Part shown: positions 1 through 64,000 of the stretch, piece after piece
How positions within the stretch are numbered: position 1 is the stretch's first letter
How the letters are laid out: every line of letters begins with the position of its first letter
Source of the DNA: Streptococcus hyointestinalis
Lineage (GTDB): Bacteria > Bacillota > Bacilli > Lactobacillales > Streptococcaceae
NCBI RefSeq assembly: GCF_900459405.1
Contig: NZ_UHFN01000007.1
Location: forward strand, 1,612,001 to 1,676,000
Length of the DNA stretch: 64,000 nucleotides
Reading direction: 5' to 3'
Position numbers and translations under genes: made by a program
The notes under the pieces: generated by a model
Databases searched by the model: none
The model's input: only the letters and a program-made list of their open reading frames with translations
What the model was told of the DNA's origin: nothing

Positions 1-695
1 TCTTGGTTATAAGAACCTGAAAGAGCTATACTCATCGGAAATGTTGCTCCTAAAAACATCAACTGACTAAAGCGGCCACTAAGCTTAATGGCTAACACAG
101 CGAGAAAACCATAAAATAAAGCATTGCAAATACGCCCTATGTAATAAATAAAACCAACATTAAGGTGCAATAATTTTCCTATTGCAATACCAATAGCTTG
201 TGGGAGGTAACTCAAAAAGCTATATTGATTTGTTCCACGGTAATCCATCTCACCCTTTGCAAAAGGTATCATTTTATCACTACTAGGGATTGAAAAAAGA
301 TTTGTTTGGGTTATTTTAACCTTAGCTTGGTTATTTACTTGTCGATAATCCTCTGAAATAAGGAGATTTTTAGGATTGTCATCAAGATTAATCTCACCTG
401 ATGCTACTTTTAAGGAACGTGCAAAATGTACTGGCTCATCTGGTGTATTTAAAATCGGCGTCACAAGCGCACTAGAAACACCTAAGAAAGCAATGAACAC
501 ATATAATCCCTTAGTGTTTTGCTTGTCCAACAAATGAGGTAATAACAAACTCACCAACAGAAAAATAGTCGTCACCATATAGACAAGCTTAGGAATACCA
601 ACCTCACCAGGGTAAGCAATCAACACAGCACAAGCTACCAATAGAAGAGCCAAGCTATACTTATAATTTTGTTTGATTAACTGTCTCACTTCCAT
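1..695 (-). CDS. DUF2142-type polytopic membrane protein (3' part beyond window)
   Basis: The minus-strand frame opens at ATG 695, six bases after the stop of the preceding glycosyltransferase, and runs off the window edge, so about 231 N-terminal residues are visible. A first hydrophobic segment (about residues 12-60) is followed by the motif TPDEPVHFARS near residue 85, which is the hallmark of DUF2142, a family of GT-C-like membrane proteins found in cell-surface polysaccharide clusters. A soluble loop and further hydrophobic segments follow. It is the most distal gene seen in the rgp-type operon and is probably cotranscribed with it. A role in lipid-linked transfer of a side-chain sugar or in polymer modification is inferred from family and position; the substrate is unknown. 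Confidence 0.8.
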   Translation of the reverse strand, partial: MEVRQLIKQNYKYSLALLLVACAVLIAYPGEVGIPKLVYMVTTIFLLVSLLLPHLLDKQNTKGLYVFIAFLGVSSALVTPILNTPDEPVHFARSLKVASGEINLDDNPKNLLISEDYRQVNNQAKVKITQTNLFSIPSSDKMIPFAKGEMDYRGTNQYSFLSYLPQAIGIAIGKLLHLNVGFIYYIGRICNALFYGFLAVLAIKLSGRFSQLMFLGATFPMSIALSGSYNQ

Positions 696-701
696 CTTTT
701 C

Positions 702-1682
702 TCAACCCTTTCTACTCTTTTCTAAGGAATATTTTGTATAGTCTCCCCCTATCTCAACACGATTGGCTAAACGTATACCTCGCCACTTCTCAATATGAAA
801 GAGAGGATTTACCACTAGCCAATAAAGTTTTCGTTTCCACGAATATTGCTTATCATGAAGAATCTTAGAGCTGTCTTTAATACTAGCCTTTAGGCTGTTA
901 CGCCAGACTGACACTATCGATACAGGATTTGTAGAACCACTATTTACACGAACATTATAAGTTTCATCAAAGATACGTTTTTTATACTCTGATAGTAGGA
1001 CATCATTAGAATGTTCCACAACAGCTTTACCATTATAAGCTTTAATATAGCCTGCATCTACAATATCCTTACCATACTCGTAATCTTCAGAATAAGGAAC
1101 ATTTCGATAGCCTATTTCATGTAACAAAAATTCTCTCGGAGCAGCTGAGCAAACATCACTATAAAAAGAAGCTTCTGTATAGTGTCCTTTTTGTTCAGGG
1201 GTATCTCTTGTCCATAAAGTAATCGCATCATTGACACCCTGATCATGAAATACAGCATTGATATCATATTTCATCGCTGGAAAGCAAGTTCTTCTAGGCT
1301 CTTGACGACCTAATACAGCCACAATTTTCTCATTCAATGCAAAAGGTGCAACCATTTCCGCTAACCACTTGTTGTTAGCTGGCACAGCATCTTGTGTCAA
1401 ATAAACGACAATGTCCCCTTTTGCCCATTCAGCTGCTTTTTGGCGTGTACCACCATGAGAATACTCTTTTTTAGGTAATTTAACCAATTGTAAATTTCCA
1501 TATTGTTCTGCAAACCTTTCGATAATAGCAACAGAATTATCTGAGGATTCGGAATCAGTGATGATAACATCCCATGAAAAATCTGTTTCTTGTTGATAAA
1601 GAGCGGTTAGAGTTTCCTCTAAATGGTCATTTTCTCCATTATAAACAGGTATAAAAACAGTTGCTTTAAGGTGTTTATCCAT
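702..1682 (-). CDS. GT2 family glycosyltransferase, rhamnosyltransferase-like
   Basis: The protein has 326 residues with a GT-A fold at the N-terminus: VFIPVYNGE near residue 9, ITDSESSDNS near 41 and a TQDAVP metal/nucleotide-binding motif near 96. This pattern is typical of cytoplasmic dTDP-rhamnose-using GT2 enzymes of the RfbF/RfbG type. The start overlaps the end of the upstream GT4 gene by 8 bases, which indicates translational coupling. It probably adds a residue to the rhamnose polymer or its side chain on the inner membrane face. Acceptor and linkage cannot be told from sequence. Confidence 0.85.
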   Translation of the reverse strand: MDKHLKATVFIPVYNGENDHLEETLTALYQQETDFSWDVIITDSESSDNSVAIIERFAEQYGNLQLVKLPKKEYSHGGTRQKAAEWAKGDIVVYLTQDAVPANNKWLAEMVAPFALNEKIVAVLGRQEPRRTCFPAMKYDINAVFHDQGVNDAITLWTRDTPEQKGHYTEASFYSDVCSAAPREFLLHEIGYRNVPYSEDYEYGKDIVDAGYIKAYNGKAVVEHSNDVLLSEYKKRIFDETYNVRVNSGSTNPVSIVSVWRNSLKASIKDSSKILHDKQYSWKRKLYWLVVNPLFHIEKWRGIRLANRVEIGGDYTKYSLEKSRKG

Positions 1683-2904
1683 CTATAACCTCACGTTTGA
1701 TGATTTCTTCCACTTTTTGGTAACTTTCTTGCCAAGAAGCACCCTGATATTTTTGACTCATTTGCTCAGCGTGCTGATTAACGTCTTTACGTTCAACAGC
1801 ATTGCAAAGTTGCTGTGCTAACGCCACTGGATAGGCTTCTGTGTATAGAATATCCTCAGTCTCACCTAAAACCATGCGATTATTGTCTCCATCGTTCATG
1901 ACAGGAACACAACCTGCCACTAAAAGTTCTAATGGTAATAAAGACACATTTGTCAATGACAAGACCAGACATGCTACACTTTCATGATAGACCTGTGCTA
2001 GCTCTTCTTTATTTAAAATGCCTCGGTCAATAAATTCAAATGGTATATCATAGTTAGACATATCTTGACCGAAGAATTCAATCTCATAATCTGGGTGTTT
2101 TTCTTTAAAAATCTTCAGCGCCATGACACCAATCTCAAAGCCACGACGTTCTGTGTGAGCACGTGCATAAAAACAGATTTTTTTCTTTTTGATTACCTCA
2201 GTTTTTGTGCGATAAATCTCAACATCAGCACCAAAATCAAAATAGTCTGCCTGCATACCATATTCGCTGACTTTCTGAGTCAACCAACGCCCTGCAGTAA
2301 TCCCATAGAAACCAAATTTATATGTTGCTTCAGCTAATTTATAACGTGAACCTAAACCATAAAAAACTGGCTCAAAATCCTGTACAAAATAAAACTTATG
2401 AAGATTTTTTTCTTTCAGATTAAAAGCTGCGTAAGCTGTATCCCAACTTGTTGCAAAAACAACGTCCTGATTTTTAAATTCTGCCAGTTCCCTTACTTCA
2501 ACATCAATACCATATGAGCGCTTAAAGATATCTTGTGCTTCTTTTGCTGACTGGTTGATAGTATTGACATGATAAAGATAAAAAGAAACATTATGCCCTT
2601 GTTCTTGGAGGTACTTTACAAAACGTGAGATGGTTGTATGACCTCCTCCCCCGGGACCTACTGGTTGTGTTAACCAAGCAATATTCAAATACTTTTTACT
2701 AATCTTTTTAGGTTTCTGATAAGGAAAATTTATGTAATCCGCCTTCACAATATCATCAAATTGTGGCATAGCAGGAAGATGTAATAAATCAATTTTTTCT
2801 GGTTGCGCCTGAGGCGAAGCTTGATGACCTAGGCGCTCTTTTACTTTTCGTAATGTTGCACGCATGCCTTCCTGACGGTAACTTCTAATAACTTTTTTTA
2901 ACAT
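1675..2904 (-). CDS. GT4 family glycosyltransferase, WsaF-like
   Basis: The protein has 409 residues. It lacks the usual short GT4 start and instead has about 65 residues of basic N-terminal sequence before the first Rossmann strand (NIAWLTQPVGPGGGGHTT near 73). The C-terminal half has the GT-B nucleotide-sugar domain (KKKICFYARAHTERRGFE near 240) and an LPLELLVAGCVPV segment near 325 that takes the place of the common EGFGLP-type motif. This layout resembles the beta-1,2-rhamnosyltransferase WsaF of an S-layer glycan pathway. It lies 26 bases downstream of rgpF and overlaps the next gene, so it belongs to the wall-polysaccharide operon. Rhamnose transfer is inferred. Confidence 0.8.
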   Translation of the reverse strand: MLKKVIRSYRQEGMRATLRKVKERLGHQASPQAQPEKIDLLHLPAMPQFDDIVKADYINFPYQKPKKISKKYLNIAWLTQPVGPGGGGHTTISRFVKYLQEQGHNVSFYLYHVNTINQSAKEAQDIFKRSYGIDVEVRELAEFKNQDVVFATSWDTAYAAFNLKEKNLHKFYFVQDFEPVFYGLGSRYKLAEATYKFGFYGITAGRWLTQKVSEYGMQADYFDFGADVEIYRTKTEVIKKKKICFYARAHTERRGFEIGVMALKIFKEKHPDYEIEFFGQDMSNYDIPFEFIDRGILNKEELAQVYHESVACLVLSLTNVSLLPLELLVAGCVPVMNDGDNNRMVLGETEDILYTEAYPVALAQQLCNAVERKDVNQHAEQMSQKYQGASWQESYQKVEEIIKREVIDG

Positions 2905-2930
2905 GTTCTTTTTCCATCCTAGTCATGGCT

Positions 2931-4679
2931 CTATTTTTTTAATTTTTTTATTACTTTTTTAGTCACAAATTTGGCAGAATTGACATTTGCCTGATACCAA
3001 TAGCGCAGCGCACTCTTGAAACCGCCGTTTTGGTTAAAATCTGCGAAAGTTTGAGGAACAGCAACTACAGGCTTATGGTTGAGCAATTTATTATCAATAA
3101 ACGGCGTAAGAGCGACAGGTGTCGGACTAATTCTAAAATCATAGTGACGATCCCAAGCGATATAAACAAGTAGGCGCTCCATAGCATGTAATACTGAATT
3201 TTGAGGAAGTGGCTCTTTAGGGATAGTTTCTAAGTCTATCTTTAAGTCAAATAAAGGTTTTAAAGCATCGTATTTGAACCACACAAAAGTACCATAACTC
3301 ATCACAAAGGTGTGAAAGTTTTCAAAATCAATCGCCTTATTAAGTCCCATAGAAGACCAAAGTTGATTCATAGCAGGGGCAATCAAAGCCTCATTTCCGG
3401 CATCCACAATCTTATTGTATCTAAAAAATGTAGGAATATCTGCAATCACAAGTCCCAATGTTTCAGCTTCTAACTGGGAAATTATAGTATCAGCTGGAAG
3501 AATCATACTTTCAATCAGCTCATGGCGCCATGACTCACCTGCCCAAAAATCTGCTTCTTTGGACTTTTTTGTATGAAAATGACCTATATAGTCATACTTA
3601 GATAAAACATCACCCAACCTAAGCATAGGAATAATATCACGCCCGATATTATCAAAGACATAAATACTTGCTTTAGCGTTTTCTTGTGTTAGCTGATTTT
3701 CTATCTCTGTTCTTTTTTCTTCAGAGTCTGTCGTGATAAACAAGTCATAATCAAAATGACAGGATTCAAATGCTCTTAAAAACTCTCCAAGCAAATCTGT
3801 ATAATAGACATGTAAATGAATTGCTATCTTTTTTTCAACTTTTATCAGTGACTTTTCTTTTAGATACTTCTTTCCCAATTTATAAGGATTGTCTGGCATG
3901 TAAGTGTCTGATAAATGATGAATCATCACATCAATAGGATAATCCGTTTTACGTTCAATATAATCAAGTAAATACGGAGCAATACTGTTGTTTGCTTCTG
4001 GAATTTTCACCTTGAAAAAGGGAACCTTAGCCTCCAATAATGCCGTTGGATGATATAAGCTAAAATTAGGAGGTAGATTATTGTGGACCGGAACTTCAAC
4101 TGTATCAAAAACGACTCCATATTGGAAACCAGCTTCTAAAAAAATAGAAGTTGTTTGCGCTTCATAATTATCAATAACGTCTTGAACATCTGAAAAATCT
4201 TTAATCGTGGACCAATAATTTTTAAAGGTACTAGATGTTGCTAACTTTTTCTTGTAAACAACAAAATAACTTTGGATATGCTCTGGCAGCACATCGCCTG
4301 CTCGGTGATTGGTCATTCCCCAAAAATCAACATTCTCATCTGACTCAAAACGCTTATAATAAGATTCTAAATCCCATAGAGGTCCAAAGCAGGTATCATT
4401 CATCATTGTAACAGAATCATACTCTACTAGACTTTCATAACCCACTAAACTCAAGCCATCACGCCAAGCTGCAAAATCAAACCCCTTATTCTCACGCTGA
4501 AGAAAAACATCAATCATGTGTTTCTTTTTCAATTGTTCAACTTCTTCTTGATTTACAGCACTATTACTGATAAAAACAATCTTAGAAAATAACGGACGCA
4601 CCTTCTCCAATTGATATTTAACATGCGGACTTACTATATCATATTTATTGAAGTGAACATACAGCAGTAAGCGGTTCAT
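2931..4679 (-). CDS. rgpF: RgpF-type rhamnan synthesis protein
   Basis: At 582 residues the protein has the length expected for streptococcal RgpF/GacG. It shows the two-part build of the rhamnan synthesis F family: an N-terminal domain with YDSVTMMNDTCFGPL near 88 and a second domain with VFDNIGRDIIPMLRLG near 345 and YDYIGHFHTKKSK near 366. These enzymes act in the cytoplasm to polymerise the rhamnose backbone of the group/serotype wall polysaccharide. The start overlaps rgpE by four bases (ATGA), a coupling seen through most of this operon. The C-terminus is lysine-rich. Assignment is by family motifs and gene order. Confidence 0.92.
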   Translation of the reverse strand: MNRLLLYVHFNKYDIVSPHVKYQLEKVRPLFSKIVFISNSAVNQEEVEQLKKKHMIDVFLQRENKGFDFAAWRDGLSLVGYESLVEYDSVTMMNDTCFGPLWDLESYYKRFESDENVDFWGMTNHRAGDVLPEHIQSYFVVYKKKLATSSTFKNYWSTIKDFSDVQDVIDNYEAQTTSIFLEAGFQYGVVFDTVEVPVHNNLPPNFSLYHPTALLEAKVPFFKVKIPEANNSIAPYLLDYIERKTDYPIDVMIHHLSDTYMPDNPYKLGKKYLKEKSLIKVEKKIAIHLHVYYTDLLGEFLRAFESCHFDYDLFITTDSEEKRTEIENQLTQENAKASIYVFDNIGRDIIPMLRLGDVLSKYDYIGHFHTKKSKEADFWAGESWRHELIESMILPADTIISQLEAETLGLVIADIPTFFRYNKIVDAGNEALIAPAMNQLWSSMGLNKAIDFENFHTFVMSYGTFVWFKYDALKPLFDLKIDLETIPKEPLPQNSVLHAMERLLVYIAWDRHYDFRISPTPVALTPFIDNKLLNHKPVVAVPQTFADFNQNGGFKSALRYWYQANVNSAKFVTKKVIKKLKK

Positions 4680-5995
4680 TTTTTTCTCCTTAAAAAGTTA
4701 ATGATTTTTGTTGGAATAATCCAGCGGCGAGAGTTGATGACTGTATTATATTGATGTGTCATTTTTGTCAGCTCTGCTTTATAAAATTCAAGTTCTGATT
4801 GTAGCTTAGTGTATTTGTCAAAAGCTTCATCAAGCTCCTTATTTAGCTGGTCAATATCCTCAGATAAAACATTTACTACGTAGTCTGTTGCATGAATATC
4901 CGTAAGATTGAACAACTCATAGCTTAATGTAAACTCCTTGTTAGCTATCTTTGAAATGTCGTAAACCAATTGTGGATCCGAGTTTGCAAATATGACATAG
5001 TCACCTAGAAAATAACCGTTAGTCAAAGCAGGTTGAAGGATTTCTCCACTTTCCTTTACCTCTAAATGGACATATTTGTAAAAACTTGGTAATTCTGATA
5101 AATCAATACGTACTTGATCTACTGAAGCGTCGAACTGTAGATTTATCTGATCTGATTGTGCAAAGTCATAGCTAAACTTACAGTCTTCTGACAAGGTCTC
5201 ATCTTTAGAGCTATAGTAAATATTCACTTTTTGATTATAGTAATCTAAGGTAATATTGTACCCAAAATGCAAGTCAGATGCTGCTCTCACTTCCTCAGGA
5301 TAGCTATTGACATATTTCCCGAGGATATGAACATAAGCTTGATAGTACTTCAACATCAAATCCCTAGCTTGACCAGACATCGAATTTTCTAAAACTCTAT
5401 AATAAAAGAATGTCGTCTCACAGGGAACAGCCTTCGCTTTTTTATGCGTAATCAAGTATAAAAAGAAATCGAAATCCTCTAGCCTCTTACCGTTGAGGTA
5501 GTCATCATAGCGAACATCACCTATGATTGAACGTCTCACAAGTGAACAAGAATCAATAAAATTCGATTTAAAGAGGCGGCTAAGCGAGAAAGATTCTAAA
5601 GGTAAAACTTCTCTTTGAGTATCAGGATTGATAAGACGTGTATAAATAATATCGCCCTGACTCTCTTGTGCTTTTTGAACAAGTTCCTCTAAAAAATTAG
5701 GAGTAAGATAGTTGTCGCTGTCTACAAAAAGAACAAACTCACCTTTTAATACATCAAAGGCTTTATTGCGAGTTTTTACTAGACCTATGTTCTCATGCGA
5801 TAGAAAGGTGACTTTTTCTAAATTGGTTTGTTCTACAAAAGCTTCTATCACCTCAGCAGACCGATCCGTTGAACCATCATTGATAATGATAAGTTCAAAA
5901 TTGCGGTAAGTTTGCTGCTCAATACTTTCTAGACATTGTTTAATGTAGGCTTCATGATTGTAGCACGTTACAATAACTGAAACGAAATTGTTCAT
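4676..5995 (-). CDS. rgpE: GT2 glycosyltransferase of the rgp operon, RgpE-like
   Basis: The 439-residue protein has a complete GT2 domain (VSVIVTCYNHEAYI near 5, IINDGSTDRS near 36, FVDSDNYLTPNF near 90). A beta-rich middle region and a C-terminal coiled-coil stretch (about 380-420) with a basic tail follow. The gene sits between the ATPase gene rgpD and rgpF, as rgpE does in S. mutans, and overlaps both neighbours by four bases. In S. mutans RgpE is linked to the glucose side chain; whether this enzyme transfers glucose or rhamnose cannot be read from sequence. The symbol is given by position and family. Confidence 0.8.
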   Translation of the reverse strand: MNNFVSVIVTCYNHEAYIKQCLESIEQQTYRNFELIIINDGSTDRSAEVIEAFVEQTNLEKVTFLSHENIGLVKTRNKAFDVLKGEFVLFVDSDNYLTPNFLEELVQKAQESQGDIIYTRLINPDTQREVLPLESFSLSRLFKSNFIDSCSLVRRSIIGDVRYDDYLNGKRLEDFDFFLYLITHKKAKAVPCETTFFYYRVLENSMSGQARDLMLKYYQAYVHILGKYVNSYPEEVRAASDLHFGYNITLDYYNQKVNIYYSSKDETLSEDCKFSYDFAQSDQINLQFDASVDQVRIDLSELPSFYKYVHLEVKESGEILQPALTNGYFLGDYVIFANSDPQLVYDISKIANKEFTLSYELFNLTDIHATDYVVNVLSEDIDQLNKELDEAFDKYTKLQSELEFYKAELTKMTHQYNTVINSRRWIIPTKIINFLRRKK

Positions 5996-7206
5996 TTTTT
6001 AAATTCCCATTTTCCTCTGCGCTGTAAGAGTCCTGTTGCAGAATCTTTTTCTGAGATGTCATCTGTTGCGATATCATCACGTACAATAAAGACCACTGGT
6101 GAATTTGCAGTGTCTGCAAAAGCAACCATTTTATCGTCATCATCACGTACAGATACCTGCAACTTAAGCTTTATATCATTTAAGCTTGGCATATCACAGG
6201 TATAAACAACTGATTTATGCCCTTTTCCATTGGTCATATAATCCAATGAATTATCATTATAAATCCATATATTGCGGTCAATATCGGTTAAAGAAAAAGC
6301 AATGTAGGTAGCGGTGTCATCTAAAACATCGTAAGAAATTCTAAACTGCACTTTCTCCCTTGGACTTATAGTATTCGCAGAAAGCAACTCTACTTTTAGG
6401 TTATCTACACATAAAGACTCTTCTTGGGCTTCTTTCTTATCTTCTGTAACAGATGTTGGAGCTACAGCATTATCAAAGCTATACTGGTTAGCCACATCGT
6501 CTGGATTTCCCAGCGCTTTAACCAAGCCATTTTCGATGAGTACCGCTTGGTTACAGTATTTTTTGACAGCGCCCATGTCGTGTGTCACAAGGATGGTGGT
6601 TTTACCGCTTTTTTTGCGCTCCATAAAGTAGTCGTTACACTTGCGCTGAAAGGCTTCGTCGCCAACAGCGAGCACTTCATCCAAAATCAAGACATCTCCT
6701 TGTGCCTTGATGGCTACAGAAAAGGCTAAGCGCACTTGCATACCACTAGAGTAATTTTTGAGCTTTTGGTTCATAAAGGCTCCAAGCTCAGCAAAGTCGA
6801 CGATGTCATCATACATAGCGTTCACTTCTTCTTTCGAAAAACCAAGAAGGGCACCATTCATGTAGACATTTTCACGTCCTGTCAACTCTGGGTTGAAACC
6901 GACACCAAGCTCGATAAAGGACACTAGCTTACCATCTACCGTCACGCTGCCTTTTTCAGGGACATAAATTTGTGAGATGATTTTTAGAAGCGTTGATTTA
7001 CCTGAACCGTTACGTCCGACGATACCGAAAAAGTCGCCCTCTTTGACTTCAAAAGAGATGTCTTTTAAGACATGCTGCTCCTTGTAGCCTTTGATTCCTT
7101 TAAAGCGATTAACCATGGCTGTCCGCAAACTGTAAGTGCTCTCGGTTGGCAATTTAAAGAACTTGCTGACATGCTCTACCTTGACGACTGTTTTTGCTTG
7201 ACTCAT
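5992..7206 (-). CDS. rgpD: Polysaccharide ABC exporter ATPase RgpD
   Basis: The protein has 404 residues when started at ATG 7206, which follows GAGGTGCTTTAAA and lies one base after rgpC; the frame is open further upstream but that part lies inside rgpC. The ATPase core has Walker A GIVGRNGSGKST near 65, signature KNYSSGMQVRLA near 146 and Walker B VLILDEVLAVGDE near 168. A C-terminal domain of about 140 residues is beta-rich, like the Wzt carbohydrate-binding domain that selects finished polymers. With RgpC it should flip or export the undecaprenyl-linked rhamnan across the membrane. Confidence 0.93.
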   Translation of the reverse strand: MSQAKTVVKVEHVSKFFKLPTESTYSLRTAMVNRFKGIKGYKEQHVLKDISFEVKEGDFFGIVGRNGSGKSTLLKIISQIYVPEKGSVTVDGKLVSFIELGVGFNPELTGRENVYMNGALLGFSKEEVNAMYDDIVDFAELGAFMNQKLKNYSSGMQVRLAFSVAIKAQGDVLILDEVLAVGDEAFQRKCNDYFMERKKSGKTTILVTHDMGAVKKYCNQAVLIENGLVKALGNPDDVANQYSFDNAVAPTSVTEDKKEAQEESLCVDNLKVELLSANTISPREKVQFRISYDVLDDTATYIAFSLTDIDRNIWIYNDNSLDYMTNGKGHKSVVYTCDMPSLNDIKLKLQVSVRDDDDKMVAFADTANSPVVFIVRDDIATDDISEKDSATGLLQRRGKWEFKK

Positions 7207-7207
7207 T

Positions 7208-8011
7208 TTAAAGCACCTCCGCAAATTTCTTAGAATACTTGTTAAAAACAAAGACACCAATCACAAAAACCACAAATGGAATCAAATAAGGAATCGCTAC
7301 GATAGCTTTGTTGTTAATCAATTGCCAAACAGTGACATTTGCCTTGTCAATAAGAAAATAACGTGCATCTTGGATAATTTGTGCTACAGGATTGAGCATC
7401 ATGACCTTGGCTGCAATCAAGCTACGGTCAGACACATAAGTGATTGGATAGATAATTGGTGTCGCATAGAGCCCAGCCTGCATAAAGACTTCCCAGATTT
7501 GAGATAAATCACGAAAACGCACAAAAACAGTTGATAAAATCAAAGCAATCCCTGTTGCAAGAAGAAACAGCTCAATAGCCAATGGAATAGCCATCACAGC
7601 CGTCCATGAGAACTGCACACCGTTAAAGAGAGCAAAGAGCAGCACCACAATCAAGTTAATCCCAAAGTTAATCGCTGCACCGCAGATCGCTGAAATAACG
7701 ATGATTTCTTTTGAGAAGTTGAGTTTACGCAACAAATCCCCACGAGATACGATAGACACCATCCCCATATTGGTTGCTTCTGAGAAAAAGCCCCAGATGA
7801 CATTGGCAAGTAGCAAAGCCACAGCAAAATGCGGCACATCGCCACCCAAACGTAAGAAATGGATGAAGACAACGTACATGATGGCAAAGAGCATCAAAGG
7901 CTTCAAAATAGACCAAAGATAGCCAACAGCACTTCCTTGATAGCGTAATTTAAAGTCGGTCTTGACCATTTCTCTTAAGAGAATACGGTTTTCTTTACTG
8001 AAAAAATTCAT
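7208..8011 (-). CDS. rgpC: Polysaccharide ABC exporter permease RgpC
   Basis: The 267-residue protein is an ABC-2 type permease with six hydrophobic segments between about residues 30 and 260 and the characteristic LRYQGSAVGYLWSILKPL stretch near residue 23. Its start ATG overlaps the stop TGA of rgpB (TGATG), and it is followed after one base by the ATPase gene. RgpC and RgpD together move the lipid-linked rhamnose polymer from the cytoplasmic to the outer face of the membrane before attachment to peptidoglycan. Assignment rests on family and conserved gene order. Confidence 0.93.
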   Translation of the reverse strand: MNFFSKENRILLREMVKTDFKLRYQGSAVGYLWSILKPLMLFAIMYVVFIHFLRLGGDVPHFAVALLLANVIWGFFSEATNMGMVSIVSRGDLLRKLNFSKEIIVISAICGAAINFGINLIVVLLFALFNGVQFSWTAVMAIPLAIELFLLATGIALILSTVFVRFRDLSQIWEVFMQAGLYATPIIYPITYVSDRSLIAAKVMMLNPVAQIIQDARYFLIDKANVTVWQLINNKAIVAIPYLIPFVVFVIGVFVFNKYSKKFAEVL

Positions 8012-8943
8012 CAGTTTCTCCTATAACCAAATTTTGTAATAATCAATGTTCTAAAAATAAAAGTGTGAAACCAGCGATTTTTAGCTAGTTTATATGATTT
8101 TAAGGACAAGAGACGTTCATGAAGGGGCGCTTCTGTTATCCCGATAAAGGCATCTACCAAGGCTCTGTCATCCGCATCAAGCTCAAAGTCTCTAAGGAGG
8201 CTGGCTTGCTCTTGACTAGAGGTGATGAGATACCAGTATTTTGCGACTAAGGCTTGCGGTTTTAGCCAATTTTTAATGCGCTTGTTCCACGTCCTAGCAC
8301 CAAGCACATTATTGTCATGCTGACGGTAGAGCTCACCAGGCTTATCAATATAGATGAGCTGCCCCAAAGCAGCTGCCAGCAAGGCTAGATACCAGTCGTG
8401 CATGATGACCTTATCCGTTCTCATCCAGAGCTTAGCTAGGCTGTGGTTAATGCCTGAAACGCCACCTGTTACTGTATTTTCAGTCATCTCTTGGTGGAGC
8501 TTGGTGTTTGCATGATGTGACTGTGTTCTCACCATGCTTTTGTGAAGAACATTGAGCTTTGCATCCACAATCATCAAGTCCATATAAACCATGACAGGCT
8601 GGCTATTATCAACCTCAGCAAAAGCTGCCAGCTGCGTCTCAAGCTTATCCTCTAGCCAAACATCATCTTGGTCACTAAAAAAATAATAATCAGCTTCTTC
8701 ATACTTGACCAAGTGATAAAAAGACTGGATGACACCGTAGTTCTCAGTCTCATCTTCATTGATAAAGCAAATCCGCTCATCTTTTTGTGTGTAGGCTTTG
8801 ATGATAGATCGTGTCTTGTCTGTTGAGCCATCATCACGGATGAGGAGTCTCCAGTCTGTAAAGGTCTGACGGCGAATACTCTCAATCTGCTCCGCTAGAA
8901 AGGTCTCACCGTTGTAGGTAGACATCAAGATATTAACTCTCAT
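8011..8943 (-). CDS. rgpB: GT2 rhamnosyltransferase RgpB
   Basis: The 310-residue enzyme starts MRVNILMSTYNGE and carries the GT2 motifs LIRDDGSTDKT near 33 and FFSDQDDVWLEDK near 87, plus a TVTGGVSGINHSL region near 137. It is the expected second rhamnosyltransferase of the rgp/gac pathway and adds rhamnose to the primer made by RgpA. The start overlaps the rgpA end by 11 bases and the stop overlaps rgpC, so the gene is translationally coupled on both sides. Confidence 0.92.
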   Translation of the reverse strand: MRVNILMSTYNGETFLAEQIESIRRQTFTDWRLLIRDDGSTDKTRSIIKAYTQKDERICFINEDETENYGVIQSFYHLVKYEEADYYFFSDQDDVWLEDKLETQLAAFAEVDNSQPVMVYMDLMIVDAKLNVLHKSMVRTQSHHANTKLHQEMTENTVTGGVSGINHSLAKLWMRTDKVIMHDWYLALLAAALGQLIYIDKPGELYRQHDNNVLGARTWNKRIKNWLKPQALVAKYWYLITSSQEQASLLRDFELDADDRALVDAFIGITEAPLHERLLSLKSYKLAKNRWFHTFIFRTLIITKFGYRRN

Positions 8944-10087
8944 GTAAAAACAAATCCTCGTACTCTCCTACAATTTTTTCCCAAGTATAATCTTCTTTGA
9001 CAATCTCTTTGGCACGCTTGCCATAAGCTGTTTGTTCTGAAATGCCCTCAGCTTTTGTAATAGTATCCGCTAGATTTCCTGCTGCCTTTGTCCAGTAGAG
9101 GCTGCTGTCTCTAGCGACCGAGCGATTAAAGTCGACACCAAGGACCAGATTGAGCTTGGTCTGGCTGAGCGCCTCAAGAAGACCAGGATTAGTCCCCCCG
9201 ACCTCATGCCCATGGATATAAGCAAAAGCATGCTCCCTTATATAAGCCAGCAAATCACGATTGTAGACCGTGCCAACAAACTTGATACGCTTTTCCTTAT
9301 CAAAGCCTGTTTTTTGACGCAGTTCTTCAAAGTAGCTATTGCCCTCATGGTTACAAATGATAACCAAATCACGATTGGTTTTTGTGGTCATAAACTCACG
9401 AATGACCGTTTCGTAGTTATTTTCAGGGACAAAGCGCCCAACGACGAGATAATAGTTTTCCTCAGTGACACCCCATTTTTGATAGAAACTGCGCACCTCG
9501 TCAGAATTTTTTGTCAGCTTTGAAGGTGCTAGGTCTGTCCCATAAGCGATAAAGGTCGTCTTGGCAACAGGATAGGCTTTTTTGATATAGCTTTCAATGC
9601 CACTATTATCCGCCACAATCAAGTCCGCTTTTTGCGCCATTTTCTTCTCGGCGTATTTGAGATAAGCCTGCACAGGACGTGACCACTTGGAGCGTCGCCA
9701 CTCAAGCCCATCAGGATTGACAAAGACTTTTCCGCCACATTTATGTATCTTTTTAATAAAAGGGCTAATAAAAGCACCGATTGTATTGCCCAAAATATAA
9801 AAAATCGGCTGTTTAATCGCATCACGCTTAACAAGTGTGAGAGCATAGTTGATTGCCATCATGTCGTAGAGAATGACTCTCGCTGGACCAAGATTAGGCG
9901 CCTTAATACTAAAGCAATCTGCTCCTTTGTAATCATAGTGTGTGCCATGCTGCTCTTGACTAAGACAAGCCACATGGTATTTGATGTTCTGATTTTTTTG
10001 ATGCGCTACCAACTCTGAAACAAAGGTTTCAAACCCGCCATAACTAGCAGGCAAACCACGGCTTCCGATGATGAAAACATGCTGCAA
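8933..10087 (-). CDS. rgpA: Rhamnosyltransferase RgpA (initiating enzyme)
   Basis: The protein has 384 residues when started at TTG 10087, which lies seven bases after GGAGGAG. The frame is open further upstream, but that part overlaps the promoter -10 element at 10121-10126 and so cannot be translated from this promoter. The sequence HVFIIGSRGLPASYGGFETFV is the DUF1972/GT4 N-terminus of the RgpA/GacB family, and GGTNPGLLEALS near 311 is the C-terminal sugar-nucleotide site. Members add the first rhamnose to the lipid-linked GlcNAc made by a separately encoded RgpG/GacO enzyme. It is the first gene of a nine-gene minus-strand operon. Confidence 0.92.
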   Translation of the reverse strand: MQHVFIIGSRGLPASYGGFETFVSELVAHQKNQNIKYHVACLSQEQHGTHYDYKGADCFSIKAPNLGPARVILYDMMAINYALTLVKRDAIKQPIFYILGNTIGAFISPFIKKIHKCGGKVFVNPDGLEWRRSKWSRPVQAYLKYAEKKMAQKADLIVADNSGIESYIKKAYPVAKTTFIAYGTDLAPSKLTKNSDEVRSFYQKWGVTEENYYLVVGRFVPENNYETVIREFMTTKTNRDLVIICNHEGNSYFEELRQKTGFDKEKRIKFVGTVYNRDLLAYIREHAFAYIHGHEVGGTNPGLLEALSQTKLNLVLGVDFNRSVARDSSLYWTKAAGNLADTITKAEGISEQTAYGKRAKEIVKEDYTWEKIVGEYEDLFLHES

Positions 10088-10120
10088 AGCGCACTCCTCC
10101 ATACTTACAATAATCAATTC

Positions 10121-10126
10121 ATTATA
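10121..10126 (-). promoter_or_regulatory. Extended -10 promoter of the rgp operon
   Basis: Read on the minus strand, TATAAT is preceded by TGG, giving an extended -10. No good -35 hexamer is visible 17-18 bases upstream. Transcription would begin near 10115, about 28 bases before the TTG start. This is the only promoter-like sequence between the rmlD terminator and rgpA. Confidence 0.7.
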
Positions 10127-10181
10127 CCATAAATACAAGCAGATAGCGACTTAAAAAGGTAGACTTCTGTCCTTTCTGACA

Positions 10182-10208
10182 CGAAAAAAGCCTGATATAT
10201 CAGGCTTT
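10182..10208 (-). terminator. Intrinsic terminator of rmlD
   Basis: A ten-base-pair palindrome (AAAGCCTGAT/ATCAGGCTTT) is followed on the minus strand by a run of T residues. It begins just after the rmlD stop and separates rmlD from the rgp operon. Confidence 0.9.
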
Positions 10209-10212
10209 AAGA

Positions 10213-11067
10213 TTATTTCTTGACGTCTTGCTTGTAAAATTCTTTTAGAGCATCTTTCCAGCTTGGGATGACAAATCCTGTTGCTTTTGCCTTTGCCAGA
10301 CTCATAGTTGAGTTGAGTGGGCGTTTGGCTTTTGCTGGGAATTGGCTAGAATCTACTGGTTTGACAGTGACATTTGTGTCTTTCAAGATTTCAACCGCAA
10401 AGTCATACCATGTCGTATCTTCGTCAGCGTCGTTTGACAAATGATAATAACCAAATTCTTTTTGATTTTCAGCTAGATAAACCATAAATTCTGCTAGTGT
10501 GCGTGTCCAGGTTGGACGACCGTGTTGGTCATTGACAACTGTTAGTGTGTCATGCGTCTTAGCAAGGTTTTGCATGGTAAAGACAAAGTTTTTACCGTAG
10601 TTACCAAATACCCAAGCAGTACGGATGATGTAGAATTTTTTAGCGTATTTTTCAACCAGCTCTTCACCCATACGTTTTGTGCGTCCGTACTCTGTTTGTG
10701 GGTCTGGTGTGTCATCGACTTCCCACTCTTCTCCAACTGGCTTTTCACCATCAAAAACATAGTCTGTTGAGATGTAAACCAAGGTTGCGTCGTACTTAGC
10801 AGCTGCTTTTGCGACATTTTCAGTACCTGTCACATTGATAGCGTAGTCAAGCTCTTTGCCTTCGTCTTCTGCTGCGTCAACAGCTGTATAAGCTGCACAG
10901 TGGTAGACAAGTGTTGGTTTTACTTCTGAGAAGACTTTGTCCACCATTTCAGCGTTTGTGATGTCCATTTCAGCGACATCCACAGCCACGTATTCTTCAT
11001 TGCGCTCATCAAGCAAATAACGCAATTCTGTCCCTAACTGTCCATTTGCACCTGTAATTAAAATCAT
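10213..11067 (-). CDS. rmlD: dTDP-4-dehydrorhamnose reductase
   Basis: The 284-residue protein is a short-chain dehydrogenase-fold enzyme with the NADPH site ITGANGQLGTEL at the N-terminus, YISTDYVFDG near 98 and the catalytic YGRTKRMGEE near 128. It performs the last step of dTDP-L-rhamnose synthesis and so supplies the donor for the adjacent rgp glycosyltransferases. This link is also seen in other streptococci, where the gene is called gacA. It has its own terminator, so it is adjacent to but not cotranscribed with rgpA. An AAAGGAG site precedes the ATG. Confidence 0.96.
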   Translation of the reverse strand: MILITGANGQLGTELRYLLDERNEEYVAVDVAEMDITNAEMVDKVFSEVKPTLVYHCAAYTAVDAAEDEGKELDYAINVTGTENVAKAAAKYDATLVYISTDYVFDGEKPVGEEWEVDDTPDPQTEYGRTKRMGEELVEKYAKKFYIIRTAWVFGNYGKNFVFTMQNLAKTHDTLTVVNDQHGRPTWTRTLAEFMVYLAENQKEFGYYHLSNDADEDTTWYDFAVEILKDTNVTVKPVDSSQFPAKAKRPLNSTMSLAKAKATGFVIPSWKDALKEFYKQDVKK

Positions 11068-11108
11068 CTGTTACTCCTTTAATTTCGTAAACTAGGTTTA
11101 TTATAACG

Positions 11109-11137
11109 CAAAAAAGGGAATTTTTCATCCCTTTTCT
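11109..11137 (-). terminator. Intrinsic terminator of dnaG-rpoD-sufT operon
   Basis: AAAAGGGA and TCCCTTTT flank an eight-base loop and are followed on the minus strand by T residues. The hairpin lies four bases beyond the DUF59 gene stop. Confidence 0.85.
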
Positions 11138-11140
11138 TTT

Positions 11141-11470
11141 TTATCTGATACCAAGCGCAATGCGAGCGTAGCGGCTCATCTTTTCCACCGACCAAGCCGG
11201 TGTCCAGACAAGCTTAACCTCAACATTTGTCACTTCGGGAATATCACGCATAACATCATAGATTTGGTCGGTCAATAAATCCGCCAAAGGACATCCCATC
11301 GTCGTGAGTGTCATATCAATCTCAGTCTCACCATCATCAAAGCGAATCTCATAGACCAAGCCAAGATTGACAATATCAATCCCAAGCTCAGGGTCAATAA
11401 CCATCTCTAGCGCTTCTAGGATACGGTCTTTGATTTTTGCGACTTCTTCTTCAGTATATAGTGCTGACAT
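11141..11470 (-). CDS. DUF59/MIP18 family iron-sulfur assembly factor (SufT-like)
   Basis: The 109-residue protein is a single DUF59 domain (VIDPELGIDIVNLGLVYEI near 22 and MTLTTMGCPLADLL near 53). The cysteine in TTMGCP and the acidic residue in DPELG are the conserved positions of the family. Relatives such as SufT help load iron-sulfur clusters onto client enzymes. The gene follows rpoD by about 20 bases and ends the operon at a strong terminator. The tail WTPAWSVEKMSRYARIALG is typical of the streptococcal form. Confidence 0.85.
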   Translation of the reverse strand: MSALYTEEEVAKIKDRILEALEMVIDPELGIDIVNLGLVYEIRFDDGETEIDMTLTTMGCPLADLLTDQIYDVMRDIPEVTNVEVKLVWTPAWSVEKMSRYARIALGIR

Positions 11471-11491
11471 CTTTCACCTCCACAAGCGAAC

Positions 11492-12601
11492 TTAGTCTTC
11501 CATGAAATCTTTGAGTTGTTTGCTGCGGCTTGGGTGACGCAATTTACGAAGCGCCTTAGCTTCAATCTGGCGGATACGCTCACGGGTAACATTAAAGACC
11601 TTGCCGACATCTTCTAGCGTACGCATTTTACCATCATCAAGCCCAAAACGCAGACGCAAAACGTTTTCTTCACGGTCAGTCAAAGTATCAAGCACTTCAT
11701 TGAGCTGCTCACGCAGCACCACACGTGTGGTGTACTCAACAGGATTTTCAATGACTTCGTCCTCGATGAAATCACCAAGATGGCTATCATCTTCTTCACC
11801 GATTGGCGTTTCTAGGGACACAGGTTCTTGTGCGATTTTAAGAATTTCACGCACCTTGTCTGGCGTCATGTCCATACGCTCTGCGATTTGCTCTGGTGTT
11901 GGATCTTGCCCTAGCTCTTGCAAGAGATTGCGCTGTTCACGCACAAGCTTGTTTATAGTTTCCACCATGTGAACTGGGATACGAATGGTACGGGCTTGGT
12001 CAGCAATAGCACGTGTAATGGCTTGACGAATCCACCATGTCGCATAGGTTGAAAACTTGAATCCTTTTGAATAGTCAAACTTATCCACAGCCTTCATGAG
12101 ACCCATATTCCCCTCTTGAATAAGGTCAAGAAACTGCATTCCACGTCCTACATAACGCTTAGCGATAGAAACCACCAGACGCAAGTTCGCTTCTGCGAGA
12201 CGTTGTTTTGCTTGCATATCTCCAGCAGCTACTGCTAGCGCAAGCTCTTTTTCTTCTTCGTTGGTTAAGAGGGGCACAACACCGATTTCTTTAAGGTACA
12301 TGCGAACAGGGTCGTTGACTTTCGCTGAGTTATTGCCGAGCAACTCTTCATCGGTCAACTCTTCTGGCTTTGGTCCTTCAACCACGTACTTGCTAGAAGG
12401 ATTGCCTTCCTTGTCAGTGATGGCAATACCACCATCTGTCAAACGCTCTAGTAAATCATCGATTTGGTCAGCATCCAAGGTAAATGGAATGACTAGCTTT
12501 TCAGTGACCTCATCATCTACCGCAGTACCTGCTTTTTTATGGTTTCGAATAAAGTCTGCAACTTGTACGTTAAAGGTTGTAATTTCTTTTGTTTCTGCCA
12601 T
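11492..12601 (-). CDS. rpoD: Primary sigma factor RpoD (SigA)
   Basis: The protein has 369 residues starting at ATG 12601. That start follows GAGGAAAC and lies seven bases after the dnaG stop; longer readings would overlap dnaG. Region 1.2 begins near 96 ([11 protein letters not shown]). Region 2 holds [20 protein letters not shown] and the -10 recognition helix with [10 protein letters not shown]. Region 3 and the region 4 helix-turn-helix ([18 protein letters not shown]) are complete. It directs RNA polymerase to the housekeeping promoters seen throughout this window and is cotranscribed with dnaG. Confidence 0.97.
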
Positions 12602-12608
12602 AGTTTCC

Positions 12609-14399
12609 TCATTCCATATTTCTTTTTTGAGCAATCAATTGCTGCAGTGCTTCTAGCGCACCATCAACATCACCTTGATTGCTTGACTCACGTATCTGTT
12701 TACTTTGTTTATGGATATCTCGCTCTGTTAGCAATTGCTCACGCCTACGCTCAATCGCCTCTATCTCACCTGAAGCCACCTCATCTGGCAAGCGCTCCTC
12801 TAGCACACGATAATACATCTGCCGCTCAGCATCACTAATCTCTGCCAAATCAAGACTGGTAATCTCACCCTGCTGACACAAAAGCTCATACAGAGCCTCA
12901 ATCTCTGGCGTATCAAAGGTAAAATCCAAGCGATTGCGATACGATTGCAGTAAATAATCGTGATGTAAGAGACGATGAAAGAGCTGAATTTCTGCTTTCA
13001 TCAAAGCAGATAAACTCTTAGACACCGGTGGAGATAGCACCTGCTGTTGCGTGTATTGACTGGTCTTTTGCCGATTGCTGCGACTGATAAGACGCTCGTT
13101 GTTAACAGCCTGCTCGACTTGAAAATAGTCAAAATCCGGCAAAAGCTCAGCTACCTTGTGGATATAGCTGTTTTGCGCCGTGATAGATGGCTCTTGTGCA
13201 ATCAGCTTAGCCATTTTTTCCACATAAGCAATCTCAGCTTGCAGATTATCGCTATTTTCTGGCTTCAAATGCTGAATATAAAATTCGGTGCTACTGATAC
13301 GCCCTTGCTCGAGAAGTTGCTTGAGTGCTTCTTTTGAGTTGTGTCTTAAAAACTCATCTGGGTCCATATGGTTAGGAATCCTAACCACATCAACAGATAA
13401 AGAATCTAATAGTTCTAGAGACTTAGCTATCGCTTCTTGACCAGCATTGTCCCCATCGTAAGTCAGAATCACCTTTTTAGTAAACTGGCTCAAATGTCTC
13501 ACATGCTCAGGTGTTAGCGCCGTCCCCATAGAAGCGACCGCATTTTCAATACCAGATTGATAAACTGCAATGACATCCATAAACCCTTCCATGAGATAAA
13601 GCTCGTGCGTTTTTTGCGCCACTTTTTTAGCTTTGTCTACATGATATAATTCGTAAGATTTATTGAAAATGAGCGTTGATCGGGTATTTTTATATTTTGC
13701 TTGCTTTTGCTCGTGATCTTGCTGCGTCCAGATACGCCCAGAAAAAGCAATCACACGCCCCTTATCATCTGTCAAGGGAAACATGATACGATTTTTAAAG
13801 GCATCGTAGAGACGACTAGACGCTTCATCAATATTAAAGAGCCCAGACTGCGCAAGAGCTTCCTCATGATTAGGGTATTTATCGCTCAAGGCTTTATAGA
13901 GAAAATCAGGCTGTTTTGGCGCTAAGCCGATATTAAAGTGCGTTAGCACTTCTTCATCAAGTCCCCGAGCCTGCAAGTAATCCCTAGCCAGCTGCCCCTC
14001 TTTGGTTGTCATCAAGATAGCATGGTAAAATTGAGCCGCCTCGCTATTGAGATCATAAAGGATCTGATTAGGATTTGCTTTTGCTACCGTCTGCTGCTTT
14101 GGTAAATCAAGTGTTATCCCTGCACGCTCAGCCACAAGACGAACACTCTCCATGAAACTAATCTGCCTGTAGTCTTCTAAAAACTTGAAAACATCCCCAG
14201 ACTTTCCACAACCAAAACAGTGAAAAAACTGCTTGTCCTCAACGACATTAAACGAAGGTGTTTTTTCCTTATGAAAAGGACACAGACCAAGGTAGTTATT
14301 CCCAGAGCGTGTCAGACTAACCACCTCACCAATGACATCCACGATATTGACACTATTTTTAATATCAGCTATCGTTTCACGACTAATTGCCAGAGCCAT
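12609..14399 (-). CDS. dnaG: DNA primase DnaG
   Basis: About 596 residues. The CHC2 zinc-binding domain is present ([11 protein letters not shown] near 41 and [11 protein letters not shown] near 60). The Toprim domain follows ([15 protein letters not shown] near 267, [13 protein letters not shown] near 310), then the DnaB-interacting C-terminal part. The start is uncertain: ATG 14399 directly abuts GGGAGGTG, too close for a normal Shine-Dalgarno spacing, and a GTG at 14402 lies within that site. Initiation a few codons further in is possible. The gene makes RNA primers for replication and heads the dnaG-rpoD-sufT operon. Confidence 0.95.
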
Positions 14400-14437
14400 C
14401 ACCTCCCTAAAATACCCCGATTTTAGTTTTACGTTTC

Positions 14438-14466
14438 ATTATAACACTTTCTAATCTTTTTGTAAA
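14438..14466 (-). promoter_or_regulatory. Sigma-A promoter of dnaG operon
   Basis: On the minus strand TTTACA is followed after 17 bases by TATAAT. Transcription would start near 14431, about 30 bases before the dnaG start. Confidence 0.8.
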
Positions 14467-14583
14467 TCGTAACGTTTGGCGATAAAGTGTACTTTAATTG
14501 GACTTTATGAGTCTATTTCCTTGCTATTTGTACCTTTTACTTGATACAATTGTAGTATCACTATAATTATGAAGGAGTTTTTT

Positions 14584-14964
14584 ATGATTAAAGAACTTAA
14601 AGACTTTCTATTTAGAGGCAATATCCTCGATCTTGCTGTTGCCGTTATTTTTGGGGCTGCCTTTAACGCTATTATCACATCACTTGTCGGTGACATCATC
14701 ACCCCTCTTATCTTGAACCCTGCCTTAAAGGCTGCAGGTGTTGAAAAGATTGCTGACCTTGCTTGGAATGGTGTTGCTTACGGTAGCTTCTTGAGCGCTG
14801 TTCTTAACTTCCTCATCGTTGGAACAACTCTCTTTTTCATCGTTAAAGCAGCTAATAAAGCTATGTCTCTTAGTAAAAAAGAAGAAGAGGCTGCAGACGA
14901 GCCAGCTGGACCTACTCAAGAAGAGTTGCTCGCTGAAATTCGTGATCTCTTAGCAAACAAATAA
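14584..14964 (+). CDS. mscL: Large-conductance mechanosensitive channel MscL
   Basis: The 126-residue protein is read from ATG 14584, which has AAGGAG six bases before it; the upstream in-frame ATG at 14569 overlaps that site and is unlikely. The N-terminal amphipathic segment KELKDFLFRGNILDLAVAVIFGAAFNAIITSLV is the TM1 pore helix of MscL. A second membrane helix lies at about 74-97 and a charged C-terminal bundle (EELLAEIRDLL) ends the protein. It releases solutes on osmotic downshock. It stands alone, divergent from dnaG and convergent with rpsU. Confidence 0.96.
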   Translation: MIKELKDFLFRGNILDLAVAVIFGAAFNAIITSLVGDIITPLILNPALKAAGVEKIADLAWNGVAYGSFLSAVLNFLIVGTTLFFIVKAANKAMSLSKKEEEAADEPAGPTQEELLAEIRDLLANK

Positions 14965-14980
14965 TAGACAAGACGAAAAA

Positions 14981-15006
14981 GATTAGAGATGGCTCTAATC
15001 TTTTTT
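14981..15006 (+). terminator. Intrinsic terminator of mscL
   Basis: GATTAGAG and CTCTAATC form an eight-base-pair stem with a four-base loop, followed by six T residues. Confidence 0.9.
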
Positions 15007-15022
15007 ATGTTTTGTAGACATT

Positions 15023-15048
15023 AAAAACTAGGTTGAACCTAGTTTTTT
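15023..15048 (-). terminator. Terminator of rpsU (possibly bidirectional)
   Basis: A nine-base-pair palindrome, AACTAGGTT/AACCTAGTT, is flanked by A residues on one side and T residues on the other. It ends eight bases from the rpsU stop, and its A run gives T residues on the rpsU strand. A second T run on the plus strand could back up mscL termination. Confidence 0.85.
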
Positions 15049-15055
15049 GTTTTCA

Positions 15056-15232
15056 TTAGAATTTTTTACGTTTGCGAGCAGCTTCTGATTTACGTTTACG
15101 TTTTACAGAAGGTTTTTCATAAAATTCACGTTTACGTGATTCTTGAAGAGTTCCTGCTTTCGTAACAGAACGCTTGAAACGACGAAGTGCATCATCAAGT
15201 GATTCATTCTTGCGTACGACAGTTTTTGACAT
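15056..15232 (-). CDS. rpsU: 30S ribosomal protein S21
   Basis: The 58-residue protein [20 protein letters not shown] onward is the S21 family, very basic, with the C-terminal [14 protein letters not shown] tail. The start at 15232 follows GAGGAGGTGAAAACT. In many bacteria rpsU opens the rpsU-dnaG-rpoD operon. Here it is on the same strand as dnaG and rpoD but separated from them by the oppositely directed mscL and by terminators. Confidence 0.97.
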
Positions 15233-15278
15233 AGTTTTCACCTCCTCAAGATATTGTGACAGTTATTGTCCATATACT

Positions 15279-15307
15279 AGGATACCTAAATCCCTCTTTT
15301 TTGTCAA
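15279..15307 (-). promoter_or_regulatory. Sigma-A promoter of rpsU
   Basis: On the minus strand TTGACA and TATCCT are separated by 17 bases. The IS30 insertion begins 38 bases upstream of this -35, so the promoter is intact. Confidence 0.8.
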
Positions 15308-15330
15308 TAGACGAGCGCACTATTTTTTCA

Positions 15331-15344
15331 AAAAAATCGCAAAC
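15331..15344. repeat. 14-base direct repeat, copy 1
   Basis: AAAAAATCGCAAAC stands at the left border of the first IS30 element. Identical copies are at 16508-16521 and 18059-18072. It is probably a target-site duplication. Confidence 0.85.
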
Positions 15345-16507
15345 CCCACTTGTCAAGTCAAGTGCAACAAGTTCATTGATAACTAGAGTTCCAGAGGTTA
15401 AGCTGTTTGGGCTAGCCCAAACAAAATATTTGCGGTTTTATACTTGTGAAGTCGTCTAGGTCTGTCATTGATAGCAGAGACGTAGTGATTGAGTTCTTCT
15501 GTCGTTAGTGAGTTAAGAGAGACACCTTTTGGGAGAAACTCTCTCAAGAGACCATTGAAATTTTCATTTGTTCCTCTTTCATGAGAAGCATAAGGATGGG
15601 CAAAATAGACTTCCACACCTTTTAAGTCTGACAAGCTACTGAACTCTGAGCCATTGTCCGATGTGATAGAGCGAATAGGGTACTGCGATAGTAAGCTCTT
15701 AACAGCCCTATTGATGGTTTCTGCTTGTTTATTAGCCAATTTTACAGCGATGGCAAATCGTGTTTGACGCTCTACTAAGGTCAAAATAACAGCTTCACCT
15801 TTGGTTTTCTTGCCAAGAACCAAATCAATCTCCCAATGCCCAAATTCAGAACGGTCATTGATACACTCTGGACGTTCTTCAATGGATTTTCCTAAGATTT
15901 TCGTCGTGGCCTTAGGCGTTACTTTAGACCGTTTTCGGATGCACACCATCTTAGGTAAATCAATCGGTTTAACCCTCAACAGTCCGTCTTTGATGTAACG
16001 ATACACTGTCTTGGTGGAAGGGATAACTTCCAGTGGATGTTTTTCTCGGTAAGTTTGAACAAAGCTATCGACACTGTGACAGCGAGGTTTCGTTTTCAGG
16101 GCTTTCTCAAGTTCCTTGAAGAAGGTCTGGGAGCAGTACGATAGTTTATGATAGGCACTTTTTCGACGATTGGTTTCATAAACACGTTGACCACTATCTG
16201 GAAAGTAAACCGTTGAGTAGATTCGTTTCCCGTTCTTATCTTGAACCTGAGAAACACTTCCTCGTTTGATTTCACGACTGATGGTTGAGCGATGACGCCC
16301 AAGCAGACGAGCAATCTCAGAGGGGTTCTTGCCCATCTTGAGATAGGCGCTGATTTCTCCGCGTTCAGAGGCTGAAAGGTGTGAGTATAACGATTTTTTG
16401 GTAGAATGATTAGTGGACATGTTCATCTGCTTTCTATACTGAGTTGGGGAATTCTAGTATATCAGACGAGCATGTCTTTTTTGTTGCACTTCATTTTACA
16501 ACACGGG
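15345..16507 (-). mobile_element. IS30-family element (IS1239-like), copy 1
   Basis: The element spans 1163 bases and is bounded by imperfect inverted repeats of about 26 bases that begin CCC and share AAGTGCAACAA. It is flanked on both sides by the 14-base repeat AAAAAATCGCAAAC. The whole unit recurs at 27552-28714 with the same length and only scattered differences. It lies between the rpsU promoter region and a second IS30-family element. Confidence 0.9.
15398..16426 (-). CDS. IS30-family transposase
   Basis: The 342-residue protein has an N-terminal helix-turn-helix (LSASERGEISAYLKMGKNPSEIARLLGRHRSTISREIKRG, about 17-57) and a DDE core. The core motifs are FGHWEIDLVLG near 195, SDNGSEF near 255 and the Glu of HERGTNENFNGLLREF near 284. 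It is complete and probably active. It differs from the copy at 27605 at a few positions, for example residues 180-195. Confidence 0.93.
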   Translation of the reverse strand: MNMSTNHSTKKSLYSHLSASERGEISAYLKMGKNPSEIARLLGRHRSTISREIKRGSVSQVQDKNGKRIYSTVYFPDSGQRVYETNRRKSAYHKLSYCSQTFFKELEKALKTKPRCHSVDSFVQTYREKHPLEVIPSTKTVYRYIKDGLLRVKPIDLPKMVCIRKRSKVTPKATTKILGKSIEERPECINDRSEFGHWEIDLVLGKKTKGEAVILTLVERQTRFAIAVKLANKQAETINRAVKSLLSQYPIRSITSDNGSEFSSLSDLKGVEVYFAHPYASHERGTNENFNGLLREFLPKGVSLNSLTTEELNHYVSAINDRPRRLHKYKTANILFGLAQTA

Positions 16508-16521
16508 AAAAAATCGCAAAC
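16508..16521. repeat. 14-base direct repeat, copy 2
   Basis: AAAAAATCGCAAAC sits exactly between the two IS30-family elements and serves as the border of both. Confidence 0.85.
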
Positions 16522-18058
16522 CAAAATTCTCAAAGTAAGTTCTAGTCTGTCTTAAAAACTGGAAATTAGACTGAGACAAAAAATAAGGTAGAACTTACTA
16601 TGGGACAAGTTGGTAACTGACAATGAAAAACAAACACTTAACTCTCTCTGATCGCAACGATATTCAAATAGGAATCGAACAGCTAAAAACCTTCTCAGCT
16701 ATCGCTACTAAGCTAGGAAAAGACCCGTCCACAATCTCAAAAGAAGTTCGCAGAAATCGAGTGGTTAAAGAAAATTCTGTGACATCCAATTGTGAGGCCT
16801 GCCCTCTACTCAAAAAGGCTCCTTACGTTTGTAATGCCTGTCCGAAAAAGAGATGCAATTGTGGATACCAGAAACAGTTCTACTACGCAAAAAGAGCTCA
16901 GCTGGATTATGAAGCTAAGCTCTCAGATTCGAGAACAGGTGTTGCCCTAAACAAGGAAGAATTCTATCGCATGGACGAGATTGTCTCTTCTGCCATCAAA
17001 AAAGGACAACACCTCAACCACATCATCGCCTCAAATGAACTGTCGGCATCCAGAGCTTCTATCTACAGATACCTTGAAAAGGGCTATCTGTCCACAAAGC
17101 CTATTGATTTCCCCCGTGTCGTGAAATTCAGAAAGCGGAGAACCAGAAATCTCCAACCCATTCCTAAAACTGCTAGAGAAGGACGGTCTTACGAGGACTT
17201 CCAAGGCTTTCTTACTAAGAATGATATCAGCTACTGGCTGGAAATGGACACCGTTACTGGAAGGATCGGCGGAAAGGTACTTCTCACTTTTAACCTCTCC
17301 TACTGCAACTTTATTTTCGCTCGGTTACTGGATAATAAAACAGCTAATGAGGTCGCTAAACACCTCTACGCTATCAAGAATGACCTACACCAGAAAGAGA
17401 TGAGCTTCTGCGAACTATTCCCTGTCATTCTGACCGATAATGGCGGTGAATTCGCTAGAGTAGACGATATCGAAATGGATGTTCGTGGAGAATCTAAACT
17501 CTTCTTCTGTGACCCAAATCGTTCTGACCAGAAGGGGAGAATTGAGAAAAATCACACGCTTATCAGAGATATTCTCCCTAAAGGAACTAGCTTCGATAAC
17601 TTGACACAGGATGACATCAACCTAGTTTGTTCACATGTCAACAGCGTCAAACGAGCTTCTTTCAACGGAAAATCAGCCTATGAACTCTTTACCTTTACCT
17701 ACGGTGAGGAAGTGGCAACACTTCTCGGTATCTCTAAAATTGACCCTGAGAACGTCATCCAATCACCTCGATTATTAGATAAATAATCGCTAGTTTTTAT
17801 CATAAAAATTTATCAAAAATAGAAAGGAACTTGTCCCGTCCTAAATTCCAGATGACTAGAACTTACTTTGAGACGTCTCAGAGCCAGTAACTTTAGTGTA
17901 CTCTTTTTTTCAACATTTTCAACCCTAAAACTCACTACTATCAACATTTTTAGTCAAAAACAGAACTTAGTCTGAGACTAAATTCTGTTGATTTTATGCA
18001 GTTTTCTCAAAGTAACTTCTGGAAGGACGGAAACTAGAACTTACTTTGAGAATTTACC
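16522..18058 (+). mobile_element. Second IS30-family element with long 3' non-coding tail
   Basis: The outer ends share the 22-base inverted repeat AATTCTCAAAGTAAGTTCTA and two more bases (left 16525-16546, right 18033-18054), and the unit is bordered by copies 2 and 3 of the 14-base repeat. It holds one transposase gene and about 270 bases of non-coding 3' sequence, which is long for this family. That tail contains an extra internal copy of the terminal repeat (17855-17873) and a hairpin-forming inverted copy (18005-18020). The true right end could therefore have been shifted during its history. Confidence 0.75.
16623..17786 (+). CDS. IS30-family transposase (387 residues)
   Basis: The protein begins with LTLSDRNDIQIGIEQLKTFS and a helix-turn-helix SAIATKLGKDPSTISKEVRR (about 20-42). 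A cysteine cluster follows at about 54-78 (CEACPLL, CNACPKKRCNCG), which may bind zinc. The DDE catalytic motifs are YWLEMDTVTGR near 204, LTDNGGEF near 275 and KGRIEKNHTLIRDILP near 306. It is only distantly related to the neighbouring IS30 transposase. A six-codon reading frame (MGQVGN) ends two bases before its ATG. Confidence 0.9.
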   Translation: MKNKHLTLSDRNDIQIGIEQLKTFSAIATKLGKDPSTISKEVRRNRVVKENSVTSNCEACPLLKKAPYVCNACPKKRCNCGYQKQFYYAKRAQLDYEAKLSDSRTGVALNKEEFYRMDEIVSSAIKKGQHLNHIIASNELSASRASIYRYLEKGYLSTKPIDFPRVVKFRKRRTRNLQPIPKTAREGRSYEDFQGFLTKNDISYWLEMDTVTGRIGGKVLLTFNLSYCNFIFARLLDNKTANEVAKHLYAIKNDLHQKEMSFCELFPVILTDNGGEFARVDDIEMDVRGESKLFFCDPNRSDQKGRIEKNHTLIRDILPKGTSFDNLTQDDINLVCSHVNSVKRASFNGKSAYELFTFTYGEEVATLLGISKIDPENVIQSPRLLDK

Positions 18059-18072
18059 AAAAAATCGCAAAC
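18059..18072. repeat. 14-base direct repeat, copy 3
   Basis: AAAAAATCGCAAAC at the right border of the second IS30-family element. It continues into host sequence AGGCTGTTTTTTGACC. Confidence 0.85.
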
Positions 18073-18141
18073 AGGCTGTTTTTTGACCGCAAAAAGCAAA
18101 ATGTTTACTTTTTAGACGTAGATTTTCCCAAAAAGTTAGTC

Positions 18142-18169
18142 TATAATTATATTGTAGTCATAATACAAT
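18142..18169 (+). promoter_or_regulatory. -10 element and inverted-repeat operator candidate
   Basis: TATAAT at 18142-18147 has only a weak -35 upstream. It is followed by an inverted repeat ATTGTA (18151-18156)/TACAAT (18164-18169) around the expected transcription start, where a repressor could act. The binding protein is unknown. Confidence 0.5.
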
Positions 18170-18239
18170 AAGTCATATTAGAAAGAGGTCAACCATACTC
18201 AAACTTTGGTATCAACAAGTAGGACAGGCACTTAGGAGC

Positions 18240-19127
18240 TTGAAAAAAGAGCTCTATCCGCTTGCTTACGGCAACCTATTAGCACTTACGCTAAGGATAG
18301 CGGGATTAGCTCTGCTCTACAGCGGTGTTTTAAGCATTGTTTTTCAAAATGAAGTTAGCTGGTTTTTAAAGCTAGCGCCTATTATCGGTGGGATTTTATT
18401 GACCGCTATCAGTAAAACCTTACTTTGGCTAAGCCAATCCTCAAGGCTAGCCAAGCACTTTATGTCCGCCATTGATTTTTTATCTGTCAGTTTTTCAAGT
18501 GCTTTTTTTGCGGTCGTTTTGGGGCATTTTTACCTTGGTTTGCCGACCATCAGCGCAGACGGGCTTCTTAGCCTAAAGACTTTGTGTATCGGAGCGCTTT
18601 TAGGAAATCTCATCTACCTCGCCTTTTTAAAAGGCATTGTCGCTAATGATAGTCACAAACGTATCACGCTCTACTGCTGTCTAGCTCTACTGCCTTATCG
18701 CCTCTTGGCTAGTCTCGCACCAAGCCAAAAACAACTGCACACCGTTTTGGTAGCTAGTGGTAGCAGCCTTATCTTTTTAGCTATCTTTGCTTCTTTTTAT
18801 ATCGGTGATATGACATCAAAATTTATCCCCAAAACCTTCAACGTCTACTTTCTTGCCATGCTCTTTTTCATCTTCTTGATTCATGTATTTTTAGATTTTA
18901 TCATCTCGCAACTGCGACTTGAGGATAAGAGCACGCAAGAAAACTTTGTCAAATTTTTCATGACTTGGGGAATGGCAGTCACCATGCTGATTTTCTATCT
19001 GTTTGATTGGAAACTTCTCCTTGGTGGCAATGAAAGCTGGGATATAGCCACACGAAACAGTGTGCTATGGGCATTTACCATCTATCATTTGATAACTAGT
19101 GTCAAGGACATCACCATTAACTTCTAG
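18240..19127 (+). CDS. Polytopic membrane protein of unknown function
   Basis: The frame gives 295 residues from TTG 18240, with seven or eight hydrophobic segments between about residues 12 and 290, and no motif that identifies a family. TTG 18240 has AGGAG only one base before it, so it is a poor start. The same frame is open back to ATA 18195, which has AGAGG at an ideal six-base spacing; with it the protein would begin LKLWYQQVGQALRS. Either ATA is used or a former ATG was lost by a G-to-A change. The stop overlaps the convergent YkgJ gene. It is just downstream of the IS30 pair. Confidence 0.65.
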   Translation: MKKELYPLAYGNLLALTLRIAGLALLYSGVLSIVFQNEVSWFLKLAPIIGGILLTAISKTLLWLSQSSRLAKHFMSAIDFLSVSFSSAFFAVVLGHFYLGLPTISADGLLSLKTLCIGALLGNLIYLAFLKGIVANDSHKRITLYCCLALLPYRLLASLAPSQKQLHTVLVASGSSLIFLAIFASFYIGDMTSKFIPKTFNVYFLAMLFFIFLIHVFLDFIISQLRLEDKSTQENFVKFFMTWGMAVTMLIFYLFDWKLLLGGNESWDIATRNSVLWAFTIYHLITSVKDITINF

Positions 19128-19624
19128 CTAAGTCTGGCTCGCAATTTTTCTACAAAAAGATAAGCCGCTGGGCAAAAAAGCGTGTTTTTAATGGTTAGAT
19201 TGTTAATCTGATAGATTTTCTTGCGATCAGTATGCGGAAACTCCCTACAGGCTTTGGGGCGCACATCATAAATGCTACACAGATTGTCCTCACCAAGAAA
19301 AGGACAGGGCATAGTCTTGAAAATCTTGTCTCCATCTTCGTCAACCTTTAAAAAAGCCTCCTCAAAAGCCCCCAGCTTCATCCGAAAATGCTTTGCGATA
19401 CGCTGTATATCCGCTTCTGTAAACAAAGGTCCCAAGGTCTTACAGCAATTGGCACAGGCTGTGCAGTCAATCTCAGCAAAGACTTCTTGGTGCACTTCTT
19501 GGACAATTTTATCCAGATTTTTAGGCGCTTTTTTCTTGAGCGTGGCTAAAAATTTACGGTGCTCTCCTTGTTTTTGCTGGGCGAGTTCTTTGTAGCGTTC
19601 GATATCAAGACTTGTTTGTGACAT
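19124..19624 (-). CDS. YkgJ-family cysteine-cluster protein
   Basis: The protein has 166 residues from ATG 19624, preceded by AGAGGAAGAAG. Eight cysteines fall in the UPF0153/YkgJ pattern: CTACANCC near 54, MPCPFLGEDNLCSIYDVRPKACREFPH near 107 and a late C near 150. The family is thought to bind a metal or iron-sulfur cluster; its role is unknown. Its stop overlaps that of the convergent membrane protein. It has no visible operon partner. Confidence 0.88.
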   Translation of the reverse strand: MSQTSLDIERYKELAQQKQGEHRKFLATLKKKAPKNLDKIVQEVHQEVFAEIDCTACANCCKTLGPLFTEADIQRIAKHFRMKLGAFEEAFLKVDEDGDKIFKTMPCPFLGEDNLCSIYDVRPKACREFPHTDRKKIYQINNLTIKNTLFCPAAYLFVEKLRARLS

Positions 19625-19650
19625 CTTCTTCCTCTCTTTATATAACAAGC

Positions 19651-19672
19651 AAAAACCGCCTCAAGGCGGTTT
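19651..19672 (-). terminator. Intrinsic terminator of the amino-acid binding protein gene
   Basis: AAACCGCC and GGCGGTTT form an eight-base-pair stem with a TCAA loop three bases after the stop, with T residues following on the minus strand. Confidence 0.9.
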
Positions 19673-19674
19673 TA

Positions 19675-20493
19675 TTAGTCACTAATAGACTGTTCGTAGG
19701 CTTCTTTGACATATTCTTCAATCTTGCCAGAGTCTTTTAGTTGTTTGATGATTTTATTGATTTTATTTTTAAGGGCTGTGCTACCTTTTGGCATAGCAAT
19801 AGCGTAAGAGTCTGAATCACCTGACTTCAAGGTTACTTTTTCAGCAATCGTCAAATCGCTATTTTTCTCAACATAACCTTTAGCGATTGGCTCTTCAAAA
19901 ACGACAGCGTCTACTTTACCGCTCTTAAGTTCACTAATGATTTCACTGTTTTGAGTAAGCGTCAGCACTTTAGCACCTTTTAGTTGTTCCTCAGCGACAG
20001 ACTCTTGGATGGTACCTTTTTGAACAGCGACTTGCTTGTTTTTAAATGAACTTGTTGATGTATATTTATCAGCATCAGACTTTCTCACAAGCACCACGTT
20101 GACAGACTCGTAGTAGCTATCTGAAAAATCATACACTTTTTGACGTTCTTTGGTTGCTGAAATACCAGCGATAGCAATATCGGCTTTACCAGATTGTACA
20201 CTGGCTAGGACGTTATCAAAAGACATAGAAGAAATTTTGACCTTAACGCCAAGCTCCTTACCGATAACCTTGGCAATGTCAATATCAGCTCCGACAACAG
20301 TGTCTTTTCCGTTAACAAGTGTCTTGAACTCAAAAGGCGCAAACTCAGGGTTGGTCGCTACTGTCAAAGTCCCCTTATCTTCGATTTTTTTGAGCGAGTT
20401 GTCCTCTGAACTTGACGACGATGAGCCACAAGCGACTAAGGCAGTGGCTGAAAAAGCGAGCAAAGCTCCAGCTACAAGGTGTTTCCATTTCAT
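19675..20493 (-). CDS. Amino-acid ABC transporter substrate-binding lipoprotein
   Basis: The 272-residue protein has a lipoprotein signal peptide ending ATALVACGSS (lipidated Cys near 22) and a serine-rich linker. It belongs to SBP family 3, with GTLTVATNPEFAPFEF near 40, GADIDIAKVIGKELGVK near 68 and DAVVFEEPIAKGY near 195. It binds a polar amino acid or related solute outside the membrane. No permease or ATPase gene is adjacent, so it must use transporter parts encoded elsewhere or act as an extra receptor. The ligand cannot be read from sequence. Confidence 0.9.
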   Translation of the reverse strand: MKWKHLVAGALLAFSATALVACGSSSSSSEDNSLKKIEDKGTLTVATNPEFAPFEFKTLVNGKDTVVGADIDIAKVIGKELGVKVKISSMSFDNVLASVQSGKADIAIAGISATKERQKVYDFSDSYYESVNVVLVRKSDADKYTSTSSFKNKQVAVQKGTIQESVAEEQLKGAKVLTLTQNSEIISELKSGKVDAVVFEEPIAKGYVEKNSDLTIAEKVTLKSGDSDSYAIAMPKGSTALKNKINKIIKQLKDSGKIEEYVKEAYEQSISD

Positions 20494-20536
20494 AAGCGTA
20501 TTCTCTTTTCTTTTAGTTATTTTTAAGTATGTTACT

Positions 20537-20565
20537 ATTCTATTTTATATTTATTCATTTGTCAA
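20537..20565 (-). promoter_or_regulatory. Sigma-A promoter of the binding-protein gene
   Basis: On the minus strand TTGACA and TAGAAT are separated by 17 bases, about 45 bases upstream of the start. Confidence 0.85.
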
Positions 20566-20604
20566 GGATTTATATGGAAAAATATCCAAATTTTATTTCA
20601 CCAT

Positions 20605-20635
20605 CAAAAAAAGAGACCAGTTGGTCTCCTTTTTC
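20605..20635 (-). terminator. Displaced bidirectional terminator, originally malP's
   Basis: GAGACCA and TGGTCTC form a stem with T runs on both strands. The ISL3 insertion used CCTTTTTC inside its T tract as target. Before insertion this hairpin lay about 15 bases beyond the malP stop; it is now 3 kb away. Confidence 0.85.
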
Positions 20636-20708
20636 GGCTCTATAATATCTGTAGTGGGTAACGCCACCTCAGAGGGTATAGGGCTTTTTGAGTGTAGAAA
20701 AAACATAC

Positions 20709-20915
20709 TAAGATTAGTAGTGAGGAAATCTCCGACGGGAGAGAGTACTCACTACTTTTTCTTTATGTTAAAGTAGAGGTGTCTTGTTAAGTCGAGAACT
20801 CTTTTGACGCTAGACGTCGCATCAAAAACTGGCAAGACACCTGTTTTAGGAAGAATGTTATCAAAGTATGTGGGACGCCAGACGTCAAGTATTGAAAATG
20901 ACATCACTAAAACAA
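20709..20915 (+). ncRNA. Candidate IS110 bridge RNA, element A
   Basis: Three consecutive stem-loops precede the recombinase gene. The first is AGTAGTGAG (20716-20724) with CTCACTACT (20748-20756). The second is AGGTGTCTTG (20777-20786) with CAAGACACCT (20833-20842), with an inner stem TTTTGA/TCAAAA and unpaired strands between. The third is TGTTTTAG (20842-20849) with CTAAAACA (20906-20913). A 5' hairpin followed by two hairpins with internal loops is the bridge-RNA layout reported for IS110. Guide matches to the flanks could not be confirmed by eye. Confidence 0.65.
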
Positions 20916-20942
20916 GGAATTTCAAGACAAAGAGGTAATATC

Positions 20943-22145
20943 ATGCGTTCAGTTTTCGGGATTGATGTGAGTAAGGCAAGTTCAGAAGTGGCTATTCTAG
21001 TCAATGGCGAGAAGGTTCATAGCTACACCATGGCCAATGATGCCATTGGCTTTTCTCGGCTACTTGGTGATTTGAAAACCGTCCACAAGCCAGAAATCAT
21101 CTTTGAAGCAACAGGCGTCTATTCTCGTCGTCTTAAAGCTTTTCTGGATGAACATAGCTACGCTTATACGCGACTCAATCCCTTAGAAGCCAAGAAGCAA
21201 CTGGATAGCTTGCGTGTGCGAAAAACAGATCAAATTGACGCTGAAAAACTGGCTCAGTCTCAGTCTGTACTGAATCGTAAACCGACGTATGTCCAAGAAG
21301 AAGTATATCAAAACTTGCGGGATCTCAGCCGTTTCTATCAGAACTTAACAGAGGACATCGTTCGAGCTAAAAACCGCCTGCACAAGGTCTTACAGGTCAC
21401 TTTCCCAGAGTTGGAGACTATCTTATCAACACCAACTGGGGAACAATACTGGAACCTAGTCATAGATTTTCCTTGCAAGGACTTCGTGCTTGAGTTAAGC
21501 AAGGATGAACTCTCAGAGAGCATCCGTCAGTCCACTTCAAAACGTATTTCGGACAAGCGTGTGGCGTACTTAGCTGAGAAGCTGATAGCACTAGCTAATC
21601 AATCTTATTGTGCCGTCAAGAAAACCTCTCCAATACTAGAAGAGGTGCGTTACTATGGAAAAGAATTGCTTCGGCTTTCTGAACAGAGACAAACTGTTCT
21701 AGACCAAATGGTGGAGCTAGCTCAGCCATTACCTGAATATGACATTCTGCTCTCTATTCCTGGAATAGCTGAGACTACTGCAACAAGTATTATTGGTGAA
21801 CTGGGAAATATTCGCCGTTTTCAGTCTGCCAATCAAATCAATGCCTTTATCGGTATTGATCTGAGACACTATGAATCTGGCAACTTCCTCGCTAAGGAAC
21901 ACATTACCAAGCGTGGCAATCCCTACGCTAGAAAGATTCTGTTCAAATGCATTCACAATATCGCTTCAGCCAGTCATACCAACCCTTGCCATATCGCAGA
22001 CTTTTATGAGAAACGAAAAAGGCAATCGCAAACGACTTCAACCAAGCCACACACGATTGCCTCCATACACCGTCTCATTCGGACAATGTATTACCTCATT
22101 ACGCATAACAAACTTTATGATTACACTTTAACCCAAAATCAGTAA
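20943..22145 (+). CDS. IS110-family DEDD recombinase (transposase), element A
   Basis: The protein has 400 residues from ATG 20943, preceded by AGAGGTAATATC; the open frame further upstream lies in the structured RNA. The RuvC-like N-terminal domain has GIDVSKASSEVAI near 6, IIFEATGVYSRRL near 55 and the acidic pair in KTDQIDAEKLAQ near 95. The C-terminal Tnp20 domain has LLSIPGIAETTATSIIGELG near 275 with the conserved serine region KRGNPYARK near 345. It is complete. Confidence 0.93.
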   Translation: MRSVFGIDVSKASSEVAILVNGEKVHSYTMANDAIGFSRLLGDLKTVHKPEIIFEATGVYSRRLKAFLDEHSYAYTRLNPLEAKKQLDSLRVRKTDQIDAEKLAQSQSVLNRKPTYVQEEVYQNLRDLSRFYQNLTEDIVRAKNRLHKVLQVTFPELETILSTPTGEQYWNLVIDFPCKDFVLELSKDELSESIRQSTSKRISDKRVAYLAEKLIALANQSYCAVKKTSPILEEVRYYGKELLRLSEQRQTVLDQMVELAQPLPEYDILLSIPGIAETTATSIIGELGNIRRFQSANQINAFIGIDLRHYESGNFLAKEHITKRGNPYARKILFKCIHNIASASHTNPCHIADFYEKRKRQSQTTSTKPHTIASIHRLIRTMYYLITHNKLYDYTLTQNQ

Positions 22146-22168
22146 AATTGTTTATGCACTATCATTGT

Positions 22169-22208
22169 AACACCTTATCAAAAAATTTCAACATAAGGTG
22201 TTGCTTTT
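22169..22208 (+). terminator. Terminator of the IS110 recombinase gene
   Basis: AACACCTTAT and ATAAGGTGTT form a ten-base-pair stem followed by GCTTTT, 24 bases after the stop. Confidence 0.85.
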
Positions 22209-22379
22209 GTATACACTTTTTTACACTAAACTTTAGTCCAAAATAAAATAATTTCCTTATTTTGACTACTGAACTCAAAATAGTATTCATCAAATGCCTT
22301 GAAAGGCTTGACAAATAGTAGAAAAAAGTCCCATAAGACTTATAATGAAAAGCGACTAAACCATCATTAGGAGGTACTT

Positions 22380-23636
22380 ATGGAACATATTAAGAATAGC
22401 ACAAAACTCATTGGAATCAAAGACTTAAACATCAAAATATCAATTGTTCTCAAACATCAGACTCACATCGAGATAAGAGCCGAGCTGGATTATCCCGCTC
22501 CAGCCTGTCCTCATTGTCAAGGAAAGATGATCAAATACGATTTTCAAAGACCTGCCACCATCCCAATCTTAGACGTCCAAGGCATGGCAACTGTCCTAAA
22601 ACTCAGAAAGCGGCGCTTTCAGTGTAAAGCGTGCCGTAGGGTTTCTGTCGCCAAAACTAGCCTGGTCAAGAAACATTGCCAAATCTCACAGCCTGTCTGG
22701 GCGAAAATCACTCAGCTCCTCATCGAAAAACAGACCAACACAGACATCGCAAGACGCCTCCACGTCTCTGTTTCTACCGTCCAGAGGCAGCTGAACGCTT
22801 TCACTTTTAAGGACAACTTTGAGACTTTACCAGAGGTCTTGAGCTGGGATGAATTCGCAAGAAACAAGGGGAAACTAGCTTTCATTGCGCAAGATTTTAA
22901 GACCAAGAAAATCATTGCTCTTCTTGAAAACAATCGCCAAACGACCATCAAAAACCACTTTTACAAGTATTCTAGACAGGCTAGGGAGAAGGTCAGAGTG
23001 GTCACAGTAGACATGTCGGGAGCCTACATTCCTATCATTGGGAAACTATTTCCAAAAGCTCAAATCGTCCTTGATCGTTTCCACATTGCGCAGCACCTTA
23101 GTCGAGCCATGATGACCACTCGCATTGCCATCATGAAGGCATTTAACAAGACATCTCTTCCTTACAGAGCCATGAAAAATCACTGGAGAATCCTGCAAAA
23201 AGACAGCAGAAAACTCTCCGACAAGGCTTTCTACTCCAGAACCTTTCGACAAACTCTGACACCTAGAGAAATTGTCCAGAAAACCTTAGCTTTTTCGCCC
23301 GAACTCCGCTATTATTATGAACTTTACCAGCTTTTGCTTTTCCATTTTCAAGAGAAGCGTGTCAAGGCTTTCTTTGGACTCATTCACGACAATTTGGGTA
23401 CTGTCAACGCAAGTTTTTCAAGAGTTTTTCGGACTTTTCTAAAGCACGAAACTTATATTACCAACGCTCTGAAGCAACCTTATTCCAATGCCAAACTGGA
23501 AGCCACTAACAAGCTTATTAAAGACATCAAACGACAAGCGTTTAGATTTCGTAACTTCAAGAACTTTAGAACCAAGATTCTCATCACTCTGAACATACAA
23601 AGAGAGAGAACGAAAATCGTTCTCTCTCGCACATAG
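22380..23636 (+). CDS. ISL3-family transposase, copy A
   Basis: The 418-residue protein has the N-terminal zinc finger of the family (CPHCQGKM near 41 and CKACRRV near 80), a helix-turn-helix near 118-135 and the DDE domain. Its visible motifs are LSWDEFARNKGK near 160, VTVDMSGAYIPI near 209 and the late acidic NAKLEATNKLIKDIKR near 380. AGGAGGTACTT precedes the start. The gene is intact although its 5' leader was split by the IS110 insertion. It is about 97% identical by eye to the copy at 60090. Confidence 0.93.
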   Translation: MEHIKNSTKLIGIKDLNIKISIVLKHQTHIEIRAELDYPAPACPHCQGKMIKYDFQRPATIPILDVQGMATVLKLRKRRFQCKACRRVSVAKTSLVKKHCQISQPVWAKITQLLIEKQTNTDIARRLHVSVSTVQRQLNAFTFKDNFETLPEVLSWDEFARNKGKLAFIAQDFKTKKIIALLENNRQTTIKNHFYKYSRQAREKVRVVTVDMSGAYIPIIGKLFPKAQIVLDRFHIAQHLSRAMMTTRIAIMKAFNKTSLPYRAMKNHWRILQKDSRKLSDKAFYSRTFRQTLTPREIVQKTLAFSPELRYYYELYQLLLFHFQEKRVKAFFGLIHDNLGTVNASFSRVFRTFLKHETYITNALKQPYSNAKLEATNKLIKDIKRQAFRFRNFKNFRTKILITLNIQRERTKIVLSRT

Positions 23637-23682
23637 CTTTTCATCACCCACTACAGTTGACAAAGAGCCCCTTTTTCTTATC

Positions 23683-25944
23683 TTAGTGGCTGTGCCAGAT
23701 GTCTTCGTTGTATTGCTCAATAGTGCGGTCTGATGAGAAGAAGCCAGCTTTTGCAATGTTGTGGATAACTTTTTTATTCCAGCTGTCTTGGTCTTCGTAG
23801 TCAGCAAAGACTTGTTCTTTCACTGCGATGTATTCTTTAAGATCAATCAAAGTCATGAACCAGTCTTTGTTGATAAGCTCATCACGAAGGCGATTGAGGC
23901 GTTCTTCATTTCCGACAGCTACCACTTGGTCACTTACGATAAAGTCAACAGCTTCCTTGATAGCTTCGTCACCTTCATAGTAGTCCTTAGAAACGTAGCC
24001 TTCTGTAGCGTAAAGGTCGATAATGGTATCAGAGTCTTTACCAAATGTGTAGATGTTTTCCTTACCAGCCAACTCTGCAATCTCAACGTTGGCACCATCC
24101 ATTGTACCAAGTGTGAGAGCACCATTTAGCATGAACTTCATGTTACCAGTTCCTGAAGCTTCTTTTGAAGCAAGTGAGATTTGCTCAGAAACATCAGTAG
24201 CAGGGATAAGGTGCTCAGCAACAGTGACGTTGTAGTTTTCAACTAAGTGTACGTTGAGGTATTGGTTTACTTCTGGGTCGTTGTTGATAAGCTCAGACAA
24301 ACACAAGATAAGGTGGATGATGTCTTGTGCGATGATGTAAGCAGGCGCTGCCTTACCACCAAAGATAACAGTGATTTTACGTTTTGGAAGGTTACCACGT
24401 TTGATTTCAAGGTATTTGTGGATGACGTAAAGAGCGTTCATTTGTTGACGTTTGTACTCATGGAAACGTTTAATTTGTGTATCAATGATAGAGTTTTCGT
24501 CAAGCTCAATGCCTTTGTTTTCTTTAAGGTAGCGTTTAAGCGCTAGCTTGTTGTTGTGTTTGATTTCAGCAAGTTTAGCATGAACTGCCTTGTCGTCTGC
24601 GTAGTCAAGCAATTTTTCAAGCTGAGTAGCGTCTTCAAGATAACCATCACCAATCAACTCTTTGAGGTAATCTGCCAAGTCTTGGTTGGCAAATTCGAGC
24701 CAACGACGGAAAGTGATACCGTTTGTTTTGTTGTTGAATTTTTCAGGATAGATATCGTAGAATGGCTTCAACTCAGAGTTTTTCAAGATTTCTGTGTGAA
24801 GTGCTGCTACCCCGTTGACACTTGTTGAGAAGTGGATGTCCATGTGTGCCATGTGGACACGATCATCTTCGTCAATGATTTGGACAGCTGGGTCGCTGTA
24901 TTTGCTGCGGATAAGTTCATCCAATTTTTCAATGATAGTGACAAGATGTGGAACCACTTCGTTGAGGTAAGCTACTGGCCATTTTTCAAGGGCTTCTGCT
25001 AGGATAGTGTGGTTTGTGTATCCAACCATGTTACTTACGATGTTAACAGCTTCGTCAAAGTCAATGCCATGTTTTTCAGTCAACAAGCGGATAAGCTCTG
25101 GAATGACCATTGATGGGTGTGTGTCGTTGATTTGGACATAAGCGTAGTCAGCAAGGTCATGAAGGTTTGAGCCACGTTCAAGCGCTTCGTCAATGAGCAA
25201 TTGCGCAGCATTTGATACCATGAAGTATTGTTGGTAGATACGGAGCAACTCACCGTTCTTGTCAGAATCATCTGGATACAAGAAGAGGGTCAAGTTTTTC
25301 TTGATTTCAGTCTTGTCAAAAGTGATACCGTCATGGATAAGACCGTAATCTAAACCGTCAATATCAAAGAGGTTGAGGTAGTTTTTAGTATCTTTGTGGT
25401 AGCCAAGGACATCAATGCGGTCAAGACGAGATTTCAATGTGAAGTCCTTGAATGGCACGTCGTAGCTAATGTCAGTTGGTACTAGCCAAGAGTCATTTTC
25501 AATCCAGTAGTTCGCTTCAGCTTCTTGTTCGTTGTGGCGGAATACTTGTTTGAAAAGCCCACAGTGATAGTTGAGTCCAACACCTTCACCGTTGATACCA
25601 AGTGTTGCCATAGAGTCGATGAAACATGAAGCTAAACGTCCAAGTCCACCGTTACCTAGTGATGGTTCTGGTTCAACATCTTCGATTTCAGCGATGGATT
25701 TGCCAGCAGCTTCGAGTTCTTTTTTGACATCTTTGTAAATGCCTAGGTTGATAAGGTTGTTAGACAATAATTTCCCAATCAAAAATTCAGCTGAGATGTA
25801 GTAGACTTTACGTTTTGCTGTATTTTTTCCTTTTTGACTAGCTAGTTCTTTGACGTAGTTCAATAAGCTCACGTAGATTTCTTCGTTGGTCATTTGAGCT
25901 AATTGATTGCCATTTTCTGCTACATAGTTACTAAAAGTTGTCAT
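23683..25944 (-). CDS. malP: Maltodextrin phosphorylase
   Basis: The 753-residue protein is a full-length alpha-glucan phosphorylase: [13 protein letters not shown] near 95, [13 protein letters not shown] near 270 and the pyridoxal-phosphate site [20 protein letters not shown] near 590. It splits alpha-1,4-glucans to glucose-1-phosphate. It follows malQ by nine bases with AGGAGAATATC as its ribosome site, so malQ-malP is one operon under the MalR-type operator upstream. Its own terminator has been moved 3 kb away by ISL3/IS110. As glgP is truncated in this strain, it is the only intact phosphorylase in the window. Confidence 0.95.
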
Positions 25945-25953
25945 GATATTCTC

Positions 25954-27450
25954 CTATTTTCGTCCTCGATAATATACAGTTGTAATTTCTTTTAAGAAGT
26001 CTTTGCGTTCTTGTGTTAAATCTTCAGCAAGCATGCGCCATTGCCAGTTGCCTCCTAGGGTATTTGGCGTATTCATACGGCTGCTTGCTGGTTTATCAAG
26101 TAAGTCTTGCATACAAGTAATCGCAATACTACTTACAGATGAGTAGAGTGTGCGAAGCGCTGTTTCAACGATAGGCTCATCTGGCAAGCGACGCATGTAG
26201 TTTTCAGCGTAGGCTTGTTGTTCTTTGGTCAAACTGTCAAACCAACCATTGATGACTTCATTGTCATGCGTACCAGCGTAGGCTACGCTGTTTTCTGTGT
26301 AGAAATGTGGTAAGTCCTCACTAGAGCCGTCTGTATCAAAGAATCCAAACTCTAAAATCTTCATCCCTGGAAAGGCTGTGTCAGCAAGCAGTTGCTCAGC
26401 TTTTTCATCGATGTAACCAAGGTTTTCAGCGATGATTGGCAACTCTCCCAATTCTTTCTTAACAGCGTCAAACAGGGCACGTCCTGGACCTGGTTGCCAT
26501 GAACCGTCATTTGCAGTTTCGTAGTCGCCTCGGATTTCCCAGTAATCAGAGAAGCCTTTGAAGTGGTCGATACGAAGCACATCGTACATGGTCACGCCAG
26601 CCTTGATACGCTCAACCCACCAAGCGTAGTTAGTCTTTTGATGCTCACTCCAGTTGTAGATTGGGTTGCCCCAGAGTTGACCGTCATCACTAAACTCATC
26701 AGCAGGCACACCAGCAATCGCTGTTGGACGACGGTTTTCATCAAGCTTAAAGAGCTCAGGCATGGTCCAAACTTCTACACTGTCAGCTGATACGTAGATT
26801 GGCATATCACCGATAATTTCGATACCTTTAGTGTTGGCATATTTTTTGAGTTGATACCATTGTTGATCAAAGAAGTATTGAACGACTTTGTGAAAGAGTA
26901 TCTTATCTTCAAGCTCCTTACGGTAAGTCGCAAGCGTTGCTGGGTCACGCTTGATGGCTTTGACATCGTCCCACTCGGTGAGTGCTTTATTGCCAAAGTG
27001 TTCTTTTAATGCCATGAACTCAGCGTAATCTGTTAACCAGCTAGCTTTTTTCTCGAATTGCGCTAAGCGCTCTTTGTTGCTTTTTTCTTGTAGGAAGGTT
27101 GTAACTGCTTTTTCTAGGATAGGACGGCGAGCAGTGTAGATACGTTCGTAGTCCACTTGCTCTGGGTCGTTTCCAAAATCAACAGTTGCATAGTCAGCCT
27201 CACGCAGATAACCTGCTGCAGCTAACAAATCAAAGTCAATAAAATGTGTGTTTCCTGCGATGGCAGAAAAAGATTGATAAGGGGAGTCTCCATAACTTGT
27301 CGTTGTCAGTGGCAAAATTTGCCAGTAAGTTTGGTCTGTTTCCTCTAAAAAATCGACAAAATCATAGGCAGATTTACCGAAAGTTCCCACACCAAATTGG
27401 TTTGGTAGAGAAGTGATATGCATTAGGACACCGCTTGCACGTTTTGCCAT
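25954..27450 (-). CDS. malQ: 4-alpha-glucanotransferase (amylomaltase)
   Basis: The 498-residue GH77 enzyme shows EIIGDMPIYVSADSVEVW near 210, the nucleophile region VLRIDHFKGFSDYW near 291, the acid/base region PIIAENLGYID near 340 and AYAGTHDNEVINGW near 395. It transfers maltosyl units between maltodextrins, releases glucose and makes longer chains for MalP. AAGGAGATTACAACT precedes the ATG. It is the first gene of malQP. Confidence 0.96.
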   Translation of the reverse strand: MAKRASGVLMHITSLPNQFGVGTFGKSAYDFVDFLEETDQTYWQILPLTTTSYGDSPYQSFSAIAGNTHFIDFDLLAAAGYLREADYATVDFGNDPEQVDYERIYTARRPILEKAVTTFLQEKSNKERLAQFEKKASWLTDYAEFMALKEHFGNKALTEWDDVKAIKRDPATLATYRKELEDKILFHKVVQYFFDQQWYQLKKYANTKGIEIIGDMPIYVSADSVEVWTMPELFKLDENRRPTAIAGVPADEFSDDGQLWGNPIYNWSEHQKTNYAWWVERIKAGVTMYDVLRIDHFKGFSDYWEIRGDYETANDGSWQPGPGRALFDAVKKELGELPIIAENLGYIDEKAEQLLADTAFPGMKILEFGFFDTDGSSEDLPHFYTENSVAYAGTHDNEVINGWFDSLTKEQQAYAENYMRRLPDEPIVETALRTLYSSVSSIAITCMQDLLDKPASSRMNTPNTLGGNWQWRMLAEDLTQERKDFLKEITTVYYRGRK

Positions 27451-27485
27451 AGTTGTAATCTCCTTGTGCTATTGTTTACATTTTT

Positions 27486-27514
27486 AGTTTAACGCAAGCG
27501 GTTGCATAAGTCAA
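27486..27514 (-). promoter_or_regulatory. malQP promoter with MalR/CcpA-type operator in the spacer
   Basis: On the minus strand TTGACT and TAAACT are separated by exactly 17 bases, and the spacer is almost entirely the operator-like sequence TGCAACCGCTTGCG. A LacI-family protein bound here would block RNA polymerase directly. The IS30 copy begins 37 bases upstream. Confidence 0.85.
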
Positions 27515-27551
27515 GTATTTTTTGGCAAAAAATTCAAAAAATAGTCTTTTC

Positions 27552-28714
27552 CCCACTTGTCAAGTCAAGTGCAACAAGTTCATTGATAACTAGAGTTCCA
27601 GAGGTTAAGCTGTTTGGGCTAGCCCAAACAAAATATTTGCGGTTTTATACTTGTGAAGTCGTCTAGGTCTGTCATTGATAGCAGAGACGTAGTGATTGAG
27701 TTCTTCTGTCGTTAGTGAGTTAAGAGAGACACCTTTTGGGAGAAACTCTCTCAAGAGACCATTGAAATTTTCATTTGTTCCTCTTTCATGAGAAGCATAA
27801 GGATGGGCAAAATAAACTTCCACACCTTTTAAGTCTGACAAGCTACTGAACTCTGAGCCATTGTCCGATGTGATGGAGCGAATAGGGTACTGCGATAGTA
27901 AGCTCTTAACAGCCCTATTGATGGTTTCTGCTTGTTTATTAGCCAATTTTACAGCGATGGCAAATCGTGTTTGACGCTCTACTAGAGTCATGACAACAGC
28001 TTCCCCTTTGGTCTTCTTGCCAAGAACCAAATCAATCTCCCAATGTCCAAATTCAGAGCGATTAGTAATAGTTTCTGGACGTTCTTCAATGGATTTTCCT
28101 AAGATTTTCTTCGTGGCCTTAGGCCTTACTTTAGACCGTTTTCGGATGCACACCATCTTAGGTAAATCAATCGGTTTAACCCTCAACAGTCCGTCTTTGA
28201 TGTAACGATACACTGTCTTGGTGGAAGGGATAACTTCCAGTGGATGTTTTTCTCGGTAAGTTTGAACAAAGCTATCGACACTGTGACAACGAGGTTTCGT
28301 TTTCAGGGCTTTCTCAAGTTCCTTGAAGAAGGTCTGGGAGCAGTATGATAGTTTATGATAGGCACTTTTTCGACGATTGGTTTCATAAACACGTTGACCA
28401 CTATCTGGAAAGTAAACCGTTGAGTAGATTCGTTTCCCGTTCTTATCTTGAACCTGAGAAACACTTCCTCGTTTGATTTCACGACTGATGGTTGAGCGAT
28501 GACGCCCAAGCAGACGAGCAATCTCAGAGGGGTTTTTGCCCATCTTGAGATAGGCGCTGATTTCTCCGCGTTCAGAGGCTGAAAGGTGTGAGTATAACGA
28601 TTTTTTGGTAGAATGATTAGTGGACATGTTCATCTGCTTTCTATACTGAGTTGGGGAATTCTAGTATATCAGACGAGCATGTCTTTTTTGTTGCACTTCA
28701 TTTTACAACACGGG
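27552..28714 (-). mobile_element. IS30-family element (IS1239-like), copy 2
   Basis: The unit has the same 1163-base length and ends (CCCACTTG and ACACGGG) as the copy at 15345. The left flank is the malQ upstream region and the right flank is the middle of glgP. No direct repeat joins the two flanks, so a deletion has accompanied or followed insertion. Confidence 0.92.
27605..28633 (-). CDS. IS30-family transposase, copy 2
   Basis: The 342-residue protein is the same as the transposase at 15398 except for a few residues (for example VRPKATKK, ETITNRS and AVVMTLV where the other has VTPKATTK, CINDRS and AVILTLV). The helix-turn-helix and DDE motifs are intact, so it is probably functional. 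Confidence 0.93.
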   Translation of the reverse strand: MNMSTNHSTKKSLYSHLSASERGEISAYLKMGKNPSEIARLLGRHRSTISREIKRGSVSQVQDKNGKRIYSTVYFPDSGQRVYETNRRKSAYHKLSYCSQTFFKELEKALKTKPRCHSVDSFVQTYREKHPLEVIPSTKTVYRYIKDGLLRVKPIDLPKMVCIRKRSKVRPKATKKILGKSIEERPETITNRSEFGHWEIDLVLGKKTKGEAVVMTLVERQTRFAIAVKLANKQAETINRAVKSLLSQYPIRSITSDNGSEFSSLSDLKGVEVYFAHPYASHERGTNENFNGLLREFLPKGVSLNSLTTEELNHYVSAINDRPRRLHKYKTANILFGLAQTA

Positions 28715-30189
28715 AAGGCATTGAGCTTTCTCAGGTGATGAATATCTGTGCGCCATTCTTTACCAATCCACTTGTCAAGCTCGTCAGACAACGCTTCATC
28801 GGCAATCTGCGTCCAGCGTCTTTGCACGATACCGTTAGTTTTATTATTAAATTTTTCAGGGAAGAGCTGATAAAAAGCATGCAGTGTGTCTTCTTTCAAA
28901 AGCTCTGTATGCAGTTTAGCAACGCCATTGACCGAGTGTCCGCCAATAATAGCTAAGTGCGCCATATGAATCTGATTGTCTTTGACGATACGAGTCGCCT
29001 CAATCACATCTGGTGCCACACCCTTGACTGCTAAGTCGGCAACATAGCGGCGGTCAATCTCTAGAACAATCTGATAAACACGAGGGAGGACGTACTTAAA
29101 GAGCCCTGCGTCCCACTTTTCAAGCGCTTCAGACAGTATGGTGTGGTTGGTGTAGCTCATGGTCTTAACCGTTGCCTGCCAAGCCTTATCCCAACTGAGA
29201 CCATACTCATCCACCAGCAAACGCATAAACTCAGCAGGCGCTACCGCCGGATGGGTGTCGTTGATGTGCACTGCTACTTTTTGATAAATATCCTCAAGCG
29301 GCAAGTTCATCTTCAGATAGGAGCGGATAATGGTCTGCAAGCCTGCACTGGTCATAAAGTATTCTTGAACTAAGCGCAGCTCACGCCCTTGGGCGTTTGA
29401 GTCGTCTGGATAGAGCACTGCTGTGATGTCCTCAATACGTCTGCGGTCTGCAATAGTGGGATAGCGCAGCTCGTCTTCTTCTGGAATTTCAACATCCCAA
29501 AGGCGTAGGTTATTTACCGTGTCGTTTTCAAAGCCTAGTTGAGCGACATCGTAAGGCACAGCTCGTAGGACCCGCGCTCCTTGGTAGACAGGAGTGAGAT
29601 TGCCTGCGTCATCTGCTTGTAAGTAAACATCACCGTAGAGCTTGACGTAGACACTATCATGGTCTTTTCTCGTTTCCCAGACACTGCCTGTAGAGTCAAA
29701 CCACGGATCTGGCAACTCCACTTGATAACCATCTACAATGCGCTGTTTAAAAAGACCATAGCGATAGCGAAGACCATTACCAAAGCCTGCATAGCCAGTC
29801 GTTGCAAGAGAATCCATAAAGGCAGCTGCTAATCGCCCTAAGCCACCATTACCAAGCGCCATATCATGCTCTGTCTCCTTTATGGTATCAAAATCCAAGT
29901 CTAAATCAGCAAAAGCTTCCTTGACACTCTCTAAAAGCCCTAGATTAAGGAGATTGGTCTCTAGCATGCGCCCCGGCAAAAACTCAATGGAGAAATAATA
30001 AGCAATCTTTTTTTGCTCTTTCTCTAAATCACGCCTGCGCTCTAGCCAAAGGGGCGTGTAATATTTCCGAAGCGTTTTTGCTAGAGCGATGAACAGTTCT
30101 CTAGGCGTTGCGTCTACGATTTTGATTTGCTGCTCCTCATGAAGCGTATCCTTAAAGTCACGAATAAATTGTTCTTTTGTTACTTGCAT
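28715..30189 (-). pseudogene. glgP: Truncated glycogen phosphorylase, 3' part lost at IS30
   Basis: The first about 490 residues of a phosphorylase of some 800 are present: [16 protein letters not shown] near 113, INDTHPAVAPAEFM near 313 and [13 protein letters not shown] near 451. After HHLRKLNAF the frame runs into the IS30 end and stops within it. The whole C-terminal domain with the pyridoxal-phosphate lysine is missing, so the product cannot be active. The start has good family sequence (MQVTKEQFIRDFK). It was the last gene of glgBCDAP. Confidence 0.93.
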
Positions 30190-30273
30190 ATTCCTATCCC
30201 TTCTTCTTTTGTTTTGTGACAGCTACGACAAGAACCCCAACTGCTAGAGCAGCTGGAGCTGTTGTCTTGACTA

Positions 30274-31704
30274 TTAGATGAGCTGTTGGTAAAGCGCCTC
30301 GTAGGCTTTACTTGCCGTATCCCATGAGAAATCTTGTGACATTGCTTGCTCTTGTAAATGTTTCCAATCCTCAGGGTGTTCATAGTAAAGCGCTAGCGCT
30401 TTTTCAACGGTTTTTGTCAGCCAGTAGCCTGAAAAATCTTGAAAACCAAAACCTGTACCCGTTTTGTCGTATTCATTGTAAGGAATGACGGTATCTCTAA
30501 GACCACCAACCTCATGGACAATTGGAATGGTACCATAGCGCATAGCCATCATCTGCGATAGACCACAAGGCTCAAAGGCGCTCGGCATCAAAAAGAGGTC
30601 ACTAGCGGCGTAGATTTGCTGAGCCAGCGCCAAATCAAAAGTGATATTGGCTGACATCTTGTCTGGATAATGCTCCGCAAACCATGAAAAGCTATGCTCA
30701 AAGTCACTATAGCCTGTCCCGAGGAGGACTATCTGAATGTCCAATTGCATGAGCTCATGCAATTGATTGACCACAAGGTCAAAGCCTTTTTGGTCCGTAA
30801 GACGTGACACCATCCCAATCAAAGCCACATCATCACGCACTGGAAGCCCGATACGCTCTTGCAGCTCAGCCTTGTCCGCTGCCTTTCCAGACAAATCACT
30901 TGCACTAAAGTGGTGGGTGATAAACTGGTCACACTCAGGATTGTAGAGGTCGGTGTCAATCCCGTTTGTAATGCCTGAGAGCTTGCCTGACTCCATACGT
31001 AACACTTGATCTAAGCCTTTACCAAACTCTGGTGTTTTGATTTCGTTGGCATAGGATGGTGAGACAGTGGTGACACGGTCAGCGTACAAGATACCTGACT
31101 TGAGCCAGTTGAGACAGTCATTCCAGCGGAGCGTCCCATCTGCGTAGCGCTCATAACCAACACCAAACAAATCCCAAAGCATGCCTGAGTCAAACTGCCC
31201 TTGAAACTCGATATTGTGAATGGTAAGAACGGTTTTGATACCACGATAAGCGTTAATCCAGTGGTATTTTTCCTTGAGCAAAAATGGCACCATAGCTATG
31301 TGGTAATCGTGCACATGCAAGACATCGGGGATAAAGTCGATTTTTTCCATCGCTTCTAGCGCCGCTAATTGAAAGAAAGCAAAGCGCTCACCATCGTCCC
31401 AATCTCCATAGACATGCCCTCTAAAGAAATAGTATTGATTGTCAATGAAATAGAAAGTCACACCTTCCCAATGAATACGCTTGATTCCGACATACTGATG
31501 ACGCCAGCCGACATAAGTGTAAAAGGAAAAGACATCCTCGATTTCATCTCCAAACTTTTGGTCAATCATATCATAGTAAGGCAAGATGACCGCCACTTCA
31601 TGTCCATTTTTGACCAGTGACTTTGGCAAAGCTCCAATCACATCACCTAGACCTCCGGTCTTGGCAAAGGGAGCTCCTTCTGCAGCTACAAACAAGATTT
31701 TCAT
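30274..31704 (-). CDS. glgA: Glycogen synthase (ADP-glucose)
   Basis: The 476-residue GT5 enzyme has the ADP-glucose site [16 protein letters not shown] near 15, [14 protein letters not shown] near 160 and the C-terminal [19 protein letters not shown] near 375. It elongates alpha-1,4-glucan chains from ADP-glucose made by GlgC/GlgD. The start overlaps glgD by four bases. The glgP remnant begins 84 bases downstream. Confidence 0.96.
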
Positions 31705-32834
31705 TTGATAATATCCTCAAGTACTTCTAAACCTTTGGCAATGACAACAGGATCTTCTGCTGTACCGTGAACGGTCACACCAGGAGCAATCACGACATTT
31801 TTGTCCAAGATAGCATTTTCAACGCTAGCACCAGCACCAATCGTCACCTTAGGGAAGATAATGCTGTTTTCAACATGTGAGGCTTCCTCAATGTGGCAAT
31901 TTCTAGAAATAATCGAATGCTCAACGTCCCCCTTGATGATACTACCAGAGGCAAACTGGGCATTGTCGATATGAGAGCCCTTGTCAAAGAAGGTCGCTTC
32001 TTCATTTTTAATCTTAGTATACACTTTTTGGTTAGAATAGAGAAGTGAATAAAATTTCTGGGTATCTAGCATGTCCATGTTGGCATCGTAGTAGGACTTG
32101 ACAGAGCAGATATTTGAGAGATAGCCTGTGTACTCAAAGGCAAGAGCATTTTCCATCACAATCAACTCTCTTAGCAGATAGCGCAGTTTTCTTGGTTGCT
32201 CTTTAGTCGCTTCTTCTTCCATGCGCTCAATCAACCACGGTGTGTTGACCACATAGATGTCTGCTGACATTTTATGTAAGTCATCAGTATCATTAACAGC
32301 CGTTTTGCCAATCACACGGTCGCTCTCATCAATGTCCAAGATTTCATTGACATCTGAGATAGAACTTTTTGGCAGTTTTTTATAGACAACGGTAATCTTG
32401 GTTTTGTTGGCTTCATGCAGGTGAATCACCTGCTCAAGGTCGATATTGCAGAGCACATCACAGCTCATATAGACTGTCTGGTCACTACCTGAGCGCTTGA
32501 GATAGGTGAGAATCTGGTCATAATAGTCCTTGTCTGTGACTTGGCTGTCATTTTCCGTATTGTAAAATCCTAGGAAGTAATGACTCAAAAGTGTGTTGAG
32601 TCCCCACTCACGCCCGCTTCTGATATGGTCAAAAATAGAGCGGATATTTTGCCCACGGAAAATACCGTAAACACTTCTGATACCAGCATTAGCTAGGCTA
32701 GAGAGCTGAAAGTCAATCAAGCGGTACTTACCATCAAAGGGCAGACTAGCCAGTGGTCTACTATCTGTCAAGCTAAGCATGTCGTGATAACCGACTGTAT
32801 TTCCTAAAATTGCTGAATATTTATCAATCTTCAT
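31701..32834 (-). CDS. glgD: GlgD, regulatory subunit of ADP-glucose pyrophosphorylase
   Basis: The 377-residue protein is related to GlgC but lacks the GGxGTRL catalytic loop at the N-terminus (it has [21 protein letters not shown]), as expected of Firmicute GlgD. It keeps the left-handed beta-helix C-terminus (hexapeptide-like [19 protein letters not shown] near 325). GlgD pairs with GlgC and changes its activity and allostery. The gene overlaps both glgC and glgA. Confidence 0.94.
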
Positions 32835-33963
32835 TTGGCACCCCCACTACCTCATTATAGCCTACAACTTGCACTTCTTCACTACCATCGATGACGACAT
32901 TTTCCCCAATAACTGCACCCTCACCGATGATAGCACGGTTAATCTTAGCTCCTGGTCCAATGATAGCACCACTCATGACAAAGGAATCGGTAATCTCAGC
33001 ACCTGCTTTGACTTGGACATTGGTGGATAGGATAGAGTGTGTCACCTTTCCTGAAACAAAGCACCCGTCCACGATAAGCGAGTCTTTGACAACCGCTTCT
33101 TTTGCGATGTAGTTTGGTGGTGCGATGAGGTTTTTAGAGTAAATCTTCCAAGAGCGGTCACGGCTGTTTAGCGCATTGTCATCACCGATGTACTCCATAT
33201 TTGCTTCCCAGAGGGACTCAATGGTACCAACGTCCTTCCAGTAACCGTCAAAGTTGTATGTGTAAACACGGTCGCCCGCTTCAAGGTAAGCTGGGATGAC
33301 ATTTTTACCAAAGTCAGACATGTCTACATGGTTCTTTTCGGCATTGACAAGCACCTCACGTAACCGTTTCCAATTGAATATATAAATCCCCATGGAAGCT
33401 TTTGTAGACTTTGGATGTTCTGGCTTTTCCTCAAACTCAACGATACGGTCGTTTGAGTCTGTGTTCATGATACCAAAACGGCTCGCTTCTTTTAGCGGAA
33501 CGTCAATAACAGCAACGGTTAGACTTGCCATATTGTCCTTGTGGGTCTGTAGCATATCGTCATAGTCCATCTTATAGATATGGTCTCCAGACAAAATCAA
33601 GACATACTCTGGGTTGATACTGTCAATATAGTCAATATTCTGATAAATGGCATGGCTCGTTCCCTCAAACCAACGGTTCCCCTCGGTCGCTGAGTAGGGT
33701 TGCAAAATCGTCGCACCAGAGTCGATACCGTCTAGCCCCCAGCTAGAGCCATTTCCGATATGGCTATTTAGCGCTAGCGGTTGATACTGGGTGATGACAC
33801 CGACATTATGAATCCCAGAGTTTGCGCAGTTTGAGAGCGCAAAGTCAATAATGCGGTAGCGTCCACCAAACTGCACAGCTGGCTTAGCGATACTTTGCGT
33901 TAATTTTCCTAAACGAGTACCTTGTCCACCGGCAAGGACAAGAGCTAACATTTCATTCTTCAT
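32824..33963 (-). CDS. glgC: Glucose-1-phosphate adenylyltransferase
   Basis: The 379-residue nucleotidyltransferase has [21 protein letters not shown] near 9, the substrate loop [13 protein letters not shown] near 103 and [10 protein letters not shown] near 124, and a C-terminal beta-helix. It makes ADP-glucose, the committed step of glycogen synthesis. It overlaps glgB by 11 bases and glgD by 11 bases. Confidence 0.96.
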
Positions 33964-35863
33964 TTCCGTTTCCTTTCTTTTTTGACGTTCTAGAGCGACG
34001 TTTCAGCTTCCAAATGCTGGCACCGAGCGCTGGCAGGGTAAAGCTGAGTGTATTGGTGTAGTCTTTCCAAAGCCCTTCTTGTGTTTTTGTATCAGGGTTT
34101 GTCTCCTTCCAAACACCACCAAACTCTTCTAATTCGGTATTCCAAACCTCCTCATAGAGACCAGCAATAGGCAGTCCAATGGTAAAGTTCTTACGCTCAA
34201 CTGGTGTCATATTAAAGACACAAACTAAAAAGTCTCCTTTGGCATTTTGACGAATAAAGCTGAGCACAGACTCATCTCTATTGTCCGCATCAATAATCTC
34301 AATGCCATCATAACTATCATCAATCTTCCAGAGCACATCGTGTTCTTTGTAGAAGTGATTGAGCTGTGCGGTAAAGTCCTGCATGCGCTGATTGAGATAG
34401 TCCTCTAAGTTACTCCACTCCAGCTGATAATCATACTTCCACTCTAAGAATTGACCAAACTCGCTCCCCATAAAGAGCAGTTTCTTTCCAGGGTGGCAGA
34501 TTTGATAAGTGTAGAGATTACGAAGCCCTGCAAACTGATTGTAGCGGTCTCCCCACATCTTATGCATCATGCTTTTCTTACCATGAACCACCTCGTCGTG
34601 AGAAAACGGCAGGATGAACTCTTCTGAAAAGACATACATAAAGCTAAAGGTAACCAGATTAAAGTCATATTTGCGATAAGCTGGGTCTTCTTCGTAGAAG
34701 CGCAAAATGTCATTCATCCAGCCCATATTCCACTTGTAGTCAAATCCTAGCGACTCATTGGCACCGAGTTTTGTGATTTTAGTGTCGCTTGAGCTTTCCT
34801 CAGCAATCATCATGACATCAGGATGATAGGACTTGATGACACGATTGAGCTTTTGCAAGAAACCATAGCCCTCGTAGTTACGATTGCCACCATCGACATT
34901 TGGTGTCCAAGGACCGATATCATAATCACGGTAAATCATATTGCTGACCGCATCGACACGGATACCGTCAATGTGGTAAAAATCCAACCAAAACTTCGCA
35001 CTTGAAATCAAGAAAGACTGCACTTGGTTTTTGCCTAAGTCAAAGTTGAGCGCTCCCCAGCCTCGATTTTGCGCTTGATTGTAGTCCTGATACTCAAAGG
35101 TTGGTGTGCCATCATAGTAAGCCAGCGCATCGTCATTGATGGTAAAGTGCCCTGGAACCCAGTCAACAATGACACCGATGTTATTGAGATGACAAGCCTC
35201 GACAAAATCTTGAAAATCCTCTGGTCTGCCATAGCTATGCTCAAAAGCAAAGTAGCCCATGAGCTGATAGCCCCAGCTCATACCAAGCGGATGTGCCATC
35301 AAAGGCATAAACTCGACATGCGTGTAGTTCATCTTGACCAGATAAGGAATGAGTTCTTTGGTCAAATCCTTGAACTGATAGGGGCTGCCATCCTCATGAC
35401 GTTTCCATGAGCCAGCATGCACTTCATAAATATTCACCGGTCGGTCTTTAAAGCCAAAACGCTTACGCCGTCCTAACCACAGACCATCCTTCCATTTCTT
35501 TTCAGACAAATCTAATAAAACAGCTGCTGTTCCCGGTCGCTTTTCAAAATACAGGGCAAATGGGTCTATTTTTTCAACCTCCTGCCCTGTTGAGCGCTTA
35601 ACGAGATACTTGTAGAGCTGATTGGTCTGTGCTTTGTCTGTAAAAATCTCCCAAACACCTGCTTCATTACGCTCCATAGCAAGTGGTCGTTTTCTCCAAT
35701 CCGTAAAATCACCAATAACAGCTACCGCTTGGGCATTGGGTGCCCAAACCCTAAAGACGTAGCCAACTTTTCCATCACGCTCTTCCTTATGAGATCCTAA
35801 ATAATCCTGTGCTTGGTAGTTCTCACCAATGCCAAAAGTCCACAGCGCTTCTCTGGTATCCAT
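33953..35863 (-). CDS. glgB: 1,4-alpha-glucan branching enzyme
   Basis: The 636-residue GH13 enzyme has an N-terminal CBM48 domain ([21 protein letters not shown] near 32) and the catalytic barrel with [11 protein letters not shown] near 230, the nucleophile in [15 protein letters not shown] near 298, the acid in [12 protein letters not shown] near 350 and [12 protein letters not shown] near 415. It introduces alpha-1,6 branches. It is the first gene of glgBCDA(P') and has a leader of about 88 bases. Confidence 0.96.
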
Positions 35864-35957
35864 AACATCACCCTTTCATTTATTCTTTACTTCGCCAAAA
35901 TATTTGAATAGACAAACAATGTCTGAAGATTTCACGAAACAAATATATTTGTGTAAT

Positions 35958-36017
35958 ATATTAACACTATTCGGATTGTTTGTAAAATAATAATAATTAA
36001 AATAGAGCGCTTTCATT
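35958..36017 (-). promoter_or_regulatory. glg operon promoter with upstream cre-like site
   Basis: On the minus strand TTTACA and TAATAT are separated by 17 bases (35958-35986). Upstream, at 36003-36017, AATGAAAGCGCTCTA resembles the CcpA catabolite-responsive element. Its place just above the -35 fits either activation or repression. This is the only promoter seen ahead of glgB. Confidence 0.75.
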
Positions 36018-36065
36018 TTAATATTTAAAAATAACGCCCTGCTAGGCTCTTTTTCACTACAAAAC

Positions 36066-36097
36066 AAAAAATAACCTAATGACTTAGGCTATTTTTT
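36066..36097 (-). terminator. Intrinsic terminator overlapping the pulA stop
   Basis: AAAAAATAGCCTAAG pairs with CTTAGGTTATTTTTT-like sequence after the stop on the minus strand, followed by T residues. It separates pulA from the glg operon. Confidence 0.8.
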
Positions 36098-38401
36098 AAT
36101 TTCAAAGACCGAAGCGGATAGTACATCTAGGACTTTAGGATGTTTTTTTAAGCGCTTTATGTTTGTTGCTATTGTAGCATAATCTGAAACGTCTGTCATG
36201 CTATTTTCAACAATTTCTTCTGAAAAGTTAAAAATAATGCGATAGTGCTTGTCAGAAACGATGTCATAGACGACTAGGTGCGAGCCTTCTTTTGCCGTTC
36301 TGACATAGACATGTTCACGAATCTCTTTGAATGTTTGATAAGAAAAGGCAGGATTGTGGCGCTTGAGCTGGATGAGTGCCCGTACAAAAGCCATAGTTGA
36401 GTGATGATGTGTCACCTTGTTCCAATCCACCTGATTGACCTTGTCTGGTGCATTGTAGCTGTTCATGGCACGCTCTTTATCTTCCTTGGTCAATTCGCCA
36501 TTGTCACCTGTCGGATAGAGTTTGGTACGCAAAAACTCTTGACCGAGCTGGATAAAGCTCATCCCTTGCATGAGAATACCCATAGCAGACGCTAGCTCCA
36601 CACGCTTGGTATGAGTCTCAAAACTATCATCTGGGTGCAACTCTAATAGTAAATCGTTGAGATTGTAGTTGTCATGGGCTTCGACATAGTTCAGCACTTG
36701 GTTGGGACTCAGATAGTGAGTCAGCTCATCGCTACCTAAGATACCCTTGGCTACGATACCCTCGGTTTGCGCTCCAGAGACAAAGCCAGATTTTAAATGC
36801 CCATAGACCTCAGCACCCTTGATGGCGTCTCGAACAGTGTCATTGAAAAAGCCGATGTTTGGCATTTGATTGGCATTGTCTTTTTTCGCTTTATCTTTTG
36901 CTTTTAGACCAGTGCCCATATCCCAGCCCTCACCATAGAGGATAATTCGTGGGTCAATAGCGTCCACTGCTTTTCGGATAGCATTCATCGTCTCAACATC
37001 ATGAAGTCCCATCAAGTCAAAGCGAAAACCGTCAATATTGTACTCAGTCACCCAGTAGAGGATGGAATCAACCATATACTTGCGGTACATTTCCTTTTCA
37101 CTGGCAGTTTCATTGCCACAGCCAGAGCCATTTTGGAAAGTCCCGTCAGGATTCATACGGTAGTAATAATCCGGCACAATCAACTGAAAGACAGAGTCTC
37201 GTGACGCATAGGTGTGATTGTAAACCACATCCATGATAACTGCGATACCTGCATCATGATAAGCCTGTATCAAGCTCTTCAGTTCTAAAATGCGCTGCTC
37301 AGGCTTATCTGGCTGACTGCTAAAGCTCGCCTCTGGCACATTGAAATTCTCTGGGTCATAGCCCCAATTGTAGGCGTAATTTCCCTTGTCATCAAAGGTC
37401 TGATGATGGTCAAAAATCGGCTGCAATTGCACATGACTAACCCCCAAGCGCTTGATGTAGTCAAAGCCTGTCTTATCCCCAAAATAATTGACCGTCCCAG
37501 TCTCACAGGCACCTAGAAACTTACCACGCTTGTCCTTGCTGACACCAGATGTATCTGAAATGGAAAAATCACGGATGTGCATCTCAGTAACAACTGCTTG
37601 GTTGGGGTTATCTAAGCGCCAAGTTGCATCACTTCCTTGCTTGACACTGAAGTTTTCAGGCGTGCGAACAGCCTCGCTCAAAACAACAGAGCGCTTGCCA
37701 CTGGTTGTCGCTGCAATGCTGTAGGGGTCACGGCTTTCTGTAACTGTGCGATTTCTAAAGTAAATGCGATAAGCATAGGCTTGTTTATTGCAGTCGCCTT
37801 CTATCTTTGCAAACCAGACACCGTGCGTGTTTTCCTCATGGTGGCTAAGGTAGACAGAGTTGCCCCTTTTCATGGTAAAGGTTTCTTTGATAGGCGAGTC
37901 GTCTGTTGCCTTCTCATAAAAAAGCAACTCTACTTTTTTAGCAGTCGGTGCCCACAAGCGAAACTCAGTCGCCAGTTCATCGTATTTAGCTCCTAGCCAG
38001 CCGTCAAAGCCCCATATCTTATCAAAACGCTCATGATTGGTCGCCATATCATAGGCGTGAGCATTACGGTTACGGTAAAAGTGACTGGTCACAGCAGCCT
38101 GCTGAGAATAGTAAAGCGTCTCGTCCCCCTCTACAATCCACACCTCTGTCGCCTCTAAACCAGACGAGCGATGAATCTTAAAATCCCTTGTCTTTAACGA
38201 CCAGTCTTTGTTTTTGACAATGACATAAACATGCTCCAAAGAAAATGGACTGTCATAGTCGAGACGTGCAACCAAACCAAAACTATCAAAGTTTGAAAAC
38301 GAGCAGTCCTCTCCCTCATGAAAGTCAATCCATTTCCAAAGGCTGTAATCAAAGTAGCAACCATGTCGGCTATGATAATGGACAATTACTGTATTTTTCA
38401 T
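36089..38401 (-). CDS. pulA: Type I pullulanase
   Basis: The 770-residue enzyme begins with a CBM41-like beta domain (VIVHYHSRHGCYFDYSLW), then CBM48, then a GH13 barrel. The type I signature YNWGYDPENFNVPE is near 343, the nucleophile is in IDGFRFDLMGLHD near 458, the acid in ILYGEGWDMGTG near 490 and VEAHDNYNLND near 575. No signal peptide or LPXTG motif is present, so it acts in the cytoplasm to debranch glycogen or imported dextrins. It is controlled from its own operator-bearing upstream region. Confidence 0.95.
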   Translation of the reverse strand: MKNTVIVHYHSRHGCYFDYSLWKWIDFHEGEDCSFSNFDSFGLVARLDYDSPFSLEHVYVIVKNKDWSLKTRDFKIHRSSGLEATEVWIVEGDETLYYSQQAAVTSHFYRNRNAHAYDMATNHERFDKIWGFDGWLGAKYDELATEFRLWAPTAKKVELLFYEKATDDSPIKETFTMKRGNSVYLSHHEENTHGVWFAKIEGDCNKQAYAYRIYFRNRTVTESRDPYSIAATTSGKRSVVLSEAVRTPENFSVKQGSDATWRLDNPNQAVVTEMHIRDFSISDTSGVSKDKRGKFLGACETGTVNYFGDKTGFDYIKRLGVSHVQLQPIFDHHQTFDDKGNYAYNWGYDPENFNVPEASFSSQPDKPEQRILELKSLIQAYHDAGIAVIMDVVYNHTYASRDSVFQLIVPDYYYRMNPDGTFQNGSGCGNETASEKEMYRKYMVDSILYWVTEYNIDGFRFDLMGLHDVETMNAIRKAVDAIDPRIILYGEGWDMGTGLKAKDKAKKDNANQMPNIGFFNDTVRDAIKGAEVYGHLKSGFVSGAQTEGIVAKGILGSDELTHYLSPNQVLNYVEAHDNYNLNDLLLELHPDDSFETHTKRVELASAMGILMQGMSFIQLGQEFLRTKLYPTGDNGELTKEDKERAMNSYNAPDKVNQVDWNKVTHHHSTMAFVRALIQLKRHNPAFSYQTFKEIREHVYVRTAKEGSHLVVYDIVSDKHYRIIFNFSEEIVENSMTDVSDYATIATNIKRLKKHPKVLDVLSASVFEIKK

Positions 38402-38457
38402 TGCTTACCCTCTTTTTCTTAGCTGATTGAAGAGACGAAATAGTTTGACTAGACAAA

Positions 38458-38469
38458 GCAATCGTTTGC
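38458..38469 (-). promoter_or_regulatory. MalR/CcpA-type operator upstream of pulA
   Basis: Read on the minus strand GCAAACGATTGC matches the sites before malX (GCAAACGGTTGC) and malQ. It lies 57 bases upstream of the pulA start. A clear -35/-10 pair was not identified around it. Confidence 0.7.
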
Positions 38470-38571
38470 ACAAATGTCTAAAAAAACTTTTCCTTTTTCT
38501 TCAATCCAAAGCCTCAAAATCTATCTTTTTTATCTACCTGTATTGTATCATAAAATCACAAAAGACCGTCC

Positions 38572-39612
38572 TTAGACGCTCTCTGATGGAGCTGGCTTTT
38601 TCAAGTCACAGACTGACTCCCGCTCAATCAATTTAAAGGGCACAACAATCTTTTCACTGTAAAAGCCTTTTGAAGCCTTTGTCAACTCTAACAGACGCTT
38701 GAGACTAGTCTTTCCAAGCTGCTCCACATTGACATCAAAAGTCGTCAGATAAGGGTGCACAATGGTTGAGAAGATAGAATTATTAAAGGTAATGAGAGAA
38801 TGTGTCTCTGGGATATTGAGTCCACGCTGTTTGAGGTCTTGCACTAGCTTGACCGACAGACGGTCACTCACTGAGACGATACCTGTCACATCATATTGCC
38901 AGATGACTTCGATGAGATTATCCAAAGTCCGTGGCAAATCGTTACTAATCAAGACATCATCAAGCGGTGTGAGCCCAGCCTTGGTCATGGCACGCAAATA
39001 GCCAAAATAACGCTCTCGTGAAATTTCAGACGATTTATCATCGGTCACAAAGAGAATATTATAATGCCCACGCTCTAGGAGATACTCAACTGCTCGACTG
39101 CCCATGAGTTGATTGTCATTATCAATGTAGGTAATCTCATTTTCATTGCCGTTTGATGAGCCGATCACGACAAAAGGCAGCTTGTTTTCTAAAAGATATT
39201 GTCTAATAGGGTCGTTCTTTTCCGAAAAGAGAACGATAAAACCATCAACACGCTTTTGCTTGTGCATAAGCTGCACTTGCGCTTCTAGCTCCTGCATGGT
39301 CATCCCTGTAGCGATAGAGACGGTCAGGTCTGACTGCTGAGCTTCGTAGGTAATTGCCGAGATGATGTTCATGAAAAAGGGTTCACTCAGACGCTCTGGC
39401 GTCACAAGCGGCGGCAAAACCACACCGATAGCTTGAGTTGAGCCGTTAGCTAACATCTGCGCAGCCACATTTGGCACATAACCCAGCTCGTCCATAGCTT
39501 TTCTGACTTTTTCTTTTGTCTTTTGAGAAATAGAGCGATTGTCTCTTAGCACACGGCTAACTGTTGACGGATTGACGCCTGCTCTTTGGGCGACATCCTT
39601 AATGGTAACCAT
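38572..39612 (-). CDS. malR: LacI-family regulator of maltodextrin use
   Basis: The 346-residue protein has the LacI helix-turn-helix and hinge (MVTIKDVAQRAGVNPSTVSR through NVAAQMLANGS, about 1-60) and a periplasmic-binding-protein-like ligand domain (DGFIVLFSEKNDPI near 133, SVSDRLSVKLVQ near 245). By position between pulA and divergent malX it is MalR, which represses the maltose genes until maltodextrin is bound. AAAAGGAGGAGC precedes the start. Confidence 0.93.
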   Translation of the reverse strand: MVTIKDVAQRAGVNPSTVSRVLRDNRSISQKTKEKVRKAMDELGYVPNVAAQMLANGSTQAIGVVLPPLVTPERLSEPFFMNIISAITYEAQQSDLTVSIATGMTMQELEAQVQLMHKQKRVDGFIVLFSEKNDPIRQYLLENKLPFVVIGSSNGNENEITYIDNDNQLMGSRAVEYLLERGHYNILFVTDDKSSEISRERYFGYLRAMTKAGLTPLDDVLISNDLPRTLDNLIEVIWQYDVTGIVSVSDRLSVKLVQDLKQRGLNIPETHSLITFNNSIFSTIVHPYLTTFDVNVEQLGKTSLKRLLELTKASKGFYSEKIVVPFKLIERESVCDLKKPAPSESV

Positions 39613-39656
39613 TAAATTGCTCCTCCTTTTAGTTTAAATCATAACATGATATTAAC

Positions 39657-39690
39657 AGTATAATAAACCTGCAAGAACAATGCAAGCGCT
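39657..39690 (-). promoter_or_regulatory. malR promoter with operator-like site over the -35
   Basis: On the minus strand TTGCAT and TATACT are separated by 17 bases. The -35 overlaps AGCGCTTGCAT, a half-match to the operators at malX, malQ and pulA. This suggests autoregulation or CcpA control. Confidence 0.7.
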
Positions 39691-39858
39691 TTTCTTAAAA
39701 ATATCTAAATCACATCACTTTGTAAAAATTTTTTTGGCAACAGAAACAAAACTGTCAAGAAGGTCTACATCCTTGATAGTACTAGCTTTAGAAATGTAAG
39801 CCCTTTCTAATACACCGTCCACAATCGTAAAAATTTTAAAAATTTTTCTAAAAAAGCC

Positions 39859-39889
39859 TTGACTTTTGCTGCAAACGGTTGCATAATAT
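39859..39889 (+). promoter_or_regulatory. malX promoter with MalR/CcpA operator
   Basis: TTGACT (39859-39864) and TAATAT (39884-39889) are 19 bases apart, and the palindrome TGCAAACGGTTGCA (39870-39883) fills the spacer. The malX leader carries AAAGGAGGG before the ATG. Confidence 0.85.
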
Positions 39890-39929
39890 AAGCATAGAAA
39901 CCTAAAAATTCCTTAAAGGAGGGAATGTT

Positions 39930-41174
39930 ATGACCAAGAAATCTTGGAAAAAATGGCTAGCAGCTTCTGCTGCTCTCACTTTGGCAGCTGGATTAGTTGC
40001 CGTATCGACGACTTCACCTGCATATGCAGCTTCAAAAACAACCTTGAAGTTGTGGGTGCCAACCGACTCAAAGGACTCTTATAAAGATATTGTCAAAAAC
40101 TTTGAGAAGGAAAACAAAAACGTTAAGGTTAAAGTGATTGAGTCAAACGACTCTAAAGCTCAAGAAAACGTCAAAAAAGACCCAAGTAAAGCCGCAGATG
40201 TCTTCTCACTGCCACATGACCAACTTGGTCAATTGGTTGAGTCTGGTATCATCCAAGAAGTACCAAGCAAATACGCTAAAGAAATCAAGAGTAACGACAC
40301 AGAACAATCTGTTCTTGGTGCACAGTATAAAGGTAAAACCTACGCCTTTCCATTTGGTATCGAGTCACAAGTTCTCTTCTATAACAAGGAAAAACTTTCA
40401 GCAGATGATGTCAAATCTTACGAAACCATCACTACAAAAGCAACCTTTGGTGCTAACTTCAAGCAAGTAAATGCTTATGCAACAGCACCGCTCTTCCTCT
40501 CAGTTGGTGATACACTCTTTGGTAAGACTGGTGAAGATGTCAAAGGAACAAACTGGGGCAATGAAGCTGGTGTTTCTGTTCTTCAATGGATCGCAGACCA
40601 AAAGAGCAACAAAGGATTTGTCAATGTCAATGCTGAAAACGCTATGAGTAAGTTCGGTGACGGCACTGTCGCTGCTATGGAATCAGGTCCTTGGGACTAC
40701 TCAGCAGCTCAAAAAGCACTCGGTGCTGACAAACTCGGCGTTGCCGTTTACCCAACAATCAAGATTGGCGACAAAGAAGTACAACAAAAAGCTTTCCTTG
40801 GTGTCAAACTCTACGCAGTCAACCAGGCACCTGCTGGTTCTGATACAAAACGTATCGCAGCAAGCTACAAACTCGCAAGCTACCTTACAAGTGCAGACAC
40901 TCAAAAACAACAATTTGAAACACGTAACATCGTGCCAGCAAATAAAGAAATCCAAGAATCTGACACTGTGAAATCAAACGAACTTGCACAAGCTGTTATC
41001 ACAATGGGTAGCTCAGATACTTACACTACTGTTATGCCTAAGCTTAGCCAAATGTCTACCTTCTGGACTGAAAGTGCTGCTATCCTTAGCGATACTTACA
41101 ACGGTAAAATCAAATCAAGCGACTACCTCAAACGTCTCAAACAGTTTGATAGCGACTTAGCCAAATCAAAATAA
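39930..41174 (+). CDS. malX: Maltose/maltodextrin-binding protein
   Basis: The 414-residue protein is an SBP family 1 member (TLKLWVPTDSKDSYKDIVKNF near 36, YAFPFGIESQVLFYNKEKL near 130, MESGPWDYSAAQKAL near 250). The signal peptide is long and ends TTSPAYA-ASK, a signal peptidase I site. There is no cysteine lipobox and no cysteine at all, although Gram-positive binding proteins are usually lipid-anchored. It may be held by its transporter, be partly released, or stay attached by an uncleaved signal. It delivers maltodextrins to MalFG. Confidence 0.93.
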   Translation: MTKKSWKKWLAASAALTLAAGLVAVSTTSPAYAASKTTLKLWVPTDSKDSYKDIVKNFEKENKNVKVKVIESNDSKAQENVKKDPSKAADVFSLPHDQLGQLVESGIIQEVPSKYAKEIKSNDTEQSVLGAQYKGKTYAFPFGIESQVLFYNKEKLSADDVKSYETITTKATFGANFKQVNAYATAPLFLSVGDTLFGKTGEDVKGTNWGNEAGVSVLQWIADQKSNKGFVNVNAENAMSKFGDGTVAAMESGPWDYSAAQKALGADKLGVAVYPTIKIGDKEVQQKAFLGVKLYAVNQAPAGSDTKRIAASYKLASYLTSADTQKQQFETRNIVPANKEIQESDTVKSNELAQAVITMGSSDTYTTVMPKLSQMSTFWTESAAILSDTYNGKIKSSDYLKRLKQFDSDLAKSK

Positions 41175-41187
41175 GATGCTAAAAATA

Positions 41188-41236
41188 GAACCTTGCTAGC
41201 GACGCTAATTCTGCAGTTAGCGGGGTTCGTTTTTTA
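41188..41236 (+). terminator. Intercistronic hairpin between malX and malF
   Basis: GAACC pairs with GGTTC and the inner GCTAA with TTAGC, followed by a T run. A partial terminator here would give more MalX than permease. TTGACT at 41242 may add a weak internal promoter. Confidence 0.75.
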
Positions 41237-41296
41237 ACACCTTGACTGATCATTGATAACATAATGTATTATCCGTTATTTTAGAGGAGACTTATC

Positions 41297-42664
41297 ATGT
41301 ACACTACCCCTAAAAAACCATTACAGCTTTTTACAGAGACCTTTAAAGAAGGAGATACAGCAACAAAGCTCTCTTACTTTATCATGGGGGCTGCCAATCT
41401 CAAAAATAAGCAAATCACAAAAGGGCTGCTCTTTTTAATCAGTGAGATTCTCTTTATCATCTCTTTTATCTATCAGGTCATTCCTTCTATCAAAGGACTC
41501 ATCACTCTTGGTACTAAAAGCCAAGGCATGACAACAAAAACTATTGATGGTATTAAAATGCAAGTCGCCACTCAAGGTGACAACTCTATGCTCATGCTCA
41601 TCTTTGGGCTTGCTGCTGTAATTTTTTGCTTGGTATTTATCTACATCTACTGGTGTAATATCAAGAGTGCAGCGCACCTAATGGAGCTAAAAGCGCAAGG
41701 GCGCAAGATTCCAACCTTAGTTGAAGATGTCAAAACCTTGTCAGATGGTCGTTTCCACATGACCCTTATGATTATTCCTTTGATTGGGGTTTTGCTCTTT
41801 ACCATTTTGCCATTGATTTATATGATTTGCTTGGCATTTACCAACTATGACCACAACCACCTTCCTCCAAAGAGCCTCTTTGATTGGGTTGGCTTTGTGA
41901 ACTTTGGCAATATCTTTAGCGGTCGTATGGCAAGTACGTTCTTCCCTGTTTTGTCATGGACATTGATTTGGGCAGTTTTTGCAACGGTTACTAACTTCTT
42001 CTTTGGTATCGTTCTAGCTCTTATCATCAACACTAAAGGGCTCAAGTTTAAGAAAATGTGGCGGACATTCTTTGTCATCACCATGGCAGTACCGCAGTTC
42101 ATCTCTCTTCTTATCATGAGAAACCTGCTTAATGACGCTGGACCTATCAATGCGCTTCTTGAGAAGATTGGCTTGGTGTCACACGCCCATCCGCTACCAT
42201 TTCTCTCAGACCCTATCTGGGCGAAATTCTCTATCATCTTTGTTAACATGTGGGTTGGTATCCCTGTTACCATGCTGGTTGCGACAGGTATCATCATGAA
42301 CCTCCCACAAGAGCAAATCGAGGCTGCTGAGATTGATGGGGCAAATAAATTCCAAATCTTTAAATCCATCACTTTCCCTCAAATCTTGCTGATTATGACA
42401 CCTACACTCATCCAGCAATTTATCGGAAATATCAATAACTTCAACGTCATCTACCTACTAACCGAAGGTGGACCTACTAACTCCAACTACTACCAAGCTG
42501 GTAGCACAGACCTTTTGGTCACATGGCTCTACAAGCTGACTGTTACCGCAGCTGACTACAACTTAGCTTCTGTTATCGGTATCATTATCTTTGTTCTCTC
42601 TGCTATCTTTAGCTTACTCGCTTACACAAGAACAAACTCTTACAAGGAAGGAGCTGCTAAATAA
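41297..42664 (+). CDS. malF: Maltodextrin ABC permease MalF
   Basis: The 455-residue membrane protein has two extra N-terminal hydrophobic segments (about 38-115) before the core permease domain. The core carries the EAA loop EQIEAAEIDGANKFQIFKSITFP near 336. It forms the channel with MalG. AGAGGAGACTTATC precedes the start; the stop overlaps the malG ATG by one base. Confidence 0.95.
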   Translation: MYTTPKKPLQLFTETFKEGDTATKLSYFIMGAANLKNKQITKGLLFLISEILFIISFIYQVIPSIKGLITLGTKSQGMTTKTIDGIKMQVATQGDNSMLMLIFGLAAVIFCLVFIYIYWCNIKSAAHLMELKAQGRKIPTLVEDVKTLSDGRFHMTLMIIPLIGVLLFTILPLIYMICLAFTNYDHNHLPPKSLFDWVGFVNFGNIFSGRMASTFFPVLSWTLIWAVFATVTNFFFGIVLALIINTKGLKFKKMWRTFFVITMAVPQFISLLIMRNLLNDAGPINALLEKIGLVSHAHPLPFLSDPIWAKFSIIFVNMWVGIPVTMLVATGIIMNLPQEQIEAAEIDGANKFQIFKSITFPQILLIMTPTLIQQFIGNINNFNVIYLLTEGGPTNSNYYQAGSTDLLVTWLYKLTVTAADYNLASVIGIIIFVLSAIFSLLAYTRTNSYKEGAAK

Positions 42665-43500
42665 TGAATAAGAGAAAACGCCTCAACCTTACTTTTGTCT
42701 ATATTTTACTGATTGTCCTATCAGTTATCTGGCTCTTTCCTATAGCTTGGGTAGTTTTGACCAGTTTTCGTGGTGAAGGTACTGCTTTTGTCAACTACTT
42801 CATTCCAAAAACGTGGACATTTGACAACTACACCAAGCTCTTTACCCAAAGCACCTTTCCTTTTGGGCAATGGTTCTTAAACACCTTGATTGTAGCGACA
42901 TTGTCATGTATCATCTCAACCTTTATCACGGTAGCTATGGCTTACTCACTGAGCCGTATCAAGTTCAAACACCGTAATGGTTTTCTAAAACTAGCACTTG
43001 TGCTCAATATGTTTCCTGGCTTTATGAGCATGATTGCAGTATACTATATCTTGAAAGCCTTTAACCTTGACCAAACACTGACAGCACTTGTCCTTGTCTA
43101 CTCAGCTGGGGCTGCACTTGGATTTTACATCGCTAAAGGGTTCTTTGACACCATTCCTTACTCTCTTGATGAGAGTGCCATGATTGATGGTGCCACACGT
43201 AAAGACGTCTTCTTTAAAATTACTCTCCCTCTCTCAAAACCTATCATCGTCTATACAGCCCTTATGGCATTTATCGCACCTTGGATGGACTTCATCTTTG
43301 CCAAAGTTATCCTCGGGGATGCAACAAGCAAATACACTGTCGCTATCGGACTCTTCTCTATGCTTCAACAAGATACTATCAATGATTGGTTCATGCCATT
43401 TACGGCTGGTTCTGTCATTATTGCAATTCCCATTACATTACTCTTTATGTTCATGCAAAAATACTATGTTGAAGGTATCACAGGCGGTTCTGTCAAATAA
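42664..43500 (+). CDS. malG: Maltodextrin ABC permease MalG
   Basis: The 278-residue protein has six membrane segments and the EAA loop LDESAMIDGATRKDVFFKITLP near 170, where the ATPase docks. It begins at TAATG overlapping malF, so the two are translationally coupled and made in equal amounts. Confidence 0.95.
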   Translation: MNKRKRLNLTFVYILLIVLSVIWLFPIAWVVLTSFRGEGTAFVNYFIPKTWTFDNYTKLFTQSTFPFGQWFLNTLIVATLSCIISTFITVAMAYSLSRIKFKHRNGFLKLALVLNMFPGFMSMIAVYYILKAFNLDQTLTALVLVYSAGAALGFYIAKGFFDTIPYSLDESAMIDGATRKDVFFKITLPLSKPIIVYTALMAFIAPWMDFIFAKVILGDATSKYTVAIGLFSMLQQDTINDWFMPFTAGSVIIAIPITLLFMFMQKYYVEGITGGSVK

Positions 43501-43544
43501 GCTTTGCCTTCTCACACAATAAGATAAGAATAGGAAAATACATT

Positions 43545-44684
43545 ATGACAACTCTACAATTAGATCATATCTACAAAAAATACCCAAATGCAACACACTA
43601 CTCTGTTGAGGACTTCAATCTGGATATCAAAGACAAGGAATTTATCGTCTTTGTTGGACCATCTGGTTGCGGAAAATCAACAACGCTTCGTATGATTGCA
43701 GGACTTGAGGACATCACAAAAGGAGAGCTCAAAATTGATGGCGCTATCGTCAATGACCTCTCTCCAAAAGACCGTGACATCGCCATGGTTTTCCAAAACT
43801 ACGCCCTCTACCCTCACATGAGCGTCTACGACAACATGGCATTTGGCTTGAAACTACGTAAATACTCTAAAGATGACATTGACAAACGTGTCCGTGAAGC
43901 GGCTGAAATTCTTGGTTTGACAGAGTTTCTCGAAAGAAAACCTGCTGACCTATCTGGTGGACAACGCCAACGTGTCGCTATGGGACGTGCCATTGTCCGT
44001 GACGCCAAGGTCTTCTTGATGGACGAGCCTCTCTCAAACTTGGATGCTAAGTTGCGTGTCTCTATGCGTGCTGAAATCGCTAAGATTCACCAACGTATCG
44101 GCTCAACCACTATCTACGTTACCCACGACCAAACCGAAGCCATGACACTGGCTGACCGTATCGTTATCATGTCAGCGACTAAAAATCCTGACGGTTCTGG
44201 AACGATCGGACGTGTTGAGCAAATCGGTACCCCTCAAGAGCTCTACAACCAACCAGCTAATAAATTTGTCGCAAGCTTCATCGGAAGCCCAGCTATGAAC
44301 TTCTTTGATGTCAAGGTTGGCAAGGACAAATTGACTAACGACCACGGGCTTGAGTTGGCACTTCCAGAAGGACAAGCTAAAGTCCTTGAAGCTAAAGGGT
44401 ATCTTGGCAAAACCGTTACTTTTGGTATCCGCCCAGAGGACATTTCAAGCAACAATATCGCACAAACGGCTTATCCTAATTCTTCTGTCGAAGCTGAAGT
44501 CGTCGTCTCAGAGCTTCTTGGTAGCGAAACCATGCTCTACCTCAAACTCGGTCAAGACGAATTTGCAGCACGTGTCGACGCCCGTGACTTCCACAACCCT
44601 GGCGATAAAGTAACCCTCACCTTCAAGGTCGCTAAAGGACACTTCTTTGACCCTGAAACAAGCAAACGTATCGCTGCAGAATAA
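43545..44684 (+). CDS. msmK: Sugar ABC transporter ATPase, MsmK/MalK type
   Basis: The 379-residue ATPase has Walker A FVGPSGCGKSTTLRM near 36, signature DLSGGQRQRVAMGRA near 133, Walker B VFLMDEPLSNLDAK near 156 and a C-terminal OB-type regulatory domain from about 235. In streptococci MsmK-type ATPases energise several sugar importers, and here the gene is the last of malXFG. The symbol could equally be malK. Confidence 0.9.
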   Translation: MTTLQLDHIYKKYPNATHYSVEDFNLDIKDKEFIVFVGPSGCGKSTTLRMIAGLEDITKGELKIDGAIVNDLSPKDRDIAMVFQNYALYPHMSVYDNMAFGLKLRKYSKDDIDKRVREAAEILGLTEFLERKPADLSGGQRQRVAMGRAIVRDAKVFLMDEPLSNLDAKLRVSMRAEIAKIHQRIGSTTIYVTHDQTEAMTLADRIVIMSATKNPDGSGTIGRVEQIGTPQELYNQPANKFVASFIGSPAMNFFDVKVGKDKLTNDHGLELALPEGQAKVLEAKGYLGKTVTFGIRPEDISSNNIAQTAYPNSSVEAEVVVSELLGSETMLYLKLGQDEFAARVDARDFHNPGDKVTLTFKVAKGHFFDPETSKRIAAE

Positions 44685-44685
44685 T

Positions 44686-44710
44686 AAAAAAGCACCTGAG
44701 GTGCTTTTTT
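44686..44710. terminator. Bidirectional terminator between msmK and the Nudix gene
   Basis: AAAAAAGCACC and GGTGCTTTTTT form an eleven-base-pair stem with a three-base loop. It serves both convergent genes. Confidence 0.92.
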
Positions 44711-44711
44711 A

Positions 44712-45176
44712 TTACCAAAATTCACGGACAAAATCATCCTCTAAGCGCTCACTGTAAAAGAGCTCAGACAAGTCCTCCTCATCAAAGATACGCATGAGAT
44801 TAAGCAAATCATAGGCAAGCTCTAAGTCAGCAAGACTCTCTTTTTTTACCCATGAGACCTCACCCTCGTCTGATGAGCGCAACTGCCCAGTGAAGCTTGA
44901 CGTTTTATACAAAAAGACAATATAGCGCTCGTTGTCCTTTGTGTGCCAGTGCTTAACACCCACCAACTGCGGATGCTCAATGGTAAGCCCCGTCTCCTCA
45001 TACACCTCACGAGTGATGGCTTGATGTAGGCTCTCACCTTTTTCGATGTGTCCACCTGGAAAAGCAAAGCCCGACCAAGCGTAGCGTTCTGGGCTGCGGT
45101 ATTGCATGACGACATTGCCCTTGTCGTCTTCTATCATACACATATTAGTTAAAATAACCTTTTCTGTTTTTGACAT
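44712..45176 (-). CDS. Nudix hydrolase (MutT-like)
   Basis: The 154-residue protein carries a complete Nudix box, GGHIEKGESLHQAITREVYEETGL, near residue 41. It hydrolyses nucleoside diphosphates linked to another moiety, and streptococcal relatives are often named 8-oxo-dGTP diphosphatase. The substrate is not fixed by sequence. AGAGGTGTATC precedes the start. It stands alone. Confidence 0.92.
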   Translation of the reverse strand: MSKTEKVILTNMCMIEDDKGNVVMQYRSPERYAWSGFAFPGGHIEKGESLHQAITREVYEETGLTIEHPQLVGVKHWHTKDNERYIVFLYKTSSFTGQLRSSDEGEVSWVKKESLADLELAYDLLNLMRIFDEEDLSELFYSERLEDDFVREFW

Positions 45177-45244
45177 GATACACCTCTCTTTTATTCATGT
45201 ATCAGTATAACGAAAAGAAAGGGAGAAAACAAGTGCCCAAAGGT

Positions 45245-45739
45245 TTAGTGCAGTGCTTTTTGGAGCGTCTTTGAAAAACTGCTGAGATAATAAAGGCTAT
45301 AAGCCAGAAAACTCCCCAGCAAGCTCGCCAAAATATCAAAAGGCAATTTCATAAGCGCATAAGTTGGCGTGGCATAGACAAAGGCACGTCCCAAACCATA
45401 GCCCACGATACTAATAAAACAAGCAGCAAGAAGTGCTAGAAAAATCTGTGTCTTTGAAGCACTTCTAGCGTCACCAGCTAGTTTTGACACCGTATAGGCA
45501 GCAAGCCCTTGAACCAAAAGAGACACAAACATCGGCGCTGGATAAAAGAAGAAATCCCCTAAAAAGCTCCCTAGTCCTGCAATCACAGCGGCTTCTAGCG
45601 GATTAAAGACCAGAGCTGCTAGAAAGATAATCACTTTATTAAAGTAAAAGTGACCACCTGGAACAGGGATACTAAAAGAAGATAAAAGAACAGTTAGCGC
45701 TGTAAAAAGCGCAGCATAGGTTAATCGTTTTGTCATCAT
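45245..45739 (-). CDS. ECF transporter S-component (vitamin uptake)
   Basis: The 164-residue protein (start at ATG 45739 or the adjacent 45736) is almost entirely hydrophobic, with five or six membrane helices. It has the ECF S-component pattern IPVPGGHFYFNKVIIFLAAL near 25. It binds a vitamin or precursor and docks on the shared EcfAA'T module, encoded elsewhere. The ligand is unknown; no riboswitch class was recognised in its short leader. IS110 element B is inserted about 45 bases upstream and splits it from a probable promoter. Confidence 0.85.
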   Translation of the reverse strand: MMTKRLTYAALFTALTVLLSSFSIPVPGGHFYFNKVIIFLAALVFNPLEAAVIAGLGSFLGDFFFYPAPMFVSLLVQGLAAYTVSKLAGDARSASKTQIFLALLAACFISIVGYGLGRAFVYATPTYALMKLPFDILASLLGSFLAYSLYYLSSFSKTLQKALH

Positions 45740-45756
45740 AGACCTTATATTTATAT

Positions 45757-45775
45757 TAGCGGGTAGCTCCCGCTA
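45757..45775 (-). promoter_or_regulatory. Hairpin in the ECF leader
   Basis: TAGCGGG and CCCGCTA form a seven-base-pair stem close to the ECF start. It has no T run, so it is a leader structure rather than a terminator. Confidence 0.55.
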
Positions 45776-45826
45776 GTATAAACCCTTTCTTTAATTATTT
45801 TTTAGATTTGTTTTATACTTAGTTCA

Positions 45827-45963
45827 GCGCTGTGGATTAGTATCTTACACCAATCGCTTTGACGATTTCTAGGAGGCTCTAACCACAGCTCTTTGTTTAA
45901 TTGGTAATGAGAATGATAACGCCCAGACGTTTTATCTCGTGTAAGGATACAAGACAAAGAGTG
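45827..45963 (+). ncRNA. Candidate IS110 bridge RNA, element B
   Basis: The first stem-loop is GCTGTGG (45829-45835)/CCACAGC (45883-45889) with inner stem AATCG/CGATT and two internal-loop strands. The second is CTCTTTGT (45889-45896)/ACAAAGAG (45954-45961) with inner GATAACG/CGTTTTATC. The right strand of the first loop, TAGGAGGC (45870-45877), is perfectly complementary to GCCTCCTA (47301-47308) just outside the element. The donor-loop segment TGAGAATG (45908-45915) resembles the element's own right end, TATAGAATG. Stem pairs covary with element C. Confidence 0.8.
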
Positions 45964-46012
45964 CGTGGAACGAACAACAGTCGCTAATAATCTCGAAAGG
46001 AACCAGAAACTT

Positions 46013-47170
46013 ATGTTTTATGTTGGTATTGATATTGCCAAAAACAAACACGATTTAGCCTGTATCAACGAAACTGGAGAAACAGTGATAACCAACTTCA
46101 GATTTGCCAATTCTTGTCAAGGTTTTCATCAGCTGAAACTAAAGCTAGAACAGCTATCTCCTATCACACAAGATGTCCAGATAGCACTTGAAAGCACAGG
46201 ACACTATAACTACAATATAGTGACCTTTTTAAGAGACTTAGGCTACAATGTATTTGCCTACAACCCGCTCATTATCAAAGAATTTGCTAAATCACAATCG
46301 CTTAGAAAAACTAAAACTGATAGGAAAGATGCCCTTTTAATTGCTCGTAAGCTACGCTCTGACGTAACCCCTGAACGTTATCAAACAGATAGGGTATTAG
46401 ACGAGTTAAAAGAGCTGACACGTTATCAAAATCGCCTAATTCAATCACGATCTAGATGCAAGAATTTATACATCAGATTACTTGATATTATCTTCCCTGA
46501 ACTCCACAGAATCGTTAATAATCTCTATAATCAGTTTATCTATGACTTACTAACAAACTATCCTTCTCCACAAAGAATAGCTCGTGCTCGGTTCTCATCA
46601 TTGCTTAAAATTAAGCGACTAACCGCTGATAAGGCGCATCAGATACAAGAAACAGCCAAACAGACTATTGGTAATGCTTCACCTGTTTTATCCTTGGAGT
46701 TAGTTCAATTAATTGAAAGCATTAAACACTACGATAAGCAAATTAACCAAGTCCAAGAGGAAATTAACCTCTTGATGATTGAGTTGAACTCTCCTATTAC
46801 TTCTATTCCTGGAATTGGAAGTCGTCTTGGTGCTATTATTCTAGCTGAAATTAAGAATATTCATAATTTCAAGAATCCAAATCAGCTCCAGGCCTTTGCA
46901 GGATTAGACCCTGCCATTTACCAATCAGGACAGATGGATAATACCGGTCATATGGTAAAACGAGGCTCCTCTTATCTAAGGTACGCTCTAATACAGGCTG
47001 CTAAGCTTATAGCCATTTATTCCCCACATTTTAAAGCCTATTTAAGACTAAAAATCAGTCAAGGAAAGCATTACAATGTAGCTGTGACACATGTTGCTAA
47101 AAAGCTCATTCGTGTAATTTATCATCTTCTTAAAACCAATCAACTGTTTGATGAAACTAAGCTAAGGTAA
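46013..47170 (+). CDS. IS110-family DEDD recombinase, element B
   Basis: The protein has 385 residues from ATG 46013, the codon that matches the family start (MFYVGIDIAKNKHDLACI); upstream extension would enter the RNA region. Catalytic-domain motifs are ALESTGHYNYNIV near 61 and RKTKTDRKDALLIARKL near 97. The C-terminal Tnp20 domain has ITSIPGIGSRLGAIILAEI near 262 and the serine-bearing VKRGSSYLRYALIQAA near 317. It is clearly related to element C but divergent. Confidence 0.92.
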   Translation: MFYVGIDIAKNKHDLACINETGETVITNFRFANSCQGFHQLKLKLEQLSPITQDVQIALESTGHYNYNIVTFLRDLGYNVFAYNPLIIKEFAKSQSLRKTKTDRKDALLIARKLRSDVTPERYQTDRVLDELKELTRYQNRLIQSRSRCKNLYIRLLDIIFPELHRIVNNLYNQFIYDLLTNYPSPQRIARARFSSLLKIKRLTADKAHQIQETAKQTIGNASPVLSLELVQLIESIKHYDKQINQVQEEINLLMIELNSPITSIPGIGSRLGAIILAEIKNIHNFKNPNQLQAFAGLDPAIYQSGQMDNTGHMVKRGSSYLRYALIQAAKLIAIYSPHFKAYLRLKISQGKHYNVAVTHVAKKLIRVIYHLLKTNQLFDETKLR

Positions 47171-47323
47171 AACTATAAAGTCATGAATCATTTTAAAAAC
47201 TTGCTTTTAGCAGGTCTTTTTCACATGCAATCAATTTTCTAAATAGCTTTTAAAAATAGTTAATATTTTTAAAAATTATTCTTGACTTTTTATATAGAAT
47301 GCCTCCTAAGACTTTTGTCTAAC

Positions 47324-47352
47324 AGTATAGACCTCTTTATCTCCTCTTTCAA
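47324..47352 (-). promoter_or_regulatory. Promoter probably of the ECF gene, now cut off by IS110 B
   Basis: On the minus strand TTGAAA and TATACT are 17 bases apart and point toward the ECF gene, but the 1.5-kb element B lies between them and the gene. The transcript would read into the right end of the element antisense to the recombinase. Confidence 0.65.
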
Positions 47353-47380
47353 GCTCTAAAAAGAAAAACTGTCTGGGGAC

Positions 47381-47414
47381 AAAAAAGCAGATAAGACTAA
47401 CTTACCTGCTTTTT
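47381..47414 (-). terminator. Intrinsic terminator of bsh
   Basis: AAAAAGCAGGTAAG pairs with CTTATCTGCTTTTT on the minus strand, with a T run, about 22 bases after the stop. Confidence 0.88.
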
Positions 47415-47436
47415 GTATTTTGGAGGCTCTGTTCTC

Positions 47437-48411
47437 TTAGTTCACCATATTGATTTGTTGGTCATCAATAACAGTGAATAGAGAAAGGCTATCACCATCT
47501 AAGTCTGTGTGGTGCATGTTGACACCTGTGATTTGATTGTTGTTGTAAGTGGTGTAGTAGTAGATTCCTTTATCCACATTACAGCAAGATGAGTAGATGG
47601 TGTACTCAAACTCATCATTTCCAACATTACACAAGCCCTTTTGTTGCTCTACAGAGTGCAAAATGTGGAAAAATTGGCTGACGCTGTCTGCTTCACCTTG
47701 ACCTGGGATAACGTTAAATTTGGTGAAGGTTGCTTTGACAAAACGTGATGTTGAGGTCAAATCACCTGGCAAACCTAGTGTTCCCATACCACGTGAGTAC
47801 TCATCCAGCTCCAACTTATCTGAAAAACGGTTTGATGTTGCAACTGGAGAGAGCGCACGGTAGTTGTTCAAGCTAAAGAGTTGCATATCAAAGGATGGGT
47901 TGTTGGTCAAGACACCCACTGGATTGTCGTACACTTTCAATCCTTCTTTGACAGACTCTACAACGATAGAATGCTCACGATCAGCAATCAACCAATGAAG
48001 CGGAGACAAAGGCAACTTATCGCTAAAGTTAATCTTAACAAGATTAAGGTCTTTAAGCAAAGCCTTTACTTCATCAATGCTTGCGCATTGCCCCAAAACA
48101 TAAGGGATGAACTCAAATGGAGATACATTGACCTTGTTAGGGTCTTCTGGGAAGTAGTAAGCATTACCCGTAAAGGCTAATCCTGCCATACTAAGTCCTT
48201 TTTCGTTTGACGCATCAAAATAAAGAGGATAATCATCCACAACTGCTGACATACCAATCATAGCATAGTGGCTTGTCATATCATCAATTTTACGAAAAGG
48301 AAAGGTAAAGTTACGTGGTGTTACGACTACTTTTTGTCCATAAGAGAGTTCTAAGTCGAGATTACGCCCAAAATAGTAATCTTGGGTGCTATAGGTAATA
48401 CCAGTACACAT
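47437..48411 (-). CDS. bsh: Bile salt hydrolase / choloylglycine hydrolase
   Basis: The 324-residue Ntn-hydrolase has the catalytic cysteine at position 2 (MCTGITYS), Arg16 and Asp19 in YFGRNLDLE, the conserved asparagines in NPVGVLTNNPSF near 170 and GTLGLPGDLTSTSRFVKA near 212 with the conserved Arg. The loop pattern (AGLAFTGNAYY near 76, PFEFIPYVLGQC near 99) fits conjugated bile salt hydrolases of gut lactic bacteria more than penicillin V acylases. It is cytoplasmic and suits an intestinal host. AGGAGGATTATAT precedes the ATG; it is monocistronic. Confidence 0.93.
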   Translation of the reverse strand: MCTGITYSTQDYYFGRNLDLELSYGQKVVVTPRNFTFPFRKIDDMTSHYAMIGMSAVVDDYPLYFDASNEKGLSMAGLAFTGNAYYFPEDPNKVNVSPFEFIPYVLGQCASIDEVKALLKDLNLVKINFSDKLPLSPLHWLIADREHSIVVESVKEGLKVYDNPVGVLTNNPSFDMQLFSLNNYRALSPVATSNRFSDKLELDEYSRGMGTLGLPGDLTSTSRFVKATFTKFNVIPGQGEADSVSQFFHILHSVEQQKGLCNVGNDEFEYTIYSSCCNVDKGIYYYTTYNNNQITGVNMHHTDLDGDSLSLFTVIDDQQINMVN

Positions 48412-48640
48412 ATATAATCCTCCTATTTTACTGGTCTTACTTTCCTTTCAACATTGCCAAATAGCTTGTTCTTAATCTATTTTGAGACACTCATGTTATT
48501 ATACTAAATTGCTTTTGCTATTATAGCCACACTAAAAGAAGAGTAAGATAGGTCGTAGATTTTTTCTACTCTGCTATTATAACACATCCTTAATAAAATG
48601 GCAAAAAAAATGTTAAAAGGCTCTCGTTTTTTTTTACAAA
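48412..48640. other. bsh upstream region
   Basis: About 230 bases without a gene. On the minus strand there are two TATAAT sequences, near 48500 and 48520, that could serve bsh; neither has a good -35. Nothing else was recognised. Confidence 0.5.
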
Positions 48641-48666
48641 AAAAGCTGGCATTTAGCCAACTTTTT
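48641..48666 (-). terminator. Intrinsic terminator of uvrB
   Basis: AAAAGTTGGC pairs with GCCAGCTTTT across a five-base loop and is followed by T residues on the minus strand; it overlaps the stop codon. Confidence 0.9.
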
Positions 48667-50656
48667 AGTCCATTGCTTTTAGTTCTAAAACCATATCTCG
48701 CAGTTGTGCCGCCAATTCGAAATCCAAGAGTTCTGCCGCTTCTTGCATTTCTTTTTGGAGTTTTTTGATGGTCTCTTGGCGTTCTTTCTTGCTCATGGTT
48801 GACACATCAAGGTCTTTTTCAAGCTCTGTTTCTTCAGTTTTATTGGTGATTGCGATAAGGTCACGGATTTCTTTTTTGATGGTTTGTGGGACAATGCCGT
48901 GCTTGTCATTGTAAGCCATTTGCAGTCTACGACGACGAGCGGTTTCATCCATCGCTTTTTGCATGGACTCGGTTATCTTATCGGCGTACATAATCACATG
49001 CCCATTGCTATTTCTAGCGGCACGTCCAATCGTCTGGATAAGCCCACGTTCATTACGCAAGAACCCTTCCTTATCTGCATCCAGAATGGCAACCAGACTC
49101 ACCTCTGGCACATCAATACCCTCACGCAGCAGGTTAATCCCAATCAAGACGTCAAAAACACCCAGACGCAAATCACGGATAATCTCTGTCCGCTCTAGGG
49201 TCTTGATATCAGAGTGCATATACTTGACCTTGACTCCCATTTCCTTGAGGTAGTCGGTCAAGTCCTCTGCCATTTTCTTGGTCAGCGTCGTGATAAAGGT
49301 GCGCTCACCCTTTTCGACACGACTGTTAATCTCACCCAGCAAGTCATCCATTTGCCCCATGGTTGGGCGCACTTCCACTTCTGGGTCCAAGAGCCCTGTC
49401 GGACGGATAATCTGCTCGACAACGGTATCGGTCTGCTCTAGCTCATAGTCACCCGGAGTCGCTGACACGTAGACAATCTGATGAACGTGGCTCTCAAACT
49501 CCTCACGGCGGAGCGGACGGTTATCAAGCGCACTCGGCAGACGAAAACCATAATTGACCAGCATCTCCTTACGTGCTCGGTCACCATTGTACATGCCCTT
49601 GATTTGCCCCATAGTCATGTGACTCTCGTCAATCATGATAAGAAAATCATCTGGGAAGAAATCAAGAAGTGTAAACGGTGGCTCTCCCTCACTACGACCA
49701 TCCATGTGACGAGAATAGTTCTCAACGCCGTTGGTGTAGCCCATTTCTCGCAGCATTTCAATGTCGTATTCTGTTCTTTGGCGAATACGCTGCGCTTCAA
49801 TAAGCTTACCCTCTTTTTCAAAGAGAGCGACCTGCTCTTCCATTTCCTTTTGAATCTTACTGATGGCGACTTCCATATGCTCGTCATTAGTCATAAAGTG
49901 GGTGGCAGGAAAGACAACCAGATGGTCAACATCCGCAATCACACGTCCTGTCAAGGGCTCAATCTCACGGATACGATCAATCTCATCACCGAAAAACTCT
50001 ATCCTAAAGGCATGCTCGTCACGGCTAGCTGGAAAGAGCTCAACCACATCACCACGCACACGAAAACGCCCACGCTGAAAGTCGATGTCATTGCGCTCAA
50101 ACTGAATGTCCACAAGGTCATTGAGCAGCTTGTCCCGTGAAATTTCCTGCATAGGACGCAGGCTCACAGCACTGTCAGCGTACTCTTTTGGTGAACCCAA
50201 ACCGTAGATACATGAGACCGAAGCTACCACGATGACATCATTACGCTCCAAAAGCGCAGAAGTTGCTGAGTGACGGAGTTTATCAATCTCATCATTGACT
50301 GAACTGTCCTTTTCGATATAAGTATCGCTAGACGGCACATAAGCCTCAGGCTGGTAAAAGTCATAGTAAGACACAAAATACTCTACAGCATTATCTGGGA
50401 AAAACTCCTTAAACTCACCGTAGAGCTGACCTGCTAGGGTCTTATTGTGAGCGATGACAAGGGTAGGTTTATTGACCTTAGCAATCACCTGACTCATGGT
50501 GTAGGTTTTCCCTGTCCCTGTCGCTCCTTTTAAAATCTGGGCTTTTTCGCCACCCTCGATGTTATCAACCAAGGCTTCTATCGCCTCAGGCTGGTCTCCT
50601 GACGGCTCGTACTTAGACACTAATTTAAAGACATTATCTTCTTTTCGATCAATCAT
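48665..50656 (-). CDS. uvrB: Excinuclease ABC subunit B
   Basis: The 663-residue protein has Walker [15 protein letters not shown] near 40, the beta-hairpin region [25 protein letters not shown] near 95, the helicase motif IDESHMTM near 342, QTIGRAARN near 545 and the C-terminal UVR domain near 625-660. It verifies damage and loads UvrC in nucleotide excision repair. It appears monocistronic. Confidence 0.97.
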
Positions 50657-50770
50657 ACATTTCTCACTTTCCTTACCTATTGTAACACATTCTAGAAAAG
50701 TTAGCAGAAACGAGATATTGCTAAATTTTTAGTTTATGTAAGAAAACCTAACATCAAAAATTGTAAAAAA

Positions 50771-50799
50771 TTGACTTCTTCCTTATAATTTGCTAAAAT
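50771..50799 (+). promoter_or_regulatory. Sigma-A promoter of glnPQ
   Basis: TTGACT and TAAAAT are separated by 17 bases, giving a leader of about 50 bases that contains a small hairpin (CTAGAA/TTCTAG) before the AAGGAG site. Confidence 0.88.
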
Positions 50800-50858
50800 A
50801 GAGCCTGTACTGCTAGAACACACTCATTCTAGTGATTTTTTTAATGAAGGAGACACTC

Positions 50859-53045
50859 ATGAAGAAAACGATTAAGGCAACTTTATTTGCCCTGATGTCT
50901 GTATTCATGGTTTTTGGCGCAAAAGTCAGCGCTGATACGATTTCTATCGTGTCTGACACCGCCTATGCACCATTTGAATTTAAGGACAGCGATCAAGTTT
51001 ATAAGGGAATTGATGTCGATATTATCCAAGAAGTCGCAAAGCGTGCTGGTTGGGATTATAAAATGACGTTTCCAGGCTTTGACGCCGCTGTCAATGCTGT
51101 CCAGTCTGGACAAGCCGATGCCCTTATGGCAGGGACAACTGTCACAGAAGCTCGTAAGAAGGTCTTTACTTTCTCTGACACTTACTACGACACTTCTATT
51201 GTTATCTACACCAAAAAAGGGACTAAGATTAGCAAGTATAGCCAGCTCAAAGGAAAAACCGTCGGGGTAAAAAACGGGACCGCTGCACAGTCTTTCCTTG
51301 AAGACAACAAGAAAAAATATGGCTATACCATCAAGACCTTTGATACTAGCGATTTGATGAATAACAGCCTTGACTCTGGCTCTATTGACGCCGCTATGGA
51401 CGATGAACCTGTCGTCAAATACGCTATCAGCCAAGGTAAAGACTACGCTATCAATATGGACGGCGAATCTGTTGGAAGCTTTGCCTTTGGGGTTAAAAAG
51501 GGAAGCAAATACGAGTACCTCATCGAAGAATTTAACACAGCACTTGCTGCTATGAAATCTGACGGTACTTATGACCAAATCATGAACAAGTGGTTAGGCT
51601 CTGATGCTACTGAGACAAGTGCTAGCGCAACTGGGGACGCTAGTGCGAAAGCAACACCTAAAAAGACCACTTACAAGATTGTTTCAGACTCTTCGTTTGC
51701 TCCATTTGAATATCAAAACAGCTCAAACAAATACACTGGTTTTGATATGGAGCTTATCAAAGCTATCGCTAAACAGCAAGGCTTTAACATTACCATCAGC
51801 AACCCAGGTTTTGACGCTGCGCTTAATGCCGTTCAATCTGGACAAGCAGACGGTGTTATCGCTGGGATGACCATCACAGATGCCAGAAAAGACATCTTCA
51901 CTTTCTCAGACCCTTACTATACATCTAACATCATCTTAGCAGTTAAAAAAGGCTCTTCTATCAAATCTTACGAGAACTTAAAAGGCAAAACTGTCGGTGC
52001 TAAGAACGGTACAGCTTCTTACACTTGGTTAGAGGAAAATGCCAATAAATACGGCTTTGAAGTACGTGCTTTTGACGAAGCGTCATCTATGTACGACAGT
52101 CTCAACTCTGGCTCTATCGATGCCCTTATGGATGACGAAGCTGTGCTTGCTTATGCTATCAAGCAAGGGCGCAACTTTGAGACACCTATCAAGGGTGAGG
52201 CTTCTGGTGACGTCGGCTTTGCAGTCAAAAAAGGCACTAACGCTGAACTTATCGAGATGTTCAATAACGGACTAGCTGCTCTCAAGAAAAACGGTCAGTA
52301 TGATAAGCTCGTCAAGAAATACCTCACAACAACAGACTCATCATCTAGCAGCTCATCAACAAGCTCTACTGTTGACGAGACGAGCGTTTGGGGATTATTG
52401 AAAAATAACTACAAACAACTGCTCCAAGGACTGTGGACAACGATTAGCCTGACTCTGATTTCCTTTGCCATTGCTATGGTTATCGGTATCTTCTTTGGTA
52501 TGCTAAGTGTGGCTCCAAATAGTATCTTGCGTGCTATTGCTGCTATCTTTGTCGATGTGGTGCGTGGTATTCCATTGATGATTGTGGCTGCCTTTATCTT
52601 CTGGGGAATTCCAAACCTTATCGAGCAGCTAACAGGTCACCAAAGCCCTATAAACGACTTTGTTGCAGCGACTATCGCCCTCTCACTAAATGCTGGTGCT
52701 TATATCGCTGAGATTGTCCGTGGGGGGATTGAGGCTGTGCCAAAAGGGCAAATGGAAGCCAGCCGTAGTTTAGGTATCTCTTATGGTAAGACCATGCGCA
52801 AGGTTATCTTACCACAAGCGGTTCGCCTCATGCTTCCTAACTTTATCAACCAGTTTGTCATCTCCCTAAAAGATACAACCATCGTTTCAGCTATCGGTCT
52901 GGTTGAACTCTTCCAAACAGGGAAAATCATCATCGCACGTAACTACCAATCCTTCCGTATGTACGCTATTTTAGCAGTGATTTACCTCGTGATGATTACC
53001 TTGTTGACTCGCTTGGCAAAACGCTTAGAAAAGAGGCTTAACTAA
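50859..53045 (+). CDS. glnP: Glutamine-type ABC transporter, two binding domains fused to permease
   Basis: The protein has 728 residues from ATG 50859, which has AAGGAG at good spacing. A signal segment (1-26) is followed by two tandem SBP family 3 domains (about 30-255 and 275-505, each with [17 protein letters not shown] or [17 protein letters not shown]). A serine-rich linker follows, then a five-helix permease domain (about 530-728) with [21 protein letters not shown]. The build equals lactococcal GlnP, which imports glutamine, glutamate and asparagine. The two receptor domains are about half identical and may differ in ligand. Confidence 0.93.
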
Positions 53046-53785
53046 TGGCAGAATTAAAAATTGATGTGCAAGATTTACATAAATCTTACGGACAAAACGA
53101 AGTTTTAAAAGGCATTAACGCTAAATTCTACGAAGGCGATGTGGTTTGTATCATCGGACCATCTGGTTCTGGAAAGTCAACCTTCCTTAGAACACTGAAC
53201 CTTCTTGAGACCATCACTAGCGGAAAAGTCACTGTAGACGGCTATGAGCTGTCTGACCCTAAGACAAATCTCGATAAGGCACGTGAAAATATCGGTATGG
53301 TGTTCCAGCACTTCAACCTCTTTCCACACATGTCTGTTCTTGAAAACATCACCTTTGCTCCTGTTGAGCTTGGTAAATACAGCCAAGAAGAAGCCGAAAA
53401 AATCGGTATGGATCTGCTTGAGAAGGTCGGTTTGGCAGACAAGCGTGACGCTAAGCCAGACAGCCTCTCTGGTGGTCAAAAGCAACGTGTGGCTATCGCA
53501 CGTAGTTTAGCTATGAACCCTGATATCATGCTCTTTGACGAGCCAACATCAGCGCTTGACCCAGAAATGGTTGGGGATGTTTTGGAAGTTATGCGTGACC
53601 TTGCTGAGCAAGGCATGACCATGCTGATTGTCACCCACGAGATGGGATTTGCTAGAAAAGTGGCCAACCGTGTTATCTTTACAGACGGTGGACAATTCAT
53701 CGAAGACGGCACCCCTGAGCAAATCTTTGACCATCCAAAACACCCACGTCTACAAGACTTCCTAGACAAGGTCCTAAATGCTTAG
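53045..53785 (+). CDS. glnQ: Glutamine-type ABC transporter ATPase
   Basis: The 246-residue ATPase has Walker [16 protein letters not shown] near 36, signature [17 protein letters not shown] near 139 and Walker [17 protein letters not shown] near 160. Its start overlaps the glnP stop by one base. With the homodimeric GlnP it forms the complete importer. Confidence 0.95.
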
Positions 53786-53789
53786 TGAT

Positions 53790-53814
53790 AACCCTCTATG
53801 AGGGTTATTTTTTT
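53790..53814 (+). terminator. Intrinsic terminator of glnPQ
   Basis: AACCCTC and GAGGGTT with a three-base loop are followed by ATTTTTTT. Confidence 0.9.
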
Positions 53815-53820
53815 ACTAGC

Positions 53821-53849
53821 TTGACAAGGGTCACAAAACATGCTAGACT
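53821..53849 (+). promoter_or_regulatory. Strong sigma-A promoter of the ABC-F leader
   Basis: TTGACA and TAGACT are separated by exactly 17 bases, just after the glnPQ terminator. The transcript would start near 53856. Confidence 0.85.
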
Positions 53850-53881
53850 AAAAGCAATAAAACTCAGGAGGACACGCCATC

Positions 53882-53893
53882 GTGGTAAACTAA
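53882..53893 (+). CDS. Three-codon upstream reading frame (MVN) in the ABC-F leader
   Basis: GTG GTA AAC TAA starts ten bases after a perfect AGGAGG. Such a strong ribosome site for a three-codon frame makes sense only as a sensor of ribosome stalling. The stop overlaps a small hairpin, CTAAAA/TTTTAG. Confidence 0.6.
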   Translation: MVN

Positions 53894-54021
53894 AAACCAA
53901 CTTTTAGAGATTAGTTCTATTGACTTATCATTCAAACTAGTCTTTACCGAGTAGGTTTTTAGTGGTGTCCATAAGTGATGAACAGTGGGTTAACTGTGCT
54001 TTTTGGGGTACCTGTACTATC

Positions 54022-54050
54022 ATCTCTACTTGGTAAAGTCGAGATTTTTT
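54022..54050 (+). terminator. Attenuator terminator of the ABC-F leader
   Basis: A nine-base-pair stem with one mismatch (ATCTC, ACTT/AAGT, GAGAT) ends in six T residues. Its left arm is shared with the antiterminator helix. Confidence 0.75.
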
Positions 54051-54206
54051 GCTTTTTCTAGCTATGCTAGGGAAAGACAAACTATAAGAAAAGTCAATAG
54101 TTTACTTTAAATTTATTTTTGTTTCGATTTTCTTATTTGAGAGTACGACGAAAACACCTTGAAATAACTGAAATTTTTTCAAGGATAAGTATTGTGTTTT
54201 AAGTAT

Positions 54207-55352
54207 TTATCTCACCTTGCTTTCATCAAAGGGAGTATTGTTCTTGAGAAGATGGAACAATACTCGTACCAGCTTTTTAGCGACATGGGCAACAGCGACG
54301 TTATAATGTTTTCCTTGGTCTAACTTGATTCTTAGGTAAGCTTTAAAAGCAGGGGAAAAGCGAGCCACTGATTTTAAAGCTTGTATTAAAGCCCATCGAA
54401 GATGTGGAGACCCACGCTTGACCATTTTACCTTGAGTATCTAGTTGTCCAGATTGGTAGATAGATGGTTCTAACCCTGCAAAAGCTTGAAGTTGGGCTGG
54501 TTTGTCAAAGGTATGGATATTCCTAATTTCCGCTAAAATGATAGATCCAAGACGATTTCCAATTCCAGCCACAGTTGTGATGACCGAGGTGAACTCAGCC
54601 ATCAGCTCATCGACTTTGTTTTCAGCTTTAGAGATGAGTCTTTTGTAATGCTTGATATTTTCAATGATTTCGATGAGTTCGAACTCCCGAGCTTCTGAAG
54701 TTGTTCCGATAGAGTTTGGAGCGACCTTGAGAATATCTTGTATTTTTGGCATTGTTAATCGTTTGATTTCTAGAAGCTTCTCAAATCCAGCCTCACTCAT
54801 TTTCTGAGGGCTGGGATAGTGTGATAGGAGTTCATAGGCGTAGTCAGAATGCTTTCCAATGATTTTATCTATCTCAGGGAAGATGATGTCCAAACACCGA
54901 GTGTATTGTACTTTCCAATCAGACTGCTTCTTCTTGAGACGGTGAATGTGTCTCGTTAGAATTTTCAGTTCTTCTTTTCTATTATCATGACGAAACTGTT
55001 CCCGATTAGGGTCGGATAGTAGCTTAAGGGCAATGGTACGGGCGTCCTTCTTGTCTGTCTTGGTTTTACGAAGTGATAATGACTTGGCGAATTCCTTGAT
55101 GAGTAGAGGGTTGTAGGTATAGACAGTTGCTCCATGTTCATGAAGAAAATCTAAAAGATTAAAGGCATAATGTCCTGTATCTTCAAGTGCGATGAGATAG
55201 TCTTGTTTTAACTGACTGAGGGTATTTATGAACAAGTTAAAACCAGCTCTAGTATTTGAGAAAGTGAGTGGTTTAAGAATAAGTTTTCCTTTGTCGTTTA
55301 AGACAGCTACATCGTGTTTGTTTTTAGCGACATCAATGCCAACGAAAATCAT
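54207..55352 (-). CDS. IS110-family DEDD recombinase, element C
   Basis: The protein has 381 residues from ATG 55352, which has GGAGG seven bases before it. Motifs are MIFVGIDVAKNKHDVAV at the start, ALEDTGHYAFNLL near 55, LRKTKTDKKDARTIALKL near 92, ITTVAGIGNRLGSIILAEIR near 258 and MVKRGSPHLRWALIQALK near 313. It is related to element B through its whole length and more distantly to element A. Confidence 0.92.
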   Translation of the reverse strand: MIFVGIDVAKNKHDVAVLNDKGKLILKPLTFSNTRAGFNLFINTLSQLKQDYLIALEDTGHYAFNLLDFLHEHGATVYTYNPLLIKEFAKSLSLRKTKTDKKDARTIALKLLSDPNREQFRHDNRKEELKILTRHIHRLKKKQSDWKVQYTRCLDIIFPEIDKIIGKHSDYAYELLSHYPSPQKMSEAGFEKLLEIKRLTMPKIQDILKVAPNSIGTTSEAREFELIEIIENIKHYKRLISKAENKVDELMAEFTSVITTVAGIGNRLGSIILAEIRNIHTFDKPAQLQAFAGLEPSIYQSGQLDTQGKMVKRGSPHLRWALIQALKSVARFSPAFKAYLRIKLDQGKHYNVAVAHVAKKLVRVLFHLLKNNTPFDESKVR

Positions 55353-55400
55353 ATGTGTACCTCCATATAGGTTATTCAAGCGCACTTGGTTATCCACGAA

Positions 55401-55540
55401 CTTTTTGTCTTGTTACCTTACACGAGATAAAACGTCGCTGCGTTATCAAACTCATTACCAATTGAAACAAAAAGCTATGGTTAGAGCCTTTCCGAAATCG
55501 TCAAAGCGATTGGAGGGTAGAAACTAATCCACAGTGGCTT
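55401..55540 (-). ncRNA. Candidate IS110 bridge RNA, element C
   Basis: On the minus strand CTGTGG/CCATAG (55529-55534 with 55475-55480) encloses the target loop. CTTTTTGT/ACAAAAAG (55467-55474 with 55401-55408) encloses the donor loop. Against element B the third pair of the donor stem changes from C-G to T-A, so pairing is kept. Target-loop strand TACCCTCC (plus 55512-55519) is identical to the left flank at 55598-55605. GGAAAGGC (plus 55486-55493) pairs with the right flank GTCTTTCC (plus 54071-54078) with one G-T wobble. Confidence 0.85.
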
Positions 55541-55563
55541 TTTCAAAGTATAACACTTGGGCT

Positions 55564-55593
55564 TTGGCAGTAGCTAACTGCACTAAATATAAT
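55564..55593 (+). promoter_or_regulatory. Outward promoter at the IS110 C left end, reading into ABC-F
   Basis: TTGGCA (55564-55569) and TATAAT (55588-55593) are 18 bases apart and point toward the ABC-F gene 14 bases away. Transcription would start near 55600, inside the remaining GGAGGG. Confidence 0.6.
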
Positions 55594-55606
55594 ATAAGGA
55601 GGGTAT

Positions 55607-57115
55607 ATGCTGACCTTTGAACATTTGACCATTACACACAAAAAAGACAACGCGGTCCTTATCAATGACCTGACAATGACTATAAACGCCTGCGATAAAG
55701 TCGCTATCATCGGTGAGGAGGGCTGCGGCAAATCAACACTTCTCTCCTTTATGAGAGAGGAGAGCGCTATTAGTAGCTATGCTGAGGTTTCTGGGATTTG
55801 CCGTAGAAACTACAGGCGTGTTGCCTATCTGCCGCCGTTTATCGACCCAACGCTTCTAACACTTTCTATTTCTGACTTTATTGATAGGAGTATTGACTAT
55901 ACGGCATTTGACTACGGGCTTTTTTATCAGCTAGCGCATGAGCTTGGTTTTGACAGTAAACGCTTTGAGGATGAGAGTCCTCTAGCTGTTCTTTCTGGCG
56001 GGGAAAAGTTTAAGCTGCAGTTGCTACTTCTACTAGCTCATGAGCCAGATTGTCTCTTACTTGATGAGCCGACCAGTGACTTAGACTTTGAGACGATTAC
56101 GTGGCTGATAGGCTTCATCCAAAAGAGCATGCTAACGATTATCTTTGTTTCGCATGATGATTACTTTTTAAGCCAAACAGCGACTCGTATCATTCACCTC
56201 GAGCAGGTCAAAAAACGCCGTGAAAGCAAGACCCACACAAGTAAAATGGGCTATAAGGACTATCTAGACAACCGCAAGAAAAATTTTCACCATCAAGAGC
56301 GACTAGCGACTGAGCAAGAGCGCCAATACCAAAAAGATATGACAAAGCTGAACCGCACCATGTCTGCTGTCCACCATGCACTCAATACCACAAAAGACAG
56401 CACTGCTGGGCGTCTTTTGGCAAAGAAGATGAAAAATCTCAAATCACGCCAAAAACGCCTTGAGCGTGAAAAAGACGATTTCTATGACAAGCCTGCTTCT
56501 ACTGAAGCGATTGAGCTCGTTTTTTCCGCCGTAGAGCCTCTGCCTAAAACCAAACAACTCCTCTCCTATGACCAGCACAAGCTGTCTAGCGGACAAGTGA
56601 TTGATTTACACATTTGGGGGCAGGATAAGATTGTCATCACAGGCAAAAACGGTATTGGAAAGACTTTGCTTTTAAAAGACATCAGAAACCAGCTAACGCA
56701 AAAGGGTTATACGGTCAGCTACATGCCCCAAGACTACCTTGAAGAACTGGATGAAAATAAAACAGCACTTGATTTCCTAGAAAGAACACGACGTAGGGCT
56801 GAGGCACGCACGCTCCTTGCCAAGCTCCAATTTACCCCGCAGGAAATCCAGCACCCCATCTCAAATCTGTCTAGCGGGCAAAAGGCAAAGCTCTTTTTCT
56901 GCCGTATGGTTTTGGATGAAGCGCAAATCCTGCTCTTGGACGAGCCAACACGACACCTCTCACCCCTTTCTCAGCCAGAAATTCGCCAACTCTTTAGAAA
57001 TTACACAGGCTGTATCATCGCTGTCTCGCATGATTACCATTTTATCCATGAAGTGGGAGATAGCATTTATCAACTGACACAAAACGAGCTGACTTTACTA
57101 GCAGGCAAGCCGTAA
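55607..57115 (+). CDS. ABC-F ATPase, probable ribosome-protection type resistance factor
   Basis: The 502-residue protein has two ABC domains and no membrane segment. Domain 1 has Walker A GEEGCGKST near 38, LSGGEKFKLQL near 128 and LLLDEPTSDLDFET near 149. A charged linker (about 200-300, rich in Lys, Arg and Gln) follows, the part that reaches into the ribosome in this family. Domain 2 has GKNGIGKTLLL near 347, NLSSGQKAKLFF near 423 and LLLDEPTRHLSPL near 443. The attenuator leader found upstream is of the type used by antibiotic-responsive ABC-F genes. Which drug class is protected against is unknown, and a housekeeping role cannot be excluded. Confidence 0.88.
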   Translation: MLTFEHLTITHKKDNAVLINDLTMTINACDKVAIIGEEGCGKSTLLSFMREESAISSYAEVSGICRRNYRRVAYLPPFIDPTLLTLSISDFIDRSIDYTAFDYGLFYQLAHELGFDSKRFEDESPLAVLSGGEKFKLQLLLLLAHEPDCLLLDEPTSDLDFETITWLIGFIQKSMLTIIFVSHDDYFLSQTATRIIHLEQVKKRRESKTHTSKMGYKDYLDNRKKNFHHQERLATEQERQYQKDMTKLNRTMSAVHHALNTTKDSTAGRLLAKKMKNLKSRQKRLEREKDDFYDKPASTEAIELVFSAVEPLPKTKQLLSYDQHKLSSGQVIDLHIWGQDKIVITGKNGIGKTLLLKDIRNQLTQKGYTVSYMPQDYLEELDENKTALDFLERTRRRAEARTLLAKLQFTPQEIQHPISNLSSGQKAKLFFCRMVLDEAQILLLDEPTRHLSPLSQPEIRQLFRNYTGCIIAVSHDYHFIHEVGDSIYQLTQNELTLLAGKP

Positions 57116-57140
57116 CAACAAAGCTGAAAGTACATAAACA

Positions 57141-57169
57141 TTGCACAATAGCCTATCTTTTGATATGAT
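57141..57169 (+). promoter_or_regulatory. Promoter placing the start point at the ATG of the small membrane protein
   Basis: TTGCAC and TATGAT are 17 bases apart. The expected start of the RNA coincides with ATG 57176. Confidence 0.65.
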
Positions 57170-57175
57170 AATCTT

Positions 57176-57556
57176 ATGCGTAATTTTATCTCTGTTTTGC
57201 TGGCGGATATGGATAGACACATTCTTGTTGATGTCAAGACAAGTAAGCAAAAAAGACAAACCTTTTGGTGTTCTTTTCTCGCTTACCTTATCGTCTTTCT
57301 CCTCTCCATTGCAACCATACTTCTGACTTTTTATTTGTTGTTCCAAGGCTTGCTCAATCAACAAATCATCTACTACATCGGAGCTCTCCTTGTCTTTTTG
57401 CTCGCCTTTTTCATGAGCTATCAGCTCATCCTCTACACACCTACGTTTTTTAAAAACAGCGTTTTTATGGTTGGTCATGTCCTCATCCGCAAAATCAAAG
57501 CGCACCGTCAAGGTAAAACAGAAAAACAAAAACATAAAGAAAAAGAAAATCACTGA
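57176..57556 (+). CDS. Small two-helix membrane protein of unknown function
   Basis: The 126-residue protein has two hydrophobic segments (about 30-55 and 63-88) and a strongly basic C-terminal tail rich in Lys, His and Gln. No family was recognised. There is no Shine-Dalgarno site before ATG 57176 and the promoter -10 ends only six bases upstream, so the mRNA may be leaderless. It follows the ABC-F gene by 60 bases on the same strand. Confidence 0.7.
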   Translation: MRNFISVLLADMDRHILVDVKTSKQKRQTFWCSFLAYLIVFLLSIATILLTFYLLFQGLLNQQIIYYIGALLVFLLAFFMSYQLILYTPTFFKNSVFMVGHVLIRKIKAHRQGKTEKQKHKEKENH

Positions 57557-57576
57557 TAAATTTATCAGTGATTTTC
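57545..57576. terminator. Bidirectional terminator between convergent genes
   Basis: A perfect 16-base inverted repeat, GAAAATCACTGATAAA, with T-rich flanks covers the stop of the small membrane protein and precedes the MFS gene end. Confidence 0.88.
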
Positions 57577-57591
57577 TTTATGTTCTTCAAA

Positions 57592-59271
57592 CTACTTGGA
57601 CATTCCCTTTTTGGGAAATAGCAGAAAAGAAAAAGTGGATAAGGCGACAAAGACAATCGAATACTGGTACAATTTTGTGAAGGCTTTTGTATAGCGTTTT
57701 TTGGCATACATCTTGATTTTTTGAATAGCGGTGTTGATTTGTTTATTTATTGTCTGAAATTTCTTCGTCACCGTCTCTTCAACACTGCTGTGAATTTGTT
57801 TTTTCTGCTCATTACTGACAGTACTTGGGTATTGAGATAGAACGGCTTCATAGTTTTCTTCAATGATACGATCTTTTTCTTTTTTTGAAAAATGATTTGT
57901 CGAAGTCGGTGTGCTGGTACTTTTACCCAAGGAACTAGCTGCGGTCTCAATAATTGTCTTTTGTTTTGAGGCACTGACATCTATTGTTTTGACAATCTTT
58001 GTGATATAGTCAATGGATTCAGACTTTGCTGTTGTCAGATTAGCATATAGACCACTGACATAGATAGCTACAGCTAAGACAATACCAATCTGCCTTAAGA
58101 CACCAGCAACACTCTGTGAAGCACTTAGCAAAGTTCCCGTAAAGTCAGACGCTGCTAAAACAGTGATAGGACCAGCGATGATACCATAGCCACCACCTAG
58201 GATAAGACAAGCCATACTCGTTTGAACAACATTTGACATCTCAATTTGAGTGAAGAGATAATAAGCAATAGTCATTAAGATAAAACCACTGGCAATCACA
58301 ACTCTTGGACCAAGCTTATCAATCATCAGCGCAGCGATTGGAGAGAAGATAAAAATGATTGCCGTAATGGGTGTCATCAAAAGAGCAGCAACTAATTCCG
58401 TTTTATTTTGCACTCTTGTAAAGTAGGTTGGAAGAACAACAGTGACAGCCACTAAAAAAACATTACTAAGTAAACCAGCAAGAGCAGCACCTGTGAAGGC
58501 TTTGTTTTTAAAAAGCTCAAGCGGCACCATAGGCTGCTTGAAACGCTTTTCCCAAAGAATAGAGAGAACCAATAAGACGATAGAACTACTGAGCAGTGAC
58601 AAGATAGTGATACTCGTCCAACCCCAGCTACGCCCTTGAACTAAACCTAATGTCATAGTAAAAAGCGTCAGCATACATAAGGCAGCACCCAAAACATCAC
58701 TCTCTACTCTCTCTCCTCTTTCTTTAAGTCCGAGACAAGTCACACAGATAAGAAAAGCAAGAGCTGTCAGTGGAAGATTGATGAGAAAAATCCACTCCCA
58801 TCCCAGAAACTGTGTCACTACTCCTCCTATTGTTGGTCCTAAAGCGGATGCCAGCCCCTGTGTCACACCCAGCGCTGCAATAACGCCTTTTCGTGCCTCT
58901 AAACTGACCGTATTTATGCCTATCGTCATGGATAGAGGAAAGATAAGAGCAGCACCCATACTTTGAATAGCTCGCCCTATGATAAGCTGTGTAAGTGTTG
59001 TACTAAGCGAAGACATCAATGAACCTATAGCAAACAGCAACAAAGCCAGTAGATAACATTTGTGATTGCCGAACCTTTCTGCTAATTGACTCAAAGGAAT
59101 GGTGAGTGAAGTAAACAGTATCGTGTAGATGTTCAATGCCCACTGCAAATTATTGAGCGTCACATCTAAACTATCTTGTATGGATGGAAGTGCAATGTTC
59201 ATCACTGTTGTGTCCAGCATACAGAGAAAAATGCCAATGCACATGGCAAAGATTGAAAGTACTTTTTTCAT
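57592..59271 (-). CDS. MFS multidrug exporter of the DHA2 (EmrB/QacA) family
   Basis: The 559-residue protein has about 14 membrane segments. The family motif C-like LDTTVMNIALPSIQ is near 19 and motif A-like LAERFGNHKCYLLALLL near 62; RAIQSMGAALIFPLSMTIG follows near 99. A long hydrophilic stretch (about 425-520) before the last helix is unusual in size and rich in Ser, Thr and Lys. It should be a proton-driven drug or metabolite exporter. It is divergent from a PadR regulator with which it shares a promoter region. Confidence 0.92.
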   Translation of the reverse strand: MKKVLSIFAMCIGIFLCMLDTTVMNIALPSIQDSLDVTLNNLQWALNIYTILFTSLTIPLSQLAERFGNHKCYLLALLLFAIGSLMSSLSTTLTQLIIGRAIQSMGAALIFPLSMTIGINTVSLEARKGVIAALGVTQGLASALGPTIGGVVTQFLGWEWIFLINLPLTALAFLICVTCLGLKERGERVESDVLGAALCMLTLFTMTLGLVQGRSWGWTSITILSLLSSSIVLLVLSILWEKRFKQPMVPLELFKNKAFTGAALAGLLSNVFLVAVTVVLPTYFTRVQNKTELVAALLMTPITAIIFIFSPIAALMIDKLGPRVVIASGFILMTIAYYLFTQIEMSNVVQTSMACLILGGGYGIIAGPITVLAASDFTGTLLSASQSVAGVLRQIGIVLAVAIYVSGLYANLTTAKSESIDYITKIVKTIDVSASKQKTIIETAASSLGKSTSTPTSTNHFSKKEKDRIIEENYEAVLSQYPSTVSNEQKKQIHSSVEETVTKKFQTINKQINTAIQKIKMYAKKRYTKAFTKLYQYSIVFVALSTFSFLLFPKKGMSK

Positions 59272-59300
59272 TTCAGACCTCCTTTTGTATTAACAATAAT

Positions 59301-59360
59301 AATATAAACTATATCTATATAAAAGTCAACATTGACTTACATCACAAATTGGTATATGAT
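59301..59360. promoter_or_regulatory. Back-to-back promoters sharing a palindromic operator
   Basis: The palindrome AAGTCAA-CA-TTGACTT (59323-59338) contains the -35 of both genes. Rightward, TTGACT (59332-59337) is 17 bases from TATGAT (59355-59360). Leftward, TTGACT (59324-59329) is 17 bases from TATATT (59301-59306). CTATATCT/AGATATAG repeats lie further out on each side. One bound dimer could shut off both genes. Confidence 0.8.
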
Positions 59361-59409
59361 AAAAAGATATAGCATAGAAAGCATTACTAAACCAAAGGAG
59401 GGGCAGACT

Positions 59410-59931
59410 TTGAAGGGAAGAGACGTTATTTTAGGGATACTCAGTCAAAGCGAAAAAACGGGCTATGAAATCAATGATATTTTACAAAATCGACTGTCCT
59501 ATTTTTACGATGGCACCTACGGAATGATATACCCTACTCTTAGGAAACTCGAGCAAGAATGTCTAGTCTCTAAAAAAGTCATCGTCCAAACAGGAAAACC
59601 CAATAAAAATGTGTACTCTATAACGCCTGCTGGCGAAAAAGAGCTGCTAAATTATCTGGAGTCAGATGTGGCAGATGATAGTTTCAAGTCTGATTTTTTG
59701 ATGCGTCTCTTTTTTGCGACCAATCTTAGCGATCAAGAGATTGTCACACTCATCGAAGACGAAATCGCAAGAAAAGAACAAAAAATCGCCCAGCTAGAGA
59801 AAAACTATGAGATTTGGAAAGAGCAGGGCATCAGCAAGAACCAAGAGCTGACCTTGCGTTATGGTTTAGCACAGTATATCACCAACAAGAAATTCTTAGA
59901 AGAAGAATTAAAAAACTACAAAAAACATTAA
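59410..59931 (+). CDS. PadR-family transcriptional regulator
   Basis: The protein has 173 residues from TTG 59410, which has AAAGGAGGGG six bases before it; upstream residues in the same frame lie in the promoter. The winged helix has LKGRDVILGILSQSEKTGYEI near 1 and YDGTYGMIYPTLRKLEQECLV near 38. The C-terminal Vir-like domain has a coiled coil (about 115-150) for dimer formation. It probably represses the divergent MFS exporter and itself and lets go on binding a drug-like ligand. Confidence 0.9.
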   Translation: MKGRDVILGILSQSEKTGYEINDILQNRLSYFYDGTYGMIYPTLRKLEQECLVSKKVIVQTGKPNKNVYSITPAGEKELLNYLESDVADDSFKSDFLMRLFFATNLSDQEIVTLIEDEIARKEQKIAQLEKNYEIWKEQGISKNQELTLRYGLAQYITNKKFLEEELKNYKKH

Positions 59932-59963
59932 AAAGGTCTGATGATAATCATCAGACCTTTTGT
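59931..59963 (+). terminator. Intrinsic terminator of the padR-type gene
   Basis: AAAGGTCTGATGA and TCATCAGACCTTT form a 13-base-pair stem with a T run. The ISL3 copy B target duplication starts at the end of the T run. Confidence 0.9.
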
Positions 59964-59968
59964 TATTT

Positions 59969-61379
59969 GGCTCTATAATATCTGTAGTGGGTAACGCCAC
60001 CTCAGAGGTTATAGGGCTTTTTATCTGTATGAAAAAAGTCCCATAAGACTTATAATGAAAAGCAACCACACCATCATTAGGAAGTACTTATGGAACATAT
60101 TAAGAATAGCACAAAACTCATTGGAATCAAAGACTTAAACATCAAAATATCAATTGTTCTCAAACATCAGACTCGCATCGAGATAAGAGCCGAGCTGGAT
60201 TACCCCGCTCCAGCCTGTCCGCATTGTCAGGGAAAGATGATCAAATACGATTTTCAAAGACCTTCCACCATCCCAATCTTAGACGTCCAAGGTATGGCAA
60301 CTGTCCTAAAGCTCAGGAAGCGACGCTTTCAATGTAAAGTGTGTCGCAGGGTTTCTGTCGCCAAAACTAGTCTGGTCAAGAAAAATTGCCAAATCTCACA
60401 GCCTGTCTGGGCGAAAATCACCCAACTTCTCATCGAGAAACAGACCAACACGGACATCGCAAAACACCTCCACGTCTCTGTTTCTACCGTTCAAAGACAG
60501 CTAAATGCTTTCTCTTTGAAAGAGAATTTTGAGACTTTGCCAGAGATTTTATCATGGGATGAATTCGCAAGAAACAAGGGAAAGTTGGCTTTCATTGCGC
60601 AAGATTTTAAGACCAAGAAAATCATTGCTCTTCTTGAAAACAATCGCCAAACGACCATCAAAAACCACTTTTACAAGTATTCTAGACAGGCTAGGGAGAA
60701 GGTCAGAGTGGTCACAGTAGACATGTCGGGAGCCTACATTCCTATCATTGGGAAACTATTTCCAAAGGCTCAAATCGTCCTTGACCGTTTCCACATCGTG
60801 CAGCACCTTAGTCGAGCCATGATGACCACTCGCATTGCCATCATGAAGGCATTTGACAAGACGTCTCTGCCTTACAGAGCCATGAAAAATCACTGGAAAA
60901 TCCTGCAAAAAGACAGCAGAAAGCTCTCCGACAAGGCTTTCTACTCCAGAACCTTTCGACAAACTCTGACACCTAGAGAAATTGTCCAGAAAACCTTGGA
61001 TTTTTCGCCTGAGTTACGCTATTACTATGAACTTTACCAGCTACTGCTCTTTCATTTTCAAGAGAAGCGTGTTAAGGCTTTCTTTGGACTCATTCACGAC
61101 AATTTGGGTACTGTCAACGCAAGTTTTTCAAGAGTTTTTCGGACTTTTCTAAAGCACGAAACTTATATTACCAACGCTCTGAAGCAACCTTATTCCAATG
61201 CCAAACTGGAAGCCACTAACAAGCTTATCAAAGACATCAAACGGCAAGCGTTTGGATTTCGTAACTTTAAGAACTTTAGAACCAAGATTCTCATCACTCT
61301 GAACATACAAAGAGAGAGAACGAAAATCGTTCTCTCTCGCACATAGCTTTTCATCACCCACTACAGTTGACAAAGAGCC
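59969..61379 (+). mobile_element. ISL3-family element copy B (intact)
   Basis: The 1411-base unit has terminal inverted repeats GGCTCTATAATATCTGTAGT and GGCTCTTTGTCAACTGTAGT and a perfect 8-base duplication TGTTATTT (59961-59968 and 61380-61387). It serves as the reference that shows where copy A was interrupted. Confidence 0.95.
60090..61346 (+). CDS. ISL3-family transposase, copy B
   Basis: The 418-residue protein differs from copy A in about a dozen residues (for example ARRLHVS to AKHLHVS and AFTFKDN to AFSLKEN). The zinc-finger cysteines, helix-turn-helix and DDE motifs are all kept. Confidence 0.94.
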   Translation: MEHIKNSTKLIGIKDLNIKISIVLKHQTRIEIRAELDYPAPACPHCQGKMIKYDFQRPSTIPILDVQGMATVLKLRKRRFQCKVCRRVSVAKTSLVKKNCQISQPVWAKITQLLIEKQTNTDIAKHLHVSVSTVQRQLNAFSLKENFETLPEILSWDEFARNKGKLAFIAQDFKTKKIIALLENNRQTTIKNHFYKYSRQAREKVRVVTVDMSGAYIPIIGKLFPKAQIVLDRFHIVQHLSRAMMTTRIAIMKAFDKTSLPYRAMKNHWKILQKDSRKLSDKAFYSRTFRQTLTPREIVQKTLDFSPELRYYYELYQLLLFHFQEKRVKAFFGLIHDNLGTVNASFSRVFRTFLKHETYITNALKQPYSNAKLEATNKLIKDIKRQAFGFRNFKNFRTKILITLNIQRERTKIVLSRT

Positions 61380-61390
61380 TGTTATTTTCG

Positions 61391-61558
61391 CTACTTCTTA
61401 TCAGCTTTGTTTTTTTCTTTTTTCTCACGCTCTAATCGTAGTTTACGATTAGGGTTTAGCTCATTGAATAGGGCTTCTAGTTTGTCAGCATTCCAGACAT
61501 CTGCTGCTGAGACGAAATTGCCGTTTTCGTCCTTAAATGATATGGGTTTATCTCCCAT
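61391..61558 (-). CDS. Small charged protein encoded after obgE
   Basis: The frame gives 55 residues, MGDKPISFKDENGNFVSAAD onward, with a WNADKLEALFNELNPNRKLRL core and a tail of Lys and Glu. AAAGGAGGCGATT precedes the ATG 12 bases beyond the obgE stop, so it is probably translated from the obgE mRNA. Codon use and ribosome site support a real gene. Function unknown. Confidence 0.8.
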   Translation of the reverse strand: MGDKPISFKDENGNFVSAADVWNADKLEALFNELNPNRKLRLEREKKEKNKADKK

Positions 61559-61570
61559 AATCGCCTCCTT

Positions 61571-62884
61571 TTAGTCAACAAACTCAAACTCAAAATTGCC
61601 GATACGAACGATATCGCCGTCCTTAGCTCCACGCTCACGTAGCGCCTCATCAACACCCATGCCACGCAACTGACGAGCAAACTTCATGACAGACTCGTCA
61701 CGTTCCATATTGGTCATGATAAAGAGTTTTTCGAGTTTCTCACCTGAGAGTACCCAAGCAGCATCATCAGCACGTGAAATCTCAAAGGGACGCTCGTCTT
61801 CATTAAAGCCATAGTAGACCTCACCTTGCTCCATATCACTCTCATCATAAAGCAAGAACTCACCAGTCTTATCAAGCAATTCTACTGTCGCTTCTAAGAG
61901 ATTGTCCAATCCTTGATGAGATAGGCTAGAGATTGGGAAAATCATTGGTAGCTCGTCAAACTCATCATAGCCAGCTGCTAGCTTTTCCTTGAAGACACGT
62001 AGATTTTCCTCGGCTTCTGGCATGTCCATTTTATTTGCCACGATAATCTGTGGACGCTCCATAAGGCGCAAGTTGTAGCTCTCAAGCTCGTGGTTAATGG
62101 CTAGATAATCCTCATAAGGATCACGCCCTTCGCTAGCTGACATGTCGATGACATGCAGGATGACACGAGTGCGCTCAATGTGGCGCAAGAACTGTGTCCC
62201 TAAGCCGACACCTTGGCTGGCACCCTCGATAAGCCCAGGAAGATCCGCCATAGCAAAGCTCTCACCAGACTTGGTGCGCACCATACCGAGATTTGGGACG
62301 ATGGTGGTAAAGTGGTAAGCCCCAATCTTAGGTTTGGCTGCGCTAACCACACTAAGTAGTGTCGATTTTCCAACGGAAGGAAAGCCCACCAAACCAACAT
62401 CAGCTAAGATTTTCAACTCCAGCTGCAAGTCACGTTCTTCACCAGGTTCACCATTTTCCGCGATTTCTGGTGCTGGATTGCGAGGGGTCGCAAAGCGGAT
62501 ATTGCCTCGCCCACCACGTCCACCGTGTGCAATGACAAACTCCTGCCCATTTTCAATCATATCGGTGATGACCTTGCCAGTATTGGCGTCACGCACTGTA
62601 GTACCAGGAGGAATCGGGACAATCAAGTCCTCAGCTCCACGACCGTGCATGCCCTTAGTCATGCCCTTTTCACCAGCTTTTGCCTTGAAATGGCGATTAT
62701 AGCGAAAGTCCATGAGCGTACGTAGACCCTCGTCCACTTTAAAAATGACAGAACCGCCTCGTCCGCCGTCCCCGCCCCAAGGACCGCCGTTAGGAACGTA
62801 CTTTTCCCTGCGAAAGGCAACCATGCCGTCTCCGCCACGACCTGCTTTGACGCTGATTTTTGCTGTATCTAAAAACATACTCAT
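61571..62884 (-). CDS. obgE: GTPase ObgE/CgtA
   Basis: The 437-residue protein has the glycine-rich Obg fold (about 1-158, with [14 protein letters not shown] and [15 protein letters not shown]). The G domain has P-loop [22 protein letters not shown] near 166, [16 protein letters not shown] near 212 and NKMD near 282. A C-terminal OCT domain ends it (about 360-437). It is an essential ribosome-assembly and stress GTPase. Confidence 0.97.
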
Positions 62885-62913
62885 TTTTATTATTACCTAT
62901 TCTTTATCAGTTT

Positions 62914-62936
62914 AAAAAAACGCTTATAAAGCGCTT
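62914..62936 (-). terminator. Intrinsic terminator of the DUF4044 gene
   Basis: On the minus strand GCGCTT and AAGCGT pair across a short loop and are followed by seven T residues, just beyond the stop at 62942. Confidence 0.8.
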
Positions 62937-62941
62937 TACAG

Positions 62942-63076
62942 TTACATACCTGTCACACCAGCAAGAGCTGTGAACAATATCCCTCCGATGGTCACGATAA
63001 TCATCACAATCACGACAATCATCGTTAACTTTTCAAACGGTGTTTTCTTACGTGGCCCATTATCTCCAAATGCCAT
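62942..63076 (-). CDS. DUF4044-type small membrane protein
   Basis: The frame gives 44 residues, MAFGDNGPRKKTPFEKLTMI onward, then one long hydrophobic helix (about 19-41). The N-terminal RKKTPFEKLT and single helix are the pattern of the DUF4044 family of Firmicutes. AGAGGTAG lies nine bases before the ATG. Function unknown. Confidence 0.85.
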   Translation of the reverse strand: MAFGDNGPRKKTPFEKLTMIVVIVMIIVTIGGILFTALAGVTGM

Positions 63077-63144
63077 GACATACTACCTCTTTTTGCTTGT
63101 TTCTACTATCTTACCATGAAATCAGCCTTTTCGCAAATAGAAAA

Positions 63145-63873
63145 CTATAGTAGCACATCAAATGCCGCAAGCGCTTCTAGCTCTTTTTCTGTGAGCCTGC
63201 GATAAGCCCCTAACGCTAGCTTATCATCAAGTTTTAGCGGTCCCATGGTCAAACGCTTTAGTTGCACCACCGTTTTACCACGACTCGCCACCATGCGCTT
63301 GACTTGGTGAAATTTTCCTTCTCGGATGGTGATATGAACGAGACAAGTCTCCTTTTTGCTGTCACTTGTGATGATAGCAAGCTTTGCTGGCTGACAGGTA
63401 AAGTCCTCTAAGACGATACCAGCTTCAAAAGCTTCCACGTCCTCTGGTGTCATCAGACCTGCAATCTGTGCTTCATAGACCTTGTCCACATGCTTTTTGG
63501 GTGATAACATGGCATGCGCAAGCGCACCGTTATTGGTCATGAGTAGAAGCCCTGTGGTATCTCTATCCAGTCGTCCTACTGGAAAGACTTGCTTCTTTTT
63601 AGCGGTGTCATCGAGCAAATCAAGCACAGTCTTGTGCGCTTTATCCTCTGTCGCAGAGATGACGCCAGACGGTTTATTAAGCATGTAGTAGACAAACTGC
63701 TCATAGCCTAGCACTTGCCCTTGATAGCTAATGGTGTCTGCTGTCTCATCAACTTGAGTCTTGCCTGATGTGACGATACTATCATTAACACGGACGGTTT
63801 TCTTTTTGAGTAGAAGCTTGACTTCTGTTCGTGACCCTATGCCACAGGCAACTAAAAATTTATCTAAACGCAT
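63145..63873 (-). CDS. rsuA: RsuA-family rRNA pseudouridine synthase
   Basis: The 242-residue enzyme has an N-terminal S4 RNA-binding domain (MRLDKFLVACGIGSRTEVK) and the pseudouridine synthase domain with catalytic Asp in VFPVGRLDRDTTGLLLMTN near 97. IREGKFHQVKRMVASRGK near 183 completes the family pattern. RsuA modifies U516 of 16S rRNA. On the minus strand an extended -10, TGCTATAAT, lies about 20 bases upstream of the start. Confidence 0.92.
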   Translation of the reverse strand: MRLDKFLVACGIGSRTEVKLLLKKKTVRVNDSIVTSGKTQVDETADTISYQGQVLGYEQFVYYMLNKPSGVISATEDKAHKTVLDLLDDTAKKKQVFPVGRLDRDTTGLLLMTNNGALAHAMLSPKKHVDKVYEAQIAGLMTPEDVEAFEAGIVLEDFTCQPAKLAIITSDSKKETCLVHITIREGKFHQVKRMVASRGKTVVQLKRLTMGPLKLDDKLALGAYRRLTEKELEALAAFDVLL

Positions 63874-63903
63874 GCGAACTCCTTTACCCTTTTATTATAG
63901 CAT

Positions 63904-63933
63904 AAAGAAAAAGACTGAGAAACTCAGTCTTTT
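63904..63933 (-). terminator. Intrinsic terminator of the gene entering from the right
   Basis: AAGACTGAG and CTCAGTCTT with an AAA loop form a stem just beyond the stop at 63936, with T residues following on the minus strand. Confidence 0.85.
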
Positions 63934-63935
63934 GG

Positions 63936-64000
63936 TTAATCTTCATTTGGATGGCTGACAATCAGAGTAAGCTCACCTGTTAGCTCCCAACTATTGACAT
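63936..64000 (-). CDS. C-terminal end of an unidentified gene
   Basis: The last 21 codons of a minus-strand frame are visible, ending NSWELTGELTLIVSHPNED. A terminator follows at once, which supports a real gene end. Too little is present to name a family. Confidence 0.6.
   Translation of the reverse strand, partial: VNSWELTGELTLIVSHPNED

What the first reader, a model, noticed from the sequence alone, without database searches (positions are those of the whole stretch)
53821..55620. Antibiotic-type attenuator leader severed from its ABC-F gene by a precise IS110 insertion
Seen: a strong promoter, AGGAGG, a three-codon frame GTG GTA AAC TAA, an antiterminator pairing (53942-53954 with 54026-54038) and a terminator (54022-54050) that cannot form together. 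Then IS110 element C, then GGAGGGTAT and the ABC-F ATG. Taking out the element restores GGAAAGACAAGGAGGGTAT before the ATG, so the leader belonged to this gene. Known: leaders with tiny reading frames and terminators control ABC-F resistance genes such as Listeria lmo0919 and Bacillus vmlR. Inference: this strain has lost drug-responsive induction and now either silences the gene or expresses it constitutively. The leader itself does not match any RNA family I can name.
Basis: partly seen in the sequence, partly recalled or inferred. Interest (0 to 1): 0.9.

Follow-up and report, generated by a model that had tools for sequence, protein, structure and literature searches.

The report
Drug-sensing gene leader displaced by RNA-guided transposon
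A streptococcal RNA switch that probably senses ribosome-blocking drugs, and sits in front of a likely ribosome-protection gene, has been pushed 1.5 kb away from that gene by a mobile element whose guide sequence matches this very site; the switch itself looks intact, and whether it still controls the gene is open.

Summary
Observation confirmed. At 53821-54050 lie a promoter, a Shine-Dalgarno (SD) sequence, the frame GTG GTA AAC TAA, a hairpin around it, and an antiterminator that shares bases with a terminator. A covariance model built from 25 relatives without the window finds this leader (E 5.7e-9). A tiny upstream frame (3-9 codons) precedes the orthologous ABC-F gene in 107 of 109 other stretches read; the other two reach a contig end. 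Antiterminator and terminator covary. The design is that of the Bacillus vmlR attenuator; no Rfam family matches. The IS110 element (54080-55596) lies between terminator and SD. Its candidate guides match this site at 16 of 17 positions, and guides and targets change together among the elements scored, so RNA-guided targeting of an SD-like site explains the insertion. The claimed loss of induction is not shown: the gene keeps its SD and frame, the genome shows no Rho over cut-off, and the element has no canonical terminator on that strand, so drug-induced read-through could still reach the gene. New member of a known kind, instructively rearranged.

The parts
53821..53849 (+). promoter TTGACA-17-TAGACT with TG before the -10
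   Evidence: 10 of 12; sequence
53866..53871 (+). AGGAGG, Shine-Dalgarno of the tiny upstream frame
   Evidence: sequence; GGAGG in relatives
53882..53893 (+). three-codon upstream frame GTG GTA AAC TAA (Met-Val-Asn)
   Evidence: relatives carry MNN, MKN, MIN, MIH, MRN, MDN, MLN and others
53870..53970 (+). anti-antiterminator hairpin (SL-1): 53870-53875 with 53965-53970 and 53889-53898 with 53954-53963, enclosing the upstream frame and an apical helix
   Evidence: folding (transcripts of 120-200 nt); pair counts in relatives
53942..53955 (+). antiterminator 5' arm, pairs with 54025-54038
   Evidence: covariation in relatives
54022..54050 (+). intrinsic terminator (24-nt hairpin with one T.C mismatch, then T run)
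   Evidence: covariation in relatives
54071..54079 (+). left flank of the insertion, GGAAAGACA
54080..55596 (-). IS110-family element, 1517 nt, one of nine full copies in the genome
54210..55352 (-). IS110 transposase, 381 aa
   Evidence: NF033542 222.7 bits over its cut-off; PF01548 and PF02371
55512..55520 (-). candidate left target guide CTACCCTCC in the non-coding region upstream of the transposase
55486..55493 (-). candidate right target guide GGAAAGGC
55564..55593 (+). outward promoter-like site TTGGCA-18-TATAAT at the element end; a start 6-9 nt downstream would fall within the SD
   Evidence: 11 of 12; function not tested
55597..55606 (+). AGGAGGGTAT, ribosome-binding site of the ABC-F gene and right flank of the insertion
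55607..57115 (+). ABC-F ATPase gene, 502 aa, open frame

Best explanation
53821-54050 is a transcription attenuator of the vmlR kind. Shown by sequence and comparison: a tiny upstream frame lies inside a hairpin (SL-1); the antiterminator arm lies in that hairpin; the arm's partner is the 5' half of the terminator. Inferred: without drug SL-1 forms and transcription stops at about 54050; when a drug holds a ribosome at the start of the frame, the base of SL-1 cannot form, the antiterminator pairs and RNA polymerase runs on. Shown: an IS110 element sits between terminator and gene. Inferred from guide-target matching: its bridge RNA chose the site because it fits its SD-like target. My reading of the consequence: the gene keeps its own SD, and in a host without Rho drug-induced read-through can still reach it as a longer RNA antisense to the transposase, so control is weakened rather than cut. 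I put the attenuator at 0.93, RNA-guided insertion at 0.9, and retained inducibility at only about 0.45.
For: Model R1 (25 relatives, window excluded) hits 53861-54054 at 54.2 bits, E 5.7e-9, best of five in the genome. Tiny frame by pattern in 106 of 110 stretches, window included; the same patterns give 0 of 110 on the reverse strand and on average 0.05 of 110 in 20 shuffles (the patterns were partly shaped on these sequences). Of the four without, L021 has it farther upstream, L076 has nine codons, L124 and L144 reach a contig end. Antiterminator in A1: 89.7% of cells paired against 78.8% shuffled and 26 cells changed on both sides against 9.1 (0 of 500 shuffles each); 7 of 10 pairs changed on both sides (6 of 500). 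SL-1 plus terminator: 83.7% against 74.9%, 51 cells against 19.8 (0 of 500 each); 13 of 24 pairs (17 of 500); slid controls are lower on cells and score. Blocking the RNA to 16 nt past the start: window terminator probability 0.95 to 0.003, equal block elsewhere 0.97; of 75 distinct relatives 36 drop by more than 0.2, 25 cross 0.5; of all 89 none rises by more than 0.2, and the control block moves none by more than 0.2. Guides match the site 16 of 17, background maximum 14 (1 of 127,920 window positions); every target set is best matched by its own guides, 5 of 5. Rho: best 40 bits against a cut-off of 509. No canonical + strand terminator in the element. vmlR: passages of PMC9226507.
Against: No RNA data. 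The window terminator is weak. 39 of 75 relatives do not drop by more than 0.2 in the equilibrium folding test. In one search some leaders give no antiterminator signal against shuffles (for example L085, L097, L101, L130), and the median rank of own among cross pairings is 0.18, not 0. SL-1 lower helix is 73.1% paired in A1, four of its seven pairs are not standard where the window is aligned to the model, and in the window's longest folds (210-223 nt) it gives way to other pairings. No conspecific allele without the element was found. The element's + strand has long imperfect hairpins before weak T stretches, which might terminate. The guides were recognised by eye with the target in view.
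Confidence: 0.75

Rival explanations
1. Control is lost and the gene is silent: read-through RNA stops or decays inside the element, and nothing at the element end drives the gene.
For: 1.5 kb of untranslated antisense RNA; convergent transposase transcription (inference); imperfect hairpins before weak T stretches on the + strand.
Against: No canonical + strand terminator; no Rho over cut-off. The gene's frame is open, but the insertion looks recent (0-6 mismatches to the window copy in the seven other copies of equal length), so that says little.
Confidence: 0.28
2. The gene is now constitutive from the outward promoter-like site at the element end.
For: TTGGCA-18-TATAAT, 11 of 12, is the best-scoring promoter-like site of the stretch.
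Against: A start 6-9 nt after TATAAT would lie within AGGAGG, a few bases before the ATG, giving an RNA with a cut SD; the number of promoter-like sites in the stretch (7 against 4.3, sd 2.3) is near chance; the TATAAT may be the mirror of a circle-junction promoter (inference).
Confidence: 0.22
3. The leader is unrelated to the ABC-F gene and serves as a stand-alone small RNA or belongs to the glnQ end.
For: It now stands 1.5 kb from the gene; glnQ ends just upstream, with its own terminator.
Against: Same architecture in front of the ortholog in the relatives read; covariance model hit.
Confidence: 0.03

Closest known systems
Bacillus subtilis vmlR leader (PMC9226507, passages seen)
   Same: Three-codon upstream frame (MIN; MDN and MDK work as well, MRK less) inside an anti-antiterminator hairpin, mutually exclusive antiterminator and terminator, ABC-F gene downstream.
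   Different: Frame here is Met-Val-Asn with a GTG start; no sequence comparison with vmlR was made; no test here for an SD-sequestering hairpin; an IS110 element lies between leader and gene.
cplR, vmlR2 and lsaA leaders (PMC10201436, passages seen)
   Same: Very short upstream frames (MR[I/M], MK[L/Q], MAGN) before ABC-F resistance genes.
   Different: Different frame consensus and hosts; the word Streptococc- does not occur in that main text.
Listeria lmo0919 leader
   Same: Attenuator in front of an ABC-F gene.
   Different: No sequence comparison was made here.
IS621 and other IS110 elements with bridge RNA (PMC11208160, passages) or seekRNA (PMC11187229, passages)
   Same: Non-coding region upstream of the transposase; left guide equals the left target, right guide is complementary to the right target, in that order; no target duplication.
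   Different: Targets are Shine-Dalgarno-like AGGAG sequences; donor loop not identified here; no activity shown.

Membership tests
vmlR-type attenuator with tiny upstream frame | promoter, SD and a frame of about three codons upstream of an ABC-F gene | tested here: met
   in the window the gene is 1.5 kb away
vmlR-type attenuator with tiny upstream frame | frame lies in an anti-antiterminator hairpin | tested here: met
   lower helix only 73.1% of cells paired, and lost in the window's longest folds
vmlR-type attenuator with tiny upstream frame | mutually exclusive antiterminator and intrinsic terminator | tested here: met
   the two helices share alignment columns 230-231 and 239-240
vmlR-type attenuator with tiny upstream frame | ribosome on the frame shifts the balance from terminator to antiterminator | tested here: inconclusive
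   folding only: clear for the window, 36 of 75 distinct relatives
vmlR-type attenuator with tiny upstream frame | drug-induced stalling and read-through | not testable with these tools
   needs RNA or reporter data
Rfam RNA families | match at gathering score | tested here: not met
curated ABC-F ribosomal protection families (NCBIfam) | score over the curated cut-off | tested here: not met
   NF000355 291.5 against 380; Sal 209.6 against 725; CplR 197.9 against 780 (best 25 of 192 families shown)
curated ABC-F ribosomal protection families (NCBIfam) | drug resistance conferred | not testable with these tools
   no phenotype data
IS110 insertion sequences | DEDD transposase with Transposase_20 domain | tested here: met
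IS110 insertion sequences | guide sequences in the upstream non-coding region match the target | tested here: met
   register set by eye
IS110 insertion sequences | donor-binding loop and RNA-guided recombination | not tested
   donor loop not analysed; activity needs experiment

The most novel reading that the evidence does not exclude
A clade of streptococcal IS110 elements carries guide RNAs programmed to the Shine-Dalgarno motif, an address found in front of very many genes, so that each hop tends to land at a ribosome-binding site and swaps the upstream region of a gene while leaving a start site usable. At this locus the result is a composite: a drug-sensing attenuator now drives, through read-through, a long RNA that is antisense to the element's transposase and guide before it reaches the ABC-F gene, tying antibiotic stress both to the gene and to the element's own control.
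Probability: 0.15. Interest if true: 0.65.

Novelty: new member of a known kind. Interest (0 to 1): 0.5.

Why it matters
It gives a covariation-supported attenuator family in front of a little-studied ABC-F gene in what appears to be the genus Streptococcus (107 of 109 other stretches read), not in Rfam and not met in the paper listings and passages seen here. It also shows guide and target of IS110 elements changing together in natural copies, with Shine-Dalgarno-like addresses, and offers a natural test of whether an attenuator can still control a gene across 1.5 kb in a host without Rho.

Tried and rejected
Rfam by gathering score and by E-value: nothing relevant. A conspecific allele without the element: by DNA the whole leader was found only in the genome itself, among 59 genomes (own included; one other, 31 nt) and among 284 genus genomes (own included; three others, 60, 29 and 24 nt). 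The protein scan of genome contigs gave two remote proteins, 31% and 25% identical, and may leave out the window's own genome. Other hits of model R1 in the genome (32 bits on C2 and on C4, 21.7 bits twice on C7): the C2 stretch was read and shows no leader of this kind; the other three were not examined. RNAalifold alone recovered only the terminator from A1; SL-1 and antiterminator were tested by naming the pairs.

Rows dropped and limits: upstream stretches cover 109 of 284 genomes, own included (110 stretches; G298 twice, as L014 and L141), chosen down the list of best protein matches. Terminators were accepted for 91 of 106 leaders (cut-off -7 kcal/mol, at most 36 nt); of the 15 without, six gave no hairpin, six a weak one and three a 44-nt one. 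rest on the 91; one search also leaves out L130. For A1, 25 of 30 candidates were used; L082, L085, L122, L130 and L132 were left out by my choice. In one search, 6 of 9 family C and 5 of 8 family B insertions have a start codon with at least 50 codons behind the SD-like site, against 30 of 96 AGGAG in the window: suggestive only (L062 of family B is truncated). One search gave guides for 9 of 14 loci of other genomes; only L153-L155 were scored, with 9 family C and 7 family B copies; L166 and L170 fit their flanks poorly by eye, the rest were not compared, and the two family D copies were not scored. In one search the register was set by eye, one base different for family B on the right side; read by guides instead of by targets, 4 of 5 are best on their own targets and one (L154) ties with L155. 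The pattern fits 7 of the 9 occupied sites, and its backward control is also 0, so its zero says little.
Full report
What is there. The window lies in a 2.55-Mb genome, most likely a Streptococcus (inferred from the Rfam hit Srn266, and gene content; no name is shown). glnQ ends at 53785 and is closed by its own terminator at 53787-53809. Then come a promoter (53821-53849), AGGAGG (53866), GTG GTA AAC TAA (53882-53893), a long hairpin (53870-53970) and a terminator (54022-54050). The antiterminator pairs 53942-53955 with 54025-54038; it uses the 5' half of the terminator, so the two exclude each other. A 14-pair run is reached in 4 of 5000 shuffles. A 1517-nt IS110 element follows (54080-55596), then AGGAGGGTAT and the ATG of a 502-aa ABC-F protein.

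The leader belongs to the gene. I read 110 upstream stretches of the orthologous gene from 109 of 284 genus genomes, the window included (listed protein matches are about 42-54% identical). A tiny frame behind an SD is found by pattern in 106; the same patterns find 0 of 110 on the reverse strand and 0.05 of 110 on average in 20 shuffles, though they were partly shaped on these sequences. The frames are MNN 49, MKN 19, MIN 5, MYKKSIA 5, MDNNK 5, MIH 4, MDSNK 4, MRN 3, MDN 2, MNK 2, and one each of MYI, MKI, MIK, MLN, MVN (the window), MDK, MDNKK and MDTDK. Of the four left, L021 has MKN farther upstream, L076 a nine-codon frame, and L124 and L144 reach a contig end. glnQ-like coding sequence is visible upstream in several (L010-L012, L032, L036, L037, by eye), as in the window.

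Covariation. In A1 (25 leaders, window excluded) the antiterminator has 7 of 10 pairs changed on both sides (6 of 500 shuffles reach that), 26 such cells against 9.1 and 89.7% of cells paired against 78.8% (0 of 500 each). The terminator helix is 94.7% paired with 7 of 9 pairs changed on both sides; the SL-1 helices are weaker, 73.1% and 80.5%. A covariance model from A1 finds 53861-54054 at E 5.7e-9, the next window hit having E 0.16; in the genome it is the best of five. Duplex energies are better within than between leaders on average (-12.8 against -10.2 kcal/mol, 80 distinct), median rank 0.18, and a minority of leaders show no signal.

How it most likely works. In the vmlR leader a three-codon frame (MIN) sits in an anti-antiterminator hairpin, and a ribosome stalled by a drug such as lincomycin lets the antiterminator form (PMC9226507, passages). 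The same parts are here. Blocking the RNA to 16 nt past the start codon, as a stalled ribosome would, lowers the predicted terminator from 0.95 to 0.003 in the window, while an equal block elsewhere leaves 0.97. In 75 distinct relatives 36 fall by more than 0.2 and 25 cross 0.5; among all 89 none rises by more than 0.2, and the control block changes none by more than 0.2; 39 of the 75 do not respond by that measure. This is equilibrium folding, not a measurement, and in the window's longest folds the lower SL-1 helix gives way to other pairings. Which drugs act is inferred from vmlR. The protein is below the cut-off of the families shown, nearest to the general ribosomal-protection model (291.5 against 380 bits), and its best match among solved structures is an entry named ExpZ (8buu, 170 bits); resistance is therefore an inference.

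The element. Nine full copies lie in the genome; seven of the eight others have equal length and 0-6 mismatches to the window copy, the eighth is one base shorter, so the insertion looks recent. All nine have AAGACA directly on one side and AGGAG on the other. The non-coding region upstream of the transposase holds CTACCCTCC and GGAAAGGC around a small hairpin, in the order described for IS110 bridge RNAs (PMC11208160, passages). The window site fits 8 of 9 and 8 of 8 (G.U counted on the right); the nine copies fit 11 to 17 of 17; of 127,920 background positions in the window one reaches 14 and none more. A second family in this genome has TCTTACACC (or TCTTCCACC) and TAGGAGGC with matching flanks, and three elements of other genomes have yet other guides; each of the five target sets is best matched by its own guides, while by guides 4 of 5 are best on their own targets and one ties. 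Paper searches on IS110 with SD or ribosome binding site listed none that reports it, judged from titles and abstract starts; the term Shine does not occur in the main text of the two IS110 papers.

What follows for the gene. The insertion leaves SD, spacing and ATG in place. There is no Rho match over cut-off (best 40 bits against 509; in 14 control genomes the search rings in 12, over cut-off in 8). No canonical terminator lies on the + strand of the element: one scan lists a marginal 7-pair site at 55038-55058, with 1.1 sites expected by chance in the whole scanned stretch, and a looser scan lists long imperfect hairpins with weak T stretches. Read-through from the leader could thus still reach the gene. 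The outward site TTGGCA-18-TATAAT (11 of 12) would start RNA within the SD. I cannot decide between retained control (0.45), silence (0.28) and constitutive expression (0.22).

Novelty. The leader is a new member of the known class of tiny-frame attenuators of ABC-F genes; no streptococcal family of this kind was met in the searches made (listings and selected passages only). The displacement by a guided element is a natural experiment rather than a new mechanism.

Noticed in passing
window about 45742-47309 (-), loci L058-L065: A second IS110 family, eight copies (one truncated), with guides TCTTACACC or TCTTCCACC and TAGGAGGC that match its flanks; it lies between a TAGGAG-like sequence and a start codon in most copies, so it too has a Shine-Dalgarno-like address.
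   Followed up: partly
L056, L057: A third IS110 family (two copies) with AAGGAGG in the candidate right guide.
   Followed up: no
L016, L018, L020, L021, L023, L025, L027, L033, between terminator and ABC-F start: By eye, a small basic ORF of about 50 codons ending in GNR lies between the attenuator and the ABC-F gene in these relatives and would be co-induced; the window flanks have no room for it.
   Followed up: no
L021 upstream of the ABC-F gene: By eye, direct repeats of about 85-90 nt lie between the terminator and the small ORF, another displacement of the same leader.
   Followed up: no
L174 and L175 (G000 contigs C2 and C4): Two 32-bit hits of the leader model; the C2 stretch, which was read, holds hairpin and terminator-like units of unknown function.
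   Followed up: partly
window 59969-60078 (-): Rfam Srn266, a streptococcal small RNA, 81.4 bits.
   Followed up: no
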